64,000 bases of DNA from Pseudanabaena sp. FACHB-1998. GTDB taxonomy: Bacteria > Cyanobacteriota > Cyanobacteriia > Pseudanabaenales > Pseudanabaenaceae. The notes under the pieces were generated by a model, which searched no databases, was not told where the DNA came from, and saw only the letters and a list, made by a program, of their open reading frames with translations. Shown here piece after piece: positions 1 to 64,000 of the stretch. The stretch lies in the NCBI RefSeq assembly GCF_014696355.1, contig NZ_JACJQA010000045.1, positions 124,001 through 188,000 of the forward strand, written 5' to 3'. Numbering within the stretch: the stretch's first letter is position 1; every line of letters starts with the position of its first letter. The position numbers and the translations under genes are program-made.

Positions 1-50
1 AAAGGAAGCAAAGTAAAATAACCAGTATAAATTAAAAGCCCCAAAGTGCC

Positions 51-1202
51 ATGTCTTATAGAATCAGCCCAACCGCATTAATTGAGACTCATTTTGGCAA
101 CATACGAGACCCCAGAGCATCGCACAGTATCGAACATAAGCTATTAGACATACTAATAATCAGCATTTGTGGAACAATTAGCGGAGCAAACGATTTTGCC
201 GCAATAGCAGAATATGGAAAATCAAAGGAGAACTGGCTAAAGACATTTTTGGAACTAGAAAATGGCATCCCATCGGCAGATACATTTGAGAGAATATTCG
301 CTCGACTGAAGCCAATAGAATTACAAAAATGTTTTATAGGATGGATGGAAGCAGTCCATAAGATAACAGACGGAGAATTGCTAAATATTGATGGTAAAAC
401 CTTGAGAGGAGCCAAGGAAGCAGGTAATTCTCGTAGTCTGATTCATATGGTGAGTGTTTGGTCAGCAACACAGCATTTGGTGCTAGGTCAAAAGCAAGTG
501 CATGAGAAATCAAATGAGATAACAGTGATCTCACCATTGCTAGAAATGTTGGCTATTCGAGGATGTTTGGTGAGTATCGATGCAATGGGATGCCAGAAAG
601 AAATAGCAAAAACGATCATTGAACAGGGAGGGGATTATGTATTAGCGCTCAAAGGTAATCAGGGTAATCTCTATGATGATGTACGGCAATTATTTACATC
701 CGCCCGTGTACAGGAATTTCATAATATCGAACATCAGTTCCACTCAACGATAGAAAAGGGACATGGGCGGATTGAGAAGAGAGCCTATTGGACTATGGGC
801 AATACAGAATTCCTTATTGGTGCAGAGAAATGGACAGGGTTGAAAAGTATTGGCATGGTTGAGTCAGAACGCAATGTGCAGGGAGTAGTTTCTATTGAAC
901 AGCGATACTATATTCTCAGTATTGACAGTGATGTTTACAGGTTCTCTCAAGCAGTTAGAAGTCATTGGAGTATTGAGAATCAACTGCATTGGATTCTTGA
1001 TGTTGCTTTTGATGAAGATGCTTCTCAATGTTGTCGAGGCTATAGTGCTGAAAACTTAGCTGTTATTCGTCATGTTGGCTTAAATTTACTTTCCCGTGAC
1101 AAAAAAACTAAAGTTGGAGTTAAGACTAAACGCCTTAAGGCTGGTTGGGATGACAACTATCTTAAGGATATCCTTGCTGCCTTAAACATAGTCTCCCTCT
1201 AG
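51..1202 (+). CDS. ISAs1-type (H-repeat-like) DDE transposase
   Basis: The 383-residue product has the layout of ISAs1-family transposases, which cut and rejoin DNA using a DDE active site. The N-terminal third contains the family-type segment around LDILIISICGTISGANDF. Candidate catalytic residues are D114 (in NIDGKTLRG), D177 (in VSIDAMGCQ) and E309 (in HWSIENQLHWILDV). The length is normal for the family and there is no internal stop, so the enzyme may be active. The left end of the element must lie before the window. The right end is probably near 1241, because the stretch 1219-1241 has the look of an ISAs1 terminal repeat; this is inference, since the other end cannot be seen. It abuts a MITE-like palindromic repeat that starts at 1244. 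Confidence 0.93.
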   Translation: MSYRISPTALIETHFGNIRDPRASHSIEHKLLDILIISICGTISGANDFAAIAEYGKSKENWLKTFLELENGIPSADTFERIFARLKPIELQKCFIGWMEAVHKITDGELLNIDGKTLRGAKEAGNSRSLIHMVSVWSATQHLVLGQKQVHEKSNEITVISPLLEMLAIRGCLVSIDAMGCQKEIAKTIIEQGGDYVLALKGNQGNLYDDVRQLFTSARVQEFHNIEHQFHSTIEKGHGRIEKRAYWTMGNTEFLIGAEKWTGLKSIGMVESERNVQGVVSIEQRYYILSIDSDVYRFSQAVRSHWSIENQLHWILDVAFDEDASQCCRGYSAENLAVIRHVGLNLLSRDKKTKVGVKTKRLKAGWDDNYLKDILAALNIVSL

Positions 1203-1243
1203 GCTTCACTATTTATTCATGAACGTGTGCGGTTGCCCTAGGT

Positions 1244-1357
1244 TATAGCTGTGGTCACTTGCATTAGGGCAAATCAAAACCCCAGAAGCGAGTTGCGGCG
1301 CGAAGCGCCGCAACTCGCTTCTGGGGTTTTGTCCTGCCAAGACTGACCATAGCTATA
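1244..1357. repeat. Family 1 MITE-like palindromic element, copy A
   Basis: The element starts TATAGCTGTGGTCACTTGCA and ends ACCATAGCTATA, so its ends are inverted repeats. Its centre, 1276-1330, is a perfect 26-bp stem around a GAA loop with the core GCGGCGCGAAGCGCCGC. The reverse complement of its left end recurs almost exactly at the right end of copy B (near 28038), and its left end recurs at 50445. No coding capacity is visible. It lies between the transposase right end and a sensor kinase gene. Confidence 0.8.
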
Positions 1358-1418
1358 GAATTGTGAATGGCTGAGGTCTATCATTGAGCATAATAGGGTT
1401 AATTCCAAGTAAAGCGCC

Positions 1419-4082
1419 ATGACCAATGCCAATCTGCCTCGCCGTGAAAGTTTAGTCAATCGTTTAATTTTTGGGCTGACCACTAGCACATCCTTGTTGG
1501 CTACGGCTACCTTGATTTTGCTGCTCCATATCCAGCAAGGCACACCTGAACTCGAAGCATTTACGACATGGTTGGCGATCGTGATTTTCTCGGCGGGCTT
1601 GGGGTCGGGGCTATTTGTTGCCATTTCCATTATTCGGAGTATTCAGCCTCCCCTAACTGAGCTAGCGGAAGCTGCGGAAGAAATATCGGCGGGGAATTTG
1701 GCGGCGCGATCGCAACTCAATCGTGCGGACGAAATTGGCGAATTTGCCAAGGTTTTTAATCGCATGGCGGCACATGTAGAGACCAAAACTGCTAACCTCG
1801 AAGCCCGTGACATTCAATATGCTTTGCAATCACTTGATCGCGTATTAGTTAATACTACCGATCAATACAAATTAATCAAGGCAAGCCTCGAAGAGATATG
1901 CAAGTTGACAGGCGCACAACTAGGCAGCATCTATCTCTGGCAAAATACATCGTCCCATCCCGAAGGCTGTCTCGTCCTTACTGCCGAATGGGGCTACAAA
2001 ACTAGTCAAGCCCTTACGGAAATTACCCTTGGGGAGGGCATTATTGGGCAAGCGGGACAACTAGAAGAAGCGATCGTTTGGGAAGGCGATCGCCTCAAAG
2101 GACAGACGTTAGTTTATCGGACTCCCGTTGGTGACCTCTTGCCCCAAAGTCTTTCGGCTTATCCACTGATGCTGCGAAGTAGCCTTGTGGGAGTGTTGTT
2201 TTTAGGCAGCCTTACGCCCCTGTCCGATCGCGGTAGGAATATCCTGCAATCCATCGGTCGTCGTCTTGCCACCGCCATTAGTAACGCCCAGAGCATTGAA
2301 ACGATCGCCCGTCAGCGCGAAGAACTTACGACCGTATTCGAGCAGCTTGCCGATGGCGTACTGCTCAGCGATCCCGCAGGACGAATTCTTAAAATTAATT
2401 CCGCAGGACGAAAAATCCTCAGCTTTAATTCAGGAAATCCTACGAATGGAGTCCCAGCTTCGCCCGTCATTGCTAAATCAATGGAAGAGATTGTCAAACA
2501 ATTTGACATCAGACATCAGGATGGCGAACCCGTGGATTTAGCGAATTTGGTAGTCTTTCGGGCGATGTCCACGGGTGAAGTGGTCGAAGATCAAGTGGTG
2601 CTGCGTCCTCCTGAAGGGAATGAAATTATTCTCAGTACTAAGGCGGCTCCCTTAGTCGGCACTGAGTCGGAATTGATCGGTAGCGTGATGATTTTGCGGG
2701 ATGTCACCGAACAGCGCTATCGCGATAAGGTGATGCAAGAAACCAACAAAATCATGATCGAGCAGCAAAAGCGGATGAGCATTTTGCAAAGGCTGACGAA
2801 CTTGATTAACCAGCAGTTGCAAGATCTTAACGTGCTTTTGGAATCAGTAGTAGAGGCGACCTGTGATGCGATTATGTGGACAGAAGTTTGCGTCTTGGTG
2901 CTGTACGAACCCAAGGAAAACAAGCTTAATCTCTCGGCTGCCAAGGGCTTACCCGCAGATTTTCCTTTAAAGGAATCCTTTGGTCTAGATTCACCAAACC
3001 TTGTCGCTCAGGTCTTTAAAGAAGGTATTCCCATCGAAATTAAATCAGGGGAATCCCTATTACTAGACGCATTAACAGTCAAGAGTGCTTTATGTGTACC
3101 GATTGAGTCCAATCGGTCGGGACGTTTGGGGGTGTTGGCGATCGGGCATTTGCAGCTAGAGCGAGCGAGTTCTCGCGAAGACTTAAATTTATTGGCTTCC
3201 TTTGGCATTCAAGCCGCGATCGCGATCGGTAATGCGCAATTAATCAACCAAATCGAAGCCCAAAATGCCCAATTATTGGAGGCAACCCAACTCAAGAGTC
3301 AGTTCCTCGCCAATATGAGCCATGAGTTGCGAACGCCGATGAATGCGATTATTGGCTTCTCGCAGGTGTTGTTACGCCAGCGTCGGGATGCCCTCTCCAC
3401 CAGTCAAGTTGACATGGTAGAGCGCATCCTTCGCAATGGCAAAAATCTGTTGGACTTGATTAATGACATTCTCGACCTCTCAAAAATTGAAGCAGGAAAA
3501 ATGGAAGCCCATCCTGAATTTTTCAATCTTGATGAACTAATTCACCATACCTGCGAAAGCCTACAACCTCTTGCTTCTATCAAATCTCTAAACTTTATAT
3601 TTAACAACCAGATTGGAACCTGTGCGATTTATCATGATTCCATTCGGATTAAACAGGTGATTACTAATTTAGTTTCTAATGCGATTAAGTTTACCGATAG
3701 CGGTGAGGTGATTGTCGAACTCAAATATGCTCAGGAAAACACAATAAATTTTGAGAATAAAAATAAAGAAAAGGACGCTTCGGAAGCGATCGCGCCTGAT
3801 AATGTTCTAAATGAAGATGCTCAAACTCCTTTTGCGGTTTCAAATATTCTCATTTCCGTTAAAGATACGGGTATTGGCATTGAGCCTGAGTTTCAGCGCA
3901 CGATTTTTGAGCAATTCCGCCAAGTCGATCAGTCTTCTACCCGCAAGCATGGTGGTACAGGTTTAGGTTTGGCGATTACGGAGCAGTTAGTTTTGTTGAT
4001 GGGCGGTACGATTTATGTAGAAAGTACAGTAAATCAAGGTTCTACCTTTACCGTGGAGTTACCACCAAAATTAAAACAATAA
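1419..4082 (+). CDS. Membrane sensor histidine kinase (HAMP-GAF-PAS-GAF-HisKA-HATPase)
   Basis: This 887-residue kinase should autophosphorylate on a histidine in response to an unknown signal and pass the phosphate to a response regulator. Two membrane segments (about 16-38 and 49-75) frame only a short external loop, so sensing is probably cytoplasmic. Then come HAMP (about 73-126), GAF (about 150-295), PAS (about 300-430), a second GAF (about 450-605) and the transmitter. H635 in the H box (NMSHELRTP) is the phosphorylation site; N754 lies in the N box and D816 in the G1 box (DTGIGI). An Asn/Glu-rich insert of about 35 residues separates the N and G1 boxes. Neither GAF shows an obvious chromophore cysteine motif that I would trust. 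There is no receiver domain. The stop codon is followed at once by a terminator hairpin. Confidence 0.88.
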   Translation: MTNANLPRRESLVNRLIFGLTTSTSLLATATLILLLHIQQGTPELEAFTTWLAIVIFSAGLGSGLFVAISIIRSIQPPLTELAEAAEEISAGNLAARSQLNRADEIGEFAKVFNRMAAHVETKTANLEARDIQYALQSLDRVLVNTTDQYKLIKASLEEICKLTGAQLGSIYLWQNTSSHPEGCLVLTAEWGYKTSQALTEITLGEGIIGQAGQLEEAIVWEGDRLKGQTLVYRTPVGDLLPQSLSAYPLMLRSSLVGVLFLGSLTPLSDRGRNILQSIGRRLATAISNAQSIETIARQREELTTVFEQLADGVLLSDPAGRILKINSAGRKILSFNSGNPTNGVPASPVIAKSMEEIVKQFDIRHQDGEPVDLANLVVFRAMSTGEVVEDQVVLRPPEGNEIILSTKAAPLVGTESELIGSVMILRDVTEQRYRDKVMQETNKIMIEQQKRMSILQRLTNLINQQLQDLNVLLESVVEATCDAIMWTEVCVLVLYEPKENKLNLSAAKGLPADFPLKESFGLDSPNLVAQVFKEGIPIEIKSGESLLLDALTVKSALCVPIESNRSGRLGVLAIGHLQLERASSREDLNLLASFGIQAAIAIGNAQLINQIEAQNAQLLEATQLKSQFLANMSHELRTPMNAIIGFSQVLLRQRRDALSTSQVDMVERILRNGKNLLDLINDILDLSKIEAGKMEAHPEFFNLDELIHHTCESLQPLASIKSLNFIFNNQIGTCAIYHDSIRIKQVITNLVSNAIKFTDSGEVIVELKYAQENTINFENKNKEKDASEAIAPDNVLNEDAQTPFAVSNILISVKDTGIGIEPEFQRTIFEQFRQVDQSSTRKHGGTGLGLAITEQLVLLMGGTIYVESTVNQGSTFTVELPPKLKQ

Positions 4083-4113
4083 AAAAGGGGCGGCGCATTG
4101 CGCCGCCCCTTTT
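4083..4113. terminator. Terminator-like hairpin directly after the kinase stop codon
   Basis: A perfect 14-bp stem with an ATT loop (GGGGCGGCGC-ATT-GCGCCGCCCC inside an A4/T4 frame) begins at the first base after the stop codon. The A and T runs on both sides would let it stop transcription from either strand. Confidence 0.8.
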
Positions 4114-4209
4114 CCAGTACAAAACAAAAACCAAAAAGTGAGTTGCGGCGCGAAGCGCCGCAACTCGCTTTTTGGTTTTTATGTCCTAAGCAAAACTTAC
4201 ATTGCTATA
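4114..4209. repeat. Family 1 MITE-like palindromic element, subfamily copy
   Basis: Contains the palindrome 4126-4180 with the same core as copy A (GCGGCGCGAAGCGCCGC) but outer arms AAAAACCAAAAAG / CTTTTTGGTTTTT; one G-T wobble interrupts the stem. The right end TCCTAAGCAAAACTTACATT GCTATA recurs at 48799-48823, and the left end CCAGTACAAA recurs at 48732. It lies between the convergent kinase and gcvH genes, just past the gcvH stop. Confidence 0.72.
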
Positions 4210-4217
4210 TAAGAGAA

Positions 4218-4604
4218 TTAATGTCCTTCAACTGTGCTGCTATATTCGCTAGCGGACAAAGTACCGTCTAGTTCCGATACATCATTGATATTCACTTTAA
4301 TCAACCAAGACTTTCCATAGGGATCATCTCCAATATTTTCGGGATCATCCATGAGGGCAGTATTTACATCGACCACAGTTCCCGTTAGGGGTGCATAGAT
4401 ATCTTCGACGGCTTTGACAGATTCAATTGTGCCGAAGGTTTGCCCCTTTTCTACGGATGCCCCTACCTCTGGTAGATCGAGGAAGACAATATCTCCAAGC
4501 TGATCGATCGCAAAGGCAGTAATGCCCAAGGTGGCGATGTCCCCTTCAAGCCGAATGTATTCGTGAGAGTTGGTATATCTTAGGTCTTCAGGATATTCAA
4601 ACAT
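4218..4604 (-). CDS. gcvH: Glycine cleavage system H protein
   Basis: GcvH carries the lipoyl-bound aminomethyl group between the P, T and L proteins of the glycine cleavage system, which in cyanobacteria works in photorespiratory glycine breakdown. The 128-residue length is normal. K64 in GTIESVKAVEDIYAP is the lipoylated lysine. The N terminus MFEYPEDLRYTNSHEYIR matches the family, so the ATG at 4604 is the likely start. No gcvP or gcvT is next to it and I saw no glycine riboswitch upstream. glcD, another photorespiratory gene, lies 21 kb away in the same window. Confidence 0.96.
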   Translation of the reverse strand: MFEYPEDLRYTNSHEYIRLEGDIATLGITAFAIDQLGDIVFLDLPEVGASVEKGQTFGTIESVKAVEDIYAPLTGTVVDVNTALMDDPENIGDDPYGKSWLIKVNINDVSELDGTLSASEYSSTVEGH

Positions 4605-4647
4605 CTGGATATTTTGTCCTTTTTGGTATTAAGCAAATCCTACTAAT

Positions 4648-4684
4648 AAATAGAGGGGCGACGCTCAGCATTGTCACTCTATTT
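4648..4684 (-). terminator. Imperfect hairpin after the terC gene
   Basis: The arms AAATAGAG and CTCTATTT enclose a partly paired GC-rich loop. It lies just beyond the stop of the minus-strand membrane gene and before gcvH, so it probably separates their transcripts. It is weaker than most hairpins here. Confidence 0.4.
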
Positions 4685-4691
4685 ATAATTC

Positions 4692-5390
4692 TTATACTTC
4701 TTCATTAACGGCTTCTCGATTAGAAAATCCCCAGAGAAATACTAATCCAATACAGCTCAGCATTAACCACTCAGGCGGAACCAGACTATCCGAAAATACT
4801 TTAATGAATAAGCGTAAACCCACTAGCAAAACTATTAAATAACCTGCCGATTCGAGATGCGTATATATGGCTAGCCACTTGATAAATAATCCTGCTAAAA
4901 AGCGGAGGGCAATAATTCCTGCAACGCCCCCGATCAGGACTAACCAAGTTTCCTGTGCGACAGCTACGGCTGCGGTTACACTGTCGAGCGAAAAGGCTAA
5001 ATCTGTGAGGGAAACTAGGGCTACTACTTGCCACAATTTATCCGCCATTTTGACGGGATGTTTGGCATCATGCTCATCTTGCGATTTTTGCAAGAAAAAT
5101 TTGCCTGATAGCCATAGCAAATATAGGGAACCTGCGAGTTCAAATTGCCAATATTTAATTACCCATGTTGCGGTAAAAATTAGTACCACTCGGAGGACGA
5201 ATGCGCCAATTAAGCCATAACGAAGCGCCCATTCCTCTTGCTTTGGATCTGGAAGACTTCGCACGATCGCTGCAAGGGCGATCGCATTATCCGCCGACAG
5301 AATTGCCTCTAGCAGAATTAACACCCCCAAAATGGGGATGACTTCGACCCGAAAGGAGGAAGCATTCGTCTCTAAAAACTGCTCGAACAT
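4692..5390 (-). CDS. TerC family integral membrane protein
   Basis: The 232-residue protein is almost wholly membrane segments and has the two TerC-family signature stretches, SADNAIALA near residues 29-37 and SLTDLAFSLDSVTA near 126-140, whose acidic residues are thought to line a metal path. TerC proteins are linked to tellurite resistance and, in several bacteria, to export or loading of manganese; substrate here is inference. The C-terminal part matches the family through a last membrane helix (about 208-223) and a short acidic tail. It is followed by gcvH on the same strand with an 87-bp gap and a weak hairpin, so it is probably not in one operon with it. Confidence 0.87.
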   Translation of the reverse strand: MFEQFLETNASSFRVEVIPILGVLILLEAILSADNAIALAAIVRSLPDPKQEEWALRYGLIGAFVLRVVLIFTATWVIKYWQFELAGSLYLLWLSGKFFLQKSQDEHDAKHPVKMADKLWQVVALVSLTDLAFSLDSVTAAVAVAQETWLVLIGGVAGIIALRFLAGLFIKWLAIYTHLESAGYLIVLLVGLRLFIKVFSDSLVPPEWLMLSCIGLVFLWGFSNREAVNEEV

Positions 5391-5453
5391 TCAGCACGAT
5401 CCATAACAAAATGACAACAAAACACTACCAGTATACAAAAGCTTAAGCCCTAA

Positions 5454-5555
5454 TACCAATTCACAAAAGTGTTGCCCCACTTTCGTGGATTAAAAAAACA
5501 AACCCAGCAAGGGTTTTCAAAGCAAGAAATAGCGCAGCCATTTCTTGCTTTGGTG
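5454..5555. repeat. Family 2 MITE-like element, full-length copy
   Basis: A 102-bp element with ends TACCAATT and TTTGGTG. It contains two hairpin modules: CACAAAAGTG..CCACTTTCGTG, and AAGCAAGAAATagcgcagcc ATTTCTTGCTT. They are joined by a linker AAACAAACCCAGCAAGGG. Read on this strand it aligns end to end with the reverse complement of 30757-30857. The second stem differs from that copy by changes on both arms that keep it paired. It lies in the divergent gap between terC and a pentapeptide-repeat gene. Confidence 0.75.
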
Positions 5556-5683
5556 TTAATTAAACATATCGGCGCGAAGCATTAATAATCCTTACTTTTG
5601 TTTTTATTACATTTTGCTGTGTTGTAGGGATAGTTCGTGTGATAACTATTAGTAAGGGATTGCTAAAATTTAGGTACTTTCTC

Positions 5684-6346
5684 ATGAAGTCAACAGTCTT
5701 TACTTATTCCGTGACAGCGATCGCTGGTTCTTTGCTGGCTAGCGCGATCGTCGCTAGCGTGACCTCGAGCGCCCAAGCACAAAATGCCGAACATCTTCAA
5801 AGCCTTTTAACCAATCGCACTTGTCAACGATGCGTGTTGACGGAAATTGATGCAAAGGGCGCAGATTTACGCGAATCATTTCTGGATGTAGCTGATTTGC
5901 GAAAGAGCACACTCTCTGGCGCAATATTAGCTTTCAGTACAATGTATTATGCGGATTTTCGGGGCGCTGATCTTAGTAACTCTGACCTACGAAATACTTT
6001 TTTCATTCACAGTGACCTCATCCAAGCTAATTTGTCTGGGACAAATGCTCGTAATAGTCGTTGGAAATACGCTGACCTCACCGACGCTAATTTGCAAAAT
6101 GCCAATTTGATCGATATTGAGCTAGTCCATGCCAAGCTCAACCGCGCGGATTTGAGTAACGCCTCTCTCCGTAACGCTAGCCTCTATGGGGCAGATTTGA
6201 CAGGAGCCAACCTCAAGGGAGCGGATCTTTATCGTGCGGACTTGACCAATGCGATTGTCACCAATGTCGATCTTAGCCAAGCTAATCTTTGCCGTGCGAC
6301 GATGCCCGACGGCAAGATTTCGATGCAAGGCTGTGGCATGAAATAG
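5684..6346 (+). CDS. Exported pentapeptide-repeat protein
   Basis: The product, 220 residues from the ATG at 5684, has a signal peptide (MKSTVFTYSVTAIAGSLLAS with cleavage probably after AQA). After a CQRC motif near residues 47-50 it becomes a run of A(D/N)LXX repeats (such as GADLRES, DADLTGANLKGADLYRAD), which fold as a right-handed beta-solenoid. The target compartment is the periplasm or thylakoid lumen; the function of such proteins is mostly unknown in cyanobacteria. A GTG at 5639 would add 15 residues in front of the signal peptide and fits less well. The gene ends about 20 bp before a pair of palindromes. Confidence 0.85.
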   Translation: MKSTVFTYSVTAIAGSLLASAIVASVTSSAQAQNAEHLQSLLTNRTCQRCVLTEIDAKGADLRESFLDVADLRKSTLSGAILAFSTMYYADFRGADLSNSDLRNTFFIHSDLIQANLSGTNARNSRWKYADLTDANLQNANLIDIELVHAKLNRADLSNASLRNASLYGADLTGANLKGADLYRADLTNAIVTNVDLSQANLCRATMPDGKISMQGCGMK

Positions 6347-6363
6347 CCTTTAGCAAATAATTA

Positions 6364-6455
6364 CACCAAATTAAGAAATGGCATAGCCATTTCTTAATTT
6401 AAAAACCAAGAAGTAGTAGTGCAGCGCTTTGCGCCGCACTACTACTTCTTGGTTT
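6364..6455. repeat. Tandem palindromes between the pentapeptide and MFS genes
   Basis: Two hairpins in a row. The first, 6368-6400, has a 15-bp stem (AAATTAAGAAATGGC / GCCATTTCTTAATTT) and starts with CACCAAATT, like a half copy of family 2. The second, 6403-6455, has arms AAACCAAGAAGTAGTAGTGC / GCACTACTACTTCTTGGTTT around GCGCTTTGCGC with one mismatch. Either could end transcription of the upstream gene. Confidence 0.7.
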
Positions 6456-6502
6456 AGAAGAGCTTAGCTACACTTGGCAGCATTAGTAGGAGGAAATCTG
6501 GT

Positions 6503-7741
6503 ATGGCGATCGCCCCTAATTCGGACTCAAATCAAATTAAATGGCTACAGGTATGGAGCTTGGCTTCAGTGCAGGGAGCCATATCTCTGACTTGGATTGC
6601 CTATGCGGCATATTTGCCGAAGTTTATCGAACAGGTCTTTGCCTATCCTCCAAGTCAAGCTCAACAATTTGCTGCCTTGATATTAGTGATCGAAAGCGCG
6701 ATCGCGGTAATTGTGGAACCATTATTTGGAGGTCTGTCCGATCGCTGGCAGCGTTGGTATAGCACCCGAATGCCCTTTATTATTGCAGGGGCGATCGGCT
6801 CTACCGCCATATTTATTGGCTTACCATCGGTGGTAATTTTTGGGGGCGCAAATGAAATTACTCGTCTGATTTTGCCCAGTTTGGCGATTCTTTGGGCGAT
6901 GGTCATGGCGACCTTTCGTAGCCCCGTGATTTGTTTGCTGGGGATATTTGCGGGAGCGACTCAATTGCCACTGGCGGGAAGTGTTTTGACCCTAGTTGGT
7001 GGATTTGTGAGTTCTATTCGTCCTTTGGCAACTGGTTTTATTTTAAGTTTGGGCGCTCCGATCACTTTTACGATCGCCTCAATTACTCTGCTGGCGGCTG
7101 TAGCGGGCTTACGAAGCGCCATGCTCCATATTCCCAAAAATCTTGCTCCCGATTTTGATGAAAAAGAACCACTGCCCATTCTTCAATCCCTGCCTAATTT
7201 AGCGATTGTGATGCTGGTGGGCGCAGCGATCGGCTTAGGACTGAGGCTCTTGATGGGGGACGTTGTGCCACGTACCTTTAAAACGGAATTAGTAAATTTT
7301 ACGGGCTTTCCCTTTGAAATATTAATGGGAACTGCTTTTATTACTCAAGCTCTCCTTGCAATCTTTACGGGTAGACTCTCTAAACTGATTGATAATCGTC
7401 GTTTAATGATGTTTAGTTTGGGAGGACTTGCCGTAGGGCTAGCATTGCTAACAACTGGTTCTGGCGCGATCGCCAGCATCGTGATTATTATTTGGATGAT
7501 GTTCTGCTTGAGTGCAGTGAATAATGGCATGGTTGCCTTTGCCCTAACAATGGTTTCCAAGTCTTTAAGTGGTTTGTCTATAGGAACTTTTTTTGGTGGT
7601 TTGTCAGGGGCGATCGCCATTTTTGGTTGTCTAGTTCCCAAATCTAACGATATGCTTTCACTTACAACTGCGACCATAGGCGCGGCAATCTGCTTTGTAG
7701 TGGCAGGTATAGGCATTGGTGCTGGGGGATTAGTTAAGTAA
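6503..7741 (+). CDS. Major facilitator superfamily-type transporter
   Basis: The 412-residue protein is hydrophobic throughout, with about twelve likely membrane segments. The loop FGGLSDRWQRWYSTRMPFI near residues 75-93 fits the conserved cytoplasmic loop between helices 2 and 3 of MFS carriers (G-x-L-S-D-R-x-x-R...R), and the second half has a related segment FTGRLSKLIDNRR. It should be a secondary transporter in the plasma membrane; the substrate cannot be told from the sequence. A strong ribosome binding site, AGGAGG, lies about 10 bases before the ATG and fixes the start. No operon partner is visible. Confidence 0.8.
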   Translation: MAIAPNSDSNQIKWLQVWSLASVQGAISLTWIAYAAYLPKFIEQVFAYPPSQAQQFAALILVIESAIAVIVEPLFGGLSDRWQRWYSTRMPFIIAGAIGSTAIFIGLPSVVIFGGANEITRLILPSLAILWAMVMATFRSPVICLLGIFAGATQLPLAGSVLTLVGGFVSSIRPLATGFILSLGAPITFTIASITLLAAVAGLRSAMLHIPKNLAPDFDEKEPLPILQSLPNLAIVMLVGAAIGLGLRLLMGDVVPRTFKTELVNFTGFPFEILMGTAFITQALLAIFTGRLSKLIDNRRLMMFSLGGLAVGLALLTTGSGAIASIVIIIWMMFCLSAVNNGMVAFALTMVSKSLSGLSIGTFFGGLSGAIAIFGCLVPKSNDMLSLTTATIGAAICFVVAGIGIGAGGLVK

Positions 7742-8066
7742 CCATGTAAGCAATGTAGGCTACTTTTTTGGCGAATGAGAAGGTACGGAGTTTTGCAGAG
7801 ATGAGTGCGTGAAGTTTTTGAGAAAATATAATGAAGCAATAGTATTTTATTTCAAGTTTAGAAGTTTGAGATGGAAGCAATTACTATTAATGTTGATAAG
7901 GATGTGGCTCAGTCTTAAATATTTTATAAATTAGGCTTTGTTGGTGGATAGATCTGGAACAAAGCGAATTATTTTTTTGCTCTTCATCTGAATAGTGTTT
8001 GATTTTGGCGATCAATATTTTTAAAGTAATCATTTTAATTTTCTCTAATGGTTATTTATTTAGTTC
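7742..8066. other. Gap of about 325 bp with a possible gene remnant
   Basis: An AT-rich stretch between the transporter and a toxin-antitoxin pair. It holds the short frame at 7871-7918 listed separately. I see no strong hairpin, RNA gene or longer frame in the rest. Confidence 0.5.
7871..7918 (+). pseudogene. Possible truncated antitoxin remnant
   Basis: The frame reads MEAITINVDKDVAQS and then stops. This resembles the first residues of small cyanobacterial antitoxin-like proteins that begin MxAITINVD. The rest of such a gene is missing, and what follows is not open. It lies next to an intact toxin-antitoxin pair on the other strand. A chance match is possible. Confidence 0.3.
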
Positions 8067-8285
8067 TTAATCAGTTAGGGAATCCAATTTATCAAGTAGT
8101 TTTAGCCCGACCGCCCGATCGCCTTTAGCCGCTAACAGTTTAAATCTGGTATGGGTATCAAATTCGACAAGGGCGATCGTTGAAAGTTCTTCAATTAGCT
8201 TATTGATACTCAAGCCTTGACTCTCTGCGAGTTTTTTTAGTCTAAGGTGTTTGTCGTCTGGTAAGCGAATAGTTAAGGTTGCCAT
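8067..8285 (-). CDS. Ribbon-helix-helix-type antitoxin
   Basis: A 72-residue protein that opens with a beta strand (MATLTIRLPD) and then two helices (KHLRLKKLAESQGLSINKLIEE), the pattern of ribbon-helix-helix DNA-binding proteins. It overlaps the upstream PIN gene by 13 bp, so translation is probably coupled. By analogy it binds the PIN toxin and represses the shared promoter. The toxin-first order is the reverse of the more usual one. Confidence 0.75.
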   Translation of the reverse strand: MATLTIRLPDDKHLRLKKLAESQGLSINKLIEELSTIALVEFDTHTRFKLLAAKGDRAVGLKLLDKLDSLTD

Positions 8286-8710
8286 GAGTCACTTCTGATA
8301 ATTTGTTCTGGTTTTAGAATTGATAGATTAGGAAATAGCAGTTCTGAGTTCTGGAAGTCTCTAATATTTTTTGTGGCAATGATCTGGGCATTTCCAGCGA
8401 CAGCTAGTTCGATTAAATGATTGTCTGCTTCATCTTTTAAATTTGGTCGCCATAGATAATAGATATGTATCCATTGACTAACGCTCATGAACGAGGCGAG
8501 TAATTCTTGTATTTCTTCAGGGGATAAGGGGCATTTGGCGATAATTTCTTGGCGATGAATGAGGGATTCATATTCTGAGAATAAGGCGTTGCTCATTAAT
8601 GGTTGATAATTGCCTTGTAAGCATTGTCTTATGAGTTCTCTACTAGCTCCTTTTGAGCCAATAAGGGCGCTCACAAAAACGCTGGTGTCAACAACTATCT
8701 TAATTTCCAT
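8273..8710 (-). CDS. PIN-domain toxin (putative ribonuclease)
   Basis: The 145-residue protein matches the PIN family of putative toxins. PIN enzymes cut RNA with a cluster of acidic residues. Candidates here are D8 in KIVVDTSVF, E46 in LFSEYESL, and the acidic pair in LKDEADNHLIELA near residues 92-95, followed by IIATKNIRDF. It is the first gene of a two-gene unit and overlaps the antitoxin start. The ATG at 8710 lies about 250 bp from the inverted repeats upstream. Confidence 0.82.
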   Translation of the reverse strand: MEIKIVVDTSVFVSALIGSKGASRELIRQCLQGNYQPLMSNALFSEYESLIHRQEIIAKCPLSPEEIQELLASFMSVSQWIHIYYLWRPNLKDEADNHLIELAVAGNAQIIATKNIRDFQNSELLFPNLSILKPEQIIRSDSWQP

Positions 8711-8766
8711 GTTTGCAATGATAGCATATACGCAGTCGTTTTTAGATGGCAGTCAAAAAACATTCG

Positions 8767-8946
8767 TAGGGGCATAGCATTCCCGCGACAATTTCTAAAT
8801 TCTCAGGTTCCCTCGATCTGGGAATGCTATGCCTAACACCTGACAACGCAAGGACAATTTATCGCTGAAAGCGTGAAGGGTTCTGCATTTGCAAATGGAG
8901 GTTTATGTGGGGTGTTGGGGAATGGTGGCGCAAATGCAAAACCCCT
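8767..8946. repeat. Two inverted repeats in the gap 8711-9019
   Basis: The first pair of arms, GGCATAGCATTCCC at 8771-8784 and GGGAATGCTATGCC at 8820-8833, is a perfect 14-bp inverted repeat with a 35-nt spacer. The second pair, near 8876-8892 and 8930-8946, is AGGGTTCTGCATTTGC against GCAAATGCAAAACCCCT. No convincing gene is present in this 309-bp gap; a short open frame here has repeat-derived, low-complexity sequence. Confidence 0.6.
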
Positions 8947-9019
8947 ACAAGTTTTTCCTTTTATCTTTTTACTTTTGCCTTGGAGCAATGCCACACATCT
9001 GTATATCTTTATCAAATTG

Positions 9020-9367
9020 TTATACTGGTAGGTACTGAATATGATTAGTAAAATCTTCTAAATCGCTAACTTTGGCAATCATTTCTAAATCCCTTACGCA
9101 AACTCCTATGCTTGCCATTTGTTGCGCGGCGTAAATGATGCCGATGAAGTTAGTCTCTTCTTGCAGAAGTTGATTGGCGATCGCTAAAAAATCATCATCT
9201 CTGGTGAATAAGACCCTCTGTAATTCGTTAGCTCTCGCTAAAACTAGCGGATCTGGATCGCCCGATCGCTGATCTTCTTGAACGGAAAGCACATCTACTC
9301 CTCTCAGACGTAATCCAAGTAAAATTTGGCGCGGTACGTTTTCATCCATGTATAGTGCGATCGCCAT
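9020..9367 (-). CDS. DUF5615 PIN-like protein
   Basis: From the ATG at 9367 the product is 115 residues. It starts MAIALYMDENVPRQIL, with the D-E-x-x-P motif of DUF5615 PIN-like proteins, and has VLFTRDDDFLAIA near the middle, giving the second acidic cluster. Such proteins are usually paired with DUF433 proteins and are thought to form toxin-antitoxin units, with this member as the likely nuclease. A farther upstream start would overlap the DUF433 gene by 50 bp and adds residues not typical of the family. The gap to the upstream partner is 4 bp. Confidence 0.8.
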   Translation of the reverse strand: MAIALYMDENVPRQILLGLRLRGVDVLSVQEDQRSGDPDPLVLARANELQRVLFTRDDDFLAIANQLLQEETNFIGIIYAAQQMASIGVCVRDLEMIAKVSDLEDFTNHIQYLPV

Positions 9368-9371
9368 AGCC

Positions 9372-9680
9372 TTAATGAGGTGTTGCTTGAAGTTTGGCTT
9401 GCAGTGGCGAGATGGGGGCATTTAGACGCATTTGTTCGGCATAGTCGAGGCGGCGCTGGATGTCGGTATCAAGTTCTTGTTTGTGATCCCAATAGTAGGC
9501 GAGGGCGGAATAAATTTTGCTGAGGGCGATATGGGGATATTGAAAATGTAGTTCTTCGGGACTCCATCCATAGGTGAGGTGTGAGGTGACTAGCTCGACA
9601 ACTTTCATGGTCGTACCTGCAATGATGGGTATGTTGCCTTGAAGTTGGATGTGCATATATTGGGTTGGTGTGTCGAGCAT
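9372..9680 (-). CDS. DUF433 antitoxin-like protein
   Basis: A 102-residue protein of the DUF433 family, with the segment GTTMKVVELVTSHLTYGWS PEEL followed by a helix that resembles a short winged or helix-turn-helix unit (IALSKIYSALAYYWDHK). I chose the ATG at 9680 because GGAGG lies 8 bases before it; an ATG 15 bp upstream would have no such site and would contain the GGAGG. DUF433 and DUF5615 genes are commonly neighbours, as they are here. Confidence 0.8.
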   Translation of the reverse strand: MLDTPTQYMHIQLQGNIPIIAGTTMKVVELVTSHLTYGWSPEELHFQYPHIALSKIYSALAYYWDHKQELDTDIQRRLDYAEQMRLNAPISPLQAKLQATPH

Positions 9681-9805
9681 CGTGCAGACCTCCATAACGT
9701 AAAGGTTTTGATTGTCCTTGTTGTTAGCTTAATTCTAACTTTTTCCTTTTACTTTTTTACTTGACATGTATGTCTCTTCTGATCTGTCGCGTTGGGTTTA
9801 TTGGT

Positions 9806-9959
9806 AACTGATGTTACGTGGAAGCTCACAAGACCCTCACCCCTAGCCCCTCTCCCATTAAGGGAGAGGGGAAGAAGAAATTAGTCTTGCTCCTCCTCTC
9901 CCTTAATGGGAGAGGGGGCTGGGGGGTGAGGGCGATATTCATTCCACGTAACATCAGTT
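9806..9959. repeat. Family 3 long inverted repeat
   Basis: The outer arms AACTGATGTTACGTGGAA at 9806 and its exact reverse complement ending at 9959 enclose nested arms CCTCTCCCATTAAGGGAGAG and a near copy, CTCTCCCTTAATGGGAGAG. The whole 154 bp can fold back. A lone end, AACTGATGTTCCGTGGAA, occurs at 19592 and a diverged internal part at about 40590-40650. It fills most of the 326-bp gap before the ATPase gene. Confidence 0.75.
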
Positions 9960-10006
9960 GGTAAGATAATCATGCGTAAGTATAAAACCTTAATTGTTTC
10001 GCAACT

Positions 10007-11872
10007 CTATAAGGTTTCCAGAAGTTTTTTAGTAAGCTTTTCAATCAATTTACCTAAATATTTTTTAACAATCTCTATAGAGTTTTGACTAGGAAGCAGT
10101 AAACTCTTATTTTTCCCTTCTAAAATAATATCTTTAATATAGATAATTCCTTTTATGTGATATTTAGCATTTGCAACCGAATTTAAAATTTCATCCACTG
10201 GCATATCCTCTTGATACCTAATACTACTTACAAGCCAAGCTCGCAAATAGGCATAAATAGAAGTGGCTAATTCTGAATACCTATCGTCCTCTTTATCTAT
10301 TTTGAGACCTATAAGCACAGTAGTTCGTGCTACTGCTTGCAGATACTCGCTTTCATCAGCTTCTAATAGATCTTCTACTGTTTTTTCGTAAAGCTTTTTA
10401 TTTGTATTGTATTCACTAACTTTATTATCTATTCCTAATTTAGAAAGTTGATATAAATAGTCATTAATTTTTTCTTTTGTTCTCTTTTGCGCTTCCTCTT
10501 CTACCTTTTCTTGTAGAAGGCGATGCTCTTGCTCTAGTGTCTTTCTGGCGCTACGTTCAGCCTCTAAGCTCTTCTCTTTTTCTTGTCTTTCAGCCTTCTG
10601 ACTTCTCCGCAAAAACTGCTCATCCACATCACTAAGCCTCTTCCCTCTCGCCCAAATCTCCGCCTCCTCAAGCGCTTGTCCCCGCAACAGAAATCCCTGA
10701 TTCTGCCCCTCCTCCGCATCCTGCCATGCCCGAAACGCCGAAGCATAAAACTCTGGACGCAAATCCGCTAACTGCCCCTCCACCCAAACATTATTAAACA
10801 CCGCCCCATAAATCGGATTATAAGAAACCAACCGCCCCTCCCGCCGCACCACCAACCCCGTCAACCGCAACTTCGATCGCTCCTCACTGCGATCATCCGC
10901 CAACTCGCCATCCACCAACACCTGCTGATAGCAACCCAACATCCGCCCCCGCAACTTCTCCTCCACACTCAGCACCCGATCCCTAATCGTCGTCAAATGT
11001 GGCGGCGCATCCTGCGATTGCCAATTCGTGACAATCCGCTCCTGTACTAAATTCTCAACCCATACCGCAATATTCTCAGGGGTTGCGATTCCTGCTAACT
11101 CCTTCTCCATCATTCCCAACAAACGCTGAATTAGAAAAGGCTGTCCCCCCGTCCATTTCACCGCCTCTCCTAGATAATCCTGTGGATTCGCCACCTTACT
11201 CGCCAAACCCTGCATCAATGGCAAAGCCTCAGTCAGCGTAAACCCCGCCATCTCCACCGCATAGCCAATATTAAACGCCGAAGTATTATGACTCTGGATT
11301 AAATCCGTCGGTGTCGCCACTCCCAAAAAGGAAAAAGTGAGGCGATTATAGTCAGGCTTAGTCGGACGATCTTCAAAAAACGATCGCACCAAACCAAAGA
11401 AATCATCCATGCCAAACTTGAGACTCAATAGGCGATCAATCTCTTCGACAAAAATTACAATCGGTGCATCAATCTCTTGCAACACGACTGTCTCAATAAA
11501 TTCTGCAAAGCGCTGCACAGGCGACAGCAATTCCCGTTCCCTAATCCAACTCCGCAAATCAAACTTACTTTTTAAATCCAAATCCCCCACCAAACTCCGA
11601 ATCGCGCTGGCATACCACTGCTCACAGGTCACCTCCACCCCAATCTTCTGCGGATCGATGGTCGCGCACACAATTCCCTCCGCTTGCAACTTATGTGTCA
11701 CCCGCACCCGCAAACTCGATTTCCCCATCTGCCGACAGTTAAACACATAGCAATATTTCCGCTCCTTGAGCAAGTCGTAATAGTCGCGATCGCATTGGCG
11801 CTCGACATAACTCGGCGCATCCGCAGGGAGACTACCACCAACTTGATAATTAAAAGAGCTTGCACTAGTCAT
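10007..11872 (-). CDS. AAA-like (AAA_35-type) ATPase with coiled-coil C terminus
   Basis: The 621-residue protein has an N-terminal ATPase domain of the AAA_35 type found in cyanobacterial signalling and conflict proteins. It starts with the conserved [18 protein letters not shown]; Walker A is RQMGKSSL (47-54) and Walker B is [11 protein letters not shown] (138-148). [13 protein letters not shown] near 242-254 belongs to the C-terminal part of the ATPase. A charged coiled coil (about 425-490) leads to a unique helical region with no domain I recognise. The N-terminal half is closely related to that of the 19700-22726 protein. It is the last gene of a seven-gene minus-strand unit and overlaps the HNH gene by 4 bp. 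Its role as effector or partner of the CHAT protein is inference. Confidence 0.83.
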   Translation of the reverse strand: MTSASSFNYQVGGSLPADAPSYVERQCDRDYYDLLKERKYCYVFNCRQMGKSSLRVRVTHKLQAEGIVCATIDPQKIGVEVTCEQWYASAIRSLVGDLDLKSKFDLRSWIRERELLSPVQRFAEFIETVVLQEIDAPIVIFVEEIDRLLSLKFGMDDFFGLVRSFFEDRPTKPDYNRLTFSFLGVATPTDLIQSHNTSAFNIGYAVEMAGFTLTEALPLMQGLASKVANPQDYLGEAVKWTGGQPFLIQRLLGMMEKELAGIATPENIAVWVENLVQERIVTNWQSQDAPPHLTTIRDRVLSVEEKLRGRMLGCYQQVLVDGELADDRSEERSKLRLTGLVVRREGRLVSYNPIYGAVFNNVWVEGQLADLRPEFYASAFRAWQDAEEGQNQGFLLRGQALEEAEIWARGKRLSDVDEQFLRRSQKAERQEKEKSLEAERSARKTLEQEHRLLQEKVEEEAQKRTKEKINDYLYQLSKLGIDNKVSEYNTNKKLYEKTVEDLLEADESEYLQAVARTTVLIGLKIDKEDDRYSELATSIYAYLRAWLVSSIRYQEDMPVDEILNSVANAKYHIKGIIYIKDIILEGKNKSLLLPSQNSIEIVKKYLGKLIEKLTKKLLETL

Positions 11873-12294
11873 AATGGCGGATGATTTCCTGTTGCATATA
11901 GAATACGGCGAAGATTGACAACTCCTTCACGATTGAGTTTAAGCAGTTCCACAGTTACTCGTCCTGTGGGCGTTAAACCAATGATTTCGCTATAGTTATC
12001 ATTCCAAGTAAAGTGATCTTTCCATTGCTGTTGTCTAGGATGATAAAGATCCGTTACCTGTGAAGTTTTAGGATCAATTGCTTGAGTTTTAGTGTGCTTG
12101 TAATTGTTGCACCCTTGACAAGCAAGAGCAAGATTCTCAACCGTAGTTTCACCATTTTTCCAAGTCGGAATAATATGCTCAACAGAAAGCCTCTGTGTAG
12201 AATAATTCTCTTGGCTAAGACAATATTCGCAACAACCTTTTGCTCTTTCCGTGACTATTTGACGAAGCTTTTCGCTGATTGATTTAGCCGTCAT
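11869..12294 (-). CDS. HNH endonuclease-type protein
   Basis: A 141-residue protein with a metal-binding HNH fold: CCEYCL near residues 21-26, SVEHIIPTWKNG near 37-48, NLALACQGCN near 54-63 and NNYKH after it. The two CxxC pairs bind a structural zinc and the His-Asn-His set a catalytic metal. It should nick or cut DNA, or act on another nucleic acid. It overlaps its neighbours by 4 bp on both sides, so all three genes are probably translated together. Confidence 0.85.
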   Translation of the reverse strand: MTAKSISEKLRQIVTERAKGCCEYCLSQENYSTQRLSVEHIIPTWKNGETTVENLALACQGCNNYKHTKTQAIDPKTSQVTDLYHPRQQQWKDHFTWNDNYSEIIGLTPTGRVTVELLKLNREGVVNLRRILYATGNHPPL

Positions 12295-12689
12295 AAAGCC
12301 TGTGGTTGTAACTGAAACTCTTGAATTAGCTCATTCAAAGACGTTTGTCGAAGTTTCGCAAGCTTAGTTAAATTTTCTAACCTTTTAACATCAATTGCTT
12401 CAATATTTTCTCCTAAGTTAATTAACTCTTGATATTCTTCATCTGTAAGAGAGTTATCTTGACGTTTACTAATGAGAAAGTCATAGCGCTCTTGTAAATG
12501 ATTGGGAATACATTGAGTAATTTGTTGAAATAGCAAAGATTGATCCTGTGGCAAGCTAAGAGTTTTGCGCTTAGTCTGAACTCGGATTGCTTGGGCAATC
12601 AATTGTTCTAGCTCAGACGCATCTAGCTGCTCTACAGTTTGAATAAGCTGCTCAAAGGGAAGTTGAGTTTGAACGGTAATTTGGCTCAT
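12291..12689 (-). CDS. Small unknown protein upstream of the HNH gene
   Basis: I do not recognise a named family. The 132-residue protein is mostly helical and rich in Gln, Leu and Glu. It begins with a short strand-like stretch (MSQITVQTQLPFEQLIQTVEQLD) and has a second helical half (LTDEEYQELINLGENIEAID). Proteins of this shape are often next to HNH genes in cyanobacteria, where they may act as regulators or antitoxins; that is inference from context. It overlaps the HNH start by 4 bp. Confidence 0.6.
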   Translation of the reverse strand: MSQITVQTQLPFEQLIQTVEQLDASELEQLIAQAIRVQTKRKTLSLPQDQSLLFQQITQCIPNHLQERYDFLISKRQDNSLTDEEYQELINLGENIEAIDVKRLENLTKLAKLRQTSLNELIQEFQLQPQAL

Positions 12690-12701
12690 GATTTTAGTTT
12701 G

Positions 12702-13361
12702 TTATTCTAGATCTCCATAGCGATCGCGGTAGCGTTGCAATAGTACCTCAAGCTCTTGTTTAGCTTGACGCTCTTGAGCTACTTGTTCAGCAAGCTCAGA
12801 GGGAAAAGGTAACTTTTCGCCATTGTCCAGACGATGCAAGGCAATTTTTTTGTCCTCAATCGATAGCTGCAACCCTAAGACTAAACTCTGTCCATCGATA
12901 ATCGGCTCATATTCTTCACCCTTGAGGCGATAACCTTGCAATTGATGCTCTAACCATTCATTTTTTGGGTCAAATAGCCAATATTCCTGCACACCCATCT
13001 GAGCATAGAGGTCGCGCTTAAAGCCAATATCAGTAATCTGCGTACTTTTGGAGGTAATTTCAAAAATTACCGCAGGCACTTGTCCTTCTTCCCAAATTTT
13101 ATAATTGTCGCGACCGCCAGCCGCCACATCAAAAATCACCATCACATCAGGAGCCACCCGCATTCTGGGCAATCCTTGAGCATAGTAAAGAAACTGATTG
13201 CCCAAAACCGTCGCTTGTCTACCTGTTAAATATTGTCGCAGCATTTCTAAAAGTACGGCGATCGCATAAAAATGGTCGTAAGTTTCCGCCACAGGCTCAC
13301 CATCACCAGAGGGATATTCGATTGGGTTGACTGGTGTGATCACAGGTGCTGAAATTACCAT
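12702..13361 (-). CDS. Uma2 family (DUF820) nuclease-like protein
   Basis: The 219-residue product has the restriction-endonuclease-like fold of Uma2 proteins, which are very common in cyanobacteria and of unclear role. The PD-(D/E)xK-type signature is spread over RVAPDVMVIFD (near 72-82), VPAVIFEITSKST (near 94-106) and the following GVQEYWLFDPK. A basic, Gln-rich coiled tail ends the protein. It is 5 bp from another Uma2 gene in the same operon. The two are not close copies of each other. Confidence 0.85.
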   Translation of the reverse strand: MVISAPVITPVNPIEYPSGDGEPVAETYDHFYAIAVLLEMLRQYLTGRQATVLGNQFLYYAQGLPRMRVAPDVMVIFDVAAGGRDNYKIWEEGQVPAVIFEITSKSTQITDIGFKRDLYAQMGVQEYWLFDPKNEWLEHQLQGYRLKGEEYEPIIDGQSLVLGLQLSIEDKKIALHRLDNGEKLPFPSELAEQVAQERQAKQELEVLLQRYRDRYGDLE

Positions 13362-13366
13362 AGTTT

Positions 13367-13930
13367 TTATCCCAAGATATCGGTTACTGCAAATACTACG
13401 TCAGGAAAAGCAAGGGAGGCAATGCGATCGCCCCTGTGCAAAATCAACTCCTCGCTCCCTCTGTAAACTTCAAGGCAATCCTCATTAAGATTCACTAGCC
13501 ATGTTTCGATAATTCCAGACTCAGCATAGAGTGGCACTTTAACGCGGCGATCAATTCCAATAGTCGTATCGGAAACTTCAATTAGCCAATGGATATCCGA
13601 TGCGGTGGGATGTCCAGAAATATAAAAATCATCTTGCCATTTAAGAATGGCGACATCAGGTTGAGGCTCTGAGTCATCGGTTAGGCGAATAGGATTTTGG
13701 ACAGCAACGATCGCACGGTTGCCCATGATCCGACTGAGTAAATAAGTCAGCCGATTCACACAAGCAGCATGACGGCGATTAATTGGGGACATAGTTACTA
13801 GCTCTCCATAAATTAATTCAAGGCGATCGCTCTCTGCAAAGATTCCTGCTTCATACATTTGGTGGTATTGCTGCACATTGAAATGGTGTCTTTTTAGCTC
13901 GATGGTTTCGATAGTGGCCCTGTTCATCAT
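13367..13930 (-). CDS. Uma2 family (DUF820) nuclease-like protein
   Basis: A 187-residue Uma2 protein. The family features are LIYGELVTMSPINRRHA near residues 39-55, PQPDVAILK with the acidic metal residue, and DIHWLIEVSDTTIG with the E of the nuclease motif; a long strand-turn core follows (YAESGIIETWLVNL). Two ATG codons are adjacent at the start. AGGAG lies 6 bases before the second (13927) and only 3 before the first, so translation may begin at the second. It sits in the middle of the seven-gene unit. Confidence 0.85.
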   Translation of the reverse strand: MMNRATIETIELKRHHFNVQQYHQMYEAGIFAESDRLELIYGELVTMSPINRRHAACVNRLTYLLSRIMGNRAIVAVQNPIRLTDDSEPQPDVAILKWQDDFYISGHPTASDIHWLIEVSDTTIGIDRRVKVPLYAESGIIETWLVNLNEDCLEVYRGSEELILHRGDRIASLAFPDVVFAVTDILG

Positions 13931-13963
13931 GTTCTCCTGATTAAGATTGAGGTTTGGGAGTTT

Positions 13964-14584
13964 TCATATGGCTAATTGAGCAAGATGTTTCAAAATACTG
14001 ACAACTGTGTATAAATCATTGCCACGCTTGAGTGAGAATAAATCTGATTCGGCATATTTTAGGCTGTCTTGATGCTGAAGTTTCAGAAAGATAAACTCAC
14101 TGCCATTTGTAACCAGTCCAAAAACAGGGCGATCAGGGTTGGGATTTGCCATCATGTAAGTTAAAGCTTGGGGAATCCCAACTTCTACAGAATAAGCCGC
14201 TCTCTTTGCCTCAATCACAACAACCCAAAACGGCGGTTTAAATACCAAAACATCAATGCGTCCTTGAACAAGAATATCTTGATCTTGGGAGAGAATATTC
14301 ACTACCTGCTCAGCTTTGAGATAGAAGGGATCGCGATAGAAACCTGCTAGTTTCAGAATCGGCGATAGCACCACCATTTTTACAAGCGGTTCCAATAGAG
14401 AATGTTTCGACAGGTGTAGATAATCTGCTTTGAGATCGTCAAGGCTTAACTGTTCGTTTTCAGTAAGTTTAGGTAAGTCTTCGCGCCATTCATCAAAAAA
14501 TTCTGCATCCCGTGACTGCGCGATCGCAAAAAGCTCCTCTAGTGTTGCCAAATCAATTTCTGAAGCTTGTAAAGTTTTAGGCAT
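13964..14584 (-). CDS. Type I restriction HsdR-N-like nuclease-fold protein
   Basis: The 206-residue protein has a PD-(D/E)xK nuclease pattern: GRIDVLVFKPPFWVVVIEAK holds the D and the E-x-K pair, and PQALTYMM follows as the helix usual in this fold. Similar stand-alone proteins are often called type I restriction R-subunit-like, but there is no helicase domain and no methylase or specificity gene nearby. It begins 3 bp after the CHAT-ATPase gene on the same strand, so the two are probably co-transcribed. The substrate is unknown. Confidence 0.72.
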   Translation of the reverse strand: MPKTLQASEIDLATLEELFAIAQSRDAEFFDEWREDLPKLTENEQLSLDDLKADYLHLSKHSLLEPLVKMVVLSPILKLAGFYRDPFYLKAEQVVNILSQDQDILVQGRIDVLVFKPPFWVVVIEAKRAAYSVEVGIPQALTYMMANPNPDRPVFGLVTNGSEFIFLKLQHQDSLKYAESDLFSLKRGNDLYTVVSILKHLAQLAI

Positions 14585-14587
14585 TGG

Positions 14588-16195
14588 TTACACTCCTAAA
14601 CGGTTTTGGAAATAGCGCCGATATAGCTCATTGCGGATCTTTACACCAGTCTCTGTGCGTAATATTAAACCCATTCCATCTAACTTTGCTGTAGTGGCAA
14701 GATCAAAACGGATTGGTTGTAGTGAATTAACCAGCGATCGCAAAACTTCCGTAAGATGAACATCTTTTTCCACCTTTGCTAAACGAGTGGTGAGATGTTT
14801 GCCAAAAAGTCCCACTTCCGTCGCCGCATTTTGGATAATCTGCTCAAGGGAATTTGCACCACTAGCTAAATTATAAAAAGCTAGTCGTACTAGATAGGGA
14901 TGTCCACCGATTAATTCGGATATCGGTTCGATTTGTGTAGGGGAGAATCCATGCAATGCAGCAAGTTCTTGCACTTGAGTAATGGTGAATTCATCCAAAT
15001 CAATGGGCGTACCCACATTAAAAGGGGATTGGTTAATATCCTTAGTCGTAAAAGATTCCATCGAATAGGCCAGCACTAGGCGCAACTTACCCCATCTTTT
15101 GTCATGCTTGCCCTGCTCATGCCAACCGCGCAACAAACCGCAAAAATCTACCTCGATCGCTTCGTGCAGAAATATGCGATCCAGATTTTCAATCGCAATC
15201 ACCAACGGGCGATCATCGTCGTCATTTAACAAATATCTTTCAAAAAATTCCTCACAGTTGCTGTTTGCGCCAAACATCTCATCCCAATCATCGGTTGGTT
15301 TTGCCTTCACTCCCAAATCACGCCCAATCACCGCACAAAACCACTGCAAAAAGCGATCCATATTTTCAAAGAACTTGCGATCGCACTTTTGTAAATCTAG
15401 CCATGTGGTGCGATTATCCAGCCGCCGCGCTTCTTCTAAGACGCGCACCAATAGGGAAGACTTACCCATGCGATCAGGGGATTTTAAACGCAGCAGAGCA
15501 TGAGGCATGGCGATCGCTTTAAAGCATTGTTCCTGTTGAGGCGATCGCGGAATATAAAATTCAGAACCAATCCGCACCGCGCCTTCAGGTTCTTCGATCG
15601 CTATATTTAACTTTGGCAAAAACTGACTTTCATAACGGCGTTCCAACAGCACAGGCGTTTGTACTTCAGGAATATTTTTGAGCGCAATCAGATTTTTGCC
15701 TAACTCAAAGGCATCTTTAATTGATTTCCCTTCAAACAATGCCCCATAGAATCCCTTAGCAAACTTGATCGCTGCCACATCACCGATCGCCTGATTCATA
15801 CCCAATACATACGGCACATAACGGGCGATCGCTTCTGCTTGCACCTCTGAGAAACAAGCATTCAGCACCACGCAATCGATGCCATTTTGCAAAATACGGA
15901 ATAAATCTGCCAGAGCCGCAGTCGGTGCGAGTTGCCAAGTGCCATCATCATGTTCTAAAACCAACCCATTTTCCGCCGCTCCATGTCCTGAGAAATGCAC
16001 CACACGCGGCACTTCCTGAAGCAAAATTGGTTGCAAGTCATCAATGCGGACTTCGCCTTTAGTGACGAGCGCAAAGCGATCGCGCAAACTCGATTTCTGA
16101 CAGCATTCCTCAATTTCCCGAAATTCCGCCTCAACCCGCAAGCGATCGGTATTTGATGGATTCGCCGATAGCAATAAGACTTTTGATTGAGGCAT
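14588..16195 (-). CDS. CHAT-domain protease fused to a STAND-like ATPase
   Basis: The 535-residue protein joins a caspase-like CHAT protease to an ATPase. The catalytic pair is H71 in VVHFSGHG and C114 in VVLNACFSE. The ATPase follows, with Walker A-like RMGKSS at 242-247 and Walker B-like LVIAIENLD at 331-339. A helical C terminus has the GGHPYLVRLAFYNL motif seen in such ATPases. CHAT proteases of bacteria act in programmed death and defence, often cutting a partner after a trigger is sensed. The same architecture, with catalytic residues at the same numbers, recurs at 22733-24331. It is the first gene of the unit that ends at 10007. Confidence 0.88.
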   Translation of the reverse strand: MPQSKVLLLSANPSNTDRLRVEAEFREIEECCQKSSLRDRFALVTKGEVRIDDLQPILLQEVPRVVHFSGHGAAENGLVLEHDDGTWQLAPTAALADLFRILQNGIDCVVLNACFSEVQAEAIARYVPYVLGMNQAIGDVAAIKFAKGFYGALFEGKSIKDAFELGKNLIALKNIPEVQTPVLLERRYESQFLPKLNIAIEEPEGAVRIGSEFYIPRSPQQEQCFKAIAMPHALLRLKSPDRMGKSSLLVRVLEEARRLDNRTTWLDLQKCDRKFFENMDRFLQWFCAVIGRDLGVKAKPTDDWDEMFGANSNCEEFFERYLLNDDDDRPLVIAIENLDRIFLHEAIEVDFCGLLRGWHEQGKHDKRWGKLRLVLAYSMESFTTKDINQSPFNVGTPIDLDEFTITQVQELAALHGFSPTQIEPISELIGGHPYLVRLAFYNLASGANSLEQIIQNAATEVGLFGKHLTTRLAKVEKDVHLTEVLRSLVNSLQPIRFDLATTAKLDGMGLILRTETGVKIRNELYRRYFQNRLGV

Positions 16196-16290
16196 AGGAG
16201 CATACGGGAATTTATGGTTTGGATTTGAGCCGAAAGTGGTGTGAATCGAAAGTAGCCATATTATATAGGCGAAATTAAATATAAAACTCT

Positions 16291-16323
16291 ACAAGCTTGG
16301 GCGCAGCATGCGCCCAAGCTTGT
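16291..16323. repeat. Palindrome between CHAT-ATPase and hybrid kinase genes
   Basis: A perfect 15-bp stem (ACAAGCTTGGGCGCA / TGCGCCCAAGCTTGT) with a 3-nt loop. It lies in the divergent gap 16196-16446, so it is not an ordinary terminator. Confidence 0.7.
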
Positions 16324-16446
16324 GATTCTGCTTTTTTTAATTATGCCTCGCTACTTAACCTAATGCAAAATGAAACCCGCTATAATATCGAAGAGGCTTC
16401 AGCAAATTCTTGGAAAATATTTAGTCAAGACTTGGTTAATTGATAA

Positions 16447-19400
16447 ATGTCTTTAGGCTTCAAGATCATTTATGGCTATGCGATCGCCTTGGGAATCAGT
16501 TGCTTAGGTACTGTTGCGGGTTTACTGGTGGGTAATGACATCCAGCAGCAAGCTCTGAACCTCAGCCACGAAGCTTCCCTTCAACGATCATTTCTTAATA
16601 CACTTCAGATCGAAGTTTTACGTCAACGTCCTATTCAACAACTGTCACCTTATCTTGCCGATCCTATCGAATTTCGGAGAGAGAGTGATAAATTCTTGCA
16701 AAGAAATGACCAAATATTAATACTTTTAAAACAGCATATCGCTACCCCCAAAGATAAAAGCCTGAAAGGATTGAATAATCTGGTAGCAGAATATGAAGTA
16801 ATCATTCAACAGTTAAATCAGGAATCAAAACAAACTTTCAATAGGATAGAAATACTTTCTCGCAATCCTACCCCCGAAAATATAGTTGCCGCAGAATTAC
16901 TATTAGTAAAATTTGCCAAAAATCCTTACTTTCTACAAGTTACTCAATACCTCGATCGCTTTGCCCCCTTTAATGAGCTAGCCGAAAAGTACGAGCGAGA
17001 GGCGGATGTTTATCTAGGCGAATCTAAAACAATTCGTGCCCAGATCTTGGCTTATAGCTTATTTCTATCCGCCCTAACTGCCATTACCTTTGCGTTATTT
17101 GCGAACCGTGAGATCAATCGATCTCAAGCCAAAGCCTATCAAAAGCTGCAAAACCAATTAAGCGAACAGGAGCAAGCCGAGGAAAAACTTCGCCAAAGCG
17201 AACAACGTTATGCCACCCTTGCCGCTAGTGTACCCGTTGGCATTTTTCGGACTGATGATCAAGGCGCTTGTATTTACGTCAATCAACGCTGTTGTGAGAT
17301 TGCAGGCTTAAATCTGGATAATTCTTTGGGTTTTTCGTGGCATCAAGCCATTCATCCTGATGATGCCAAACAAGTAGTCCTAGAAGCGCGAAGGGCGATC
17401 GCAGAGAATCGTCCTTTTCAAATGGAATATCGTTTTTTGCGAACCGATGGTTCCATAATCTGGGTATTGGTGCAAACCAATGCGGAAATTGATACTTCAG
17501 GGCAAATAATTGGCTATGTAGGTACGATTACAGATATTAGCGATCGCAAACAAACGGAAAATGCTCTGCGAAGAAGTGAATCTCATCAAAGAGCTTTAAT
17601 TAAAGCTCTGCCTGATTTGCTGATTCGCATGAATAGAGAAGGATTGTATTTAGAGTTTGTTTCGACACCAAATTTCTCGATATTGGGCAATTTACCAGAT
17701 CAGTTAGGAAATCATTTATCGAATGTATTACCGCCGATAGCTGCACAAAGAAGGTTAGAAAGCATTTATCGCGCTTTGTCAACTAATTCTATGCAGATCT
17801 ACGAACAGGATCTTTCCATTGATGATCGCACTCAAATAGAAGAGGTCAGAATCGTTCCCTATAGCGAAGATGAGGTTTTAGTTTTAGTTCGGGATATTAG
17901 CGATCGCAAACAAGCCCAAAGTCAATTACAGCTGCTCAATCAAAGTCTGGAGGTTAAAGTCCAAGAACGTACTGCCGAGCTACAGGCTAGAGAAAGGGAA
18001 CTGCAAAAGCTATCGGAACGCTTACAGCTTGCTTTAAGATCAGGGGCTTTTGGTTCGTGGGAATGGGATATTGCGAATAAATCAGTGATTTGGGACGAGC
18101 GGATGTATGAGTTATATGGTCTTCCTTTACAGGACTCTTCCCAACTTGCGTCTGCTTGGATGAACGTGATCCATCCCGAAGACCGAGCTAGGGTGAAGGA
18201 TGTGGTCAGGAAAACTGTCTTAGGAGAAATTGAATGTGAGTTGGAATTTCGAGTGGTTTTACCCGATGGCACGATTCGATTTATTAAAGCCTATGCCATG
18301 GTGGCGCGAGATTCTCAAGGCAATCCTCAAACGTTGACAGGAGTTAATTTTGATATTAGCGATCGCAAGCGCCTAGAGCAGGAGCAAATAAAAGCCACGC
18401 GCTTAAAAGATGAATTCTTAGCCAATATGAGCCATGAACTTCGCACACCGCTTAATGCGATCATCGGTATTACGGAAGGCTTGCAAGAACAGGTTTATGG
18501 CAATATGAATGAACGTCAGATTAAAGCCTTAAAAACTGTCGAGCGGAGTGGTTCACATCTACTGGAATTGATTAATGATATATTGGATGTTGCGAAAATT
18601 GAGGCAGGGCGCATTGAACTACAATATACCTACGCTTCCATTAATCATCTTTGTCAATCTAGTGTCGCTTTTATTAATCAGCAAGCTTCTCAAAAAGATA
18701 TTCAAATCAAAATTCAAGTTCAGCCGAATTTGCCTGAAATATATTTAGATAATCGCAGGATTCGGCAAGTATTAATAAACCTGCTCAATAATGCTGTTAA
18801 ATTTACTCCTAATCGCGGTTATATTCAACTAGAGGCTTCTCTTGTCTGCGATCCCCCAGACGATCAACTTCCTTCACAATATATTCAAATCGCGATTATT
18901 GATACAGGGATTGGGATTGCTGCGGAGAATATCCCTAAACTCTTTCAGCCTTTTGTCCAAATTGATAGCGCTCTCAATCGCCAGTACAGTGGCACGGGTT
19001 TGGGATTGACTTTAGTACGTCAAATTGTCGAGTTACATGGAGGCAATGTCAGCGTAACTAGTGAGGTGGGTATCGGTAGCTGCTTTGTGTTTCAGTTGCC
19101 CTATAAGCCTAAGGAGGTAATCAATGATTTTGAAAATCCCATCTATCAATCTGAATCTTCACAACCTATAAACCAAGATGCAGCTTTAGTAACTTCTACA
19201 TTAGCCTCTACTAACCACGAAGTTCATGATCGCCAGCCCTTAATTTTATTGGTGGAAGATAACGAAGCTAATGTGATCACCTTTTCATCTTATCTAGAAG
19301 CTCATGGCTATAGGATCATCTTTGCAAGTAATGGAGAGCAAGCGATCGCCCTCACTCAAAGCCATCATCCTGACTTAATCTTAATGGATATTCAAATGCC

Positions 19401-19593
19401 TGTCATGGACGGATTAGAAGCAACCAGACACATTCGCCGCGATCCTAATAGTTTAAATATTCCGATCATTGCCATCACGGCTTTAGCAATGGAAGGCGAT
19501 CGCGAAGCTTGCCTAGATGCGGGGGCTAACGCTTATCTTACCAAGCCAATTAAATTACAAGAACTAGCAATCGTCATGAAAAGTTTTTTATAA
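16447..19593 (+). CDS. Hybrid sensor histidine kinase with three PAS domains and a receiver
   Basis: The 1048-residue protein should sense a signal at the membrane and in the cytoplasm, then relay phosphate internally. A first membrane helix (about 5-28), an external helical region (29-195) and a second helix (about 198-216) come first. PAS domains follow at about 250-375, 378-485 and 520-645. H663 in NMSHELRTP is the phosphorylated histidine, the ATPase covers about 700-880, and the C-terminal receiver has D981 in LILMDIQMP. In-frame TGA and TAA codons directly precede the ATG, so this start or a later one must be used. Its two flanking neighbours are the CHAT modules; a link to them is possible but not shown by the sequence. 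Confidence 0.88.
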   Translation: MSLGFKIIYGYAIALGISCLGTVAGLLVGNDIQQQALNLSHEASLQRSFLNTLQIEVLRQRPIQQLSPYLADPIEFRRESDKFLQRNDQILILLKQHIATPKDKSLKGLNNLVAEYEVIIQQLNQESKQTFNRIEILSRNPTPENIVAAELLLVKFAKNPYFLQVTQYLDRFAPFNELAEKYEREADVYLGESKTIRAQILAYSLFLSALTAITFALFANREINRSQAKAYQKLQNQLSEQEQAEEKLRQSEQRYATLAASVPVGIFRTDDQGACIYVNQRCCEIAGLNLDNSLGFSWHQAIHPDDAKQVVLEARRAIAENRPFQMEYRFLRTDGSIIWVLVQTNAEIDTSGQIIGYVGTITDISDRKQTENALRRSESHQRALIKALPDLLIRMNREGLYLEFVSTPNFSILGNLPDQLGNHLSNVLPPIAAQRRLESIYRALSTNSMQIYEQDLSIDDRTQIEEVRIVPYSEDEVLVLVRDISDRKQAQSQLQLLNQSLEVKVQERTAELQARERELQKLSERLQLALRSGAFGSWEWDIANKSVIWDERMYELYGLPLQDSSQLASAWMNVIHPEDRARVKDVVRKTVLGEIECELEFRVVLPDGTIRFIKAYAMVARDSQGNPQTLTGVNFDISDRKRLEQEQIKATRLKDEFLANMSHELRTPLNAIIGITEGLQEQVYGNMNERQIKALKTVERSGSHLLELINDILDVAKIEAGRIELQYTYASINHLCQSSVAFINQQASQKDIQIKIQVQPNLPEIYLDNRRIRQVLINLLNNAVKFTPNRGYIQLEASLVCDPPDDQLPSQYIQIAIIDTGIGIAAENIPKLFQPFVQIDSALNRQYSGTGLGLTLVRQIVELHGGNVSVTSEVGIGSCFVFQLPYKPKEVINDFENPIYQSESSQPINQDAALVTSTLASTNHEVHDRQPLILLVEDNEANVITFSSYLEAHGYRIIFASNGEQAIALTQSHHPDLILMDIQMPVMDGLEATRHIRRDPNSLNIPIIAITALAMEGDREACLDAGANAYLTKPIKLQELAIVMKSFL

Positions 19594-19618
19594 CTGATGT
19601 TCCGTGGAACGAATATCC
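19592..19618. repeat. Lone end of a family 3 repeat
   Basis: AACTGATGTTCCGTGGAACG followed by AATATCC matches the outer arm of the repeat at 9806-9959 with one change in the first 18 bases. It overlaps the stop codon of the hybrid kinase gene. No matching second arm is visible nearby. Confidence 0.6.
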
Positions 19619-19699
19619 TAACTATAATAGCGCCTTGTAAGTAAAGTGGCGATCGCTAAACTCATCAACCAAAAGTTGCGATCGCTAAATGAAAAACCC

Positions 19700-22600
19700 T
19701 CATTCCTCATTCCTCAATTGCTCAAGAACTTCTTTGGTGAAGATTTCAGAGGGAGGTTTACCTGCACGTAATTCCTCAACCCATCGCTGACGGATTACTC
19801 TATATTTAGCTTTATTAGATTCCGTATCAGTATCCAGCCATTTCAAGAATGCTTGAAAGTCTTCAATTGCACCCTCAATATCGCCAGTAATTGCTCTAGC
19901 AAGTCCTCGACTGTCTTGATACCAGCCTTTATCGCTTGAAGAAGTAAGATCGACCGCTTTTTCACAAGCATACAAAACTTCTCTAACCTGCCCTGCAAGA
20001 CTACCATGCCAACATAGACTGTTGTAAGCAGCGCTATATTTGGGATCAATGGCAATCGCTTGACGATAGGCGGTGATCGCTTCGTCTAGTTTATTTTGTT
20101 TGGCAAGTGCAAGCCCCAGATTTCTGTAAGCAAAAGAATATTTGGGGGAGAAGTTAATGGCTTGACGATAGGCGGTGATCGCTGCGTCTAGTTTATTTTG
20201 TTTGGCAAGGACATCGCCTAAACTGTTATAAGCAGCAGGATATTGGGGGGAGAAGTTAATGGCTTGGCGGTAGGCATCGATTGCTTCGTCTAGTTTATTT
20301 TGTTTGGCAAGTGCAAGCCCCAGATTTCTGTGAGCAATATGAGATTTGGGTGAGATAGAGATCGCTTGATTATATGCTTTGATTGCTTCGTCTAGTTTAT
20401 TTTGTTTGGCAAGTGCAATACCAATTTTGTTATAAGCAGAAAAATATTTTGGGTTGACAACTGTGGCTTGGCGGTAGGTTGCGATTGCTTCATCTACTTT
20501 TGTTTGAGAAAGTAGAATATCTCCAATTTCGAGGTACGAAGGGAACATTTTGGGTTCAATATCAATGGCTTGACGATAGGCGGCGATCGCTTCTTCTGGT
20601 TTGTTTTGAGCATTGAGAACAACAGCCAAATTATGATAATGATTAGGACTCCGAGATCCCAACTTAATTAAAGTTCTATAATCATCTGCCGCCTCAGGAT
20701 ACATACGCATTTTGTTATAGTAAAGCTTGGCTCTTTCTTCCAAAGCCTTATAATCACTGGGATTTGCTCGCAGTTCTGCATTCCAGTATGCTAAAGCCTC
20801 ATCATTATCTACTAGATATTCAGCTAAATTGAACTTTAGGAATCCTTTTACATTATTTACATTATTTGTTAGCTCACTGAGGTTTATTTTCTGTTTCTGC
20901 AATTCACTTGTAATACCGATGAGTAAAGCAGATTTTTTCTGAACATTTTGATCTGCTTCTTGCAGCTTAAGTTCCGAATCATTCAGCTTAGCTACTGAAA
21001 TTTTAATATTCTCCTCAGATTCTAATTTAACTTTCTCAGCCAATTGCCTCATCTCAAATACTTTCAGCTTAGCCTTATTTGTTATAGTTTCCGCCTCTTT
21101 TTTTGTATTGAGAATCTTCTCATTGGCTTCATTTTGAGCTTTTTGAGTTAGCTCTTTTGACTCTTTCTCAATTTTGGGAATTCTATTATTTGCCTCATCA
21201 ACCTCCTTTGCAGCCTTAACAGCCCAAACGCTTGCGATGCTGGCAGCAACAAGCGTTACTGCCAAAATAATTGAGCCAATTCTCACCCTTTGCTTTGCAG
21301 TCTGCTCAGCCTCAATCAAGATTAGATTTGCTCCTTCGGCTGTCTCCCTTGCTAAGCGTTCTGCCTCCAATTGGAGATCCATTTCTTGTCTCTGCATTTC
21401 TCGACTTTCACGCAAAAACTGCTCATCCCCTTCACTGAGCCGCTTTCCTGTCGCCCATATCTCCGCCTCCACTAGCGCCTGTCCTCGCAACAGAAAATCC
21501 TGATTTTGTCCCTGATCTGTCTCCAGTAGCCATGCTCGAAAAGCCTCTCCATAAAACGCTGGACGCAAATCCGCTAAAGCTCGCTCCACCCATCGCTGAT
21601 TGAATACCGCCGCATAAATAGGGTTATAAATCATCAGTCTGTCATCATGTTTAACAGCCAACCCCGTCAAACGCAACTGGATTTGCTCATAACTATCATC
21701 AGCTTTGATTCCCTCTTCCCCATTATTCAAATCGGAATTCCCTAAAATCTGCTGATACAAACCTAACAATTGTCCTCTTCCCCGTTCATCAATCCTTAAA
21801 ACCCGATCCTGCAAAGTCTTCAAATGTTGTGGTACGTCCTGAGCTTCCCAATTATTAATAATGCAAACCTGAACTATTTGGGCGATCCATCCTGCAACAT
21901 CTTCTCCAACCAAACCATGCCCATCATCCACTTCTCGAATCACTAAACTCAGCAACTTCTGCGTCAAAAAGGGCTGTCCCCCCGTCCATTTCAACACCTC
22001 ATTCATAACTACTGATGGATCGCTAACTTTACCCTCCAAGCCGATCGCTAAAGGCTGTACCTCCGACAAGAGAAACCCCCCCATCTCGATCGCCACTCCA
22101 ATATTAAAAGCAGAGTGATTTTGACCGCGTATCAAATCGCTCGGTGTAGTAACACCAACAAAAGCAAAGGACAAACGATTATAATTTGGTTCTTGGGTGC
22201 GATTTTCGTAAAACGAACGAATCAACATGAAAAAGTCATCTGCTCTAAATTGTAGATTGAGCAAGTTATCGATCTCTTCCACAAAAATGACGATTGGCTG
22301 CGAAATCTCAACTAAAAGAACCTTAGAAATAAAATCGCTCAAGCATCGTACAGGCGAAAGTAACGGTCTAGCTTCCCACCAAGTTTCCAGATCGAAGCTG
22401 TCCTCTAATCCAAAACTTTCTACAAGACTGCTAATCACACTGGCATACCACTGCGATTGATCTAGCTGCGTACCGATCGTCTGTGGATCGAGTGTCGCAC
22501 AACGTATCCCATCCCTCTCTAACTTTTGAATCGTCCGCACCCGCAAGCTTGACTTCCCCATCTGCCGCGAATTAAACACATAACAACATTCCCCCGCCTT

Positions 22601-22726
22601 CAGTCGCTCAAAAAGTTCCCGATCCGCCTGTCGCTCCACATAGGTAAGTGCATCCGCAGGCAAGCTACCACCCACGCGGTAGACTGAATTGTTAGCTAAT
22701 GGCTCGTTAGATGATTCTGAAGACAT
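19700..22726 (-). CDS. AAA-like (AAA_35-type) ATPase with membrane segment and TPR array
   Basis: The 1008-residue protein begins like the 10007-11872 protein ([18 protein letters not shown], Walker A RQMGKSSL near 54-61, Walker [13 protein letters not shown] near 145-156). A single membrane helix near 482-505 ([18 protein letters not shown]) is followed by a long coiled coil and then about eight tetratricopeptide repeats (about 690-930). The TPR part is thus held to a membrane and should bind proteins or peptides. The start lies 6 bp after the CHAT-ATPase gene on the same strand. Four TPR units are almost identical in DNA with a 102-bp period. The family ATPase is used here as a signal-dependent switch; the effector role is inference. 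Confidence 0.85.
20030..20440 (-). repeat. Tandem 102-bp TPR-coding repeats
   Basis: The segment TAGTTTATTTTGTTTGGCAA recurs at about 20087, 20189, 20291 and 20393, exactly 102 bp (34 codons) apart. The flanking bases are also nearly alike, more than needed for TPR function. This points to recent duplication or gene conversion within the array. Confidence 0.9.
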
Positions 22727-22732
22727 AATCTA

Positions 22733-24331
22733 CTAGCTCAACCTATCTTTAAAATATAAGCGATATAAATTGCATCGAGATACAATATCGTTACCTTGCC
22801 GTTTTATCAATCCCATACTGTCCAGTTTAAAAGCCTCCTTCGATCCCAATCTGGTTGCACTATCAGCATTGACAACCTTGAGCATCGCCACCACCAGTTC
22901 AGGATTAGCCTCCAACTGCTGCAACCTCTCATTAAGATAATCTCCAAAAATTCCCTCTTCCGTCGGTGCAGTGCGTACCAATTCCTCAAGCCCGATATCA
23001 TCATGGGCAATGCGATCGATCGCCTTCTGTACTAAATAAGGATGTCCACCGATCATATCCATCAATTGAGCAGTTTCTAACTCAACCCAAGACAATCCAT
23101 AGGCATTCGCTAGGGCTAATACTTCTAGCGCTTCTAGCTCACCTAGCTCAATGGGCAATCCTACATTAAACGGTGATTGGTTAATATTGTGTGCAGCATA
23201 GGACTCCTGCGAATAAACAATCATCTGGCGTAACTTACCCCAGACTTTACTGGTGTTTACCTTCTCGAACCAACCACGCAACAATCCGCAAAAGTCAGCT
23301 TCAACATCAGGATGTCTAAACACGCAGTCGAAGTTATCGATCGCAATCACCAACGGCGAATCATCACTATTCAAAAAGAACTTTTCGACATACTTCGTGC
23401 AGTTTGTATTTGCACCCAAAAAGCCTTTCCAAGCATCTTCAGGACGTTGCTCGATCTCCAAGCAGTCACCGACATAAGCGCAGAACCATTGCAAAAACTT
23501 ATTAATATCCGCAAATATTTCCCTATTCGCCTCGCGCAAATCAATCACTGCTGTACGATATCCTTGCTGGGTGGCATATTCTAAGACTCGCCCCATCATC
23601 ATTGACTTCCCCATGCGTTCAGGTGATTTGATCCTGATCAAAGTCCCCGCCTTTATCACTTCCTCATAACAACGCTGCTCTAAACGCGATCGAACAATGT
23701 AAAAGTATCCATTACTTTCTATTACTGAACTATCAGAATTAATTGGTTTGGAATTAATCGTGATAGATGGGTGACGCTTTAGCAATACAGGTGTTAACTC
23801 TTCAGGAATCCCCTCTAATTTGATCGCAGTTACTCCTGAATTAAAAGCCTCCTCAATCGAGTAATTAGCCCAAATCGCCTTATAAAAGCCCTCTGCAAAT
23901 TTCCGCGCCGCTTGATCCCCAATCTTTTGATTCATCCCAATCACGTAGGGAATATGTTGACAAATTGCCTCCGCTTGAACTACTGCATAGCAAGCATTCA
24001 ACACCACGCATTGAATTTGTTTGGTAAATAGTTTAAACAAATCCGTCAAGGACTCAGTACTAATTCCCTTAACTCCCCCATCCTCATTCTCAAAAGCCAA
24101 ACCCCACTCACCGCCCCCATGTCCTGAAAAATGCAAAATCTGAGGTTTGAGATTGTATAGATATGTCTGTAAATCTTGGGGACGCACCGCACCACGCGAC
24201 TCGATCGCAAAGTTATCTCGATTTGGCGATCGCTCTAATGTTGTGCGAATTTCTTCCACCTCTTTATCTAGCCGTAACCGATCTGTATCGAGAGGATTTG
24301 CCGCCAGAATCAAGATTTTTCTTATCGTCAT
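22733..24331 (-). CDS. CHAT-domain protease fused to a STAND-like ATPase (second copy)
   Basis: This 532-residue protein is a paralogue of 14588-16195. CHAT residues H71 (in ILHFSGHG) and C114 (in VVLNACYAV) fall at the same numbers in both when the ATG at 24331 is used, which supports this start over a GTG five codons upstream. The ATPase has RMGKSM in Walker A position and LVIAIDNFD in Walker B position, and the C terminus again has GGHPYLVQKA. It is followed after 6 bp by the ATPase-TPR gene. In known CHAT systems the protease is held inactive until a sensor fires; the trigger here is not visible. Confidence 0.88.
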   Translation of the reverse strand: MTIRKILILAANPLDTDRLRLDKEVEEIRTTLERSPNRDNFAIESRGAVRPQDLQTYLYNLKPQILHFSGHGGGEWGLAFENEDGGVKGISTESLTDLFKLFTKQIQCVVLNACYAVVQAEAICQHIPYVIGMNQKIGDQAARKFAEGFYKAIWANYSIEEAFNSGVTAIKLEGIPEELTPVLLKRHPSITINSKPINSDSSVIESNGYFYIVRSRLEQRCYEEVIKAGTLIRIKSPERMGKSMMMGRVLEYATQQGYRTAVIDLREANREIFADINKFLQWFCAYVGDCLEIEQRPEDAWKGFLGANTNCTKYVEKFFLNSDDSPLVIAIDNFDCVFRHPDVEADFCGLLRGWFEKVNTSKVWGKLRQMIVYSQESYAAHNINQSPFNVGLPIELGELEALEVLALANAYGLSWVELETAQLMDMIGGHPYLVQKAIDRIAHDDIGLEELVRTAPTEEGIFGDYLNERLQQLEANPELVVAMLKVVNADSATRLGSKEAFKLDSMGLIKRQGNDIVSRCNLYRLYFKDRLS

Positions 24332-24427
24332 ACGATTCGGTTGCACTTAAACTTTTTATTTAGCTCATCTCAAAATCATACAATGCTTTCAATAAAAAAA
24401 GATGCTGTGGCTGTAGCTCTTTAAGTC

Positions 24428-24478
24428 AACTCGAATAGAGAATTACAGCGCTTTGCGCTGTAATTCTCTATTCGAGTT
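24428..24478. terminator. Palindrome at the end of the dedA gene
   Basis: A 24-bp perfect stem (AACTCGAATAGAGAATTACA and complement around GCGCTTTGCGC) with a TTT loop. Its last base is the last base of the dedA stop codon. It probably terminates dedA; the divergent CHAT gene starts 97 bp upstream. Confidence 0.75.
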
Positions 24479-25092
24479 TAGTTTTTGGATTTATCCTTGG
24501 TTGGTAGTAAATGTATCACCGAAGGCACTATAGAAATGACCACGATCGCTAGAGTAATTGGTAATAAGTATTTATCCACATCAGGAATACTTTTACCCAA
24601 AACAAACCCCAACATTGATAAACCAGAAGTCCAAATTAATCCCCCTAATAAATTGAACTGAAAGAAAGTTCCATAGTCCATTCTGCCAATACCTGCCACA
24701 ATAGGCGCAAAGGTACGAACCACTGGTAAAAATCTGGCTATTACAATTGTTTTTTTGCCGTGTTTGTCGTAAAACTTTTGGGCTTTAATGATGTGATCTT
24801 TATGGAAAAAGAGAGAATCTTCTTTAGAAAACAACTTATGCCCAAATCGCTTTCCAGTTGCATAGCCGACATTATCACCAATTACAGCACAGATAAAACA
24901 GCCAATTATTAAAGCGAATATATTTAACAAACCTTGCGAAGCTAAAAAACCTGCCGCAAAGAGAAGGGAATCCCCGGGCAGAAAGAAACCAACTAGTAGT
25001 CCTGATTCGGCAAAAACGATTGACCAGATGGCTAAATGACCACCAACAAATCCTAGAGAATCAACTAACTGTTTGGGTTCTAAAATATTCAC
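24478..25092 (-). CDS. DedA family membrane protein
   Basis: The 204-residue protein is a DedA/SNARE-associated-type membrane protein with about five hydrophobic segments. The family signature is seen in VFAESGLLVGFFLPGDSLLF near 26-45 and in FLPVVRTFAPIVAGIGRM near 122-139. DedA proteins are thought to act as lipid flippases, for example for undecaprenyl phosphate, and to support membrane homeostasis; uppP, in the same lipid cycle, is elsewhere in this window. The start ATG at 25092 has no alternative nearby. Confidence 0.92.
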   Translation of the reverse strand: MNILEPKQLVDSLGFVGGHLAIWSIVFAESGLLVGFFLPGDSLLFAAGFLASQGLLNIFALIIGCFICAVIGDNVGYATGKRFGHKLFSKEDSLFFHKDHIIKAQKFYDKHGKKTIVIARFLPVVRTFAPIVAGIGRMDYGTFFQFNLLGGLIWTSGLSMLGFVLGKSIPDVDKYLLPITLAIVVISIVPSVIHLLPTKDKSKN

Positions 25093-25195
25093 AATTTTTT
25101 ATGGAGTATTTTTTAAGAAATTTGACTATGAGTATATAGCAATCATTTGAAATTTTGATTGTCCTAAATTTAAATGCAGCACAAAGCACTCCGCC

Positions 25196-25256
25196 CAAAC
25201 CAAGGGATTCTCTAAAAGTGTTGCAGAACAGCACTTTTAGAGAATCCCTTGGTTTG
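25196..25256. terminator. Long palindrome at the end of glcD
   Basis: A 61-bp hairpin with arms CAAACCAAGGGATTCTCTAA and the reverse complement, separated by a small loop and one wobble pair. It lies 1 bp beyond the glcD stop, between convergent glcD and the dedA start region, and can stop transcription of glcD. Confidence 0.75.
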
Positions 25257-25257
25257 C

Positions 25258-26751
25258 TTAAAAACGATCTACTAATTTGTATTTGGCATCGTGTATTGGC
25301 TTGGCTCCTTCGCCACAGGTGCGCGGCGTTGGCAAAATCTTGGTTGGATTCGCAATCCCTTGGCGATCAAAAACATCTCTGACCCATCGCATCGTTTCTA
25401 GATCGGACTCGCTAAACATTTCTGGCATATAACATTTCTTATCTGCGCCAATACCATGTTCTCCTGAAATACTTCCACCCACTTTTACGCAGAGCTTGAG
25501 AATTTCGCCACCTAGTTCCTCTACAGTTTCCAATGCTCCAGCTTCCGCATTGTTATACAAAATCAAAGGATGAAGGTTTCCATCACCTGCATGGAAAACA
25601 TTGGCAACATGGTAGCCATATTTTTCGCTCAGTTTGGCAATTTCTTGGAGGACATAGGTAAGTTTAGTCCGTGGAATTACGCCATCTTGAACGTAATAAT
25701 CAGGACTAAGGCGACCCATGGCGGCAAAGGCAGCCTTTCGTCCCTTCCACAGGCGCAAGCGTTGCTCAGGGTCGATCGCGGTGGTGACATTTCTCGCACC
25801 ATTCTGCAAACAAATTGCTTCAACCCGTTTAGAATTTTCTGCCACTTCGCTCTCTAATCCATCAATTTCTATTAAGAGAATGGAAGCGGCATCACGGGGA
25901 TAGCAGTTAGTCGCGACGGTATCTTCAACGGCATTGATACTCATGTTATCCATGATTTCCATCCCCCCGGGAATAATGCCTGCACTGATGACATCGGAGA
26001 CAGTGGAACCTGCGGCTTCTACGGTCGTGAAATCGGCTAAGAGAACTTGAATAGATTCTGCGGACTTGAGAATTTTCAGAGTTACCTCAGTGGCAATGCC
26101 CAGAGTACCTTCAGAACCGACGAAAATTCCTGTGAGGTCATAGCCCGGACTTTCGGGGATTTTGCTGCCAATATCTTGAATTGTGCCATCAGGTAAAACG
26201 ATTTTCGCACCGAGGACGTGATTAGTCGTCACCCCATATTTCAAGCAATGCACACCTCCTGAGTTTTCGGCAACGTTGCCACCGATGGAACAAATAACTT
26301 GACTAGAAGGATCGGGGGCATAATAGAAGCCTGCGCCGCTTACGGCTTGGGTCACCCAATTATTAATCACCCCCGGTTGAACGACAACGCGCTGATTTTC
26401 CAAATCAATTTCTAAGATCTTTCTCATGCGGGAGGTGACGATCAAGACGGAATCGGGAATGGGCAAAGCCCCTCCTGACAAGCCTGTTCCTGAGCCTCTT
26501 GCTACAAAGGGAACTTGGTAGCGATCGCATATTTTTAAGACTGCCGATACTTCCTCTGTCGTATTTGGCAGTACCACGAGGGCAGGTTGTTGCTTATAGC
26601 TGGTTAGTCCATCGCATTCATAGGCGATTAATTCTTCGCGAGTCCGCACCACGTAGCGATCGCCCACAATGCCAATAAAAGCAGTGGTGATCGCTTGCCA
26701 GTCAATATTTTTTGATGAAGAGGTACTTGGATTTGTAGCGATCGCGGTCAT
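25258..26751 (-). CDS. glcD: Glycolate oxidase / glycolate dehydrogenase subunit GlcD
   Basis: The 497-residue FAD-binding protein should oxidise glycolate to glyoxylate, the entry step of photorespiratory metabolism. Features are FVARGSGTGLSGGALP near 94-109 (FAD pyrophosphate binding), SVLIVTSRM, SIGGNVAENSGGVHCLKYG near 153-171, and the C-terminal lines VFHAGDGNLHPLILY near 391-405 and SGEHGIGADKK near 434-444. The length is usual for GlcD. No glcE or glcF is adjacent, as is normal in cyanobacteria. A D-lactate dehydrogenase role cannot be ruled out by sequence alone. gcvH in the same window works later in the pathway. Confidence 0.88.
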   Translation of the reverse strand: MTAIATNPSTSSSKNIDWQAITTAFIGIVGDRYVVRTREELIAYECDGLTSYKQQPALVVLPNTTEEVSAVLKICDRYQVPFVARGSGTGLSGGALPIPDSVLIVTSRMRKILEIDLENQRVVVQPGVINNWVTQAVSGAGFYYAPDPSSQVICSIGGNVAENSGGVHCLKYGVTTNHVLGAKIVLPDGTIQDIGSKIPESPGYDLTGIFVGSEGTLGIATEVTLKILKSAESIQVLLADFTTVEAAGSTVSDVISAGIIPGGMEIMDNMSINAVEDTVATNCYPRDAASILLIEIDGLESEVAENSKRVEAICLQNGARNVTTAIDPEQRLRLWKGRKAAFAAMGRLSPDYYVQDGVIPRTKLTYVLQEIAKLSEKYGYHVANVFHAGDGNLHPLILYNNAEAGALETVEELGGEILKLCVKVGGSISGEHGIGADKKCYMPEMFSESDLETMRWVRDVFDRQGIANPTKILPTPRTCGEGAKPIHDAKYKLVDRF

Positions 26752-26820
26752 GGTTTATTAGCTAAATTATGGCTGAGGATAACGACTACACCTATCTTAC
26801 AGCGATTTGCAATAGACGGA

Positions 26821-26874
26821 TTTGATTTTTAATATACAAACGGGATAATAATCCGTTTGTACATTAAAATCAAA
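26821..26874 (-). terminator. Hairpin at the end of the 26870-27331 gene
   Basis: The arms TTTGATTTTTAATATACAAA and ACATTAAAATCAAA with the inner stem CGGGAT / ATCCG make an imperfect hairpin. It overlaps the stop codon of the minus-strand gene and lies behind the convergent side of glcD's promoter region. Confidence 0.55.
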
Positions 26875-27331
26875 GTTTCTCTTCGCAAACCCATCGCCAT
26901 AGGGGATGGCTTTTTCCTTTTTGCTTAATTTTTTGGACTTGATGAATCAGCGATCGCTTTTCTCTGGCATTGACTCCCCATAAAATTACCGAGCTTTGCC
27001 ATACTAAAGTTGCCAAAGTCATCGCCACACAGAAACCTATCCCTAGCATCGGCAATCGGTTGTATATTAAGCTCATCCTCACCGCTACCCAAGTAAAGGA
27101 AGCAATCCATAACTCAATATCCGATCGCAAACTCCAAATACTCGCCGTGCCAATTGTAAGCCACAGAAATACATCAAAGATCCAGCGCAAATAGGTTTGG
27201 ACTTCGATGAGACGTTGGACTTGACGCTCTAGTAATTGGTCATTTAATTGCTCAGTTAATGGGTCAGTTAAAGACTCATCGCTATCATCGTCGGGTAGAT
27301 TTTGCAGAGCATCACTATTATCCAAATTCAT
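26870..27331 (-). CDS. Small predicted membrane protein
   Basis: I do not recognise a family. The 153-residue protein has an acidic N terminus (DNSDALQNLPDDDSDESLTD), then about three hydrophobic segments (near 48-68, 75-95 and 97-122), and a basic tail ending RWVCEEKL. It overlaps the upstream Uma2 gene by 4 bp, so they are probably co-transcribed. Function is unknown. Confidence 0.6.
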   Translation of the reverse strand: MNLDNSDALQNLPDDDSDESLTDPLTEQLNDQLLERQVQRLIEVQTYLRWIFDVFLWLTIGTASIWSLRSDIELWIASFTWVAVRMSLIYNRLPMLGIGFCVAMTLATLVWQSSVILWGVNAREKRSLIHQVQKIKQKGKSHPLWRWVCEEKL

Positions 27332-27891
27332 ATATCCGCATTTAAAACATCATCAACTGTAAGCTGGAGATCGGCAAATGTCGGTGAGATAATCTGCGCT
27401 CCTAAAGAAAAAACAACTTCCTGATAAGCTCCATTTTTTATAGAGAGAACGGAAATCGTCTTCAGTTCCGCATCAACAAGCCAATACTCAAATATACCAA
27501 TCCGTTGATACTCGTTCCATTTCTCTTGGCGATCGACATTGCGATAATTTGCACTGACAACCTCAATGACTAGCAATGGAGGCGTAAATAAGATAGCAGC
27601 CTTTTTTAAAATATCTAGCTCTTGCTGCTTACTCAACACACAAACATTGGGACGACGGGTGCGATGGCCTGTCCAAATCTCGATTCCCTTGGCTCGCACA
27701 CAGTAGGGATAGGATTTTTGCCTAATTTCCAAAGTCAAAAAGAAGGACAAAAAAGCAATAATTCTTTCATGCAATCCAATGGGCGGTGTCATTGCGACCA
27801 ATTCTCCGTCATTAAATTCATATCTTGTATCCGTACCGTCGTCATAGGTTAGATACTCATCAAAAGTAAGTTTGCGAACCGTAGTAGTCAT
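27328..27891 (-). CDS. Uma2 family (DUF820) nuclease-like protein
   Basis: From the ATG at 27891 the product has 187 residues. It opens with the common Uma2 line MTTTVRKLTFDEYLTYDDGT, and shows RYEFNDGELVAMTPP, RRPNVCVLSKQQ with the metal residue, and PPLLVIEVVSANY with the second acidic residue. A longer reading from 27984 would begin inside a palindromic element and adds unlike sequence, so I reject it. It is followed by a 4-bp overlap with a membrane protein gene. Confidence 0.85.
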   Translation of the reverse strand: MTTTVRKLTFDEYLTYDDGTDTRYEFNDGELVAMTPPIGLHERIIAFLSFFLTLEIRQKSYPYCVRAKGIEIWTGHRTRRPNVCVLSKQQELDILKKAAILFTPPLLVIEVVSANYRNVDRQEKWNEYQRIGIFEYWLVDAELKTISVLSIKNGAYQEVVFSLGAQIISPTFADLQLTVDDVLNADI

Positions 27892-27923
27892 AGTTATATG
27901 TGTTATATGCCCAAGACTTAACC

Positions 27924-28038
27924 TATAGCTGTTGACATTCTTGTTAGGACACAAAACCAGAAGACGAGTTGCGGCGCGAAGCACCGCAACTCGCTTCTTG
28001 GGTTTTGATTTGTCCTAATGCAAGTGACCACAGCTATA
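27924..28038. repeat. Family 1 MITE-like palindromic element, copy B (inverted)
   Basis: A 115-bp copy in the opposite sense to copy A: its right end, read backwards, is TATAGCTGTGGTCACTTGCA and continues TTAGGACAAATCAAAACCC, matching the left end of copy A. The left end is TATAGCTGTTGACATTC. The central palindrome 27952-28007 has the core GCGGCGCGAAGCACCGC and a few mismatches in the arms. Confidence 0.8.
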
Positions 28039-28086
28039 TATGATATCGCGATTCATAAATAGATAGCGATCGCTATCTATCGCACC

Positions 28087-28176
28087 AAAACAAAAGATGC
28101 GGCGCTTTGCGCCTTTTGTTTTAGGTTTTGGCTTGCCTCTGGAAAATAGAAAGGGCAGCGCTTTGCGCCGCCCTTT
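28087..28176. terminator. Two hairpins after secF
   Basis: The first has arms AAAACAAAAG (28087-28096) and CTTTTGTTTT (28113-28122) around GGCGCTTTGCGCC. The second, 28150-28176, has AAAGGGC and GCCCTTT around AGCGCTTTGCGCC with one mismatch. Both follow the secF stop within 100 bp on the minus strand and can end the secDF transcript. Confidence 0.6.
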
Positions 28177-28184
28177 TTATTCTT

Positions 28185-29147
28185 TTAGTTTGCTTCAATT
28201 GGAGATCGCTTATTGCTTGACGCATTCCGATTTCGCCACCATGCCAACAGAATACTGGCATTAAAAATGCTGGAATACGCGCCAGACAAGAAGCCAATAA
28301 TTAAAGCAAGGGAGAAAAATCGGAGGGTTGCGCCACCAAATAAGAAAATGGCAAGCAATGGCAAGGTTGCCGTCAGAGAAGTATTAATTGATCGCCCCAA
28401 GGTTTGATTAACCGAAGCATTGACTAAATCATTAAATCCCGTTGCACCCGCATCGAGCTTTACATTCTCGCGAATGCGATCATAGATGACCACCGTGTCA
28501 TTAACCGAAAATCCGCAGATAGTCAGCATTGACACAATAAACAAACTATCAATCTCTACACCCATCGTTAGCCCTAAGAGGGAAAAGGCTCCAACTGTAA
28601 CTAAGATGTCGTGAAACAAAGCAATAATTGCGAAGGTTGCATAATCTAGTTGAAAGCGAAAGGCTAAGTAAAGACCAATCCCTGCAAAGGATAAAGCGAT
28701 CGCTAGCAAACCATTTTTCAAAGCCTGCTGACCAATTGACGGACCCACTTCATCAATTTGCGATTTCTTGGGATCTACCTCTCCATATTGTTTGAGAGAA
28801 TCGGTAAGAGTTACCTTTAACTTTTCGCGTTCTTCCGTCGATAAATGAGCCGTGCGTACTGATACACCCTTAAGATCTTTGCCTTCCACTAATTGAATGA
28901 CACTATTAGTAAAGCCTTTGCTCTCTACGGCTTGGCGCACTACGCTAATGTCAATGGGCTTGCCACAATTGCCACCACTGCAAGCTAAACCAAGGGTCAC
29001 ACTTGAGCCGCCAGTAAAATCAATACCTAAACGTAATGGGGAGCCTAACTGCTGAAAGGACAAGACCATAGCCACGATTCCCGCCAAAATGACTGACGTT
29101 GAAATCGTGATGTAAAGACGCGCATTTTTGATTACATCTAATCTCAT
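28185..29147 (-). CDS. secF: Protein translocase subunit SecF
   Basis: SecF works with SecD to pull proteins through SecYEG using the proton gradient. The 320-residue protein has the family features LGIDFTGGSSVTLGL near residues 38-52, a six-helix membrane core, and ICGFSVNDTVVIYDRIRENV near 208-227. It overlaps secD by 4 bp, and the pair is in the standard D-F order. The length is normal. Confidence 0.96.
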   Translation of the reverse strand: MRLDVIKNARLYITISTSVILAGIVAMVLSFQQLGSPLRLGIDFTGGSSVTLGLACSGGNCGKPIDISVVRQAVESKGFTNSVIQLVEGKDLKGVSVRTAHLSTEEREKLKVTLTDSLKQYGEVDPKKSQIDEVGPSIGQQALKNGLLAIALSFAGIGLYLAFRFQLDYATFAIIALFHDILVTVGAFSLLGLTMGVEIDSLFIVSMLTICGFSVNDTVVIYDRIRENVKLDAGATGFNDLVNASVNQTLGRSINTSLTATLPLLAIFLFGGATLRFFSLALIIGFLSGAYSSIFNASILLAWWRNRNASSNKRSPIEAN

Positions 29148-30628
29148 AGAACCGCACCAGTTGTATTGTCTTTTTTCGTACTTTGCCCTTGATCTTCGGT
29201 ATCTGCACTTACATCTACGTTTACCGAGGAGATTTTGCCAAAAGCTTTCATCCCATAGTATTCAGGCTTGCGGAAATTAGGATTGCTAATCATGGCAAGC
29301 ATAAGCGATCGGCTTAGTGTAATTGCCGTGAACATACTCACGATAACGCCCACTCCGAGGGTAACCGCAAATCCTTTGACAAAGCCTGAACCTAGCCAAA
29401 ACAGCGTAATACAAGCAATCAGGGTAGTCACATTACTATCGAGAATGCTTGACCAAGCGCGATAAAATCCCGCTTCTACGGATTTATAAAGAGTGCGACC
29501 CGCTTTTAACTCTTCCTTAGTCCGCTCAAAAATCAGCACGTTCGCATCAACCGCCATACCAATACTGAGGATGAAGCCTGCAATCCCGGGGAGGGTCAAC
29601 ACTACGCCTAATAAGCTAAAGGAAGCAAAGGTGATCACCGCATAGGTAATGAGGGCAATATCGGCAACTGCTCCCAAAATACGGTAGTACAGCACCATAA
29701 AGATCAAAACCAGTAATAGTCCCGATACACCTGCATAGATGCTGCTGAGAATACTATCTGCGCCAAGGGTTGCGCCCACAGTCCGATTTTCGACGATTTC
29801 TACGGGGACTGGTAAAGCTCCTGCACGCAGTTGTAGGGCTAATTCGTTAGCTGTATCAAGGGTAAAGTTACCAGTGATCACGGCTCGACCGCCTGTAATG
29901 CCCTTTCCTTGAAATTCGGGGCCAACGGTGGGGGAACTGATCAATTTATCATCCAAGAAAATGCCTAAGACTCGACCCGTACCACCAATTTCGCCTGTAG
30001 TTTTGGCAAACAAGTCACCACCTTTGTCATCAAAGGTGAGGGCAACTTGCCATGAATCGGGACCGTTACCCGGAGGAGATGCTACAGCGTCTTTCAGCAT
30101 ATTGCCTGTAAAGCCTGTGCGCTCAAAAATACCTTTGAGATCTTCCGTAGCTTTTTTATACTCAACTTCATTGTCAGCGATCGCCTTTTGATCACCCGAA
30201 GTCTTAAGAGCTTCACGCTGAATAGTCGTGGCTTGCAAAATTTGTAATCTTGCCCTTAGCTCGCCTTCAGTACCTTTCTTTTGTTTACGAAAATCAAGTT
30301 GAGCCGTTGTGCCAATTACCCGTTCGGCTTGAGCAGGGTCATTGACCCCCGGTAATTGAACGACTAATTGATTATTTCCTGCAATCAAAATTGTGGCTTC
30401 AGAAACGCCTAATCCATTAATACGCTGCTCCACCACAAATTTGGCGGTTTCCATAATGCGCGGCGTAATTTCATTAATGCCTTGTTCTGGATTGATTTTT
30501 GCCTGAAGTGTAAGCTGTGCACCACCTCGCAAGTCCAACCCTAACTTAGGCGGATTGCTAACGATTAAATACACAGCCCCCAATAAAATTGCCAATACAA
30601 AGGCAAGTAGGCGGCTTTGTTTACCCAT
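29144..30628 (-). CDS. secD: Protein translocase subunit SecD
   Basis: The 494-residue SecD has an N-terminal helix, LGLDLRGGAQLTLQA near residues 29-43, a large outside domain (about 45-290), then the membrane core with SIGMAVDANVLIFERTKEE near 363-381. It ends with a hydrophilic tail rich in Asp, Ser and Lys. It is the first gene of secDF on the minus strand and starts about 115 bp from the nested palindrome region upstream. Confidence 0.96.
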   Translation of the reverse strand: MGKQSRLLAFVLAILLGAVYLIVSNPPKLGLDLRGGAQLTLQAKINPEQGINEITPRIMETAKFVVEQRINGLGVSEATILIAGNNQLVVQLPGVNDPAQAERVIGTTAQLDFRKQKKGTEGELRARLQILQATTIQREALKTSGDQKAIADNEVEYKKATEDLKGIFERTGFTGNMLKDAVASPPGNGPDSWQVALTFDDKGGDLFAKTTGEIGGTGRVLGIFLDDKLISSPTVGPEFQGKGITGGRAVITGNFTLDTANELALQLRAGALPVPVEIVENRTVGATLGADSILSSIYAGVSGLLLVLIFMVLYYRILGAVADIALITYAVITFASFSLLGVVLTLPGIAGFILSIGMAVDANVLIFERTKEELKAGRTLYKSVEAGFYRAWSSILDSNVTTLIACITLFWLGSGFVKGFAVTLGVGVIVSMFTAITLSRSLMLAMISNPNFRKPEYYGMKAFGKISSVNVDVSADTEDQGQSTKKDNTTGAVL

Positions 30629-30743
30629 AATTTTTATAGAGCTTTTTGTATAGCTTTGTTATATAGCTTTACTGGTCGCTAAAGTGAACAGACTGTATTT
30701 TGAGACATCTGACATCATAACTTACTATAGCTACTCGCTTCCC

Positions 30744-30900
30744 ACTCAAGGATTTATACCAAATGAAGAAATGGCTTCGCTATTTCTTCATTTTAAAAAC
30801 CTTACTGGGTTTGGTTTTTAAATCACAAAAGTGTTGCCACACTTTCGTGATTTGGTATTAGCGGTACAGCGATTCGCGCTGTACCGCTAAATCCTTGAGT
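30744..30900. repeat. Palindrome interrupted by a family 2 element
   Basis: The outer arms ACTCAAGGATTTA (30744-30756) and TAAATCCTTGAGT (30888-30900) together with AGCGGTACAGC / GCTGTACCGCT would form one continuous palindrome if the 101-bp segment 30757-30857 and one copy of TTA were removed. This is a palindrome split by an insertion. Confidence 0.85.
30757..30857. mobile_element. Family 2 MITE-like element inserted in a palindrome, with 3-bp TTA duplication
   Basis: The element has ends TACCAAAT and ATTTGGTA and carries the same modules as 5454-5555 in the opposite orientation. TTA stands directly before it (30754-30756) and after it (30858-30860), which looks like a target duplication. 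It has no coding capacity, so it would depend on a transposase from elsewhere. Confidence 0.8.
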
Positions 30901-31278
30901 TTTAATGTGAGGGGGGAAGGAGTAAGTATCTGGGCGCAATTAAGTTAGGGCGATAAGGCTTTTCTAGTTAATTTGACCTATGCCTTTAGGATGAATTTAT
31001 TAACTCATCTTAAAAAAATTTAGTTGATCTATAGCTGCAAATGCTCAGAAAGACCGCTTAACGTAAGGAATTTATAGTTTTATTTGGCGTTTAATAGCCT
31101 CTTTATCATGAGTTGCATGAAGCTTTGTAATACAGCCTACGCAAATTGATGCGGGTAAACGGTAAACTTATATCAAAGCTGAAATTTAGGTTGGATTTGT
31201 GAGATCTTGTGTCGAGCGAGTCTTTTCCGAAGACTGGCTAAATTATTATATCGATCTCTTTTCTGGAGCGAACTGACT
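30901..31278 (+). promoter_or_regulatory. Long upstream region of the RRM gene
   Basis: About 380 bp lie between the nested repeat and the GTG start of the RNA-binding protein gene. No palindrome of the local type falls in it. A ribosome binding site-like GGAG is at 31265-31268. Cyanobacterial rbp genes often have long, cold-responsive leaders; this stretch is where one would be. I cannot point to a promoter with confidence. Confidence 0.4.
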
Positions 31279-31575
31279 GTGACTATTTACGTTGGAAATT
31301 TGTCTTATCAAGCTGCTAAGGAAGATTTGACAAGCGTCTTTTCTGATTACGGCACTGTAAAGCGTGTGCAATTGCCTACTGACCAAGAAACAGGTCGGGT
31401 TCGGGGCTTCGCCTTTGTGGATATGGAGGATGATGCTCAGGAAGAAGCGGCGATCGCAGCTCTTAATGAGGCTGAATGGATGGGACGTACTTTGCGCGTT
31501 AACAAGGCTAAGCCTCGCGGCGAACGTAGTAACGATCGCCCCTCTAGAGGCGGACGTGGTGGTTACGCTAATTAA
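31279..31575 (+). CDS. RNA-binding protein with one RRM domain and a Gly/Arg tail
   Basis: From the GTG at 31279 the product has 98 residues. It is a single RNA recognition motif of the cyanobacterial Rbp type: TIYVGNLSYQA near 2-12 is RNP2 and RGFAFVDMED near 43-52 is RNP1, with the aromatic residues used to stack RNA bases. The tail GERSNDRPSRGGRGGYAN is glycine- and arginine-rich, as in cold-induced Rbp proteins. Reading from farther upstream would add 24 residues without RRM-like sequence; the GTG has GGAG 10 bases before it. Confidence 0.9.
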   Translation: MTIYVGNLSYQAAKEDLTSVFSDYGTVKRVQLPTDQETGRVRGFAFVDMEDDAQEEAAIAALNEAEWMGRTLRVNKAKPRGERSNDRPSRGGRGGYAN

Positions 31576-31596
31576 CCTAAATTAATTAAATTACTA

Positions 31597-31642
31597 ACCT
31601 CAAAAAATGACTATGCGTTTTTGCAAAGCCATTTTTTGAGGT
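31597..31642 (+). terminator. Terminator hairpin of the RRM gene
   Basis: The arms ACCTCAAAAAATG (31597-31609) and CATTTTTTGAGGT (31630-31642) pair, with a loop containing TTTTTGC. It lies 22 bp beyond the stop and is AT-rich, unlike the GC-rich palindromes in the rest of the window. Confidence 0.65.
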
Positions 31643-31664
31643 CTATATTGAGAAAAAAGCCCTA

Positions 31665-32447
31665 ATGAGTAGATATTTAAAAACCCTACGGCTTTTTTGG
31701 GCAGCAGCGATCGCCGCAGAACTTGAGTATCGAATTAACTTTGCGATCGCTGCCTTAAGTAGCATTTTCAATTTGGTCGGTAGCTTATTCGGCTTGTTTT
31801 TGTTTTATCGCAATGGCTATAACTTTGCGGGTTGGCGTTGGGAAGAGGCAATTATCGTGTTGGGGATATTCACGATTTTAGAAGGGTTTTCGGCTACTTT
31901 TCTAGCGCCTAATTTAAGCAAAATTGTCGATCATGTGCAGAATGGTACTTTAGATTTTGTGCTTTTAAAGCCAATCAGCAGCCAATTCTGGCTATCAGCA
32001 AGAGTAATTTCGCCTTGGGGTGTTCCCAATTTAGTTTTTGGTTGGGGCATTCTGCTCTATGCAGGTGGGCAATTAGGGTTAGGGCTGGGTAATTATTTGG
32101 TTTGTTTAATTCCCTTGGCTTTTGGATGTATGAGCCTCTATAGCATTTGGTTTATGCTGGGCGCGACTAGTATTTGGTTTATCAAAATTTATAATGTCAC
32201 GGAAGTATTACGGGGCTTGATGGAAGCAGGGCGCTATCCGATGGCAGCTTATCCCGCTTCCTATCGCTTCTTTTTTACGTTTATTGTGCCGATCGCCTTT
32301 TTAACCACTGTTCCATCCGAGGCATTATTAGGACGCGCCGAGCCAGTCTGGATCTTGGGTTCGATGTTTTTAGCGATCGCCTTACTCTATGCTTCAAATA
32401 AGTTTTGGAAGTTTGCACTTAGGTTTTATACCAGTGCATCTAGTTAA
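31665..32447 (+). CDS. ABC-2 type (DUF990-like) permease subunit
   Basis: The 260-residue membrane protein has six hydrophobic segments in the pattern of ABC-2 permeases. It shows the helix-breaking line ATFLAPNLSKIVDHVQNGTLD FVLLKPISSQFWL in its middle, which matches the DUF990 family that moves unknown compounds, possibly for multidrug or lipid export. The ATP-binding subunit is not nearby, so it must be encoded elsewhere. The start ATG lies 22 bp after the RRM terminator. I am sure of the class, not of the substrate. Confidence 0.8.
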   Translation: MSRYLKTLRLFWAAAIAAELEYRINFAIAALSSIFNLVGSLFGLFLFYRNGYNFAGWRWEEAIIVLGIFTILEGFSATFLAPNLSKIVDHVQNGTLDFVLLKPISSQFWLSARVISPWGVPNLVFGWGILLYAGGQLGLGLGNYLVCLIPLAFGCMSLYSIWFMLGATSIWFIKIYNVTEVLRGLMEAGRYPMAAYPASYRFFFTFIVPIAFLTTVPSEALLGRAEPVWILGSMFLAIALLYASNKFWKFALRFYTSASS

Positions 32448-32490
32448 GACTGCATCCCCTTAATATTGCTTAAATATCACTTTTCCAACA

Positions 32491-32817
32491 TCATGTTGTT
32501 CTCAATTTAGCCACAGCATAAGCAAGATCGTGTTCGGCAAAGCTGATAACATGCACTCGTTTTGGAGAGGGCGACTCATATACTCGATAGACAATGCGAT
32601 AGCACACCCCATCGTGATCAAGCTCTAAAGCTCGATAATTTTTGAGATCGCCACGCAAGTCATGGCTAGGTAATCCAAAGCATCCATAGGGATCTTGAGT
32701 AAAAGCCGTATTACAAATTGCCTTAAAATCTCTATTCAATTCTGGTGACAATTCAACTAAATCTTGCTGCTGCAATAGCTCATGCAACTTCAGCCGATAC
32801 CTCGACCTTATACCCAC
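32491..32817 (-). CDS. RelE/ParE-type toxin
   Basis: A 108-residue protein with the RelE/ParE fold pattern: KNYRALELDHDGVCYRIVYRV near 59-79 and PSPKRVHVISFAEHDLAYA near 83-101. Such toxins cut mRNA at the ribosome or poison gyrase; which applies is unknown. The start is a GTG at 32817 with AAGG about 4 bases before it, giving a 38-bp overlap with the antitoxin gene upstream. Confidence 0.75.
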   Translation of the reverse strand: MGIRSRYRLKLHELLQQQDLVELSPELNRDFKAICNTAFTQDPYGCFGLPSHDLRGDLKNYRALELDHDGVCYRIVYRVYESPSPKRVHVISFAEHDLAYAVAKLRTT

Positions 32818-33145
32818 GTTGCCTTAAATACTCCAAATTAGCTTCAACTTCAATTTCTTCATCCTCTTCGATCGCAGTAATCCACTTAGATTCGTCATCC
32901 TCATCCTCAAGACGAGCGATCGCCTTAGCTTCAGACGATTGGGCAGTAAGTTCCGTACCAAGGGCTTGATAGATTTGCCATTTGTGAGATTTTGGTAAGG
33001 TGGCAATAATACTGAGAATGGAATCAAAAGAAATTTGTGTAGTAATAGTGATGAGAGCATCAACTTCAAATTTAGCTGCTTTATCAAAAGATTGCTCAAT
33101 TTGGTCAGGCTGCTGTTTAGCAACAGTCTCATCAATAACTTGCAT
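32780..33145 (-). CDS. Antitoxin partner of the RelE/ParE-type toxin
   Basis: The 121-residue protein is acidic, as antitoxins often are (ARLEDEDDESKWITAIEEDEE near 78-98), and ends with ANLEYLRQRGYKVEVSAEVA, a likely toxin-binding tail. I recognise no named family. The ATG at 33145 is three codons inside a GTG; either may be used. The 38-bp overlap with the toxin gene supports coupled translation. Confidence 0.65.
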   Translation of the reverse strand: MQVIDETVAKQQPDQIEQSFDKAAKFEVDALITITTQISFDSILSIIATLPKSHKWQIYQALGTELTAQSSEAKAIARLEDEDDESKWITAIEEDEEIEVEANLEYLRQRGYKVEVSAEVA

Positions 33146-33244
33146 AATTGTCACTCTTTTTGGGGGTATTTACTTAAACTAAGAGCCGAGTAAATTATAT
33201 GTATACTTTGAAAATACAGCCTTTAAATATTTTACATAAAACTC

Positions 33245-33820
33245 ATGGTTGCGTTACCAGATCGCCTCTTAATGAGCTACGAAGAATATCGCGATTGGGA
33301 AGCAAATCAAGAAATGCGCCATGAGTATTTCAATGGCGAAATTATCCCTAAGGCTGGCGGCACGAAAAACCATAATCGTGTTTCATTGAATTTCTTTAAA
33401 TTTCTAGATGATGCATCGGGCAAGTCATTGGGCGATCGCCATTGTGAAGTCTATATCGCCGATGTCAAAGTGCAAGTTGAGCCAAGTCGCAAATATTTTT
33501 ATCCCGATGTCGTTGTTACCTGTGATGAAAGCGATCGCGATCCACAGTTAGTTATGTTTCCCTGCCTAATCATCGAAGTGCTTTCCCCATCCACCGAGGC
33601 ATATGATCGCGGCTTCAAATTTTCGCAATATCGCCAATTCCCTAGCCTTCAAGAATATGTCCTAGTCCAGACCGAGCAGCCAGTAGTAGAAATATTTCAG
33701 CGCGAACACAATGGGAAATGGTGGTTTGCGGAATATGGGCTAGGCGATCGCTTGTTACTAAAATCCCTAAACTTAGAAATTTTAGTGGACGATCTCTTTA
33801 AACAAGTACAGTTTGCGTAG
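33245..33820 (+). CDS. Uma2 family (DUF820) nuclease-like protein
   Basis: A 191-residue Uma2 protein with MSYEEYRDWEANQEMRHEYF near the N terminus, VQVEPSRKYFYPDVVVTCDE holding the metal residue and MFPCLIIEVLSPSTEAYDRG near 99-118 holding the second. It ends with LLLKSLNLEILVDDLF. It is transcribed away from the toxin-antitoxin pair. A palindrome begins 5 bp after the stop. Confidence 0.87.
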   Translation: MVALPDRLLMSYEEYRDWEANQEMRHEYFNGEIIPKAGGTKNHNRVSLNFFKFLDDASGKSLGDRHCEVYIADVKVQVEPSRKYFYPDVVVTCDESDRDPQLVMFPCLIIEVLSPSTEAYDRGFKFSQYRQFPSLQEYVLVQTEQPVVEIFQREHNGKWWFAEYGLGDRLLLKSLNLEILVDDLFKQVQFA

Positions 33821-33824
33821 AATC

Positions 33825-33877
33825 AAAACTGAAAGCGCAAGTCGTCCGCATAGTGGACGACTTGCGCTTTCAGTTTT
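33825..33877. terminator. Palindrome after the Uma2 gene
   Basis: A 53-bp hairpin, arms AAAACTGAAAGCGCAAGTCG and the complement, with a 3-nt loop and one wobble. Its arms share nothing with those of other hairpins except A/T ends. Confidence 0.75.
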
Positions 33878-33972
33878 AATGATAAATAACAAAACGCAAC
33901 TTCAGATATATCAAGCCTTTGATATGCTGAATAGTAACTGACTGCAAATTAATTGCAAATTATTAAACAACT

Positions 33973-34485
33973 ATGCCTAGATCGCAACGTAATGACAACT
34001 TCGTCGATCAAACCTTTACTGTTATTGCTGACACGATTTTAAAACTCTTCCCAGCAAGTCAGAAAGAAAAAGAAGCCTTTGCTTACTATCGCGATGGTAT
34101 GTCTGCTCAAGGTGATGGTGAATATGCAGAAGCGTTAGCTAACTACGAAGAAGCCCTCAACCTTGAAGAAAATGCCTACGATCGCAGCTACATCTACTAC
34201 AACATGGGATTAATCCATGCGAGTAATGGCGATCATGATAAAGCTCTGGAATATTACGAAGAAGCAATTAATCTCAATCCTCGGATGCCCCAAGCTTTAA
34301 ATAATGTCGCCGTAATTTATCATCACAAAGGCGAAAACGCCCAAGATGAAGAACAGGCTGAGGAGTATTTCAACATTGCGGCTGATAATTGGGTTAGAGC
34401 AATCCGCCTTGCTCCGAACAACTACATCGAAGCTCAAAATTGGTTAAAAACCACAGGTCGGGCTGACATCAACCTATTTTTCTAG
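33973..34485 (+). CDS. ycf3: Photosystem I assembly protein Ycf3
   Basis: Ycf3 is a stromal/cytoplasmic TPR chaperone that helps PsaA and PsaB assemble into photosystem I. The 170-residue protein has the typical N terminus [20 protein letters not shown] and three TPR motifs (near 36-69, 73-106 and 124-157), for example [20 protein letters not shown]. It ends in RADINLFF. The length and the N-terminal motif fit the family exactly. Confidence 0.96.
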
Positions 34486-34517
34486 AGCAATCTAAGCAGT
34501 TTTTTTTACTATCCAAA

Positions 34518-34539
34518 CAAGGGGCTTAAGCCCCTTGTC
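34518..34539. terminator. Short perfect palindrome after ycf3
   Basis: The 22-bp perfect palindrome ACAAGGGGCTTAAGCCCCTT GT follows the ycf3 stop by 32 bp. A run of T lies just before it, not after, so its role as a terminator is uncertain. Confidence 0.55.
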
Positions 34540-34653
34540 AATAAATTGATTGTATCGAAACTGCCATAGCAACAGACTATATAATTTCAGTAACAAGATA
34601 AATTACTGTGATTTCTTTTGGTAATAACGTAGTAAAAATTCTATAAAAATACA

Positions 34654-34944
34654 ATGATTGATAGAGAGCAAGTCCGCCACGTCGCCCATTTAGGTCGATT
34701 ACAACTCACTGAAACTGAAGAAATAGCTTTTACTAAGCAGCTAGATAGTATTTTGGATTATTTTCAACAGTTAAATGAACTCGATCCCCTATTAGAAGGC
34801 GTTGAACCGACTACTAGAGCTGTTAATGTGGTTAATGTAACCCGTCCTGATATATTGCAACCCTTTACCGATCGCGAAACTTTATTAAACTGTGCGCCCG
34901 ATCGCGAAGAAGACTTTTTCCGTGTGCCACAAATCATGGCTTAA
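34654..34944 (+). CDS. gatC: Aspartyl/glutamyl-tRNA amidotransferase subunit C
   Basis: GatC is the small subunit of GatCAB, which converts Glu-tRNA(Gln) to Gln-tRNA(Gln); cyanobacteria need it because they lack GlnRS. The 96-residue protein begins MIDREQVRHVAHLGRLQLTE and ends in FFRVPQIMA, both usual for the family, with FTKQLDSILDYFQQLNELD near residues 25-43. gatA and gatB are not adjacent. Confidence 0.95.
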   Translation: MIDREQVRHVAHLGRLQLTETEEIAFTKQLDSILDYFQQLNELDPLLEGVEPTTRAVNVVNVTRPDILQPFTDRETLLNCAPDREEDFFRVPQIMA

Positions 34945-35042
34945 CGACAATTGGCGATCGCGCTGATAAAACTGATGACCTAGATCGAATGACATAGAGC
35001 AAATGACGCAGCGCAGATGATCAATTTCACTACCATGCAATT

Positions 35043-35525
35043 ATGGATAACTCAGTAACCGACATTTCATCTAGTAAGCAAGCAAGCGATCGCTCAGTCG
35101 AAGCGAGTCTTCATCTAGTAAATGAATCCTCACCAGAGTCCTTACCAATTAAGATCTTGCTAGCAGAAGATAATCTCGTTAATCAAAAAGTGGCTTTGCG
35201 AGTACTTAAGCATTTGGGGTATCAAGCGGATGTCGTTACCAATGGTCTAGAAGTCATCCAAGCGATCGCAAGTAAAACCTACGATCTAATTTTGATGGAT
35301 ATTCAAATGCCAGACATGGATGGACTGGAGGCAACTGAGTATATTCGCCAACAGGAATTAGAAAATCAAAGCTCACCAATTGCGATCGTGGCGATTACCG
35401 CTAATGCTACCCACGACGATCAATATATTTGCCGCAAAGCGGGCATGAATGACTACATTAGTAAGCCAATTCAAATTGAAAAATTAAAAAATATTTTGCA
35501 AAAATATGTCACCCTCATAAATTGA
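35043..35525 (+). CDS. Single-domain response regulator
   Basis: A 160-residue protein that has about 35 residues of Ser/Glu-rich lead and then a receiver domain. The phosphorylated residue is D86 in LILMDIQMPDMDG; the Lys of the active site is in NDYISKPIQ near 136-144. There is no output domain, so it must act by binding partners or passing phosphate on. The receiver resembles those that follow hybrid kinases such as 16447-19593. It starts about 100 bp after gatC. Confidence 0.9.
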   Translation: MDNSVTDISSSKQASDRSVEASLHLVNESSPESLPIKILLAEDNLVNQKVALRVLKHLGYQADVVTNGLEVIQAIASKTYDLILMDIQMPDMDGLEATEYIRQQELENQSSPIAIVAITANATHDDQYICRKAGMNDYISKPIQIEKLKNILQKYVTLIN

Positions 35526-35623
35526 TATAGCTTGAGTCACTTGCCAAAAAAAAGAAGCGAGTAGCGGTGCGAAGCGCCGCTGCTCGCTTCTTTTTTGTTT
35601 GTACTGGCTAACTCTTGCTTTGC
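35526..35623. repeat. Family 1 MITE-like palindromic element, diverged copy
   Basis: It starts TATAGCTTGAGTCACTTGCC right after the response-regulator stop. The hairpin 35548-35596 has the GAA loop and core GTGCGAAGCGCC with wobble pairs. Its right end, GTACTGGCTAACTCTTGCTT at 35601, is the reverse complement of the left end at 48711-48734 with two changes. Confidence 0.7.
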
Positions 35624-35660
35624 CACGCACCGCTATTTCTCTTCTGGGGAAGGGAGCTTA

Positions 35661-35711
35661 AAAAGCATAAAAAAGAAGGCTCGCCAAGCGAGCCTTCTTT
35701 TTTATGCTTTT
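35661..35711. terminator. Strong hairpin after rpmA
   Basis: A perfect 24-bp stem, AAAAGCATAAAAAAGAAGGC then TCGC, with a CAA loop. It lies 4 bp from the rpmA stop and has A/T runs on both sides, so it should stop rpmA transcription and also read-through from the other strand. Confidence 0.82.
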
Positions 35712-35715
35712 AAGT

Positions 35716-35994
35716 TTAAGCAACTTCTGCGGGAGCTTCTACAGGAGCGTAGACGCTAATCTTCTTGCGGGTTTTGCCAAAGCGCTCAAAAGTTACCACA
35801 CCATCAACGGTGGCGTATAAAGTGTCATCACTTCCACGACCAACGTTATTACCAGGGTGGAACTTAGTGCCACGTTGGCGGACAATAATGCTACCAGCTT
35901 TAACTACTTGACCACCGTAACGCTTTACGCCGAGACGCTTAGCGTTAGAGTCACGACCGTTTCTTGTACTACCAGTACCCTTCTTATGTGCCAT
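35716..35994 (-). CDS. rpmA: 50S ribosomal protein L27
   Basis: The 92-residue protein begins [20 protein letters not shown], the standard L27 start, with the N-terminal tail that reaches the peptidyl transferase centre. It has [20 protein letters not shown] near 27-46 and ends in an Ala/Val tail. It lies 76 bp downstream of rplU on the same strand, as in most bacteria. Confidence 0.97.
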
Positions 35995-36070
35995 TTTGTT
36001 TGATCCTCGTAATGATTAAAAGAAACTTATCAAAAGGTGGGAAATGCCTTTTTTATATAATTTTATATAA

Positions 36071-36400
36071 TTAGGCAGCTTTACCACTTAGGTTAATAGC
36101 TTCAACCATGATGCGGGTTAAAGGCTGACGGTGACCATTCTTTCTGCGAGTTTTCTTCTTAGGCTGCATTTTGTAAACAATTACTTTTTTCGCCTTTAGA
36201 TGGCGCATAACTGTGACTTCTACACTAGCACTATCAACGGTGGGCTGACCAATGGAAACGTCTCCATCCATATTGACAAATAAGACTTTATCAATGGTCA
36301 GTTTGCTGTCGGGTTCGGCTTCTAATAGCTCAACGTCATAAAATCTGCCGACTTCGACGCGATACTGCTTACCGCCTGTTTCAATAATTGCGTAACTCAT
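36071..36400 (-). CDS. rplU: 50S ribosomal protein L21
   Basis: The 109-residue protein has the L21 start [20 protein letters not shown] and the basic stretch [21 protein letters not shown] near residues 82-102 that binds 23S rRNA. It is the first gene of the rplU-rpmA pair. Confidence 0.97.
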
Positions 36401-36507
36401 GGTTTTTTAATATTCAGTAGATGCCGTACAGGTATTGGCTAGTTAATTCTTGCCAATTTTGTAAATAACCCGATCCGAGCATGAAAGATCGTGCGATCTA
36501 TAACTAT

Positions 36508-36602
36508 ACAGCAAAGTTTGAAATAAATTTTTGTCTAGCAAAAATTTATTTCAAACTTTGCTGTGAAAGGTAAAGGCGGCGCTTTGCAAAGCCTTTACCT
36601 TT
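36508..36602. terminator. Two palindromes after uppP
   Basis: The first, 36508-36564, has arms ACAGCAAAGTTTGAAATAAA and its complement and a small loop. The second, 36566-36602, has arms AAAGGTAAAGGC and GCCTTTACCTTT and overlaps the uppP stop. They separate uppP from rplU on the minus strand. Confidence 0.7.
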
Positions 36603-37441
36603 TATTTAAGCCATCCGAAGCCTACGCCTAGCAGGAGTAGCGAACCAAAGGCTAAACGATAGCCCACAAACACCCATGTCCTATGGTTTTGGAAAAATTT
36701 GAGCAACCATGCGATCGCTAGGTAAGAAAAAATTACTGACGAAAACAAGCCGACGGCTAATTGTCCAGCCCCCACATCAAAGCCTTTTTTGACAATGCTA
36801 ATAAACTCAACTACGCCCGCAAGGGTAATGGCAGGGATGCCTAGGAGAAACGAAAATCTAGTAGCAGCAACCCGATCTAAGCCCATAAACAATCCTGCGG
36901 TCAGAGTAGAGCCAGAGCGGGATACCCCCGGAATTAGGGCTAAGGCTTGGGCTAAGCCCATTAAAATCCCGTCAATAATTCTGATTCTGGGGAATAAGCG
37001 TTTCTCTTGGGTGCCATTTTGCCCAATTATTTCGGCGAGGGCTAATAAGATTGACATCACAATGGAGGCGATCGCGATCGCGGTTAAGCTCCGTAGAGGT
37101 GAGTTGTCATAATCTTTGACAAAGACTTTGATAATTAAGCCGCCGATCAGGATGGGGACAGTACCTAAGGCGATCGCCACAGCTAGCTTAAAGTCATGGG
37201 ATTGGTATTCCTTCGAGCGAATTGCTTGCACGCTGCCAAGGAAAATCTTACTAAGATCTTTCCAAAAATAACTAACCACCGCCACAATGCTACCAAGTTG
37301 AATTACCGCATCGAAAGAAACTCCCGCATCGTTCCATCCAAAAAGCGCAGGCACTACTTTGAGATGTGCAGAACTACTAATCGGTAAAAACTCAGTCAGT
37401 CCTTGCACAATCCCTAAAACAAAAGCTTGCCAGTATTCCAT
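36602..37441 (-). CDS. uppP: Undecaprenyl-diphosphatase
   Basis: UppP (BacA type) removes a phosphate from undecaprenyl diphosphate so the lipid carrier can be reused in cell wall synthesis. The 279-residue membrane protein has QGLTEFLPISSSAHL near residues 14-28 and LIPGVSRSGSTLTAGLFMGL near 168-187, the two loops that hold the catalytic residues. The length is normal and the ATG start has no good alternative. Confidence 0.96.
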   Translation of the reverse strand: MEYWQAFVLGIVQGLTEFLPISSSAHLKVVPALFGWNDAGVSFDAVIQLGSIVAVVSYFWKDLSKIFLGSVQAIRSKEYQSHDFKLAVAIALGTVPILIGGLIIKVFVKDYDNSPLRSLTAIAIASIVMSILLALAEIIGQNGTQEKRLFPRIRIIDGILMGLAQALALIPGVSRSGSTLTAGLFMGLDRVAATRFSFLLGIPAITLAGVVEFISIVKKGFDVGAGQLAVGLFSSVIFSYLAIAWLLKFFQNHRTWVFVGYRLAFGSLLLLGVGFGWLK

Positions 37442-37605
37442 AAAAATTTAAATTTAGACAAAAGACATATAGCACAAACGGGGCTAAGCATTGCCAATTT
37501 TGAATTGGTACAAGCGCTATATTTTTGGGTTTGAAATTCTGGGGTTTGCTGTCATAATGGGAGCTAAAAGCAATTTCTATTTATTTAAGTTATAGGTATA
37601 AACAC

Positions 37606-37740
37606 ATGGATTGGAGAGTATTAGTAGTTTTAGGACCAATTGTGTTAGTCGCTTTTTGGGCAGCTTTTAACCTCGGTAAAGCAGTTATCAAGGGCGAAGC
37701 TTCTCTATTTGGCAAGCAAGGCAATAATCCTTTTCAATAA
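37606..37740 (+). CDS. psbY: Photosystem II protein Y
   Basis: The 44-residue frame reads MDWRVLVVLGPIVLVAFWAA FNLGKAVIKG.... The N terminus MDWRV and the single membrane helix that follows are the mark of PsbY, a small subunit at the edge of photosystem II near cytochrome b559. The last residues after the helix (EASLFGKQGNNPFQ) are somewhat longer than usual. It stands alone, and a strong palindrome follows the stop by 12 bp. Confidence 0.88.
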   Translation: MDWRVLVVLGPIVLVAFWAAFNLGKAVIKGEASLFGKQGNNPFQ

Positions 37741-37752
37741 AATTTCAACTTT

Positions 37753-37805
37753 AAGCCCAAATATCAAGAGAGGACGCATTGCGTCCTCTCTTGATATTTG
37801 GGCTT
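37753..37805. terminator. Palindrome after psbY
   Basis: A perfect 25-bp stem, AAGCCCAAATATCAAGAGAG then GACGC, with an ATT loop. It shares the GCATTGC centre with the hairpins at 4083, 45593 and 60969 but not the arms. Confidence 0.8.
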
Positions 37806-37894
37806 TTAATGTTATAGATGCACAATCATAAGCATACATAGCGATAAAATAATCCCATAAATCAACAAAATTAATCTTGTAAGGTAGCTAATAT

Positions 37895-39031
37895 ATGGCA
37901 ATCGGAGAATATAAGCCTGGGTTAGAGGGAGTGCCTGCCACGCAGTCCAACATAAGTTATGTTGATGGTAAATCAGGATTGCTCGAATACCGAGGTATCC
38001 GTATCGAGGATCTTTGCAAGCATAGTAATTTCCTTGAAACCAGTTACTTACTAATCTTCGGTGAATTACCCAAAGCTATTCAGCTACAGGAATTTGAACA
38101 CGATATTACCCATAGGAGAAGAATCAAATATCGTATCCGCGACATGATTAAATCTTTTCCTGATAATGCCCATCCGATGGATGCATTGCAGACGAGTGTG
38201 GCGGCTTTGGGGATGTTTTACCCTTTGGGTAATTTTCATGATTTGGACTATATCTATCAAGCTACGGTGCGCTTATTAGCGAAAGTGCCAACGATGGTGG
38301 CAGCTTTTCACATGATGCGTCAGGGTAATGATCCTGTTATGCCCCGTGACGATCTGGATTATGCTTCCAATTTTCTATACATGCTCAATGAGAAGGTTCC
38401 CGATCCCTTAGCATCACAAATTTTTGATGTGTGTTTGACTCTTCATGCGGAACATACGGTTAATGCTTCGACCTTTGCGGCTCTGGTGACGGCTTCAACC
38501 CTTACCGATCCCTATGCAGTGATGACTTCGGCGATCGGTACTCTTGCGGGTCCCCTACATGGTGGAGCCAATGAGGAAGTAATGATCATGCTGGAGGAGA
38601 TTGGCTCGATTGATAATGTTACGTCTTACCTTGAGCGTAAAATCGAGCGCAAAGAGAAGCTCATGGGCTTTGGACACCGCATCTATAAGGTTAAAGATCC
38701 GCGAGCGATCGTGCTTCAGGGTTTAGTGCATGAGTTATTTGATAAGTTTGGTCATGATCCTTACTATGATGTTGCCCTTGAGCTAGAGAAGCAGGCTTAT
38801 GAAAAGCTTGCTGGCAAAGGGATTCATCCCAATGTGGATTTCTATTCGGGGTTGGTTTATAAAAAATTGGGTATTCCTAGTAATTTATTTACGACGATCT
38901 TCGCGATCGCCCGTGTTCCGGGATGGCTAGCCCATTGGAAGGAGCAGCTTTCTGATAACCGTCTGTTCCGTCCTACGCAGATGTATACAGGATTGCATAA
39001 TGTTACCTACGTCCCCATTAATGAGCGTTAA
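37895..39031 (+). CDS. gltA: Citrate synthase
   Basis: The 378-residue protein should condense oxaloacetate and acetyl-CoA to citrate. It has the family start GLEGVPATQSNISYVDGKSG near residues 9-28. The catalytic residues are H in LTLHAEHTVNAST near 187-199, H in GPLHGGANEEV near 221-231 and H-R in GFGHRIYKVKDPRA near 261-274. The length is that of the short type found in cyanobacteria. Citrate synthase here feeds nitrogen assimilation and the open TCA cycle. A family 2-like half element directly follows the stop. Confidence 0.95.
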   Translation: MAIGEYKPGLEGVPATQSNISYVDGKSGLLEYRGIRIEDLCKHSNFLETSYLLIFGELPKAIQLQEFEHDITHRRRIKYRIRDMIKSFPDNAHPMDALQTSVAALGMFYPLGNFHDLDYIYQATVRLLAKVPTMVAAFHMMRQGNDPVMPRDDLDYASNFLYMLNEKVPDPLASQIFDVCLTLHAEHTVNASTFAALVTASTLTDPYAVMTSAIGTLAGPLHGGANEEVMIMLEEIGSIDNVTSYLERKIERKEKLMGFGHRIYKVKDPRAIVLQGLVHELFDKFGHDPYYDVALELEKQAYEKLAGKGIHPNVDFYSGLVYKKLGIPSNLFTTIFAIARVPGWLAHWKEQLSDNRLFRPTQMYTGLHNVTYVPINER

Positions 39032-39033
39032 TA

Positions 39034-39130
39034 CCAAATTAAGAAATGGCTACGCCATTTCTTAATTTGGCTTTGCCATCCTTTCAATGTTAATTAAAAA
39101 AGGGGCGCATCGCGCCCCTTTTTTAATTAA
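39034..39130. repeat. Two palindromes between convergent gltA and gshA
   Basis: The first, 39034-39070, is CCAAATTAAGAAATGGC and its complement with a 3-nt loop and is a family 2 half copy (TAATACCAAAT at the gltA stop). The second, 39090-39130, is TTAATTAAAAAAGGGGCGC and its complement; it overlaps the gshA stop codon. Together they can stop both transcripts. Confidence 0.78.
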
Positions 39131-40271
39131 CTAGGAGTAAGGCTTCTGCTAGTTCTTGATCCATTTTTTCGGCACTGGCGATCGCCTCAGTCATAATTTG
39201 ACGTGGACTAATGCCATTGTGATAGGCGGCAAGCCAACGCTGAGCTTCATTGCCTTGTTCGAGAATTTTTTGCAATGGCGAGAGGAAACACCATACGCCA
39301 CTTGCCTTTGCTGGCGATCGCAACTCTTCGTAAAGATTACTAATCCACTCCCTCGCCGTAATTTCTTCCCCTGTTTGCCAATGGGTCAATACCGCATCAA
39401 GGCTATTGATCGCGGCAGCCATTTCATTGCGATCAGCGATCGTGGCTAACTCGTCAGGGGTGAATTTACTAGAGTTAGGAGCTAAAGGATCAAGGGATGA
39501 TCCTAGCCCTGCTTCTAGAAATTGAGTTAGGCGCATTTCTAATAGGGCGGTAATTGCTAAGAGGGCTACAGGATCGATGATGAGATCGGAAATTCTTAAT
39601 TCTAAGCGATTGAGAGAATAGGGACGATTATCGCCATTAGGACGCACCGATGACCAGAGATGGCGCACATTTTGCATTGTTCCCAATTGCAATTGTTGTT
39701 CTGTCCATTCTACAAAATGATGGTGACTGCGAAATAACGGAACTTCTTGAGGGGTTTTAGGAAACATTTGCCAACGGGAAGAATGGAAGCCTGTAGCTTT
39801 CCCATTGAGAAATGGAGAGGCGGCGCTTAGGGCAAGATAGAGGGGGGCTTCGAGACGGATAAGCCGACAAGCACCTATTAATAACTCTAAGTTGGGAATA
39901 CCAACATTGATATGAATGCTCGCCGTAACGACATCAGTACCGTAGGTTTGCTCAATATAGGTGTGATAGGGATTTTGGGGATCGGAACGACAGAAATGAT
40001 CTGTCCCTCCTAAGGCAAGGGTGCTTCCGGGCATGAGGGTATAATCGCCAAGCGATCGCAAATAGCTGCGTAACCTTTGGCGAGGTTCGATCAAAGCCAT
40101 GAGTAATGGCTCATATTTCAGAAAAGGTGGTGTGATGTATTCCACATTGCGGCTGTCGGGTTCGCGCACAAACCCGTTTAAGTTCGCCACAATGCGATCG
40201 CTAAAGCCCACCACATCCCCCGTCGGTGTAGAGGTGTAGATTTCTACTTCAAAGCCTTTTGATAAAAGCAC
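39123..40271 (-). CDS. gshA: Glutamate-cysteine ligase, cyanobacterial type
   Basis: The enzyme makes gamma-glutamylcysteine, the first step to glutathione. The protein of about 382 residues begins (M/V)LLSKGFEVEIYTSTPTGDV, as other cyanobacterial GshA proteins do, and has HTYIEQTYGTDVVTASIHIN near 122-141, NRLELRISDLIIDP near 219-232. I chose the GTG at 40271: it has AGGA 8 bases before it and starts where the family starts. An upstream TTG at 40319 would add 16 unlike residues. The length then agrees with the family. Confidence 0.88.
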   Translation of the reverse strand: MLLSKGFEVEIYTSTPTGDVVGFSDRIVANLNGFVREPDSRNVEYITPPFLKYEPLLMALIEPRQRLRSYLRSLGDYTLMPGSTLALGGTDHFCRSDPQNPYHTYIEQTYGTDVVTASIHINVGIPNLELLIGACRLIRLEAPLYLALSAASPFLNGKATGFHSSRWQMFPKTPQEVPLFRSHHHFVEWTEQQLQLGTMQNVRHLWSSVRPNGDNRPYSLNRLELRISDLIIDPVALLAITALLEMRLTQFLEAGLGSSLDPLAPNSSKFTPDELATIADRNEMAAAINSLDAVLTHWQTGEEITAREWISNLYEELRSPAKASGVWCFLSPLQKILEQGNEAQRWLAAYHNGISPRQIMTEAIASAEKMDQELAEALLLVN

Positions 40272-40796
40272 GGGAGGTTTCCTTTTGCTATAGTCACTAT
40301 TATTAAGCCTACCGTGCAATCGCTAAGAAAGCTTTAAGTTAAGGCAAAAATTAGATTTTTGTTAAATGTGCTGTATTAAAACTACTTATAGGCTTTACAC
40401 CTCAACTAAGAGCTTTTTTAATAATATTGCAAATTACCAAGTTTAAGGAATCTCTGGGAGTTCGCTAATCTCATCAATTACCTCTTCTTTCCCCCGCCCC
40501 TTGTAAAGGGGCGGGAACAAGATTTCTAGTTTTCTTCTTTTACAAGGGGAAATTAAAGGGGGAAGGCTTGTGTGTACACGTTATCCCTACAGGGGAGAGA
40601 GAAGTTTTACTCTCCTTCTCTCTTAATTGGAGAGAGGTCGGGGGAGTGAGGGAGATAAGACAAGATGAATGGCGACGCTTCGCGTTGCCATTCTTTTCTA
40701 GGGCTGTTATAAATCGTTAAGTATTGCAAAGCACTAATTTCAATTGGTTCATGGGATATCTTCTTCTTAGCTGGAATAGGGAGAGAGCGAGTTTTT
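40272..40796. repeat. Repeat-filled gap between gshA and the purine permease
   Basis: This 525-bp gap holds several inverted repeats. CCCGCCCCTTGTAAAGGGGC with its end GGG is at 40493-40515. A diverged family 3 piece, CCTTCTCTCTTAATTGGAGA, is at about 40613-40640. A palindrome, GAATGGCGACGC-TTC-GCG TTGCCATTC, is at 40667-40693. The region before 40440 is AT-rich with nothing I recognise. No gene was seen. Confidence 0.6.
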
Positions 40797-42227
40797 ATGG
40801 ATCTTGATAATGACTTATTTGAGTTAGACTCGGCGGAGGTTGGGAAAAGATACGAAGGGTGGCAGGGGGCGATCGCTGATTTTTTTAAATTCGACGAATA
40901 TCGCGCCACCTTTCGCACTGAGATTCTGGCAGGGTTAACTACCTTCATGACTATGGCTTACATCCTCGTAGTTAATCCATTGATTCTTTCCAATGCCATT
41001 TTCTTGCAAACTCCTAAAGATTTATTTTCCGAACTTGTATTTTCTACGGCTGTGAGTGCAGCGATCGGCACATTAGTTATGGCTCTGATTGCCAAATATC
41101 CATTTGCAATGGCTCCGGGAATGGGGATGAATGCATTTTTTGCCTTTTCCGTAGTAATCGGACTAAAAATAGATTGGCGGCTTGCCCTTGGGGCGGTATT
41201 AGTTGAGGGAATAATTTTTATTATCTTGACAGTAACTGATATTCGCCGCCATTTGATTACAGCAGTTCCTGATTGCATTAAAACTGGAACAACTGCGGGG
41301 ATTGGGTTGTTTCTGGCTTACATCGGACTGTCAGGAAAGCTTGAAGACGGAGGCGCGGCTCTGATTGTCGCTAACGAAGTAACCAAAACTGCTTTTGGGA
41401 GTTTTCGTCATCCAGCAACACTCTTAGCCGCTTTTGGGATCGTCATGACCGTATTTTTTATGACGAGACGTATACGGGGAGCTTTGTTGTGGGGCATTCT
41501 GGGGACAGCAATACTTGGATGGGTATTCGGCATAGCCAAGCCACCTACCAGTATTATTGCTTTGCCAGTGTTCCCAACTCATATTTTTGGTCAAGCGATT
41601 ACTGGACTAAGTGGACTTAACTCCAGTAACTTTATAGACTTTCTGGCGGTGATGTTGGTGTTCTTATTTGTAGATGTTTTTGACACAATTGGAACTTTAG
41701 CAGGGGTAGGAAAACAAGCTGGCTATATTAACGAAAGAGGAGAATTACCAAGGGCAAATTCAGCATTGATGGCTGATGCAGTTGGTACAGTTGCTGGGGG
41801 GATTTTGGGTGTATCTACGGTCACAACCTTTGTCGAGTCGGCGGCGGGAGTCTCTGAAGGTGGGCGGACAGGTTTGACGGCGGCGGTAGTATCGGCATTA
41901 TTCCTAGTGGCTCTTCTATTCGCACCAATTTTTGCGGCAATTCCTGCCTTTGCAACTGCGCCTGCTCTAGTGGTGATTGGGGTTTTGATGATGACAAGTA
42001 TTAGCAATATTCGTTGGGATGATTTTACTGAATCATTACCAGCATTTATGACGATCTTTTTTATTCCCTTTGGCTTCTCGATCGCTGCGGGTTTATCGAT
42101 TGGGTTAATTCTTTTTGTGGCAATGAAGGTATTTCGCGGACGAGTAAATGAAGTTTCTCTAGTAACTTGGATTCTCGCGATTATATTTATCGCCAGATTC
42201 ATCTTTGTTACTTTAAGATTTGGCTAA
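40797..42227 (+). CDS. NCS2 family purine permease (AzgA/PbuG type)
   Basis: The 476-residue membrane protein belongs to the NCS2/AzgA-like group that takes up adenine, guanine or hypoxanthine with protons. Family features are AGLTTFMTMAYILVVNPLIL near residues 45-64, APGMGMNAFFAFSVV near 104-118, KTGTTAGIGLFLAYIGL near 162-178 and VFDTIGTLAGVGKQAG near 292-307. About twelve to fourteen membrane segments are expected. The first 35 residues are charged and unusual in length. The exact base cannot be told. The gene stands alone. Confidence 0.9.
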   Translation: MDLDNDLFELDSAEVGKRYEGWQGAIADFFKFDEYRATFRTEILAGLTTFMTMAYILVVNPLILSNAIFLQTPKDLFSELVFSTAVSAAIGTLVMALIAKYPFAMAPGMGMNAFFAFSVVIGLKIDWRLALGAVLVEGIIFIILTVTDIRRHLITAVPDCIKTGTTAGIGLFLAYIGLSGKLEDGGAALIVANEVTKTAFGSFRHPATLLAAFGIVMTVFFMTRRIRGALLWGILGTAILGWVFGIAKPPTSIIALPVFPTHIFGQAITGLSGLNSSNFIDFLAVMLVFLFVDVFDTIGTLAGVGKQAGYINERGELPRANSALMADAVGTVAGGILGVSTVTTFVESAAGVSEGGRTGLTAAVVSALFLVALLFAPIFAAIPAFATAPALVVIGVLMMTSISNIRWDDFTESLPAFMTIFFIPFGFSIAAGLSIGLILFVAMKVFRGRVNEVSLVTWILAIIFIARFIFVTLRFG

Positions 42228-42300
42228 GATGGCGATCGCTAATATTCATAAATATCTTAAAAATAAACGTTATAAAAAATAGATTGTAGAGAATAAAGTT

Positions 42301-43338
42301 ATGAAGAAGAAAGCAATTGTCTATCTAATGCACAATAGTGGCGAACAATTAGATTTATGGTTGCAATATCTACCTTCCGAGGATATTGAATTAGTAAATA
42401 TTTCTCCAGACAAAGATATTGTGCGGATACTTGAAAAAGTGTCCCACGACAATTTGCCAAGCCTAATTCTTGTAGAAATGAGTATTCAATCTCCTAATAC
42501 GAAATTGCTACAATCTAGTAACGTCAGTCGATGGTGTAAAGACAATCAACTATCCATTAAAATAATCTTTCTGACGATGCGCCCAGAAGCTGAGGTCACT
42601 AAAGTTGAGCAGCGTTGGGCAGATCGTCAGGGTGCGCTATCTATTTTACCAAAACTAGATCCGCAAAATCTTAAAGCCCAATTTAAACAAATTTATGAGT
42701 GCTTAAATCTAGAACTACCTGTTATTAAAATTATTCCTAAAGCTCCCGAAATTGATTTAGTAAGTGTTACTCAATCAGCTTTAGGTCAAGCTCAATTGCT
42801 AATCAAGAAAAAAGACTTTTCTGGGGCAATGAATCAACTCAAGGAAGTGATTAAACATAATCGAGAAAATATTGAAGCCTATTTACTCTGTGGAGAAATT
42901 TATACTGAACTCAAAAATCTAGAAAAGGCAATTCAAGCCTATAGCCAAGCGATAACTATTGATGCCAAATATGTTAGTTCATACTATAAACGTGGGCTAA
43001 CTTACAGTAGTTTAAAAAACTACCATGCCGCGATCGCTGATTTTAATCAACTCATTAATTTAGAGCAGAACCATGCTGAGGCATACAATGCAAGGGGGAC
43101 TGCGCGGAAAGAGATCGGTGATTTTGAAGGCGCTAAATTTGACTACAATCAAGCGATCACCCTTAAACCAAATTATGCTGAAGCCTTCTTAAATCGAGGG
43201 ATGCTACTTTATAGTTTAGGAGAACAGGCAAAAGCCCGACAAGATTACGAAGAAGCAGTAAAACTTGACCCTAAATATGAAGGTAGCTTTTTCTCTTGGG
43301 CAAATAATTCTGAAATTAAAGGGTTGTCGGTCTTTTAG
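42301..43338 (+). CDS. TPR protein with degenerate receiver-like N-terminal domain
   Basis: The 345-residue protein has an N-terminal alpha/beta domain of about 135 residues that looks like a response-regulator fold without its aspartate (SLILVEMSIQSP, then IIFLTMRPEAEV). A hinge follows, and then five TPR units fill about 157-335 (for example AIQAYSQAITIDAKYVSSYY and AYNARGTARKEIGDFEGAK). It should serve as a scaffold. I do not know its partners. The DUF3095 gene ends 4 bp away, converging from the other strand. Confidence 0.75.
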   Translation: MKKKAIVYLMHNSGEQLDLWLQYLPSEDIELVNISPDKDIVRILEKVSHDNLPSLILVEMSIQSPNTKLLQSSNVSRWCKDNQLSIKIIFLTMRPEAEVTKVEQRWADRQGALSILPKLDPQNLKAQFKQIYECLNLELPVIKIIPKAPEIDLVSVTQSALGQAQLLIKKKDFSGAMNQLKEVIKHNRENIEAYLLCGEIYTELKNLEKAIQAYSQAITIDAKYVSSYYKRGLTYSSLKNYHAAIADFNQLINLEQNHAEAYNARGTARKEIGDFEGAKFDYNQAITLKPNYAEAFLNRGMLLYSLGEQAKARQDYEEAVKLDPKYEGSFFSWANNSEIKGLSVF

Positions 43339-43341
43339 TTT

Positions 43342-44541
43342 TTAACTCTTCATGCGTTCTTTCATGGCTTTAGCGGCTAGGGTATAGCCCCCATCGGCTC
43401 CATCGACAAAATGTACTTGACGACCATCCCGCTCAAAGACGAGACAAGTCATTAAGGCTCGGTCAGAAATATGGAAACCATATACTAAGCGACCTTCGTG
43501 AAACTTCTTTTCCAGATATTCTGTTAATTTTCGACGTTGGCGAATTCTCCCAGAAATAACCATTCGCAATACATCATCAAATTTTTTAAAATCAGTGGCT
43601 TCAGCAACAATTTGTTTGTAATCTCCCCACTGAAAATTACCAACCTTAATATTGAATTGCATGAATATCAAGCCGAGGAGATTGATTAATCGTAATTTCC
43701 ACAAATATAACTTTCTCTTTAACTTGTTCTTAGTATTAGTAAAAACTTTCATTTCTGACGACAAGTTCCTTTTCTGAAAAGAAAGTTGTAAGTTCTCTTC
43801 GGAAACGGGATGACAGTCGTTATCTTGACCGTAAATGCGCTCAATTTGGTTGATCACTTCACGGTATATATTGTCAACTTGGGTCTGGCTGGGGGCGGTT
43901 ACCAATACAATCAAGCTGAGAATTTCTTCGTGTCGCGTGGGGATGTCTCTCCATCGGCATTCTAAACCTGAAAAGTCCGCGATCGCATAGATGCTTGGTG
44001 ATTTGGGACTATACAAATGAGTGGTGGCTACGTCTTTTACCAAACTAGTTGCGTAGCTGATACCACCACCTCTGAGGATGGCTTGATTGTAGTTATTGGA
44101 GATATGTAATTTGGCAATTTTGACTTCGTATTTACTAGTGATCGCTGATATCGGTACTATGCCTGCGCGTAGGACAAGATTAAATTCATCTCTTGCCAAG
44201 TTCTGTACAGCGATCAAGGCTTGCTCTGCTTCTAAGACATAGCTATTCGGAATTAGAAGTGAAGCTCCGTCACCCCCAAAAACAAAAGGAATTTCCAAAT
44301 CGCCAACTAAGTTTAAGATGACAATAATGGAACAAGCCCCCAAAAGATTAATATCCTTATACTTACCAACTTCAATAGCCTTAGTGGAGTCAATAATGTC
44401 TGTGATGATTATTGACCAATCATGGGGAACTGGGTAAAAGTTTTCATCATGGGTAATGTCAGCAAAGTTTTCAAGAATAGGTAAGTCAGCATAAAAGCTT
44501 TCTGTCGTCTGATCTCTAGGCTGAACTTCTTGAATATTCAT
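43342..44541 (-). CDS. DUF3095 protein, class III nucleotide cyclase-like
   Basis: The 399-residue protein matches DUF3095, of unknown function. The N-terminal part resembles a class III adenylate/guanylate cyclase: IIITDIIDSTKAIEVGKYKD near 44-63 has D48 and D51 at the place of a metal aspartate, and FVFGGDGASLLIP near 86-98 is like the GGD/GDG loop of cyclases. The C-terminal part (about 320-399) has YGFHISDRALMTCLVF and is rich in charged residues. The true activity is not known. The gene is single and ends 4 bp from the convergent TPR gene. Confidence 0.82.
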   Translation of the reverse strand: MNIQEVQPRDQTTESFYADLPILENFADITHDENFYPVPHDWSIIITDIIDSTKAIEVGKYKDINLLGACSIIVILNLVGDLEIPFVFGGDGASLLIPNSYVLEAEQALIAVQNLARDEFNLVLRAGIVPISAITSKYEVKIAKLHISNNYNQAILRGGGISYATSLVKDVATTHLYSPKSPSIYAIADFSGLECRWRDIPTRHEEILSLIVLVTAPSQTQVDNIYREVINQIERIYGQDNDCHPVSEENLQLSFQKRNLSSEMKVFTNTKNKLKRKLYLWKLRLINLLGLIFMQFNIKVGNFQWGDYKQIVAEATDFKKFDDVLRMVISGRIRQRRKLTEYLEKKFHEGRLVYGFHISDRALMTCLVFERDGRQVHFVDGADGGYTLAAKAMKERMKS

Positions 44542-44847
44542 GTCTTTGAGCCTGAACTAGAATACAAGCTTAGTCATCTTATCAAAAGTACTCCTGTTAA
44601 AAACAACCGCCAGTTGGCGGCTATTTCCTGAACTCTGGTTTTGGCAAGATGGCGTATCTAGTCTCTAGCGTTTATGCGATCACGCTTATGAAGTGATTTT
44701 CCAGAGCGCAATTTCAGTGTTTTTGACCACCGTACAAAACCCACGAAACGAGTTGCGGCGCTTCGCTCCGCAACTCGTTTCGTGGGTTTTGTGTCCTCAC
44801 AAGAATGGCAACAGCTATAAATTTCCTATCGCCATTATTTTTACATT
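44542..44847. repeat. Gap holding a diverged family 1 element
   Basis: The palindrome 44734-44792 has arms ACAAAACCCACGAAACGAGT then TGCGG, with core GCGCTTCGCT, and the right end TGTCCTCACAAGAATGGCAA CAGCTATA at 44792-44819 resembles that of copy A. The left end is poorly conserved. The first 150 bp of the gap hold no feature I can name apart from a short inverted stretch, AACCGCCAGTTGGCGG. Confidence 0.65.
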
Positions 44848-45105
44848 TTATTTGTAAACATCTCTACGATGACCAATTTTTAACACTAAAATGAGTAGTT
44901 GATTATCCTGAATAGAGTAGATGATGCGATAGTTTCCCACTCTAATGCGATAGAGACTATCTTCGCTTGTCAGCTTGACAACACCATCAGGACGTGGAAC
45001 ATCAGCTAAAGTATCAATTTTTATTTTTATCCTTTGCTGCTCTTCAATGGATAGAGATTTTAGTTGTTTGGCAGATTGCTTTCCAAACTCAATGCGATAC
45101 GTCAT
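44848..45105 (-). CDS. RelE/ParE-type toxin
   Basis: The 85-residue protein has the compact RelE form: MTYRIEFGKQSAKQLKSLS, then LYRIRVGNYRIIYSIQDNQ near 46-64 and LLILVLKIGHRRDVYK at the end. This is the shape of ribosome-dependent mRNA nucleases. It overlaps the upstream DUF2281-like antitoxin gene by 4 bp. Confidence 0.87.
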   Translation of the reverse strand: MTYRIEFGKQSAKQLKSLSIEEQQRIKIKIDTLADVPRPDGVVKLTSEDSLYRIRVGNYRIIYSIQDNQLLILVLKIGHRRDVYK

Positions 45106-45377
45106 AGTCCAATCTCAGCTTTTAGACTTTCCCAAGAGATAGTACCCTCAGAATCAACCGATGCTAGAGCGGCTTTAGCATTTGCAATATCCTCATAATC
45201 TTCATCAACTTCATAGCTACCAGCTTTTATATTCCAACCATCTTGCAAATGTTTAGCTCTTACAAACAAAAGAAAATCTAAAACCTCACTTAGAACACAA
45301 TCTGAAGTTTGTTCGATTTCTTGGATTAGAGATTGTCTAACATCGCTTTGAGTAGAAGGTTCTATAGCTAGCATCAC
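45102..45377 (-). CDS. DUF2281-like antitoxin
   Basis: The 91-residue acidic protein has the DUF2281 pattern of a helical start followed by QTSDCVLSEVLDFLLFVRAK near 23-42, and a tail ending in ISWESLKAEIGL. It is the upstream gene of the pair, the usual order for antitoxins, and should neutralise the RelE-type toxin by direct binding. Confidence 0.8.
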   Translation of the reverse strand: MMLAIEPSTQSDVRQSLIQEIEQTSDCVLSEVLDFLLFVRAKHLQDGWNIKAGSYEVDEDYEDIANAKAALASVDSEGTISWESLKAEIGL

Positions 45378-45592
45378 TTTACATCTCTTGCATATTTGAG
45401 TTTCTAAATCTTAGCAAATTCTAACAGTAGATCGATCCCACTGAAAACTAATATCTACGCCGCGATCGCAGTTCTCTCAAATAATAACCTCAGCAACAAT
45501 CCTATTTTGCCCCTTACAGCCCTTTTTTTATCTTAGTTGGCTTAGCCATTCTCTTTGGTCAAGCAACTCCCAAGCGAAAAAAATAATCCATT

Positions 45593-45629
45593 AAATAGAA
45601 AGGGGGCGCATTGCGCCCCCCTTTCTATT
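45593..45629. terminator. Hairpin after guaA
   Basis: AAATAGAAAGGGGGCGC and its complement with an ATT loop; one extra C bulges. It is 4 bp from the guaA stop and can act as a terminator. Confidence 0.75.
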
Positions 45630-45633
45630 TAAC

Positions 45634-47292
45634 TTATTCCCATTCAATCGTTCCAGGGGGCTTAGACGTGATATCTAGCACCACGCGATTGACTCCTTCC
45701 ACTTCATTGACAATGCGATTGGAAATAGTTTCCAATAGCTCATAGGGAACCCTTGCCCAGTCTGCCGTCATGCCATCTTCACTACTGACGAGACGTAAAA
45801 CCACAGGATGAGAGTAGGTGCGCTTATCGCCCATTACGCCCACACTGCGAACCGTTGGTAATAGCACCGCAAAGGCTTGCCAGAGATTATTGTATTGACC
45901 TGCGCGATTGACTTCTTGACGCACAATTAAATCGGCATCGCGTAAAGTATTCAGGCGATCGCTAGTGATTTCGCCAATAATCCGAATCGCCAACCCAGGA
46001 CCGGGAAAGGGCTGGCGCTTGACGATTTCTTCAGGAAGACCAAGGGCGGTTCCGACCTTCCGCACTTCATCTTTAAAGAGTTTGCGAAGTGGCTCTACGA
46101 GAGTAAAACGCAAATTTTCGGGCAAGCCACCGACATTGTGGTGACTCTTGATTTTGACAGCGACCCGTTTGCCAGTCGAAGGATCGACATTGGTATCCGC
46201 AGACTCAATTACATCAGGATAGAGTGTACCTTGAGCAAGGAAGTCAAAGGGTCCTAAACGACCAGATTCTTCTTCAAAGACATTGATAAATTCGCCGCCG
46301 ATAATTTTGCGCTTCTGCTCAGGATCGGTGACTCCTTTAACCTTTTCGAGAAATCTTTCGCGAGCATTGACATATTCCACATGGATATGAAACTGTTCTT
46401 CAAAAAGTTTGACAAGGCGCTCTGGTTCTAACTTCCGCATGAAGCCTTGATCAATAAACATACAGGTCAGTTGATCGCCGATCGCCCGATGCAGTAAAAA
46501 GGCAAGGGTCGAAGAATCCACCCCACCTGATAGTGCCAGTAATACACTCTTGCTGCCCACTTGTTGGCGAATTTCTCTAATGGCATTGTCAATAAATGCA
46601 TCCGTTGTCCAGTTTGGCTCACAGGCGCAGATGTGGTATACAAAATTACGCAGCATCGCCATGCCACCTGCGGAATGCACGACTTCAGGATGGAATTGCA
46701 CTCCATACAGCTTTTTGTCATGATCAGCGATCGCGGCACAGGGAGTATTAGCAGTATGGGCGAGGATCTCAAATCCTTGGGGTAACTCAAGCACAGAGTC
46801 GCCATGACTCATCCACATGGTGATCCCTGTATCCACATTAGTCAGCAAATCGGTGGGATCATCAATTTGTAGTTCGGCTTTGCCATATTCTCCGCGATCG
46901 GCGCGATCAACTTTACCGCCCAGTTGCTTTGCCATGAGCTGCATTCCATAGCAAACACCAAGAATCGGAATTCCCAAGTTAAAAATTTTAGGATCGCACA
47001 GGGGTGCGTCTTCGTCATAAACAGAATTAGGACCACCTGACAGAATGATCCCTTTAGGATTTAACTTCAGCAAATTTTCGGCTGAGGTATGATAGGAAAG
47101 AACTTCAGAATAAACCTGTGTCTCACGGATACGTCGAGCAATTAGCTCCGAGTATTGAGAACCAAAATCGAGAATAGCAATCATGGAACGACTGGTTTTA
47201 TTGTCTGTGGTACTATCAGAACTTGTGCTAGATGAAAGCGCACCTTCAAGATTTAGTACGGCATTCGATGATGTTGGAGGGGAAGAAACCAC
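45634..47292 (-). CDS. guaA: GMP synthase (glutamine-hydrolysing)
   Basis: The 552-residue enzyme converts XMP to GMP. The amidotransferase domain has the catalytic Cys in [17 protein letters not shown] near 95-111 and the His in [15 protein letters not shown] near 195-209. The ATP-pyrophosphatase domain has the P-loop [14 protein letters not shown] near 255-268. The dimerisation domain ends in KPPGTIEWE, standard for GuaA. The GTG start at 47292 has GAGG 8 bases before it. It gives a Ser/Thr-rich lead of about 36 residues before the usual first residues ([20 protein letters not shown]). Confidence 0.96.
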
Positions 47293-47382
47293 AGTGGATA
47301 CCTCTATCTTGATTAGATAGCATAATGAGATAGTAAGGCTTTCGATAAGCCTATCGCTGCGAAAAAAGTAGCTATTCCTACA

Positions 47383-48051
47383 ATGCTAGCAAAACGGTAC
47401 ATATTTATGCATAAAAAAGTTATGTCAGCGATCGCATTGTTGCCTTTGCTGTCATTGCCAATTTTGACATTTAATAGCCAAAATCTGGGGTTTAATCCTC
47501 TAAATACACAGATTTCTAGAAATTTTATTCAAGATCTCCTCATCCCTTCGGCAGGGGCGGTACAGTTGCGAGATGGCAAAACTTATTTTGTGCAGTTGCC
47601 GACGCTATTGTATGCAGAAACGACGATAAATCGTACCAATGCTTGGGGCGCTACCTATTACTTTGTGTTGGATTTACCCCAAAATTTGGGCGAGCCTTTA
47701 CAAAAGCTCGAAATTTCTCAGGCTGAAGGTTTTGAGACTCTTAATTTTATCGGTAATGATACCTTTGCCTATTTGCAACCAGAGTCAGGCGATCGCGTGT
47801 CAGTGCCGACAAAAATGGAAATTTCTCCTAGTTCAGATGGCGATCGCCCAAAAGTAGTGGTGACTTTCGATCCGCCACTTCCTGCGAGTAATGGGCTAAC
47901 TCGTCGCTTAGTGGTGGGGTTACGTCCTGTCCGCAATCCTCGTTATGATGGGGTTTATCTTTTTGGTGTGGTTGCCTTGCCTAAAGGCGATCGACCTAAT
48001 TCTCAATTTCTAGGCTATGGCAGGTTAAATTTTTACAGTTCCCGCCATTAA
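47383..48051 (+). CDS. DUF2808 domain secreted or membrane-anchored protein
   Basis: The 222-residue protein starts with a signal-like hydrophobic segment ([18 protein letters not shown] near 13-30) and has the DUF2808 region in the rest: [20 protein letters not shown] near 73-92, [26 protein letters not shown] and [13 protein letters not shown]. The function of the family is unknown; it is common in cyanobacteria. An ATG at 47407 would also keep the signal segment. It is transcribed divergently from guaA with about 90 bp between. Confidence 0.8.
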
Positions 48052-48058
48052 TTATGCC

Positions 48059-48155
48059 AAATATAGAGAGTTGAGGCGCTTCGCGACTCAACTCTCTATA
48101 TTTAACGCTCTTTTTTAATTCCCGAAAGTGTAACCACACTTTCGGGAATTGGTAT
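48059..48155. repeat. Two palindromes after the DUF2808 gene
   Basis: The first, 48059-48103, has arms AAATATAGAGAGTTGAG and complement around GCG-CTT-CGC with one mismatch. The second, 48117-48150, is AATTCCCGAAAGTGT and complement; its right flank TTGGTATCA makes it look like a half family 2 element (module AGTGT..ACACTTTCG). Confidence 0.7.
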
Positions 48156-48254
48156 CACAGCCTCAAGCATTGCGATAAAATGAGCTTAGGGAATTTCGCT
48201 TAGCCTCCGACTAAATAAAATTCTCTATATTCATTTTGTCTCTGGAACTTCTCA

Positions 48255-48704
48255 ATGACTGATAGCAACGATAGTTTAATCGTCAAGCCTAAAAAATCTG
48301 GGCTAGCGCCATTAATTCTGACTTTGGTGGAGTTGCTGCGTCAGCTAATGGAAGCTCAGGTAATTCGGCGCATGGATGCGGAGAAGTTAACTGAGTCCGA
48401 AATTGGACGGGCTGCGGATAGTCTGCAAGCTTTAGAACAACAGATTTTTAATCTGTGTGAAGTTTTAGAAATCGATCCTGAAGACCTCAATCTCGATCTT
48501 GGAGAGTTTGGGAAGTTATTACCAAGGCGCGGAGCCTATTATCCTGAACAGTCTTCGAGTGAGTCTTCGATTTTGGAACTGCTCGATCGCCTCATTAGCA
48601 CGGGTATAGTTTTGGAAGGTGATGTGCAGATTGGGCTTGCCGATATCAATCTCATCGATCTCAAGTTGAAGCTCTTGCTAACATCTGGCGATCAGTCTGC
48701 TTGA
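48255..48704 (+). CDS. gvpK: Gas vesicle protein GvpK
   Basis: The 149-residue protein matches cyanobacterial GvpK. It has SGLAPLILTLVELLRQLMEA QVIRRMDAE near 15-43, RAADSLQALEQQIFNLCEVL near 55-74 and a C-terminal part (SILELLDRLISTGIVLEGDV) that recalls GvpA-type proteins, as is usual for GvpK. GvpK is needed for assembly of gas vesicles in several organisms. None of the other gvp genes (gvpA, C, N, J, L, F, G) is in the window. It stands alone with a palindromic element behind it. Confidence 0.9.
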   Translation: MTDSNDSLIVKPKKSGLAPLILTLVELLRQLMEAQVIRRMDAEKLTESEIGRAADSLQALEQQIFNLCEVLEIDPEDLNLDLGEFGKLLPRRGAYYPEQSSSESSILELLDRLISTGIVLEGDVQIGLADINLIDLKLKLLLTSGDQSA

Positions 48705-48710
48705 ATATCT

Positions 48711-48823
48711 AGCAAAGTAAGAGTTAGCCAGTACAAACCAAAACCCCAGAAGCGAGTGGTGACGCTTCGCGCCGCAACTCGCTTCTGGGGTTTTATATCC
48801 TAAGCAAAACTTACATTGCTATA
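48711..48823. repeat. Family 1 subfamily element after gvpK
   Basis: The left end, AGCAAAGTAAGAGTTAGCCA GTAC, and the right end, TCCTAAGCAAAACTTACATT GCTATA, match those at 35601-35623 and 4184-4209. The outer arms AAAACCCCAGAAGCGAGT (48740-48757) and their complement (48777-48794) equal those of copy A, but the core has decayed to GGTGACGCTTCGCGCCGCA. Confidence 0.75.
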
Positions 48824-48959
48824 CAAACACATTAAAAGATGATGGAATGCCTAGGAAATCCTTGATTAGCAAATAAGGCTTATCAAATACGACTTTATCG
48901 AGATGTGATCGCCTTGCAAGAAGGTACTTACGATAGCCTGATAGTGATACATCACCACC

Positions 48960-48988
48960 AAAAAGGAGCGCGTTACGCGCTCCTTTTT
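48960..48988. terminator. Hairpin after chlP
   Basis: AAAAAGGAGCGCGT and its complement, 12 bp from the chlP stop on the minus strand. The stem and T/A runs on both sides fit a terminator. Confidence 0.75.
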
Positions 48989-49000
48989 GAAGAGAAGTGA

Positions 49001-50221
49001 TTAAGGTGCTAAAGCATTGCCTCTCAGCAAACTACCAATCGTTTTGAAGGTAATCTTTAACTGAGTTAAAGGATTGGCGGGAACCACAGTTTTATAAAGA
49101 TAGCTGTCAAAGGTGAGCTTCTGCACATCCTTATCAGCACACATTTCTACAAAAGCTTCACGGGTCGCATTGGTGGCATAAAACACATTCTGAAGAATGT
49201 CTAAGACTTTATAAGTCAAACCATACTGCTTGTCCCAACGCTTGATATAGACCTTGAGATCGGCTTCCGTAGGAATGCGCTTGCCAGCTTCCGCAAACTC
49301 GACGATCGCTTCAGCACACATCCGACCAGACTTCGCCGCAAAGTAAATGCCTTCACCGCTCGACTTAGTGACATAGCCAGCCGCATCGCCAACGAGGGCA
49401 ATTCGACCAACCACACGGCGAGGACGGGGATGCTCAGGAATAGGATGAGCTTCGACTTTAATCACTTCGCCACCCTCGATGCGAGGCAAAGCACGGGTGC
49501 GAATCCCCGCTTGCAATTGCTTGATCAGGCGTTGGTTTTTGTGCATTGTGCCAGTACCAACGGCAACGTGATCATATTTAGGAAAGACCCATGCATAGAA
49601 ATCGGGTGATACATCATCGCCCACATACATTTCTGCAAGATCTTTGTAATATTCCATCTTTTCTGGCGAAATACGGATACGCTCTTGGAAAGCGATCGCA
49701 TAGTTATATTCACCCGCATCCATCGCTTTTGCGACAACGGAGTTAGCGCCATCAGCACCAACGATTAAATCAATCTCAAGAGTACGCATTACGCCTTCTG
49801 TACCACCTTCCGAAAAATCAGAATAGGTGATTACATAGGGCTGTTTACCATTGTTGTTGATTTTGATGTCTAGCACGCGAGCGTTAATCAGCTTTGCGCC
49901 GAGGTCAGCCGCACGATTGCGTAAGAAAGCATCTAAAACTTCGCGGCGACACATACCGATATATTCATCGGGATTGTCTAACTTAATGTCTACTTCCACA
50001 TTGCTGGGAGAGATCATTTTCATATTGCGGACGCGGCGATCAATAATCTCAGGAGGCAACTCAAATTCGGAAACCATACATAAAGGAATTGCTCCGCCGC
50101 AGGGTTTAGCGTTGTCCAGCTTCCGTTCAAATATATAGGTCTCAATACCTGCTTTGGCAAGTGTTTCAGCCGCACAAGAACCCGCAGGCCCGCCGCCTAC
50201 AACAGCAACTCGTAATGTCAA
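49001..50221 (-). CDS. chlP: Geranylgeranyl reductase
   Basis: ChlP reduces geranylgeranyl groups to phytyl for chlorophyll and tocopherol. The 406-residue flavoprotein begins with the dinucleotide-binding line LRVAVVGGGPAGSCAAETLA near residues 3-22 and continues ERKLDNAKPCGGAIPLCMV near 35-53. The FAD-binding stretch GRIALVGDAAGYVTKSSGEG near 272-291 and the C-terminal LTQLKITFKTIGSLLRGN fit the family. It supplies the phytyl chain to the pathway in which acsF acts. Confidence 0.96.
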   Translation of the reverse strand: MTLRVAVVGGGPAGSCAAETLAKAGIETYIFERKLDNAKPCGGAIPLCMVSEFELPPEIIDRRVRNMKMISPSNVEVDIKLDNPDEYIGMCRREVLDAFLRNRAADLGAKLINARVLDIKINNNGKQPYVITYSDFSEGGTEGVMRTLEIDLIVGADGANSVVAKAMDAGEYNYAIAFQERIRISPEKMEYYKDLAEMYVGDDVSPDFYAWVFPKYDHVAVGTGTMHKNQRLIKQLQAGIRTRALPRIEGGEVIKVEAHPIPEHPRPRRVVGRIALVGDAAGYVTKSSGEGIYFAAKSGRMCAEAIVEFAEAGKRIPTEADLKVYIKRWDKQYGLTYKVLDILQNVFYATNATREAFVEMCADKDVQKLTFDSYLYKTVVPANPLTQLKITFKTIGSLLRGNALAP

Positions 50222-50849
50222 AATGCGCTCCTAAAGCTCTATTTACTCAAGTTTTAACTATTTTGGATGTTAACATTGCCATCATCGCGATCGGGGCAAA
50301 ATTGACGAATATTAACATTTGTATTGTTTTGTATATCATCAGTGAGCTTTTTATAATTAGGTAGCCACAATTTCCCAGTAATACCCACTAAAAAAAGTGT
50401 GGCAACACTTTTGTGATTTAAAAACCAAACCCAGTAAGGTTTTTTATAGCTGTGGTCACTTGCATTAAGACAAATCAAAAACCAAAGAAGCGAGTTGCGG
50501 CGCTTCGCGCCGCAACTCGCTTCTTTGGTTTTGCGTAAGAACTCGCTTCTGGGCTACGGCTATAAAACTGAAAGAGGAGGGCAAATCTTGGGCTTTCTGC
50601 CTTTTTTCGGCTTTACTTTATTGATTATCCATAACTTTCAACTTATGTATCCTAGACTACAATTGGCTCGGACACATTTTACTTATATATTAGTCATATT
50701 AAAGTGCCGAGACAGACTAGCTTACGTATTCTAAGTATTCTTAAAAAAGCATTTGTATTGGGGGGATTTAACTTATTTTCAATTCCATTCCCTATAGGTG
50801 GGAGTTCGATTGTGCGACTGGTTATCAGTTAAATTAGCTACTTAATTTT
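50222..50849. repeat. Repeat-filled gap between chlP and pilG
   Basis: A truncated family 2 element runs from TACC at 50382 to 50443; its 48 bases 50396-50443 are the exact reverse complement of 30796-30843. Directly behind it is family 1 copy D (50445-50564), with ends TATAGCTGTGGTCACTTGCA and GGCTATA and a perfect 26-bp palindrome (50478-50532). The last 280 bp, upstream of pilG, are AT-rich with no clear gene. Confidence 0.78.
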
Positions 50850-52025
50850 ATGCAAGGCACTCTCAAAAATCCATACAATCTACTCCAGAGTATTGCTCAA
50901 AAGAACATAACAGGACGTTTATCAATATCCATTCCCCAAGATGATTTCCTCACTTGGGATTTATATATTGGTGGCTCCCGTCTTTACTTTGCCACAGCAA
51001 TCGGTTGTGGATGTGAGCGATTTGATTTACTTTGGCAACAATTAAACTTAGATATTCCTTTGCCTAAGTTTAGTAATGACAAATCTGAATATGAGAGTCT
51101 TTATGATTGGCAATTAGAACACCAGATTTCTTTAACTAGATTTCGCCAAATCCTGTTGATATTATCCAGAGAAGCACTAATTCAAGCCATATCCCATAAT
51201 GAAGCCAGCGTCAAATTTGAGGCAAATGCTTGTATTAAACCAGTATTAATTGCTGCGCCCATACATGATCTTATTAAGCCAATTGCTAAGCATGTACGCC
51301 TATGGCAACAACTCCATAACCAAATCCCGTCGCCATTCTCTCTGATTTATCTTGATCGCAGTAAGGTCAAGGATTTTAGTAACTTTTGGGAAAATGCGGA
51401 AACTTCGGACAGTAAAGGGACAGAGAATCCCATATCATTACAAACTTTCAGTGTGTCAATTTGGTTAGAGATATTGGAGAAGAAGCTCAGTATTTATGAG
51501 GTTTGCCGTCAACTAAAAGTAGAGACTCATATTTTATCTTTGTTATTATATCCATTAATAGAAAGCCAAATTCTAGAATTATTTCCATCATCTAGCAAAG
51601 CGATCGCCTCTCAATCACCTCAAGGTCCTTTGATTGCTTGCATTGATGATAGTAATACGGTTCAGAATCAGGTCAAAATGGTTTTAGAAATGTCTGGATT
51701 TCAAGTATTAGGAATTACCGAGCCTAGTAGTTGCTTGACTTCCTTAGTAAGGAGAAAGCCTGCATTAATTTTAATGGATATTACTATGCCTGAAATTAAC
51801 GGCTATGAGCTTTGTGCCATGCTTCGACAGTCGAGGCATTTACGCAACGTTCCTATTGTGATGTTTACGGGTAGAGATGGCATTATCGATCGCATGAGAG
51901 CGCAACTTGTCGGTGCTAATGACTATCTTACTAAACCTGTAACCACCCACAAACTCATTGAAAAGGTTCATCGGATGCTTCAAAAACATTCAAATCATCT
52001 TAATCAAGAAGATTTAGTGGTATAG
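50850..52025 (+). CDS. PatA/PilG-type response regulator
   Basis: The 391-residue protein has an N-terminal region (about 1-255) of the PATAN type (TGRLSISIPQDDFLTWDLYI near 21-40) and a C-terminal receiver with D310 in LILMDITMPEINGYE and the Lys in NDYLTKPVT near 358-366. PilG/PixG/TaxP1 proteins of this form act in cyanobacterial phototaxis and pilus motility. It is the first gene of the operon that continues with a CheY, CheW, MCP and CheA-like gene. Confidence 0.85.
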   Translation: MQGTLKNPYNLLQSIAQKNITGRLSISIPQDDFLTWDLYIGGSRLYFATAIGCGCERFDLLWQQLNLDIPLPKFSNDKSEYESLYDWQLEHQISLTRFRQILLILSREALIQAISHNEASVKFEANACIKPVLIAAPIHDLIKPIAKHVRLWQQLHNQIPSPFSLIYLDRSKVKDFSNFWENAETSDSKGTENPISLQTFSVSIWLEILEKKLSIYEVCRQLKVETHILSLLLYPLIESQILELFPSSSKAIASQSPQGPLIACIDDSNTVQNQVKMVLEMSGFQVLGITEPSSCLTSLVRRKPALILMDITMPEINGYELCAMLRQSRHLRNVPIVMFTGRDGIIDRMRAQLVGANDYLTKPVTTHKLIEKVHRMLQKHSNHLNQEDLVV

Positions 52026-52095
52026 ATGGCGATTATGTTTGCTATTTTCACCCAGATTTAATTAACAACCCTCACAATCTCTACCTAAAGGCTCT

Positions 52096-52461
52096 ATGAA
52101 AACAGTACTCGTTGTGGAAGATGGACATGCAGAACAGCAACTTATTTCCAGTTTATTATCGCGCTCTGGATTTACGGTGATTTTACAAGCAAATGCTGAG
52201 GATGCTTGGCAATGGCTATCAAATAATATAACTCCTAATTTGATCGTCTTAGATGTAATTATGCCCGGACAAAGTGGGCTAGAGCTATGCCGTACTATCC
52301 GAAACCAAGATAAGTTTAAGCAAGTTCCCATTATTTTCTGTACTTCTAAAGATCAGGACTACGATAAGTTTTGGGCGATGCGACAGGGGGGAAATGCTTA
52401 TTTGACAAAGCCTTTCGCCCCCAAGCAGTTATTAGATACCGTTTATCAGCATGTTAATTAA
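52096..52461 (+). CDS. CheY-like response regulator (PilH type)
   Basis: The 121-residue single-domain receiver has D53 in LIVLDVIMPGQSG and the active-site Lys in AYLTKPFAP near 102-110. It should receive phosphate from the CheA-like kinase at the end of the operon and act on pilus motors. The gene lies 70 bp after the PilG-type gene. Confidence 0.88.
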   Translation: MKTVLVVEDGHAEQQLISSLLSRSGFTVILQANAEDAWQWLSNNITPNLIVLDVIMPGQSGLELCRTIRNQDKFKQVPIIFCTSKDQDYDKFWAMRQGGNAYLTKPFAPKQLLDTVYQHVN

Positions 52462-52515
52462 ATACATGATCAGAGCGAATTAGGATCGGGTAACTTCTCT
52501 CTTAAGTTAAAAACT

Positions 52516-53019
52516 ATGATTCAAGAGTATTGCCGACTGCGGGTATCTCCATTATTAAGAATTGCGATACCTATTACTTCCGTTGATGAAGTGATTCAGC
52601 TACAGCCGCAAGATATTAGTCCCATACCAGGTGTTAATCCCTGCTTGGTGGGTCTTACTAACCAAAGAGGCAGATTGCTATGGGTGCTTCATTTAGAGAA
52701 ATTTTTAGGGATGAAGCCAATGCCCTTAGGTAAACCAATTATGGCGATCGCTATTCGCTCGCAGATACCCACTGAGGGAATTCGTTGTCTCGCTTGCGTC
52801 GTAATGGCTGTTGAGGAAATTATGACGATTGATTCTCAAAAGCTAATTCCTGTACCCGAAATCGCTCCTCCAAGTGCAAAAGTATTGCTATCAGGAATTG
52901 CGAAGTTAGATAAAAATACCTATGGTGTTTTGAATGTGAAAGAACTATTTCGACTCTTAAATCCTGACATGGATGATAGTAATGAGATCCCTGAATTAGC
53001 GGGTATTTCAACAGCCTAG
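52516..53019 (+). CDS. CheW-like coupling protein (PilI type)
   Basis: The 167-residue protein has a CheW fold: [20 protein letters not shown] near 8-27, [19 protein letters not shown] near 34-52, and [14 protein letters not shown] near 134-147. It should join the MCP to the CheA-like kinase. It is the third gene of the operon. Confidence 0.88.
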
Positions 53020-53117
53020 TTATAAATGAAACCTATATAGAATGGGGCAGTCACTATTGTAAATGCCTCTTTAAACAGGAAATAAGTCACAAATCTCTTT
53101 TATTTAGATTAAACCCG

Positions 53118-55835
53118 ATGAACTCAAATAGTGATACCGTAACCACCTCTCCTCAGATGCCTAACGGCTATGTAGCTAATGGCAATGACAGCAATGGACA
53201 GAACGATCCAATGGCGCGCATTCTCTCTGCCTACGATCTAGAGAGTCAAGGGGATGTCAAGGCTGCCAGAGAAATTTATCAGCAAATTATTGCTGAGGAT
53301 AAAGATGGAACCTATGGCGCGATCGCGGCTAAGGCGATCGAAGCAATGGATGAGGCGCAAAATGACTCAACCCTGCTGGTATCCAAACAAGAACCAGCCA
53401 TTGTCGCTGCACCTCGTCCCACGGAAATACGGAAAGAGGTACAGAAACCCACCAAATCTACCAAATCCTCTAAGTCTGCTAAAGCGAACATCCAAACAAA
53501 ATCCTCACCCCTCAGTTGGTTCTATGATTTACCCGTTGGGCGTAAGCAATTTACGGCTTTGTTAGTTTCCGAGTTCTTGTCGCTTTCTCTAGTGGGTTTT
53601 GGGGCGTTTTTAATTGGTAAATCCCTACAGGATCAATTATTCAAACAGGCGCAGTCTGAGGTGTCGGTTATGGATATTAACTACAACATCAAGATTAATC
53701 AGATGGGTTTTGGCTTCCGAGGTCAGTCGGATAACGTGGCGGTAATTAGTGCGGCGAGTACCTATGCAAGTAAGCAGCCGATTCCACCGCCCTTGAAAGA
53801 GCAAGTCAAGAAGATTTTAGAGAATGAAATTAAGGCGCGGAAAATTGAATATGCGACTCTAGTGGGAGTCGATGCCAAGGTGATTGTGAGCGCCAATAGC
53901 GATCGCACAGGACAGGATTTTAATCCTAATAATTTGGTGAGTGATATTGTCGCTGAACCAAATCAAATTAAGGCTACGGCGATCGTCAGTGCCGATGATC
54001 TCCAAAAAGAAGCGCCCCCACTGCCCGAAGGTTTTACCCCCACCGATTCTCTCATTCGCTATACAGCTACGGCGGTAAAAGATCCTACCTCTCAGAAAGT
54101 GATTGGCGTGCTGATTTCAGGAGATATCGTCAATAAAAAAGCCCCCATTGTGGAAAACACCATCAAGGCTCTCGCCACCACCGCTCTGGCTACGGGCAAG
54201 AAAGGGCTAGGCGGCTACAGCGCAGTGTACTATCGCCAGCCATCGGGAGAATTTACGATCGCGACTTCCGTGGAGCAGCCCAATTTTGAGACAACTACTG
54301 CCAATATTCCCATCTCAGGAACGGCTGCCGATGATTTACTAAATCGCGCCACGACAGCCGAAAATGGACAAACCGTAACAGGTCGCGTTTTGGTCGGGAA
54401 TACTTACTACACAATGGCGGCGAGAGCCGTTCCCAATCGCATTATCGAAACGGAAAAGGGTGGTGTACCTAAGTATAGTAATGCTCCTGTTGGAATTCTT
54501 GTCCGAGGCACACCTGAGACGGAAATGAATGATCTATTGAGAACTACATGGATTATTCTGGGGATTTCTTCAATGTTTGTCATCTTCTTAGATATTCTCT
54601 TGGCAAGATTTTTGGACAAGATCATTACCAAGCCTGTGCAAGCACTCACTCCGATCGCGAAGCGATTTACTTCAGGTGATCGAAAGGCAAGGGCTGAATT
54701 ATTTGCCAATGATGAAATTGGTGAATTGACTCAGTCTTTTAATAGTATGGCAGATAGTATCGAGTTATCAGAGCAGTCTCTCGCTCAACAATCTCTACTC
54801 AAAGAGCAAGAAGCCGAACTTCAACGAAAAGAAAAAGAATTACTTCAAAGAGAAGTTATCAACCTCCTCTTAGAAATTGAAGGAGCTCAACAAGGTGACT
54901 TAACAGCCGAAGCGAAGGTAACGGATGGGGTAGTTGGTTCGATCGCTGATGCATTTAATGCTACCATTCGGAAGTTACGGAAACTGGTAGAGGAAGTTAA
55001 ATCTACGGCTATTCATGCTGAATCTCTAGCCAAGGAAAGCGAAAACTCCGTCCAGAAATTTTCGAGTACCTCCCTCTCTCAATCCGACGGCATTGCTCAA
55101 GCCCTTGAAGCCGTAGAACAGAATACCCAATCGATCGCACAGGTGGCAAAGTCAGCACAGGATGCTGCCGAAGTAGCCCGCCGAGCCGCGATCGCCGCAA
55201 GGGCAGGTGATGAAAAAATGAATCGCACCGTTGGCAGTATTAAAGCCATTCGTTCCACCGTGGCGGCAACATCCAAAAAGATGAAACAGCTGGCGGAGTC
55301 ATCACAGGAAGTTTCGCAAATTGTTGCCATTATTTCTAACATTTCCGAAAAAACGAACCTCCTCGCCTTCAATGCTTCGATTGAAGCTGCCAGAGCAGGA
55401 GAAAATGGTCAGGGCTTCCGTGTAGTTGCCGATGAGGTAAGGCGTTTAGCTGATCGTGTAACCGACGCTACTAGAGAAATTCAGTTACTAGTTACGACCA
55501 TTCAGCAGGAAACCACGGAAGTACTCAAAGCGATGGAAGTGGGGACTGCGGAAGTTGTAGCAGGGACAAAATCGGTAGAAGAAACGAAGGAAACTCTCAA
55601 AGATTTAGCCGACCTCAGCCAAACTATCGATAACTACTTGCAGACAATTTCGAGTAGTACGATCTCTCAAACCCAAGTATCGCAAAAGGTAAATAGCATT
55701 ATGGAAAATGCCAATGCGATCGCCCAAGCAACAGCTACCGATACACAAACCGTTGTTTCTTCATTGCAAGTCCTTGTCGGTGTAGTTGATGAGCTACAGA
55801 CCTCAGTACGTCAGTTCCGTCTTGAAAAAGAATAA
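53118..55835 (+). CDS. Methyl-accepting chemotaxis protein (PilJ type)
   Basis: The 905-residue receptor has about 130 disordered, Lys/Ser-rich residues, a first membrane helix near 150-170 ([18 protein letters not shown]), a large external domain (about 172-470) with a double-Cache pattern, a second helix near 474-495 ([20 protein letters not shown]), HAMP, a coil and the signalling hairpin ([20 protein letters not shown] near 756-775). There is no GAF domain, so it is not a bilin photoreceptor of the PixJ/TaxD1 type. It is the fourth gene of the operon. The signal is unknown. A hairpin follows the stop. Confidence 0.88.
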
Positions 55836-55839
55836 AAAT

Positions 55840-55870
55840 AAGGCAAGCAGCACTAAGTGCTGCTTGCCTT
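55840..55870. terminator. Hairpin between the MCP and CheA-like genes
   Basis: A perfect 14-bp stem AAGGCAAGCAGCAC with a TAA loop and complement, 4 bp beyond the MCP stop. It lies within the operon, so it may weaken rather than stop transcription into the last gene. Confidence 0.65.
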
Positions 55871-55901
55871 TTAACTCCTGTCATATTTGGGAATTAGATC
55901 G

Positions 55902-58808
55902 ATGAAAACCTTAAATCCAGAAGTTCTTAAGGAAATAGCTATTGAAACTCGGCAATGCTTTCTAAATGAAGATGCGCCTAGTTATTTGGCAAATCTCCAA
56001 AAAGGTCTAGCCCAAATCCAAGCGGGAAACCCTGACTATGTTTTCTTGATGCACGCGGCGCATTCTCTCAAGGGTGGTTCGGCGATCGCCGAACTAAGTA
56101 GCCTCAGTAAACTCGCCCATAAATTAGAGGACATTTTAGAGATTCTCCAACATAACGAACTTTGCGATCGCAGGATGATTACTGACGTTTTCAGTCATGG
56201 TGTTGATGAAGTTGCGTCAGTGCTATCTCAGGCAAGTGGTTTGCCTCATAATATCTTGGCTGATATTGATATTGATGCCAAGTTTTTAGATGGCTTAGAT
56301 ACTTTGCTAGAGAGCTTTAAAGGAAAAGACTTAATCAATCCATTAACTAATAATTCAGATTTTAATTCCATAAATCAATTCGCTCAAAATGGAGTCCCCG
56401 CTCTAGCTTTAGATAGCAATGCTCCCCAAAAAACAACAATTAGTCCGCTTATTCGATCTGCCTTAGAAAAAGATTTAGAAACCTGTATTCAACAAGTAGA
56501 ATCTCAATTACTAGCAAATAATTCAGTTTTATCAATATCTAAAATCAAAGAGGAACTGCAATATTTTTGTGATGAATGTTTGCTATTAGGCGATACTCTT
56601 AATCTTACTTGGTTAATTGACACCGTAGAACCCTTTGAAACTTCTATTCAGCAATCTCTAGCTATTGATGCGCTTTTGGCTGAAACTCAAGAGATTATCA
56701 AAAGCTTGCGATCGCAAAGTTCGCAATATCTCAATCCCGAATTAAATTCAAAATTAAATCTAGAATTAAATCTGGATTTCGAGTTTAGTGATAGTTCTAA
56801 GGATTTCCTACCTATTGCTTCTACAGCAAATACCGATAATCAGCCAATAGACACAAAGCCCATTTCTGAAGAGGATAATAATCCCATTCAAATTTTGCCC
56901 CCTCCAACGGCAAAGGCGATCGCGGCTTCTACTTCAGAAGTGATTTCCTACTTGCGGATTCCTTCCGCTCAAATGGAGAGCATGACTAACACTGTTGCAG
57001 AGATGATTTTGCGCCACGAACGCTTGGTACAGCAACAGCAGCAATTAGGGCGCACCAATAAAAATCTTCAATCCCTAGTTTTGCAGATGATCCCGCTCCA
57101 AGAGCAAGTACAAACAATCTATGATGCCTTAGCGATTAATGAAACTGCTAAGCAACCTTTAGGGGGTTTGGAAGATCATGATGATTTTGATGAATTGGAA
57201 CTTGATCAATATTCTTCCTCCCATACTACTCTCCAAAATTTGCAAGAAGTATTACTGAGAGTGCGTGAAAGTCGCTCAGATATTGATCTTAGCTATCGGG
57301 ACTTAGGCGAAGAAATCGAATATTTGCGCCAAGATCTTGATCGACTCTATGCTCAATTAACCCAATCGCGTCTTGTTCCTTTTAAGACCCTTGCTAGCCG
57401 CTTTGTGCCACAGCTTAAGCGACTCTGTCATCGCTACCATAAGCAGGTAGAATTAGTAATTCAAGGAGAAGAGGTTCCCATTGATCAGGTAATTTTAGAG
57501 CAGTTACAAACACCTCTAAATCATCTATTAGTCAATGCCTTCGATCATGGCGTAGAAAGTCCTGAAACCAGATTATCCCTAGGTAAATCCGCTAAGGCTA
57601 CCCTCACTCTAAGCGCCATAGTTGCTGGTAACCAAGTAATCATTTCGCTCAAAGATGATGGCGATGGAATTGATTTAGAAAAAGTCTATGGACGCGCTGT
57701 AGAGCGAAATATTTGCCCTCCCGATACTTCCATTGAGTCAATTTCCCGTCAAGAAATTCTCAATTTTATTTTTCAGCCGCATTTTTCTACTAAAGATGTG
57801 GTCAGTGATATCTCTGGGCGCGGTATGGGATTGGATATTGTGCGATCGCAAATCAATCGTTTACGCGGCAATATTCAAGTTGATACGACGCAGGGGCAAG
57901 GTACAACCTTCACGATTCGCTTACCGCTTGGGTTAAGCCTAGTTACGCTATTAATCTGTGCGATCGGAGAAAACCTAATCGCAATTCCTGCTAACGATGT
58001 GCTAGATATCTTTCCCTATGCGGAAGCCCAAATACAGAAAGAAAATAACTCAACAAAAATCCTCTGGCGAAAACAAATGATTTCGCTTTTACACTTGAAA
58101 CAGGCTCTAAATTATGCCAGACAAACCAAAGAACAGACTAATCCTAAAGTTTGCTTAGTACTCAACCGTACTGATATAGCGATCGCTGTGGCGATCGACA
58201 TGATCATTGAAGAAAGGCAGTTAATTTTAAAACCCTTTGATCGCAGCGTCGAAATTCCTAGCTATCTGACTGGCTGTACGATTTTGGGTACTGGTCAAGT
58301 TGTGCCTGTGTTAACTCCAGATAACTTACATCTACTCTTGCCTGAAAATATTATAAAAAAGAAAAAAGAGACTAAATCAACTAATCAATCCACTAATCAA
58401 TTAGACAATAACCCTGTAAAACCAACCCTTACTCCTAAATTAACCAAAAGCATATTGATTGCTGAAGATTCGATCGCTACTCGTAATATGTTAGAGCGAC
58501 TATTAAAACAATTAGACTTTGATGTTATTGCCTGCCGTGATGGACAAGAGGCGATCGAAGCTCTTAATCGAAATCAAAGCAATATCTCGATGGTAATTTC
58601 CGATATAGAAATGCCTCGGGCAAATGGATTCGATTTGCTGCAATCTATTCGGGCAAGCGATCGCTGGTCTACTCTTCCTGTGGTGATGCTGACTTCGCGC
58701 ACAGGCGATCGGCATCGTCAAAAAGCCATAAGTCTTGGCGCAAATGGATATCTCAGTAAACCAATTGTGGTTGGAGAGTTAATTAATTGCTTAAATAGCT
58801 TGGCATAA
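55902..58808 (+). CDS. CheA-like hybrid kinase (PilL type)
   Basis: From the ATG at 55902 the protein has 968 residues. The HPt domain has H54 in HAAHSLKGGSAIAE; a low-complexity region and a dimerisation helix follow; the ATPase has NHLLVNAFDHGVESPETR near 542-559 and SGRGMGLDIV near 641-650. Then a CheW-like domain (about 680-810) and a C-terminal receiver with D901 in MVISDIEMPRANG complete the chain. A TTG at 55887 would add five residues with poor support. No CheB or CheR gene is in the operon, as is usual for cyanobacterial Pix/Pil units. Confidence 0.9.
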   Translation: MKTLNPEVLKEIAIETRQCFLNEDAPSYLANLQKGLAQIQAGNPDYVFLMHAAHSLKGGSAIAELSSLSKLAHKLEDILEILQHNELCDRRMITDVFSHGVDEVASVLSQASGLPHNILADIDIDAKFLDGLDTLLESFKGKDLINPLTNNSDFNSINQFAQNGVPALALDSNAPQKTTISPLIRSALEKDLETCIQQVESQLLANNSVLSISKIKEELQYFCDECLLLGDTLNLTWLIDTVEPFETSIQQSLAIDALLAETQEIIKSLRSQSSQYLNPELNSKLNLELNLDFEFSDSSKDFLPIASTANTDNQPIDTKPISEEDNNPIQILPPPTAKAIAASTSEVISYLRIPSAQMESMTNTVAEMILRHERLVQQQQQLGRTNKNLQSLVLQMIPLQEQVQTIYDALAINETAKQPLGGLEDHDDFDELELDQYSSSHTTLQNLQEVLLRVRESRSDIDLSYRDLGEEIEYLRQDLDRLYAQLTQSRLVPFKTLASRFVPQLKRLCHRYHKQVELVIQGEEVPIDQVILEQLQTPLNHLLVNAFDHGVESPETRLSLGKSAKATLTLSAIVAGNQVIISLKDDGDGIDLEKVYGRAVERNICPPDTSIESISRQEILNFIFQPHFSTKDVVSDISGRGMGLDIVRSQINRLRGNIQVDTTQGQGTTFTIRLPLGLSLVTLLICAIGENLIAIPANDVLDIFPYAEAQIQKENNSTKILWRKQMISLLHLKQALNYARQTKEQTNPKVCLVLNRTDIAIAVAIDMIIEERQLILKPFDRSVEIPSYLTGCTILGTGQVVPVLTPDNLHLLLPENIIKKKKETKSTNQSTNQLDNNPVKPTLTPKLTKSILIAEDSIATRNMLERLLKQLDFDVIACRDGQEAIEALNRNQSNISMVISDIEMPRANGFDLLQSIRASDRWSTLPVVMLTSRTGDRHRQKAISLGANGYLSKPIVVGELINCLNSLA

Positions 58809-59123
58809 TTAACAGACAAAGCCAAAAAACTTATGGCGCACACGCAGCGTGCGCCATAAGTTTTTTGGTATAAGGCGCTCCGCAAGGTTGTGAAATTAAA
58901 AAATAGTCATTCTATTTGTTTTATCGGTATGAGAGGCGATCGCCAAAGCCCTTACTTAACGCTTCTTAACAAGCGCACCTTATTTCTAGATATAACTACC
59001 CATAAACTGAATACTAGTCGTAAAATAGGCAGTCATATAGGTATATAAACTGCAATTTATCCGCAAAATTTTCTAGTTGCATACTAGTTGCATAAAATAG
59101 CATAAGAGAAAACAGCACGAACT
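58809..59123. promoter_or_regulatory. Region before acsF with one palindrome
   Basis: The palindrome 58822-58868 has arms CCAAAAAACTTATGGCGCAC and complement with a 7-nt loop, 14 bp after the CheA-like gene, and probably ends the pil operon. From 58900 to 59123 the AT-rich stretch is the probable promoter and leader of acsF. I cannot name precise promoter boxes. Confidence 0.55.
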
Positions 59124-60203
59124 ATGGTAGCTACTCCTTCTAAACCCGATGTAAGCCAGTCAAACCAACAAAAGGTTAACGGGACTGGTCGACGCGAAAC
59201 AATCCTCACCCCACGCTTCTACACCACCGATTTTGAAGCGATGGCAAACATGGACATCTTCGACCTTAAGCCAGATTATGAAGCTATCCTCGAAGAGTTT
59301 AAATTTGACTATAACCGTCGTCACTTTGTCCGCACGGCTGATTTCAATCAATCATGGGATCACATCGATCCTCAGGTGAGAGAGCATTTCCGTGTTTTCC
59401 TTGAAGGATCTTGCACTTCTGAATTTTCAGGATTTTTGCTGTACAAAGAAATTGCTGTCAAAATCAAAGATAAGAATCCTTTGATGGCTGAAATTTTTAG
59501 CCTGATGAGTCGTGATGAAGCTCGGCACGCTGGCTTTTTGAATAAAGCCATGCCAGACTTTGATCTGCAACTTGACCTTTCGACATTATCGAAAACGAAG
59601 AAATACGTTTACTTCGCACCGAAGTTTATTTTCTACGCCACCTATCTATCGGAAAAGATTGGCTACTGGCGCTATATCAAAATTCACCAGCATTTCCTTG
59701 CCCATCCTGAATATCGCATTTATCCAATCTTCAATTTCTTTGAAAATTGGTGCCAAGATGAGAGCCGTCACGGTGATTTCTGTAGTCTTCTGCTCCGTAG
59801 CGAAACGAACAATATCAAGGGGATTAGAGCAAATCTTTGGAGCAAGTTTTTCTTGCTATCCGTATTTGCAACGATGTATCTAAACGATATTTGTGTTCGT
59901 AACGAGTTTTATGAATCCATTGGTATGGATACTAGAAAGTATGTCGATGAAGTTCTTCGCGAAACCAATCGTGATGCAGCTAAGGCTTTCCCCGTAATTA
60001 TGGATTTAGAGAATCCTAAGTTCTGGAGTTGCCTCAAGAAATGCGAAGAAAACAATGCCAAGTTGGTACAAATTGATGAGTCGAATTCTCCTGAATGGTT
60101 GAAGAAGATTCAAAAACTACCTTACCTTGCTAACAATGGTTTGCAGTTCTTGACTATGTATCTTCAACCTTCTATCCCCACACCTAAGGGTGTAGTTCTC
60201 TAG
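59124..60203 (+). CDS. acsF: Mg-protoporphyrin IX monomethyl ester oxidative cyclase (aerobic)
   Basis: AcsF (ChlA/CycI) forms ring E of chlorophyll using oxygen and a di-iron centre. The 359-residue protein has the iron-binding motifs EEFKFDYNRRHF near 54-65, SRDEARHAGF near 131-140 and NWCQDESRHGDF near 210-221, with the typical E and E-x-x-H ligands. The first 30 residues are variable. The next gene on the strand is a phytol kinase-type gene, also in chlorophyll metabolism. A palindrome abuts the stop codon. Confidence 0.96.
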   Translation: MVATPSKPDVSQSNQQKVNGTGRRETILTPRFYTTDFEAMANMDIFDLKPDYEAILEEFKFDYNRRHFVRTADFNQSWDHIDPQVREHFRVFLEGSCTSEFSGFLLYKEIAVKIKDKNPLMAEIFSLMSRDEARHAGFLNKAMPDFDLQLDLSTLSKTKKYVYFAPKFIFYATYLSEKIGYWRYIKIHQHFLAHPEYRIYPIFNFFENWCQDESRHGDFCSLLLRSETNNIKGIRANLWSKFFLLSVFATMYLNDICVRNEFYESIGMDTRKYVDEVLRETNRDAAKAFPVIMDLENPKFWSCLKKCEENNAKLVQIDESNSPEWLKKIQKLPYLANNGLQFLTMYLQPSIPTPKGVVL

Positions 60204-60242
60204 AACTTAAAAAAGGAGCGCTCAGCGCTCCTTTTTTAAGTT
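60204..60242. terminator. Palindrome directly after acsF
   Basis: AACTTAAAAAAGGAGCGCT and its complement start at the first base after the stop. The GC core flanked by A6/T6 runs fits a terminator that works in both directions. Confidence 0.82.
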
Positions 60243-60278
60243 TTGGTTGTTAATAATATTTGTTTTTTCTAATGCCTT

Positions 60279-60965
60279 ATGCCCATAACTAGTGACATCG
60301 CCCCAACCACCAATATAGCTTTTCAAGTCTGTGCGGTCGCTATTTGGCTAGGACTTGTATTTCTGACTTCAGAAATCTTGCATCGTTTTAAGCAAGATCC
60401 TGAGCTAGTTCGTAAGGTTGTCCATATTGGTACGGGAAACGTGTTGCTAATTGCATGGTGGTTACAGATTCCTACATGGCTATGTATTGCTGCTGGTGTG
60501 ATTTTTAGCGCGATCGCCTTGGCATCTCACCTCATCAATATTTTACCGATGCTCAATGATGTGGGGCGTAAAACCTATGGAGTATTCTATTACGCTTTAA
60601 GTATCACCATTTTGGTTACTCTGTTATGGGAAAATCACCCACAATATGCGGTGATTGGGGTAATGGTGATGTCTTGGGGCGATGGGATGGCGGCTTTAAT
60701 CGGCAAGCGTTTTGGTAAGCATACCTTTGTAAATCGGGGAAATAAGCGCAGTTACGAGGGTTCCTTGGCAATGTTTACAACTAGCTTGGTTGTTATTCTG
60801 GGGATTTTTGGGATTAATAAGGGAATTAGTCCCAGTGATTTTGGTGTAGCTGTGCCTGTTGCGGCGATCGCTGCTTTACTTGAGGCTTATTCTCCTGGGG
60901 GGACAGATAATCTTTCCGTTCCCTTATCTAGTGCTTTCTTGAGTTTAGCTTTGCAATCCCTCTAA
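60279..60965 (+). CDS. Phytol/polyprenol kinase-like membrane protein (VTE5/SEC59 family)
   Basis: The 228-residue membrane protein belongs to the CTP-dependent lipid kinase family that includes phytol kinase (VTE5), which lets cells reuse phytol released from chlorophyll. Family features are ELVRKVVHIGTGNVLLIAWW near 42-61, VMVMSWGDGMAALIGKRFGK near 128-147 and GNKRSYEGSLAMF near 153-165. About seven membrane helices are expected. Which lipid it phosphorylates is not certain. It follows acsF by 75 bp, with a terminator between. Confidence 0.85.
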   Translation: MPITSDIAPTTNIAFQVCAVAIWLGLVFLTSEILHRFKQDPELVRKVVHIGTGNVLLIAWWLQIPTWLCIAAGVIFSAIALASHLINILPMLNDVGRKTYGVFYYALSITILVTLLWENHPQYAVIGVMVMSWGDGMAALIGKRFGKHTFVNRGNKRSYEGSLAMFTTSLVVILGIFGINKGISPSDFGVAVPVAAIAALLEAYSPGGTDNLSVPLSSAFLSLALQSL

Positions 60966-60968
60966 CTA

Positions 60969-60995
60969 AATCAGGGGCGCATTGCGCCCCTGATT
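60969..60995. terminator. Hairpin shared by the phytol-kinase-type gene and ndhE
   Basis: AATCAGGGGCGC-ATT-GCGCCCCTGATT, a perfect 12-bp stem, stands between two convergent genes; it is 3 bp from one stop and 4 bp from the other and may end both transcripts. Confidence 0.78.
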
Positions 60996-60999
60996 GGCA

Positions 61000-61305
61000 T
61001 TACCAGCGTAACAAGTTAAATTGCTCCATATCCACGGTATCGCGACTGCGATAGATGGATAGGACGATCGCTAGACCAACGGCTGCTTCCGCCGCAGCGA
61101 TCGAAATAACGAAAATTGTAAATACTTGACCACGAATACTGGCGGAATCTAAGAAATTAGAAAAAGCCATCAAATTTAAGTTAACGGCATTGAGCATTAA
61201 TTCCACAGACATTAATACGCGCACGGCGTTACGGCTCGTAATTAATCCATAAATGCCAATGCAAAATAGAGCCGCGGCAATAATCAAAAAAGGTTCTAAA
61301 GTCAT
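61000..61305 (-). CDS. ndhE: NDH-1 subunit E (NuoK type)
   Basis: The 101-residue membrane protein is one of the proton-pumping-arm subunits of the NDH-1 complex, used in respiration and cyclic electron flow. It has three helices, [19 protein letters not shown] near 30-48 with the conserved Glu, and ends in [16 protein letters not shown]. It is the last gene of ndhH-A-I-G-E. Confidence 0.96.
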
Positions 61306-61361
61306 ATTTATTTACTATTAATTGCAATTGATGAATCATTAAGGCTCTAAGCATCAATGAT

Positions 61362-61973
61362 TTATTTAGAAGCAACAAGCTGCTCTTTGGGCTTTTCTAA
61401 CAACTCTAAAGACTCTTCCGAATCTGCCTGTCCAACTTTAATGGCATCAGGTACAAACTCACGTCGAGCGAGGACGATCGCGCCAATCAGTGCTACTAAC
61501 AATAAGACCGAAGCTAATTCAAAGGGCAGCAAGTAATCACTGAAGAAATGCTGACCAATAACCACCATGGTGGATGGTAGTTTGGCAATGCTAGAAGTGA
61601 CTGCCCACTTTGTGGAAGTAACAGTTACGCCTAACAAGGCAAAAAGTCCTAAACAAACAACACCTGTCACAACGCTGCGTAAAGCTCCATACTTAACGTC
61701 TTGGTAATCTTGGCGCTTATTGACCAACATGATCGCAAACAAGATCAAGATATTGACCGCCCCAACATAGATCAAAACCTGTGCTGCTGCTACAAAATCA
61801 GCATTTAGGAGCAAATATAACCCTGCCATGCTAATAAAAGTTGCACCGAGCAGAAATGCAGCATAGACAATATTTTGTAACAGGACTACGCCCATTGCCG
61901 AAGCGATCAACATTGCTGTTAGGACAACTAGGGAAACGGTTTGTGAACCATCACCTAAACCGATATTGTTCAT
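61362..61973 (-). CDS. ndhG: NDH-1 subunit G (NuoJ type)
   Basis: The 203-residue membrane protein has five helices. Family lines are IVYAAFLLGATFISMAGLYL near 31-50 and AAQVLIYVGAVNILILFAIM near 58-77. The C-terminal tail is longer than in NuoJ and is hydrophilic (GQADSEESLELLEKPKEQLV). It lies between ndhI and ndhE, with 56 bp to ndhE. Confidence 0.95.
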   Translation of the reverse strand: MNNIGLGDGSQTVSLVVLTAMLIASAMGVVLLQNIVYAAFLLGATFISMAGLYLLLNADFVAAAQVLIYVGAVNILILFAIMLVNKRQDYQDVKYGALRSVVTGVVCLGLFALLGVTVTSTKWAVTSSIAKLPSTMVVIGQHFFSDYLLPFELASVLLLVALIGAIVLARREFVPDAIKVGQADSEESLELLEKPKEQLVASK

Positions 61974-62003
61974 TAAAATCTCCTTGTAATAGTCTGGATG
62001 ACA

Positions 62004-62038
62004 AAGAATAAAAAATTGCTTAGCAATTTTTTATTCTT
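62004..62038. repeat. Hairpin between ndhI and ndhG
   Basis: AAGAATAAAAAATTGCT and complement, a 17-bp AT-rich stem inside the ndh operon. It is not GC-rich, so it may act as a processing or partial stop site. Confidence 0.55.
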
Positions 62039-62043
62039 CATAC

Positions 62044-62622
62044 TTATTTAGTTTCAGCAATTTCTTCAGGACGCAGCCCTGCACGTTTAGCTGTATGTGG
62101 TACTTCATGACCTTCGATTACACCCTTCGGCAAATAGCCAAGCTCACGAATTGGCGTGACAAAAGGATCTTCAGTAACCTTGGTAGGCATCCGTCCGAGG
62201 GCGACGCTATCAAAGTTCAATTCATGGCGATCGAAAGTTGACATGTCATATTCTTCGGTCATTGATAACGCATTAGTGGGGCAGTATTCCACACAGTTAC
62301 CGCAAAAAATACATACTCCAAAGTCAATACTGTAACTTTTGAGTTCCTTTTTCTTGATCTCTGTGTTAAATTTCCAATCCACTACAGGCAAGTTAATCGG
62401 ACATACGCGCACACAGACTTCGCAGGAAATACACTTATCAAACTCAAAGTGAATCCGTCCGCGAAAACGCTCAGAAGGAATCAATTTTTCGTAAGGATAC
62501 TGCACCGTAATCGGACGACGACGCATATGATCAAAGGTTACCGACATCCCTTGTCCGATATATTTCGCCGCTTGTACTGCTTCTTTGGTGTATTCACCAA
62601 CTTTATTCAGAAATTTCAGCAT
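62044..62622 (-). CDS. ndhI: NDH-1 subunit I (NuoI type, two 4Fe-4S clusters)
   Basis: The 192-residue ferredoxin-like subunit carries two [4Fe-4S] clusters in the electron-transfer arm. The ligands are [12 protein letters not shown] near 64-75 and [12 protein letters not shown] near 103-114. The C-terminal part ([17 protein letters not shown]) is family-typical. It lies between ndhA and ndhG. Confidence 0.96.
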
Positions 62623-62707
62623 TTTGATATTTTAGGGTTAAGTTTCTGCTTTCAATTCAAAAATCTTGTTCCTCTCTTACTTTTAGAGAGGTGCTAGGTA
62701 TGAGAGC

Positions 62708-63826
62708 TTATCCACCAAATGCGAAGGGAAAAGCTAGTTTCAATGCTGCGGTAATTAGTAAATTTGCTAAGCCGATGGGCAAGAGAAATTTCCAACCTAG
62801 ATCGAGCAGTTGGTCGATGCGAACCCGAGGAACAGTCCACCGCAATAGGATCGCAAAGAAGATAAAGGCATAGGTTTTAACAAGGGTGGAAGTTAAACCA
62901 ATGAAAGCGGCGATAACTTGCCACCATGCAGTGTTTGCTTCGATCCCTAAGGCGGCGCTAATTTTGTCAATGGGAAAAGGTAGTTCCCAACCGCCGAGGT
63001 AAAGAATGGAAGCAAGTAAGCCCGCTAGCAACAGGTTGGCATAGGAACCACCATAGAAGAAGGCAAATCTGATCCCTGAGTATTCGGTTTGATAACCAGC
63101 GACAAGTTCTTCTTCGGCTTCTGGCAAGTCAAAGGGTAATCGCTCACATTCAGCCAGAGCCGCAATGATGAAGATGACAAACCCAATTGGTTGCCGCCAA
63201 ATATTCCACGACAGAATCCCGTATTCGGCTTGCTGATTAACGATATCAATAGTGCTAAGTCCATTGGTCATCAGCGCTACAGCAAGCACTGCTAAAGCTA
63301 GAGGAATTTCGTAGCTGATTGACTGTGCGGCAGCCCGTAAACCACCAAGGAGCGAGTATTTGTTATTGGAAGAGTAACCTGCCATCAGTAAGCCAATGGG
63401 GGCAACGCTAGAGATCGCAATGATGAAGAATACGCCTGTGCCAATGTCAGAAATAATTAAGTTCTGACCAAAGGGGATAACTAGATAACATAAAAAGACG
63501 GAGATGAAAACTAAAGCAGGTCCAATCGTATAGAGCAGAGGATCGGCTTTAGCGGGAATTGTGCCTTGCTTGATTAACAGTTTGCCAACGTCCGCGAGGG
63601 GAATTAGCAAACCAAATGGCCCTGCATATTCAGGTCCAATCCGTTGTTGAGCCGCAGCAGAAATTTTCCGCTCTAACCATGTGCAGACCAGTGCGCCCAC
63701 GGTTACACCTAAAACCATTACTGCCATGGGCAATAACATCCAAATCACTTTGGCGACATCGGCGGGTAAGCCCAGCCCTGTCAGGATTTCAATTAAAGAT
63801 TTTTGTAAATCAATTCCACCGTACAT
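62708..63826 (-). CDS. ndhA: NDH-1 subunit A (NuoH type)
   Basis: The 372-residue membrane subunit joins the hydrophilic and membrane arms near the quinone site. It has [20 protein letters not shown] near 45-64, and [34 protein letters not shown] near 227-246 with the acidic residues usual for NuoH. Its ATG overlaps the ndhH stop in TAATG, so translation of the two is coupled. Confidence 0.96.
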
Positions 63827-64000
63827 TAGCGATCGACCTCACCCATAATAATGTCCACACTTCCTAAAATTGCCATGATGTCAGCAAGCTTCATGCCGCG
63901 TACTAGATCTGGCAAGATCTGTAAATTAATAAATCCAGGTGGACGAACCTTAAAACGCCAAGGGAAGACGCTATCTTCACCAATAATATAGACACCCAGT
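63826..64000 (-). CDS. ndhH: NDH-1 subunit H, C-terminal part (cut by window edge)
   Basis: The reverse-strand frame that ends at 63826 reads [33 protein letters not shown]... and ends in DIIMGEVDR, the C terminus of NdhH (the 49-kDa type quinone-site subunit). The rest lies beyond the window. The stop overlaps the ndhA start by 1 bp. Confidence 0.92.

Follow-up and report, generated by a model that had tools for sequence, protein, structure and literature searches.

The spacer upstream of secD very likely holds two small repeats laid down one after the other in the genome that carries the window (the whole stretch of 64,000 nt analysed, on contig C40 of a 4.78-Mb genome). A repeat of family A, mostly 96-98 bp long with a near-perfect internal palindrome, would have arrived upstream of secD in this lineage, and a 101-bp non-autonomous element of another family (family 2) would then have entered a TTA of its left arm, duplicating this triplet. 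The order of both events follows from one repeat being inside the other. The insertion was most likely performed by a DDE-type transposase acting in trans, which is made likely by the fixed TNA duplication and the inverted ends; which transposase this was, and that family A is itself a transposon, are points that we infer. The nesting is a sound and well-resolved case of a known type of event, and its most interesting by-product is a pattern of arm copying. Besides this clean layering of two small repeats, the target duplication is fixed for elements found throughout the genus. Their copies also seem to record copying between hairpin arms and into flanking DNA, and thereby allow template switching to be tested in nature as an origin of palindromes in bacterial spacers.

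Table 1. Features of the nested repeats and of their surroundings, in window coordinates
Feature	Position	Strand	Remarks
secD	29144..30628	-	NCBIfam TIGR01129, 418.6 bits against a cut-off of 244.4
TATGAT box upstream of secD	30714..30719	-	12 bp from the host-repeat end; putative promoter
Host repeat, family A	30732..30924	.	193 bp, or 89 bp minus the element and one TTA; ends TACTCGCTTCCC and GGGAAGGAGTA
Left arm, outer part, severed by the insertion	30744..30756	+	reads ACTCAAGGATTTA; perfect complement of 30888-30900
Left TTA copy of the 3-bp target duplication	30754..30756	+	a case of TNA; one TTA only where orthologues of the L126 site are empty
Inserted family-2 element	30757..30857	.	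MITE-like, non-autonomous; 101 bp with TACC/GGTA ends, folding as three adjacent hairpins
Right TTA copy of the 3-bp target duplication	30858..30860	+	matches the left triplet
Left arm, inner part	30861..30871	+	reads GCGGTACAGCG; joined to 30744-30756, gives a 24-bp arm
Host palindrome loop	30872..30876		reads ATTCG
Right arm, intact	30877..30900	+	reads CGCTGTACCGCTAAATCCTTGAGT; complementary at every letter to the joined left arm
Second family-2 copy in the window (L121)	5450..5560	-	triplets TAA/TTA, non-matching

The initial annotation had stated that excision of 30757-30857 together with one TTA rejoins two perfect arms. This is exactly what is obtained, with arms even longer than claimed, as the removal leaves a perfect palindrome of 24-bp arms around a 5-nt loop. 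Within it, ACTCAAGGATTTAGCGGTAC has 30881-30900 as its exact reverse complement. The predicted pre-insertion spacer would read ACTCAAGGATTTAGCGGTACAGCG, unbroken and with a single TTA, with ACTCAAGGATTTAGCGG at its junction. When 104 bases were removed at each of 63,776 positions of the window, an exact junction arm of at least 14 bp was restored at six positions. Four of them are register shifts of the site upstream of secD (24 bp), the other two reaching 18 and 19 bp, and four equivalent registers at the 24-bp site are what a 3-bp duplication predicts. The probability that a chance inverted repeat happened to lie beside a hairpin is vanishingly small. Palindromes are indeed common in these spacers, where, of 720 TNA sites flanking the family-2 copies, 49 fall within an arm, but a perfect match of 13 bp at a fixed position would occur with a probability near 4^-13, 24 bp are reached at one site only in the window, and the same structure is common to the paralogues of the host.

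The host had been described as another palindrome, which undersells it, as the host is a repeat in its own right, dispersed and bounded by inverted ends. Of the 26 genomes of the genus, 11 match the predicted pre-insertion sequence, namely the window's own and 10 of the 25 others, and the BLAST matches span the junction. The ends TACTCCCTTCCC and GGGAAGGGAGTA, scored with at most three mismatches per 12-bp end, surround a near-perfect palindrome at nine of 13 loci taken from ten relatives (eight genomes), both ends not being recognized in L136, L139, L140 and L146. In the window's own genome, both ends also occur in L103, L118, L158 and L160. Altogether, 12 uninterrupted copies can be aligned through the junction of the window, of which three belong to this genome and nine to eight other genomes; eight of the 12 measure 96-98 bp and the rest 68-91 bp. 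Against the two-layer reading, the paralogues reach only 75-85% identity with the predicted empty site over long matches, and most of them display a GGATTAG-like sequence where the window reads GGATTTAG, a one-base difference adjoining the junction. The window palindrome includes one additional T beside the junction, mirrored by an additional A in the opposite arm. In favor of this reading, a family-2 element is likewise present within L118, another copy of family A, there with non-matching triplets.

Family A is probably a MITE. Its copies have inverted ends bounded by TA, some of them ending otherwise (e.g., TC in L137), and visual inspection of flanks displays no clear longer duplication. 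The TA-CTCCCT...AGGGAG-TA ends resemble those of Stowaway-like MITEs of the IS630-Tc1/mariner group, a kinship to be taken as a lead only; on this likeness, the TA ends suggest that family A may be an IS630/Tc1-like, Stowaway-like MITE. It is very unlikely that the interrupted palindrome would be a non-mobile REP or terminator native to the secD spacer. The site is intergenic, and palindromes of different sequence stand in the secD spacers of several relatives, which would suit such a native structure. Against it, the palindrome is shared at secD by none of 24 other species, while its two-ended copies are dispersed in this genome and eight others, besides the palindrome matches in 10 of the 25 other genomes.

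The gene downstream of the nested repeats encodes a SecD with 85-90% identity to its counterparts in the eight nearest genomes, mostly Pseudanabaena, the four named Pseudanabaena giving 89-90%, so that the window is assigned to a Pseudanabaena. A search of Rfam with 30600-31300 returned no match at E up to 1, and no ORF of at least 80 aa overlaps 30629-31206. Of 25 secD spacers, the window's own counted, 22 have a TATGAT box within 200 bp and 23 its wider context; the box is a putative promoter element of secD. The host repeat, ending 12 bp from this box, may have displaced upstream promoter sequence. Several relatives include a second, diverged secD-like gene or fragment just upstream of secD (L233-L237; L012, L014), with 58-60% identity in five of them, the window's genome having one secD match only. 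Apparent further nesting is found upstream of secD in L013/L219, where AGCAATTCTCATTA...TAATGAGAATTGCT arms surround two more hairpins.

A comparison of the secD locus in close relatives had been proposed as the test of the insertion, element-free relatives lacking the continuous palindrome being expected to speak against it. Such relatives are literally what was found. In 24 of the 25 other genomes of the genus (G021 giving no secD match), no host repeat was found, at E up to 0.01, within the 700 bp that precede secD, so that none of these 24 species displays the uninterrupted palindrome at the orthologous site, and this stands against the two-layer reading. The host palindrome is most likely missing there as a later arrival in the lineage of the window. 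Given this absence from the orthologous spacers, the comparison is undecisive and the question is decided on the paralogues, which support insertion; the inference is nonetheless sound. A shortened relative of the family-2 element occurs in one of the 24 secD spacers, that of G010 (L216), at a different place.

The inserted element itself folds, as DNA, at -24.8 kcal/mol, against a mean of -7.8 for shuffled sequences (z -8.0), and its inverted ends are 88% complementary over 16 nt. A first search of the genome returned at least 77 matching stretches, partial and self-complementary ones counted, the best 40 of 182 candidates being scored. Together with the window's copy and four more from a later round, the 40 copies of the first rounds make the 45 studied here. 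Family-2 matches are present in all 26 genomes of the genus, two of which display more than 600 first-look candidates. The triplets on both sides of the element are identical in 20 of the 45 copies (11 TTA, 7 TAA, 1 TCA and 1 TGA). TTA on one strand is TAA on the other, and with TCA and TGA considered the duplication is thus TNA; the TTA noticed at both ends is therefore correct for this copy and does not stand as a rule. The other 25 copies carry differing triplets, through decay, rearrangement or imperfect boundary calls, and count against the two-layer reading. The element is thus short (MITEs measure less than about 600 bp) with terminal inverted repeats, non-coding, dispersed in many copies and flanked by a duplication of fixed length, as are MITEs. 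A third repeat family, starting with TATAGCTGT.G.CA.TCTTGTTAGGACA..AAAACC followed by a palindrome, lies inside the family-2 copies L125, L162 and L106, at a roughly constant position near GGTTTTTA.

Direct evidence of transposition is provided by a sister copy. Eleven predicted empty sites were searched across the 26 genomes of the genus. For copy L126, three of them (G018, G005 and G015, 86-90% identity) read through the junction with one TTA where the window's genome reads TTA-element-TTA. As these empty sites carry one TTA in three species, the family-2 element does transpose, and it does so with a TNA duplication. In G016 and G014 (79-81%), the site of L096 occurs without the element, the alignment being less clean at the junction, and one match on contig C4 of G018 (79%) crosses the junction of L127, a copy whose left flank is itself repeated. 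For the remaining eight sites, no clear counterpart appears among the matches listed (the best 13 candidates per genome). The jump of a family-2 element into the arm of a palindrome, as first proposed, is therefore well supported by the restored palindrome, the uninterrupted relatives of the host, the TNA duplications and the empty sites of L126. Copy L106, which lies inside another family-2 copy, supports the two-layer reading as well.

Nesting is ordinary in this genome, and the description of the case as rare has to be abandoned. Indeed, six of the 20 duplication-bearing copies lie inside another repeat of which uninterrupted relatives exist, L165 on weak matches. The relatives that span the junction belong to family A for the window site, to another repeat for L100, to the element's own family for L106, and to a family with an end like TGTCCTAATGCAAGTGACCATAGCTATA for L094, L096 and, more weakly, L165. 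Weaker or one-sided matches of joined flanks were obtained for L093, L098, L108 and L122, the last of which also restores a palindrome with one mismatch; those of L126 are orthologous sites.

An unlikely alternative is that the family-2 element inserts preferentially into palindromes or repeats of other kinds, in the way that REP elements are targeted by some insertion sequences according to excerpts of PMC1525189. A palindrome is restored in two of the 20 duplication-bearing copies, against 12 of 1500 TNA sites sampled across the window, coding ones included (Fisher P 0.014), which together with the six copies within other repeats would favor such a preference. When the same two copies are compared with the other TNA sites that flank the 45 copies (49 of 720), P rises to 0.64, so that the excess over the whole window possibly reflects mere insertion into palindrome-rich spacers. 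Moreover, the copies borne by repeats are spread over at least four different repeat types. Palindrome targeting is thus not established.

The duplication of TNA fits the IS5/PIF-Harbinger group, in which it takes the form of a 3-bp TNA/TWA duplication, as in the family-2 element; PIF/Harbinger elements are described as making a 3-bp target duplication. In the loci examined, the element nevertheless shares its ends with no IS5-type transposase gene. No TNA-TACC...GGTA-TNA ends were found at this genome's hits to PF13340 (two), PF01609 (nine) and PF13359 (two, the ends being judged from motif lists), nor at 20 PF13340 loci of relatives (nine searched, hits in seven), a result that counts against the two-layer reading. 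Tourist-like MITEs of the PIF/Harbinger-IS5 group are alike in their 3-bp TNA-type duplication, short inverted ends and likely mobilization in trans, but the TACC/GGTA ends match no transposase locus examined; membership of the family-2 element in this group is not claimed. An IS5-like insertion sequence with long inverted ends AGAACCCATTTGGTANCTTAGGAAG occurs in two genomes (L147, L240). It was considered as a partner since these ends contain CATTTGGTA, which stands there in the opposite sense; the resemblance was judged a coincidence.

In the open-licence literature searched, nothing was found that pairs Pseudanabaena with miniature inverted repeats or describes the family-2 element, nor, beyond a plant review, anything on nested MITEs with REP. 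Very small mobile repeats are reportedly the subject of Elhai et al. in 2008 (small dispersed repeats of cyanobacteria) and of Zhou et al. in 2008 (the Nezha MITE of cyanobacteria), both likened here by title. A sample group from Anabaena sp. 90 has three sets of inverted repeats, the elements without a matching insertion sequence being called type II MITEs there, according to excerpts of PMC3542288. Like the family-2 element, these type II MITEs are small, carry three inverted-repeat sets in the sample group, occur in many copies, mostly intergenic, and have no insertion sequence with similar ends; the host is nostocalean and the likeness is one of description, not of sequence (PMC3542288, same excerpts). 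As for nesting, the pneumococcal BOX, RUP and SPRITE repeats are described in parts of PMC3049150 as small repeats inserted into each other, the inner repeat being likewise recognized by joining the flanks, but they belong to Streptococcus and are compared by description.

Arm copying probably occurs in this genome. Over the 45 family-2 copies, with L110 moved by one base for a deletion, the arms of hairpin 1 display 29 mismatches against a mean of 99.6 with right arms shuffled (lowest 78; none of 5000 shuffles reaching 29), a contrast which, like the next ones for hairpin 3 and family A, is inflated by related copies. For hairpin 3, the mismatches number 101 against 152.1 in all 45 copies, and 73 against 100.1 in the 42 aligning copies (L125, L129 and L162 left out). 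Likewise, in 16 family-A palindromes, leaving out L118 (rearranged) and L139 and L141 (arm deleted), the edit distance between the arms of a copy amounts to 35 against 82.4 after shuffling, none of 3000 shuffles being as low. The stem of hairpin 1 also runs 5-9 bp past the element end into the flank in five of the 45 copies (L118, L111, L123, L112 and L109), whereas 2000 flank shuffles gave 0.19 such copies on average and never more than three; extended stems of this kind are expected from template switching. As the target triplets still match in L123 and L109, the element seems in these two to have received a copy of the flank. Selection for structure can explain the covariation, but not easily the stems reaching into the flanks.

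Arm copying could also account for the site upstream of secD with no transposition at all, if template switching or gene conversion between the arms had rebuilt the outer flank from the right arm with the element already present. The strong covariation and the stems extended into the flanks make such copying probable in this genome, but the rebuilding would need to stop exactly at the TNA duplication known elsewhere in family 2, and to recreate the rest of family A up to the inverted end shared with its paralogues, which renders this explanation extremely unlikely. Insertion of the element into a family-A repeat thus remains the preferred reading.

Template switching between inverted repeats predicts homogenized arms and inverted loops, as described in excerpts of PMC8794818 and PMC8604942. 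The quasipalindrome mutations reported in these excerpts resemble the pattern found here in their homogenized arms, paired substitutions and loop inversion, and differ in that the latter is borne by mobile repeats and includes stems running into the flank. Tentatively, and with less than even likelihood, the terminal hairpin might seed new palindromes, the nascent strand folding back on it during replication and copying beyond the element, across the target duplication and on into host DNA, so that flank would be inverted into the element or the reverse. If so, insertions would grow into ever longer unique palindromes, kept perfect by arm copying, and might help to account for the many one-off palindromes that Pseudanabaena spacers contain.

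Upstream of secD, G016, G012 and G019 have another palindrome, set between common flanks (L212, L213 and L221). It is perfect in each of these genomes while differing between them by paired substitutions, its loop reading GAA in one of them and TTC in the others. It agrees with the arm-copying tests, even though related copies inflate them. In G020 (L211), the left arm of this palindrome is partly missing.
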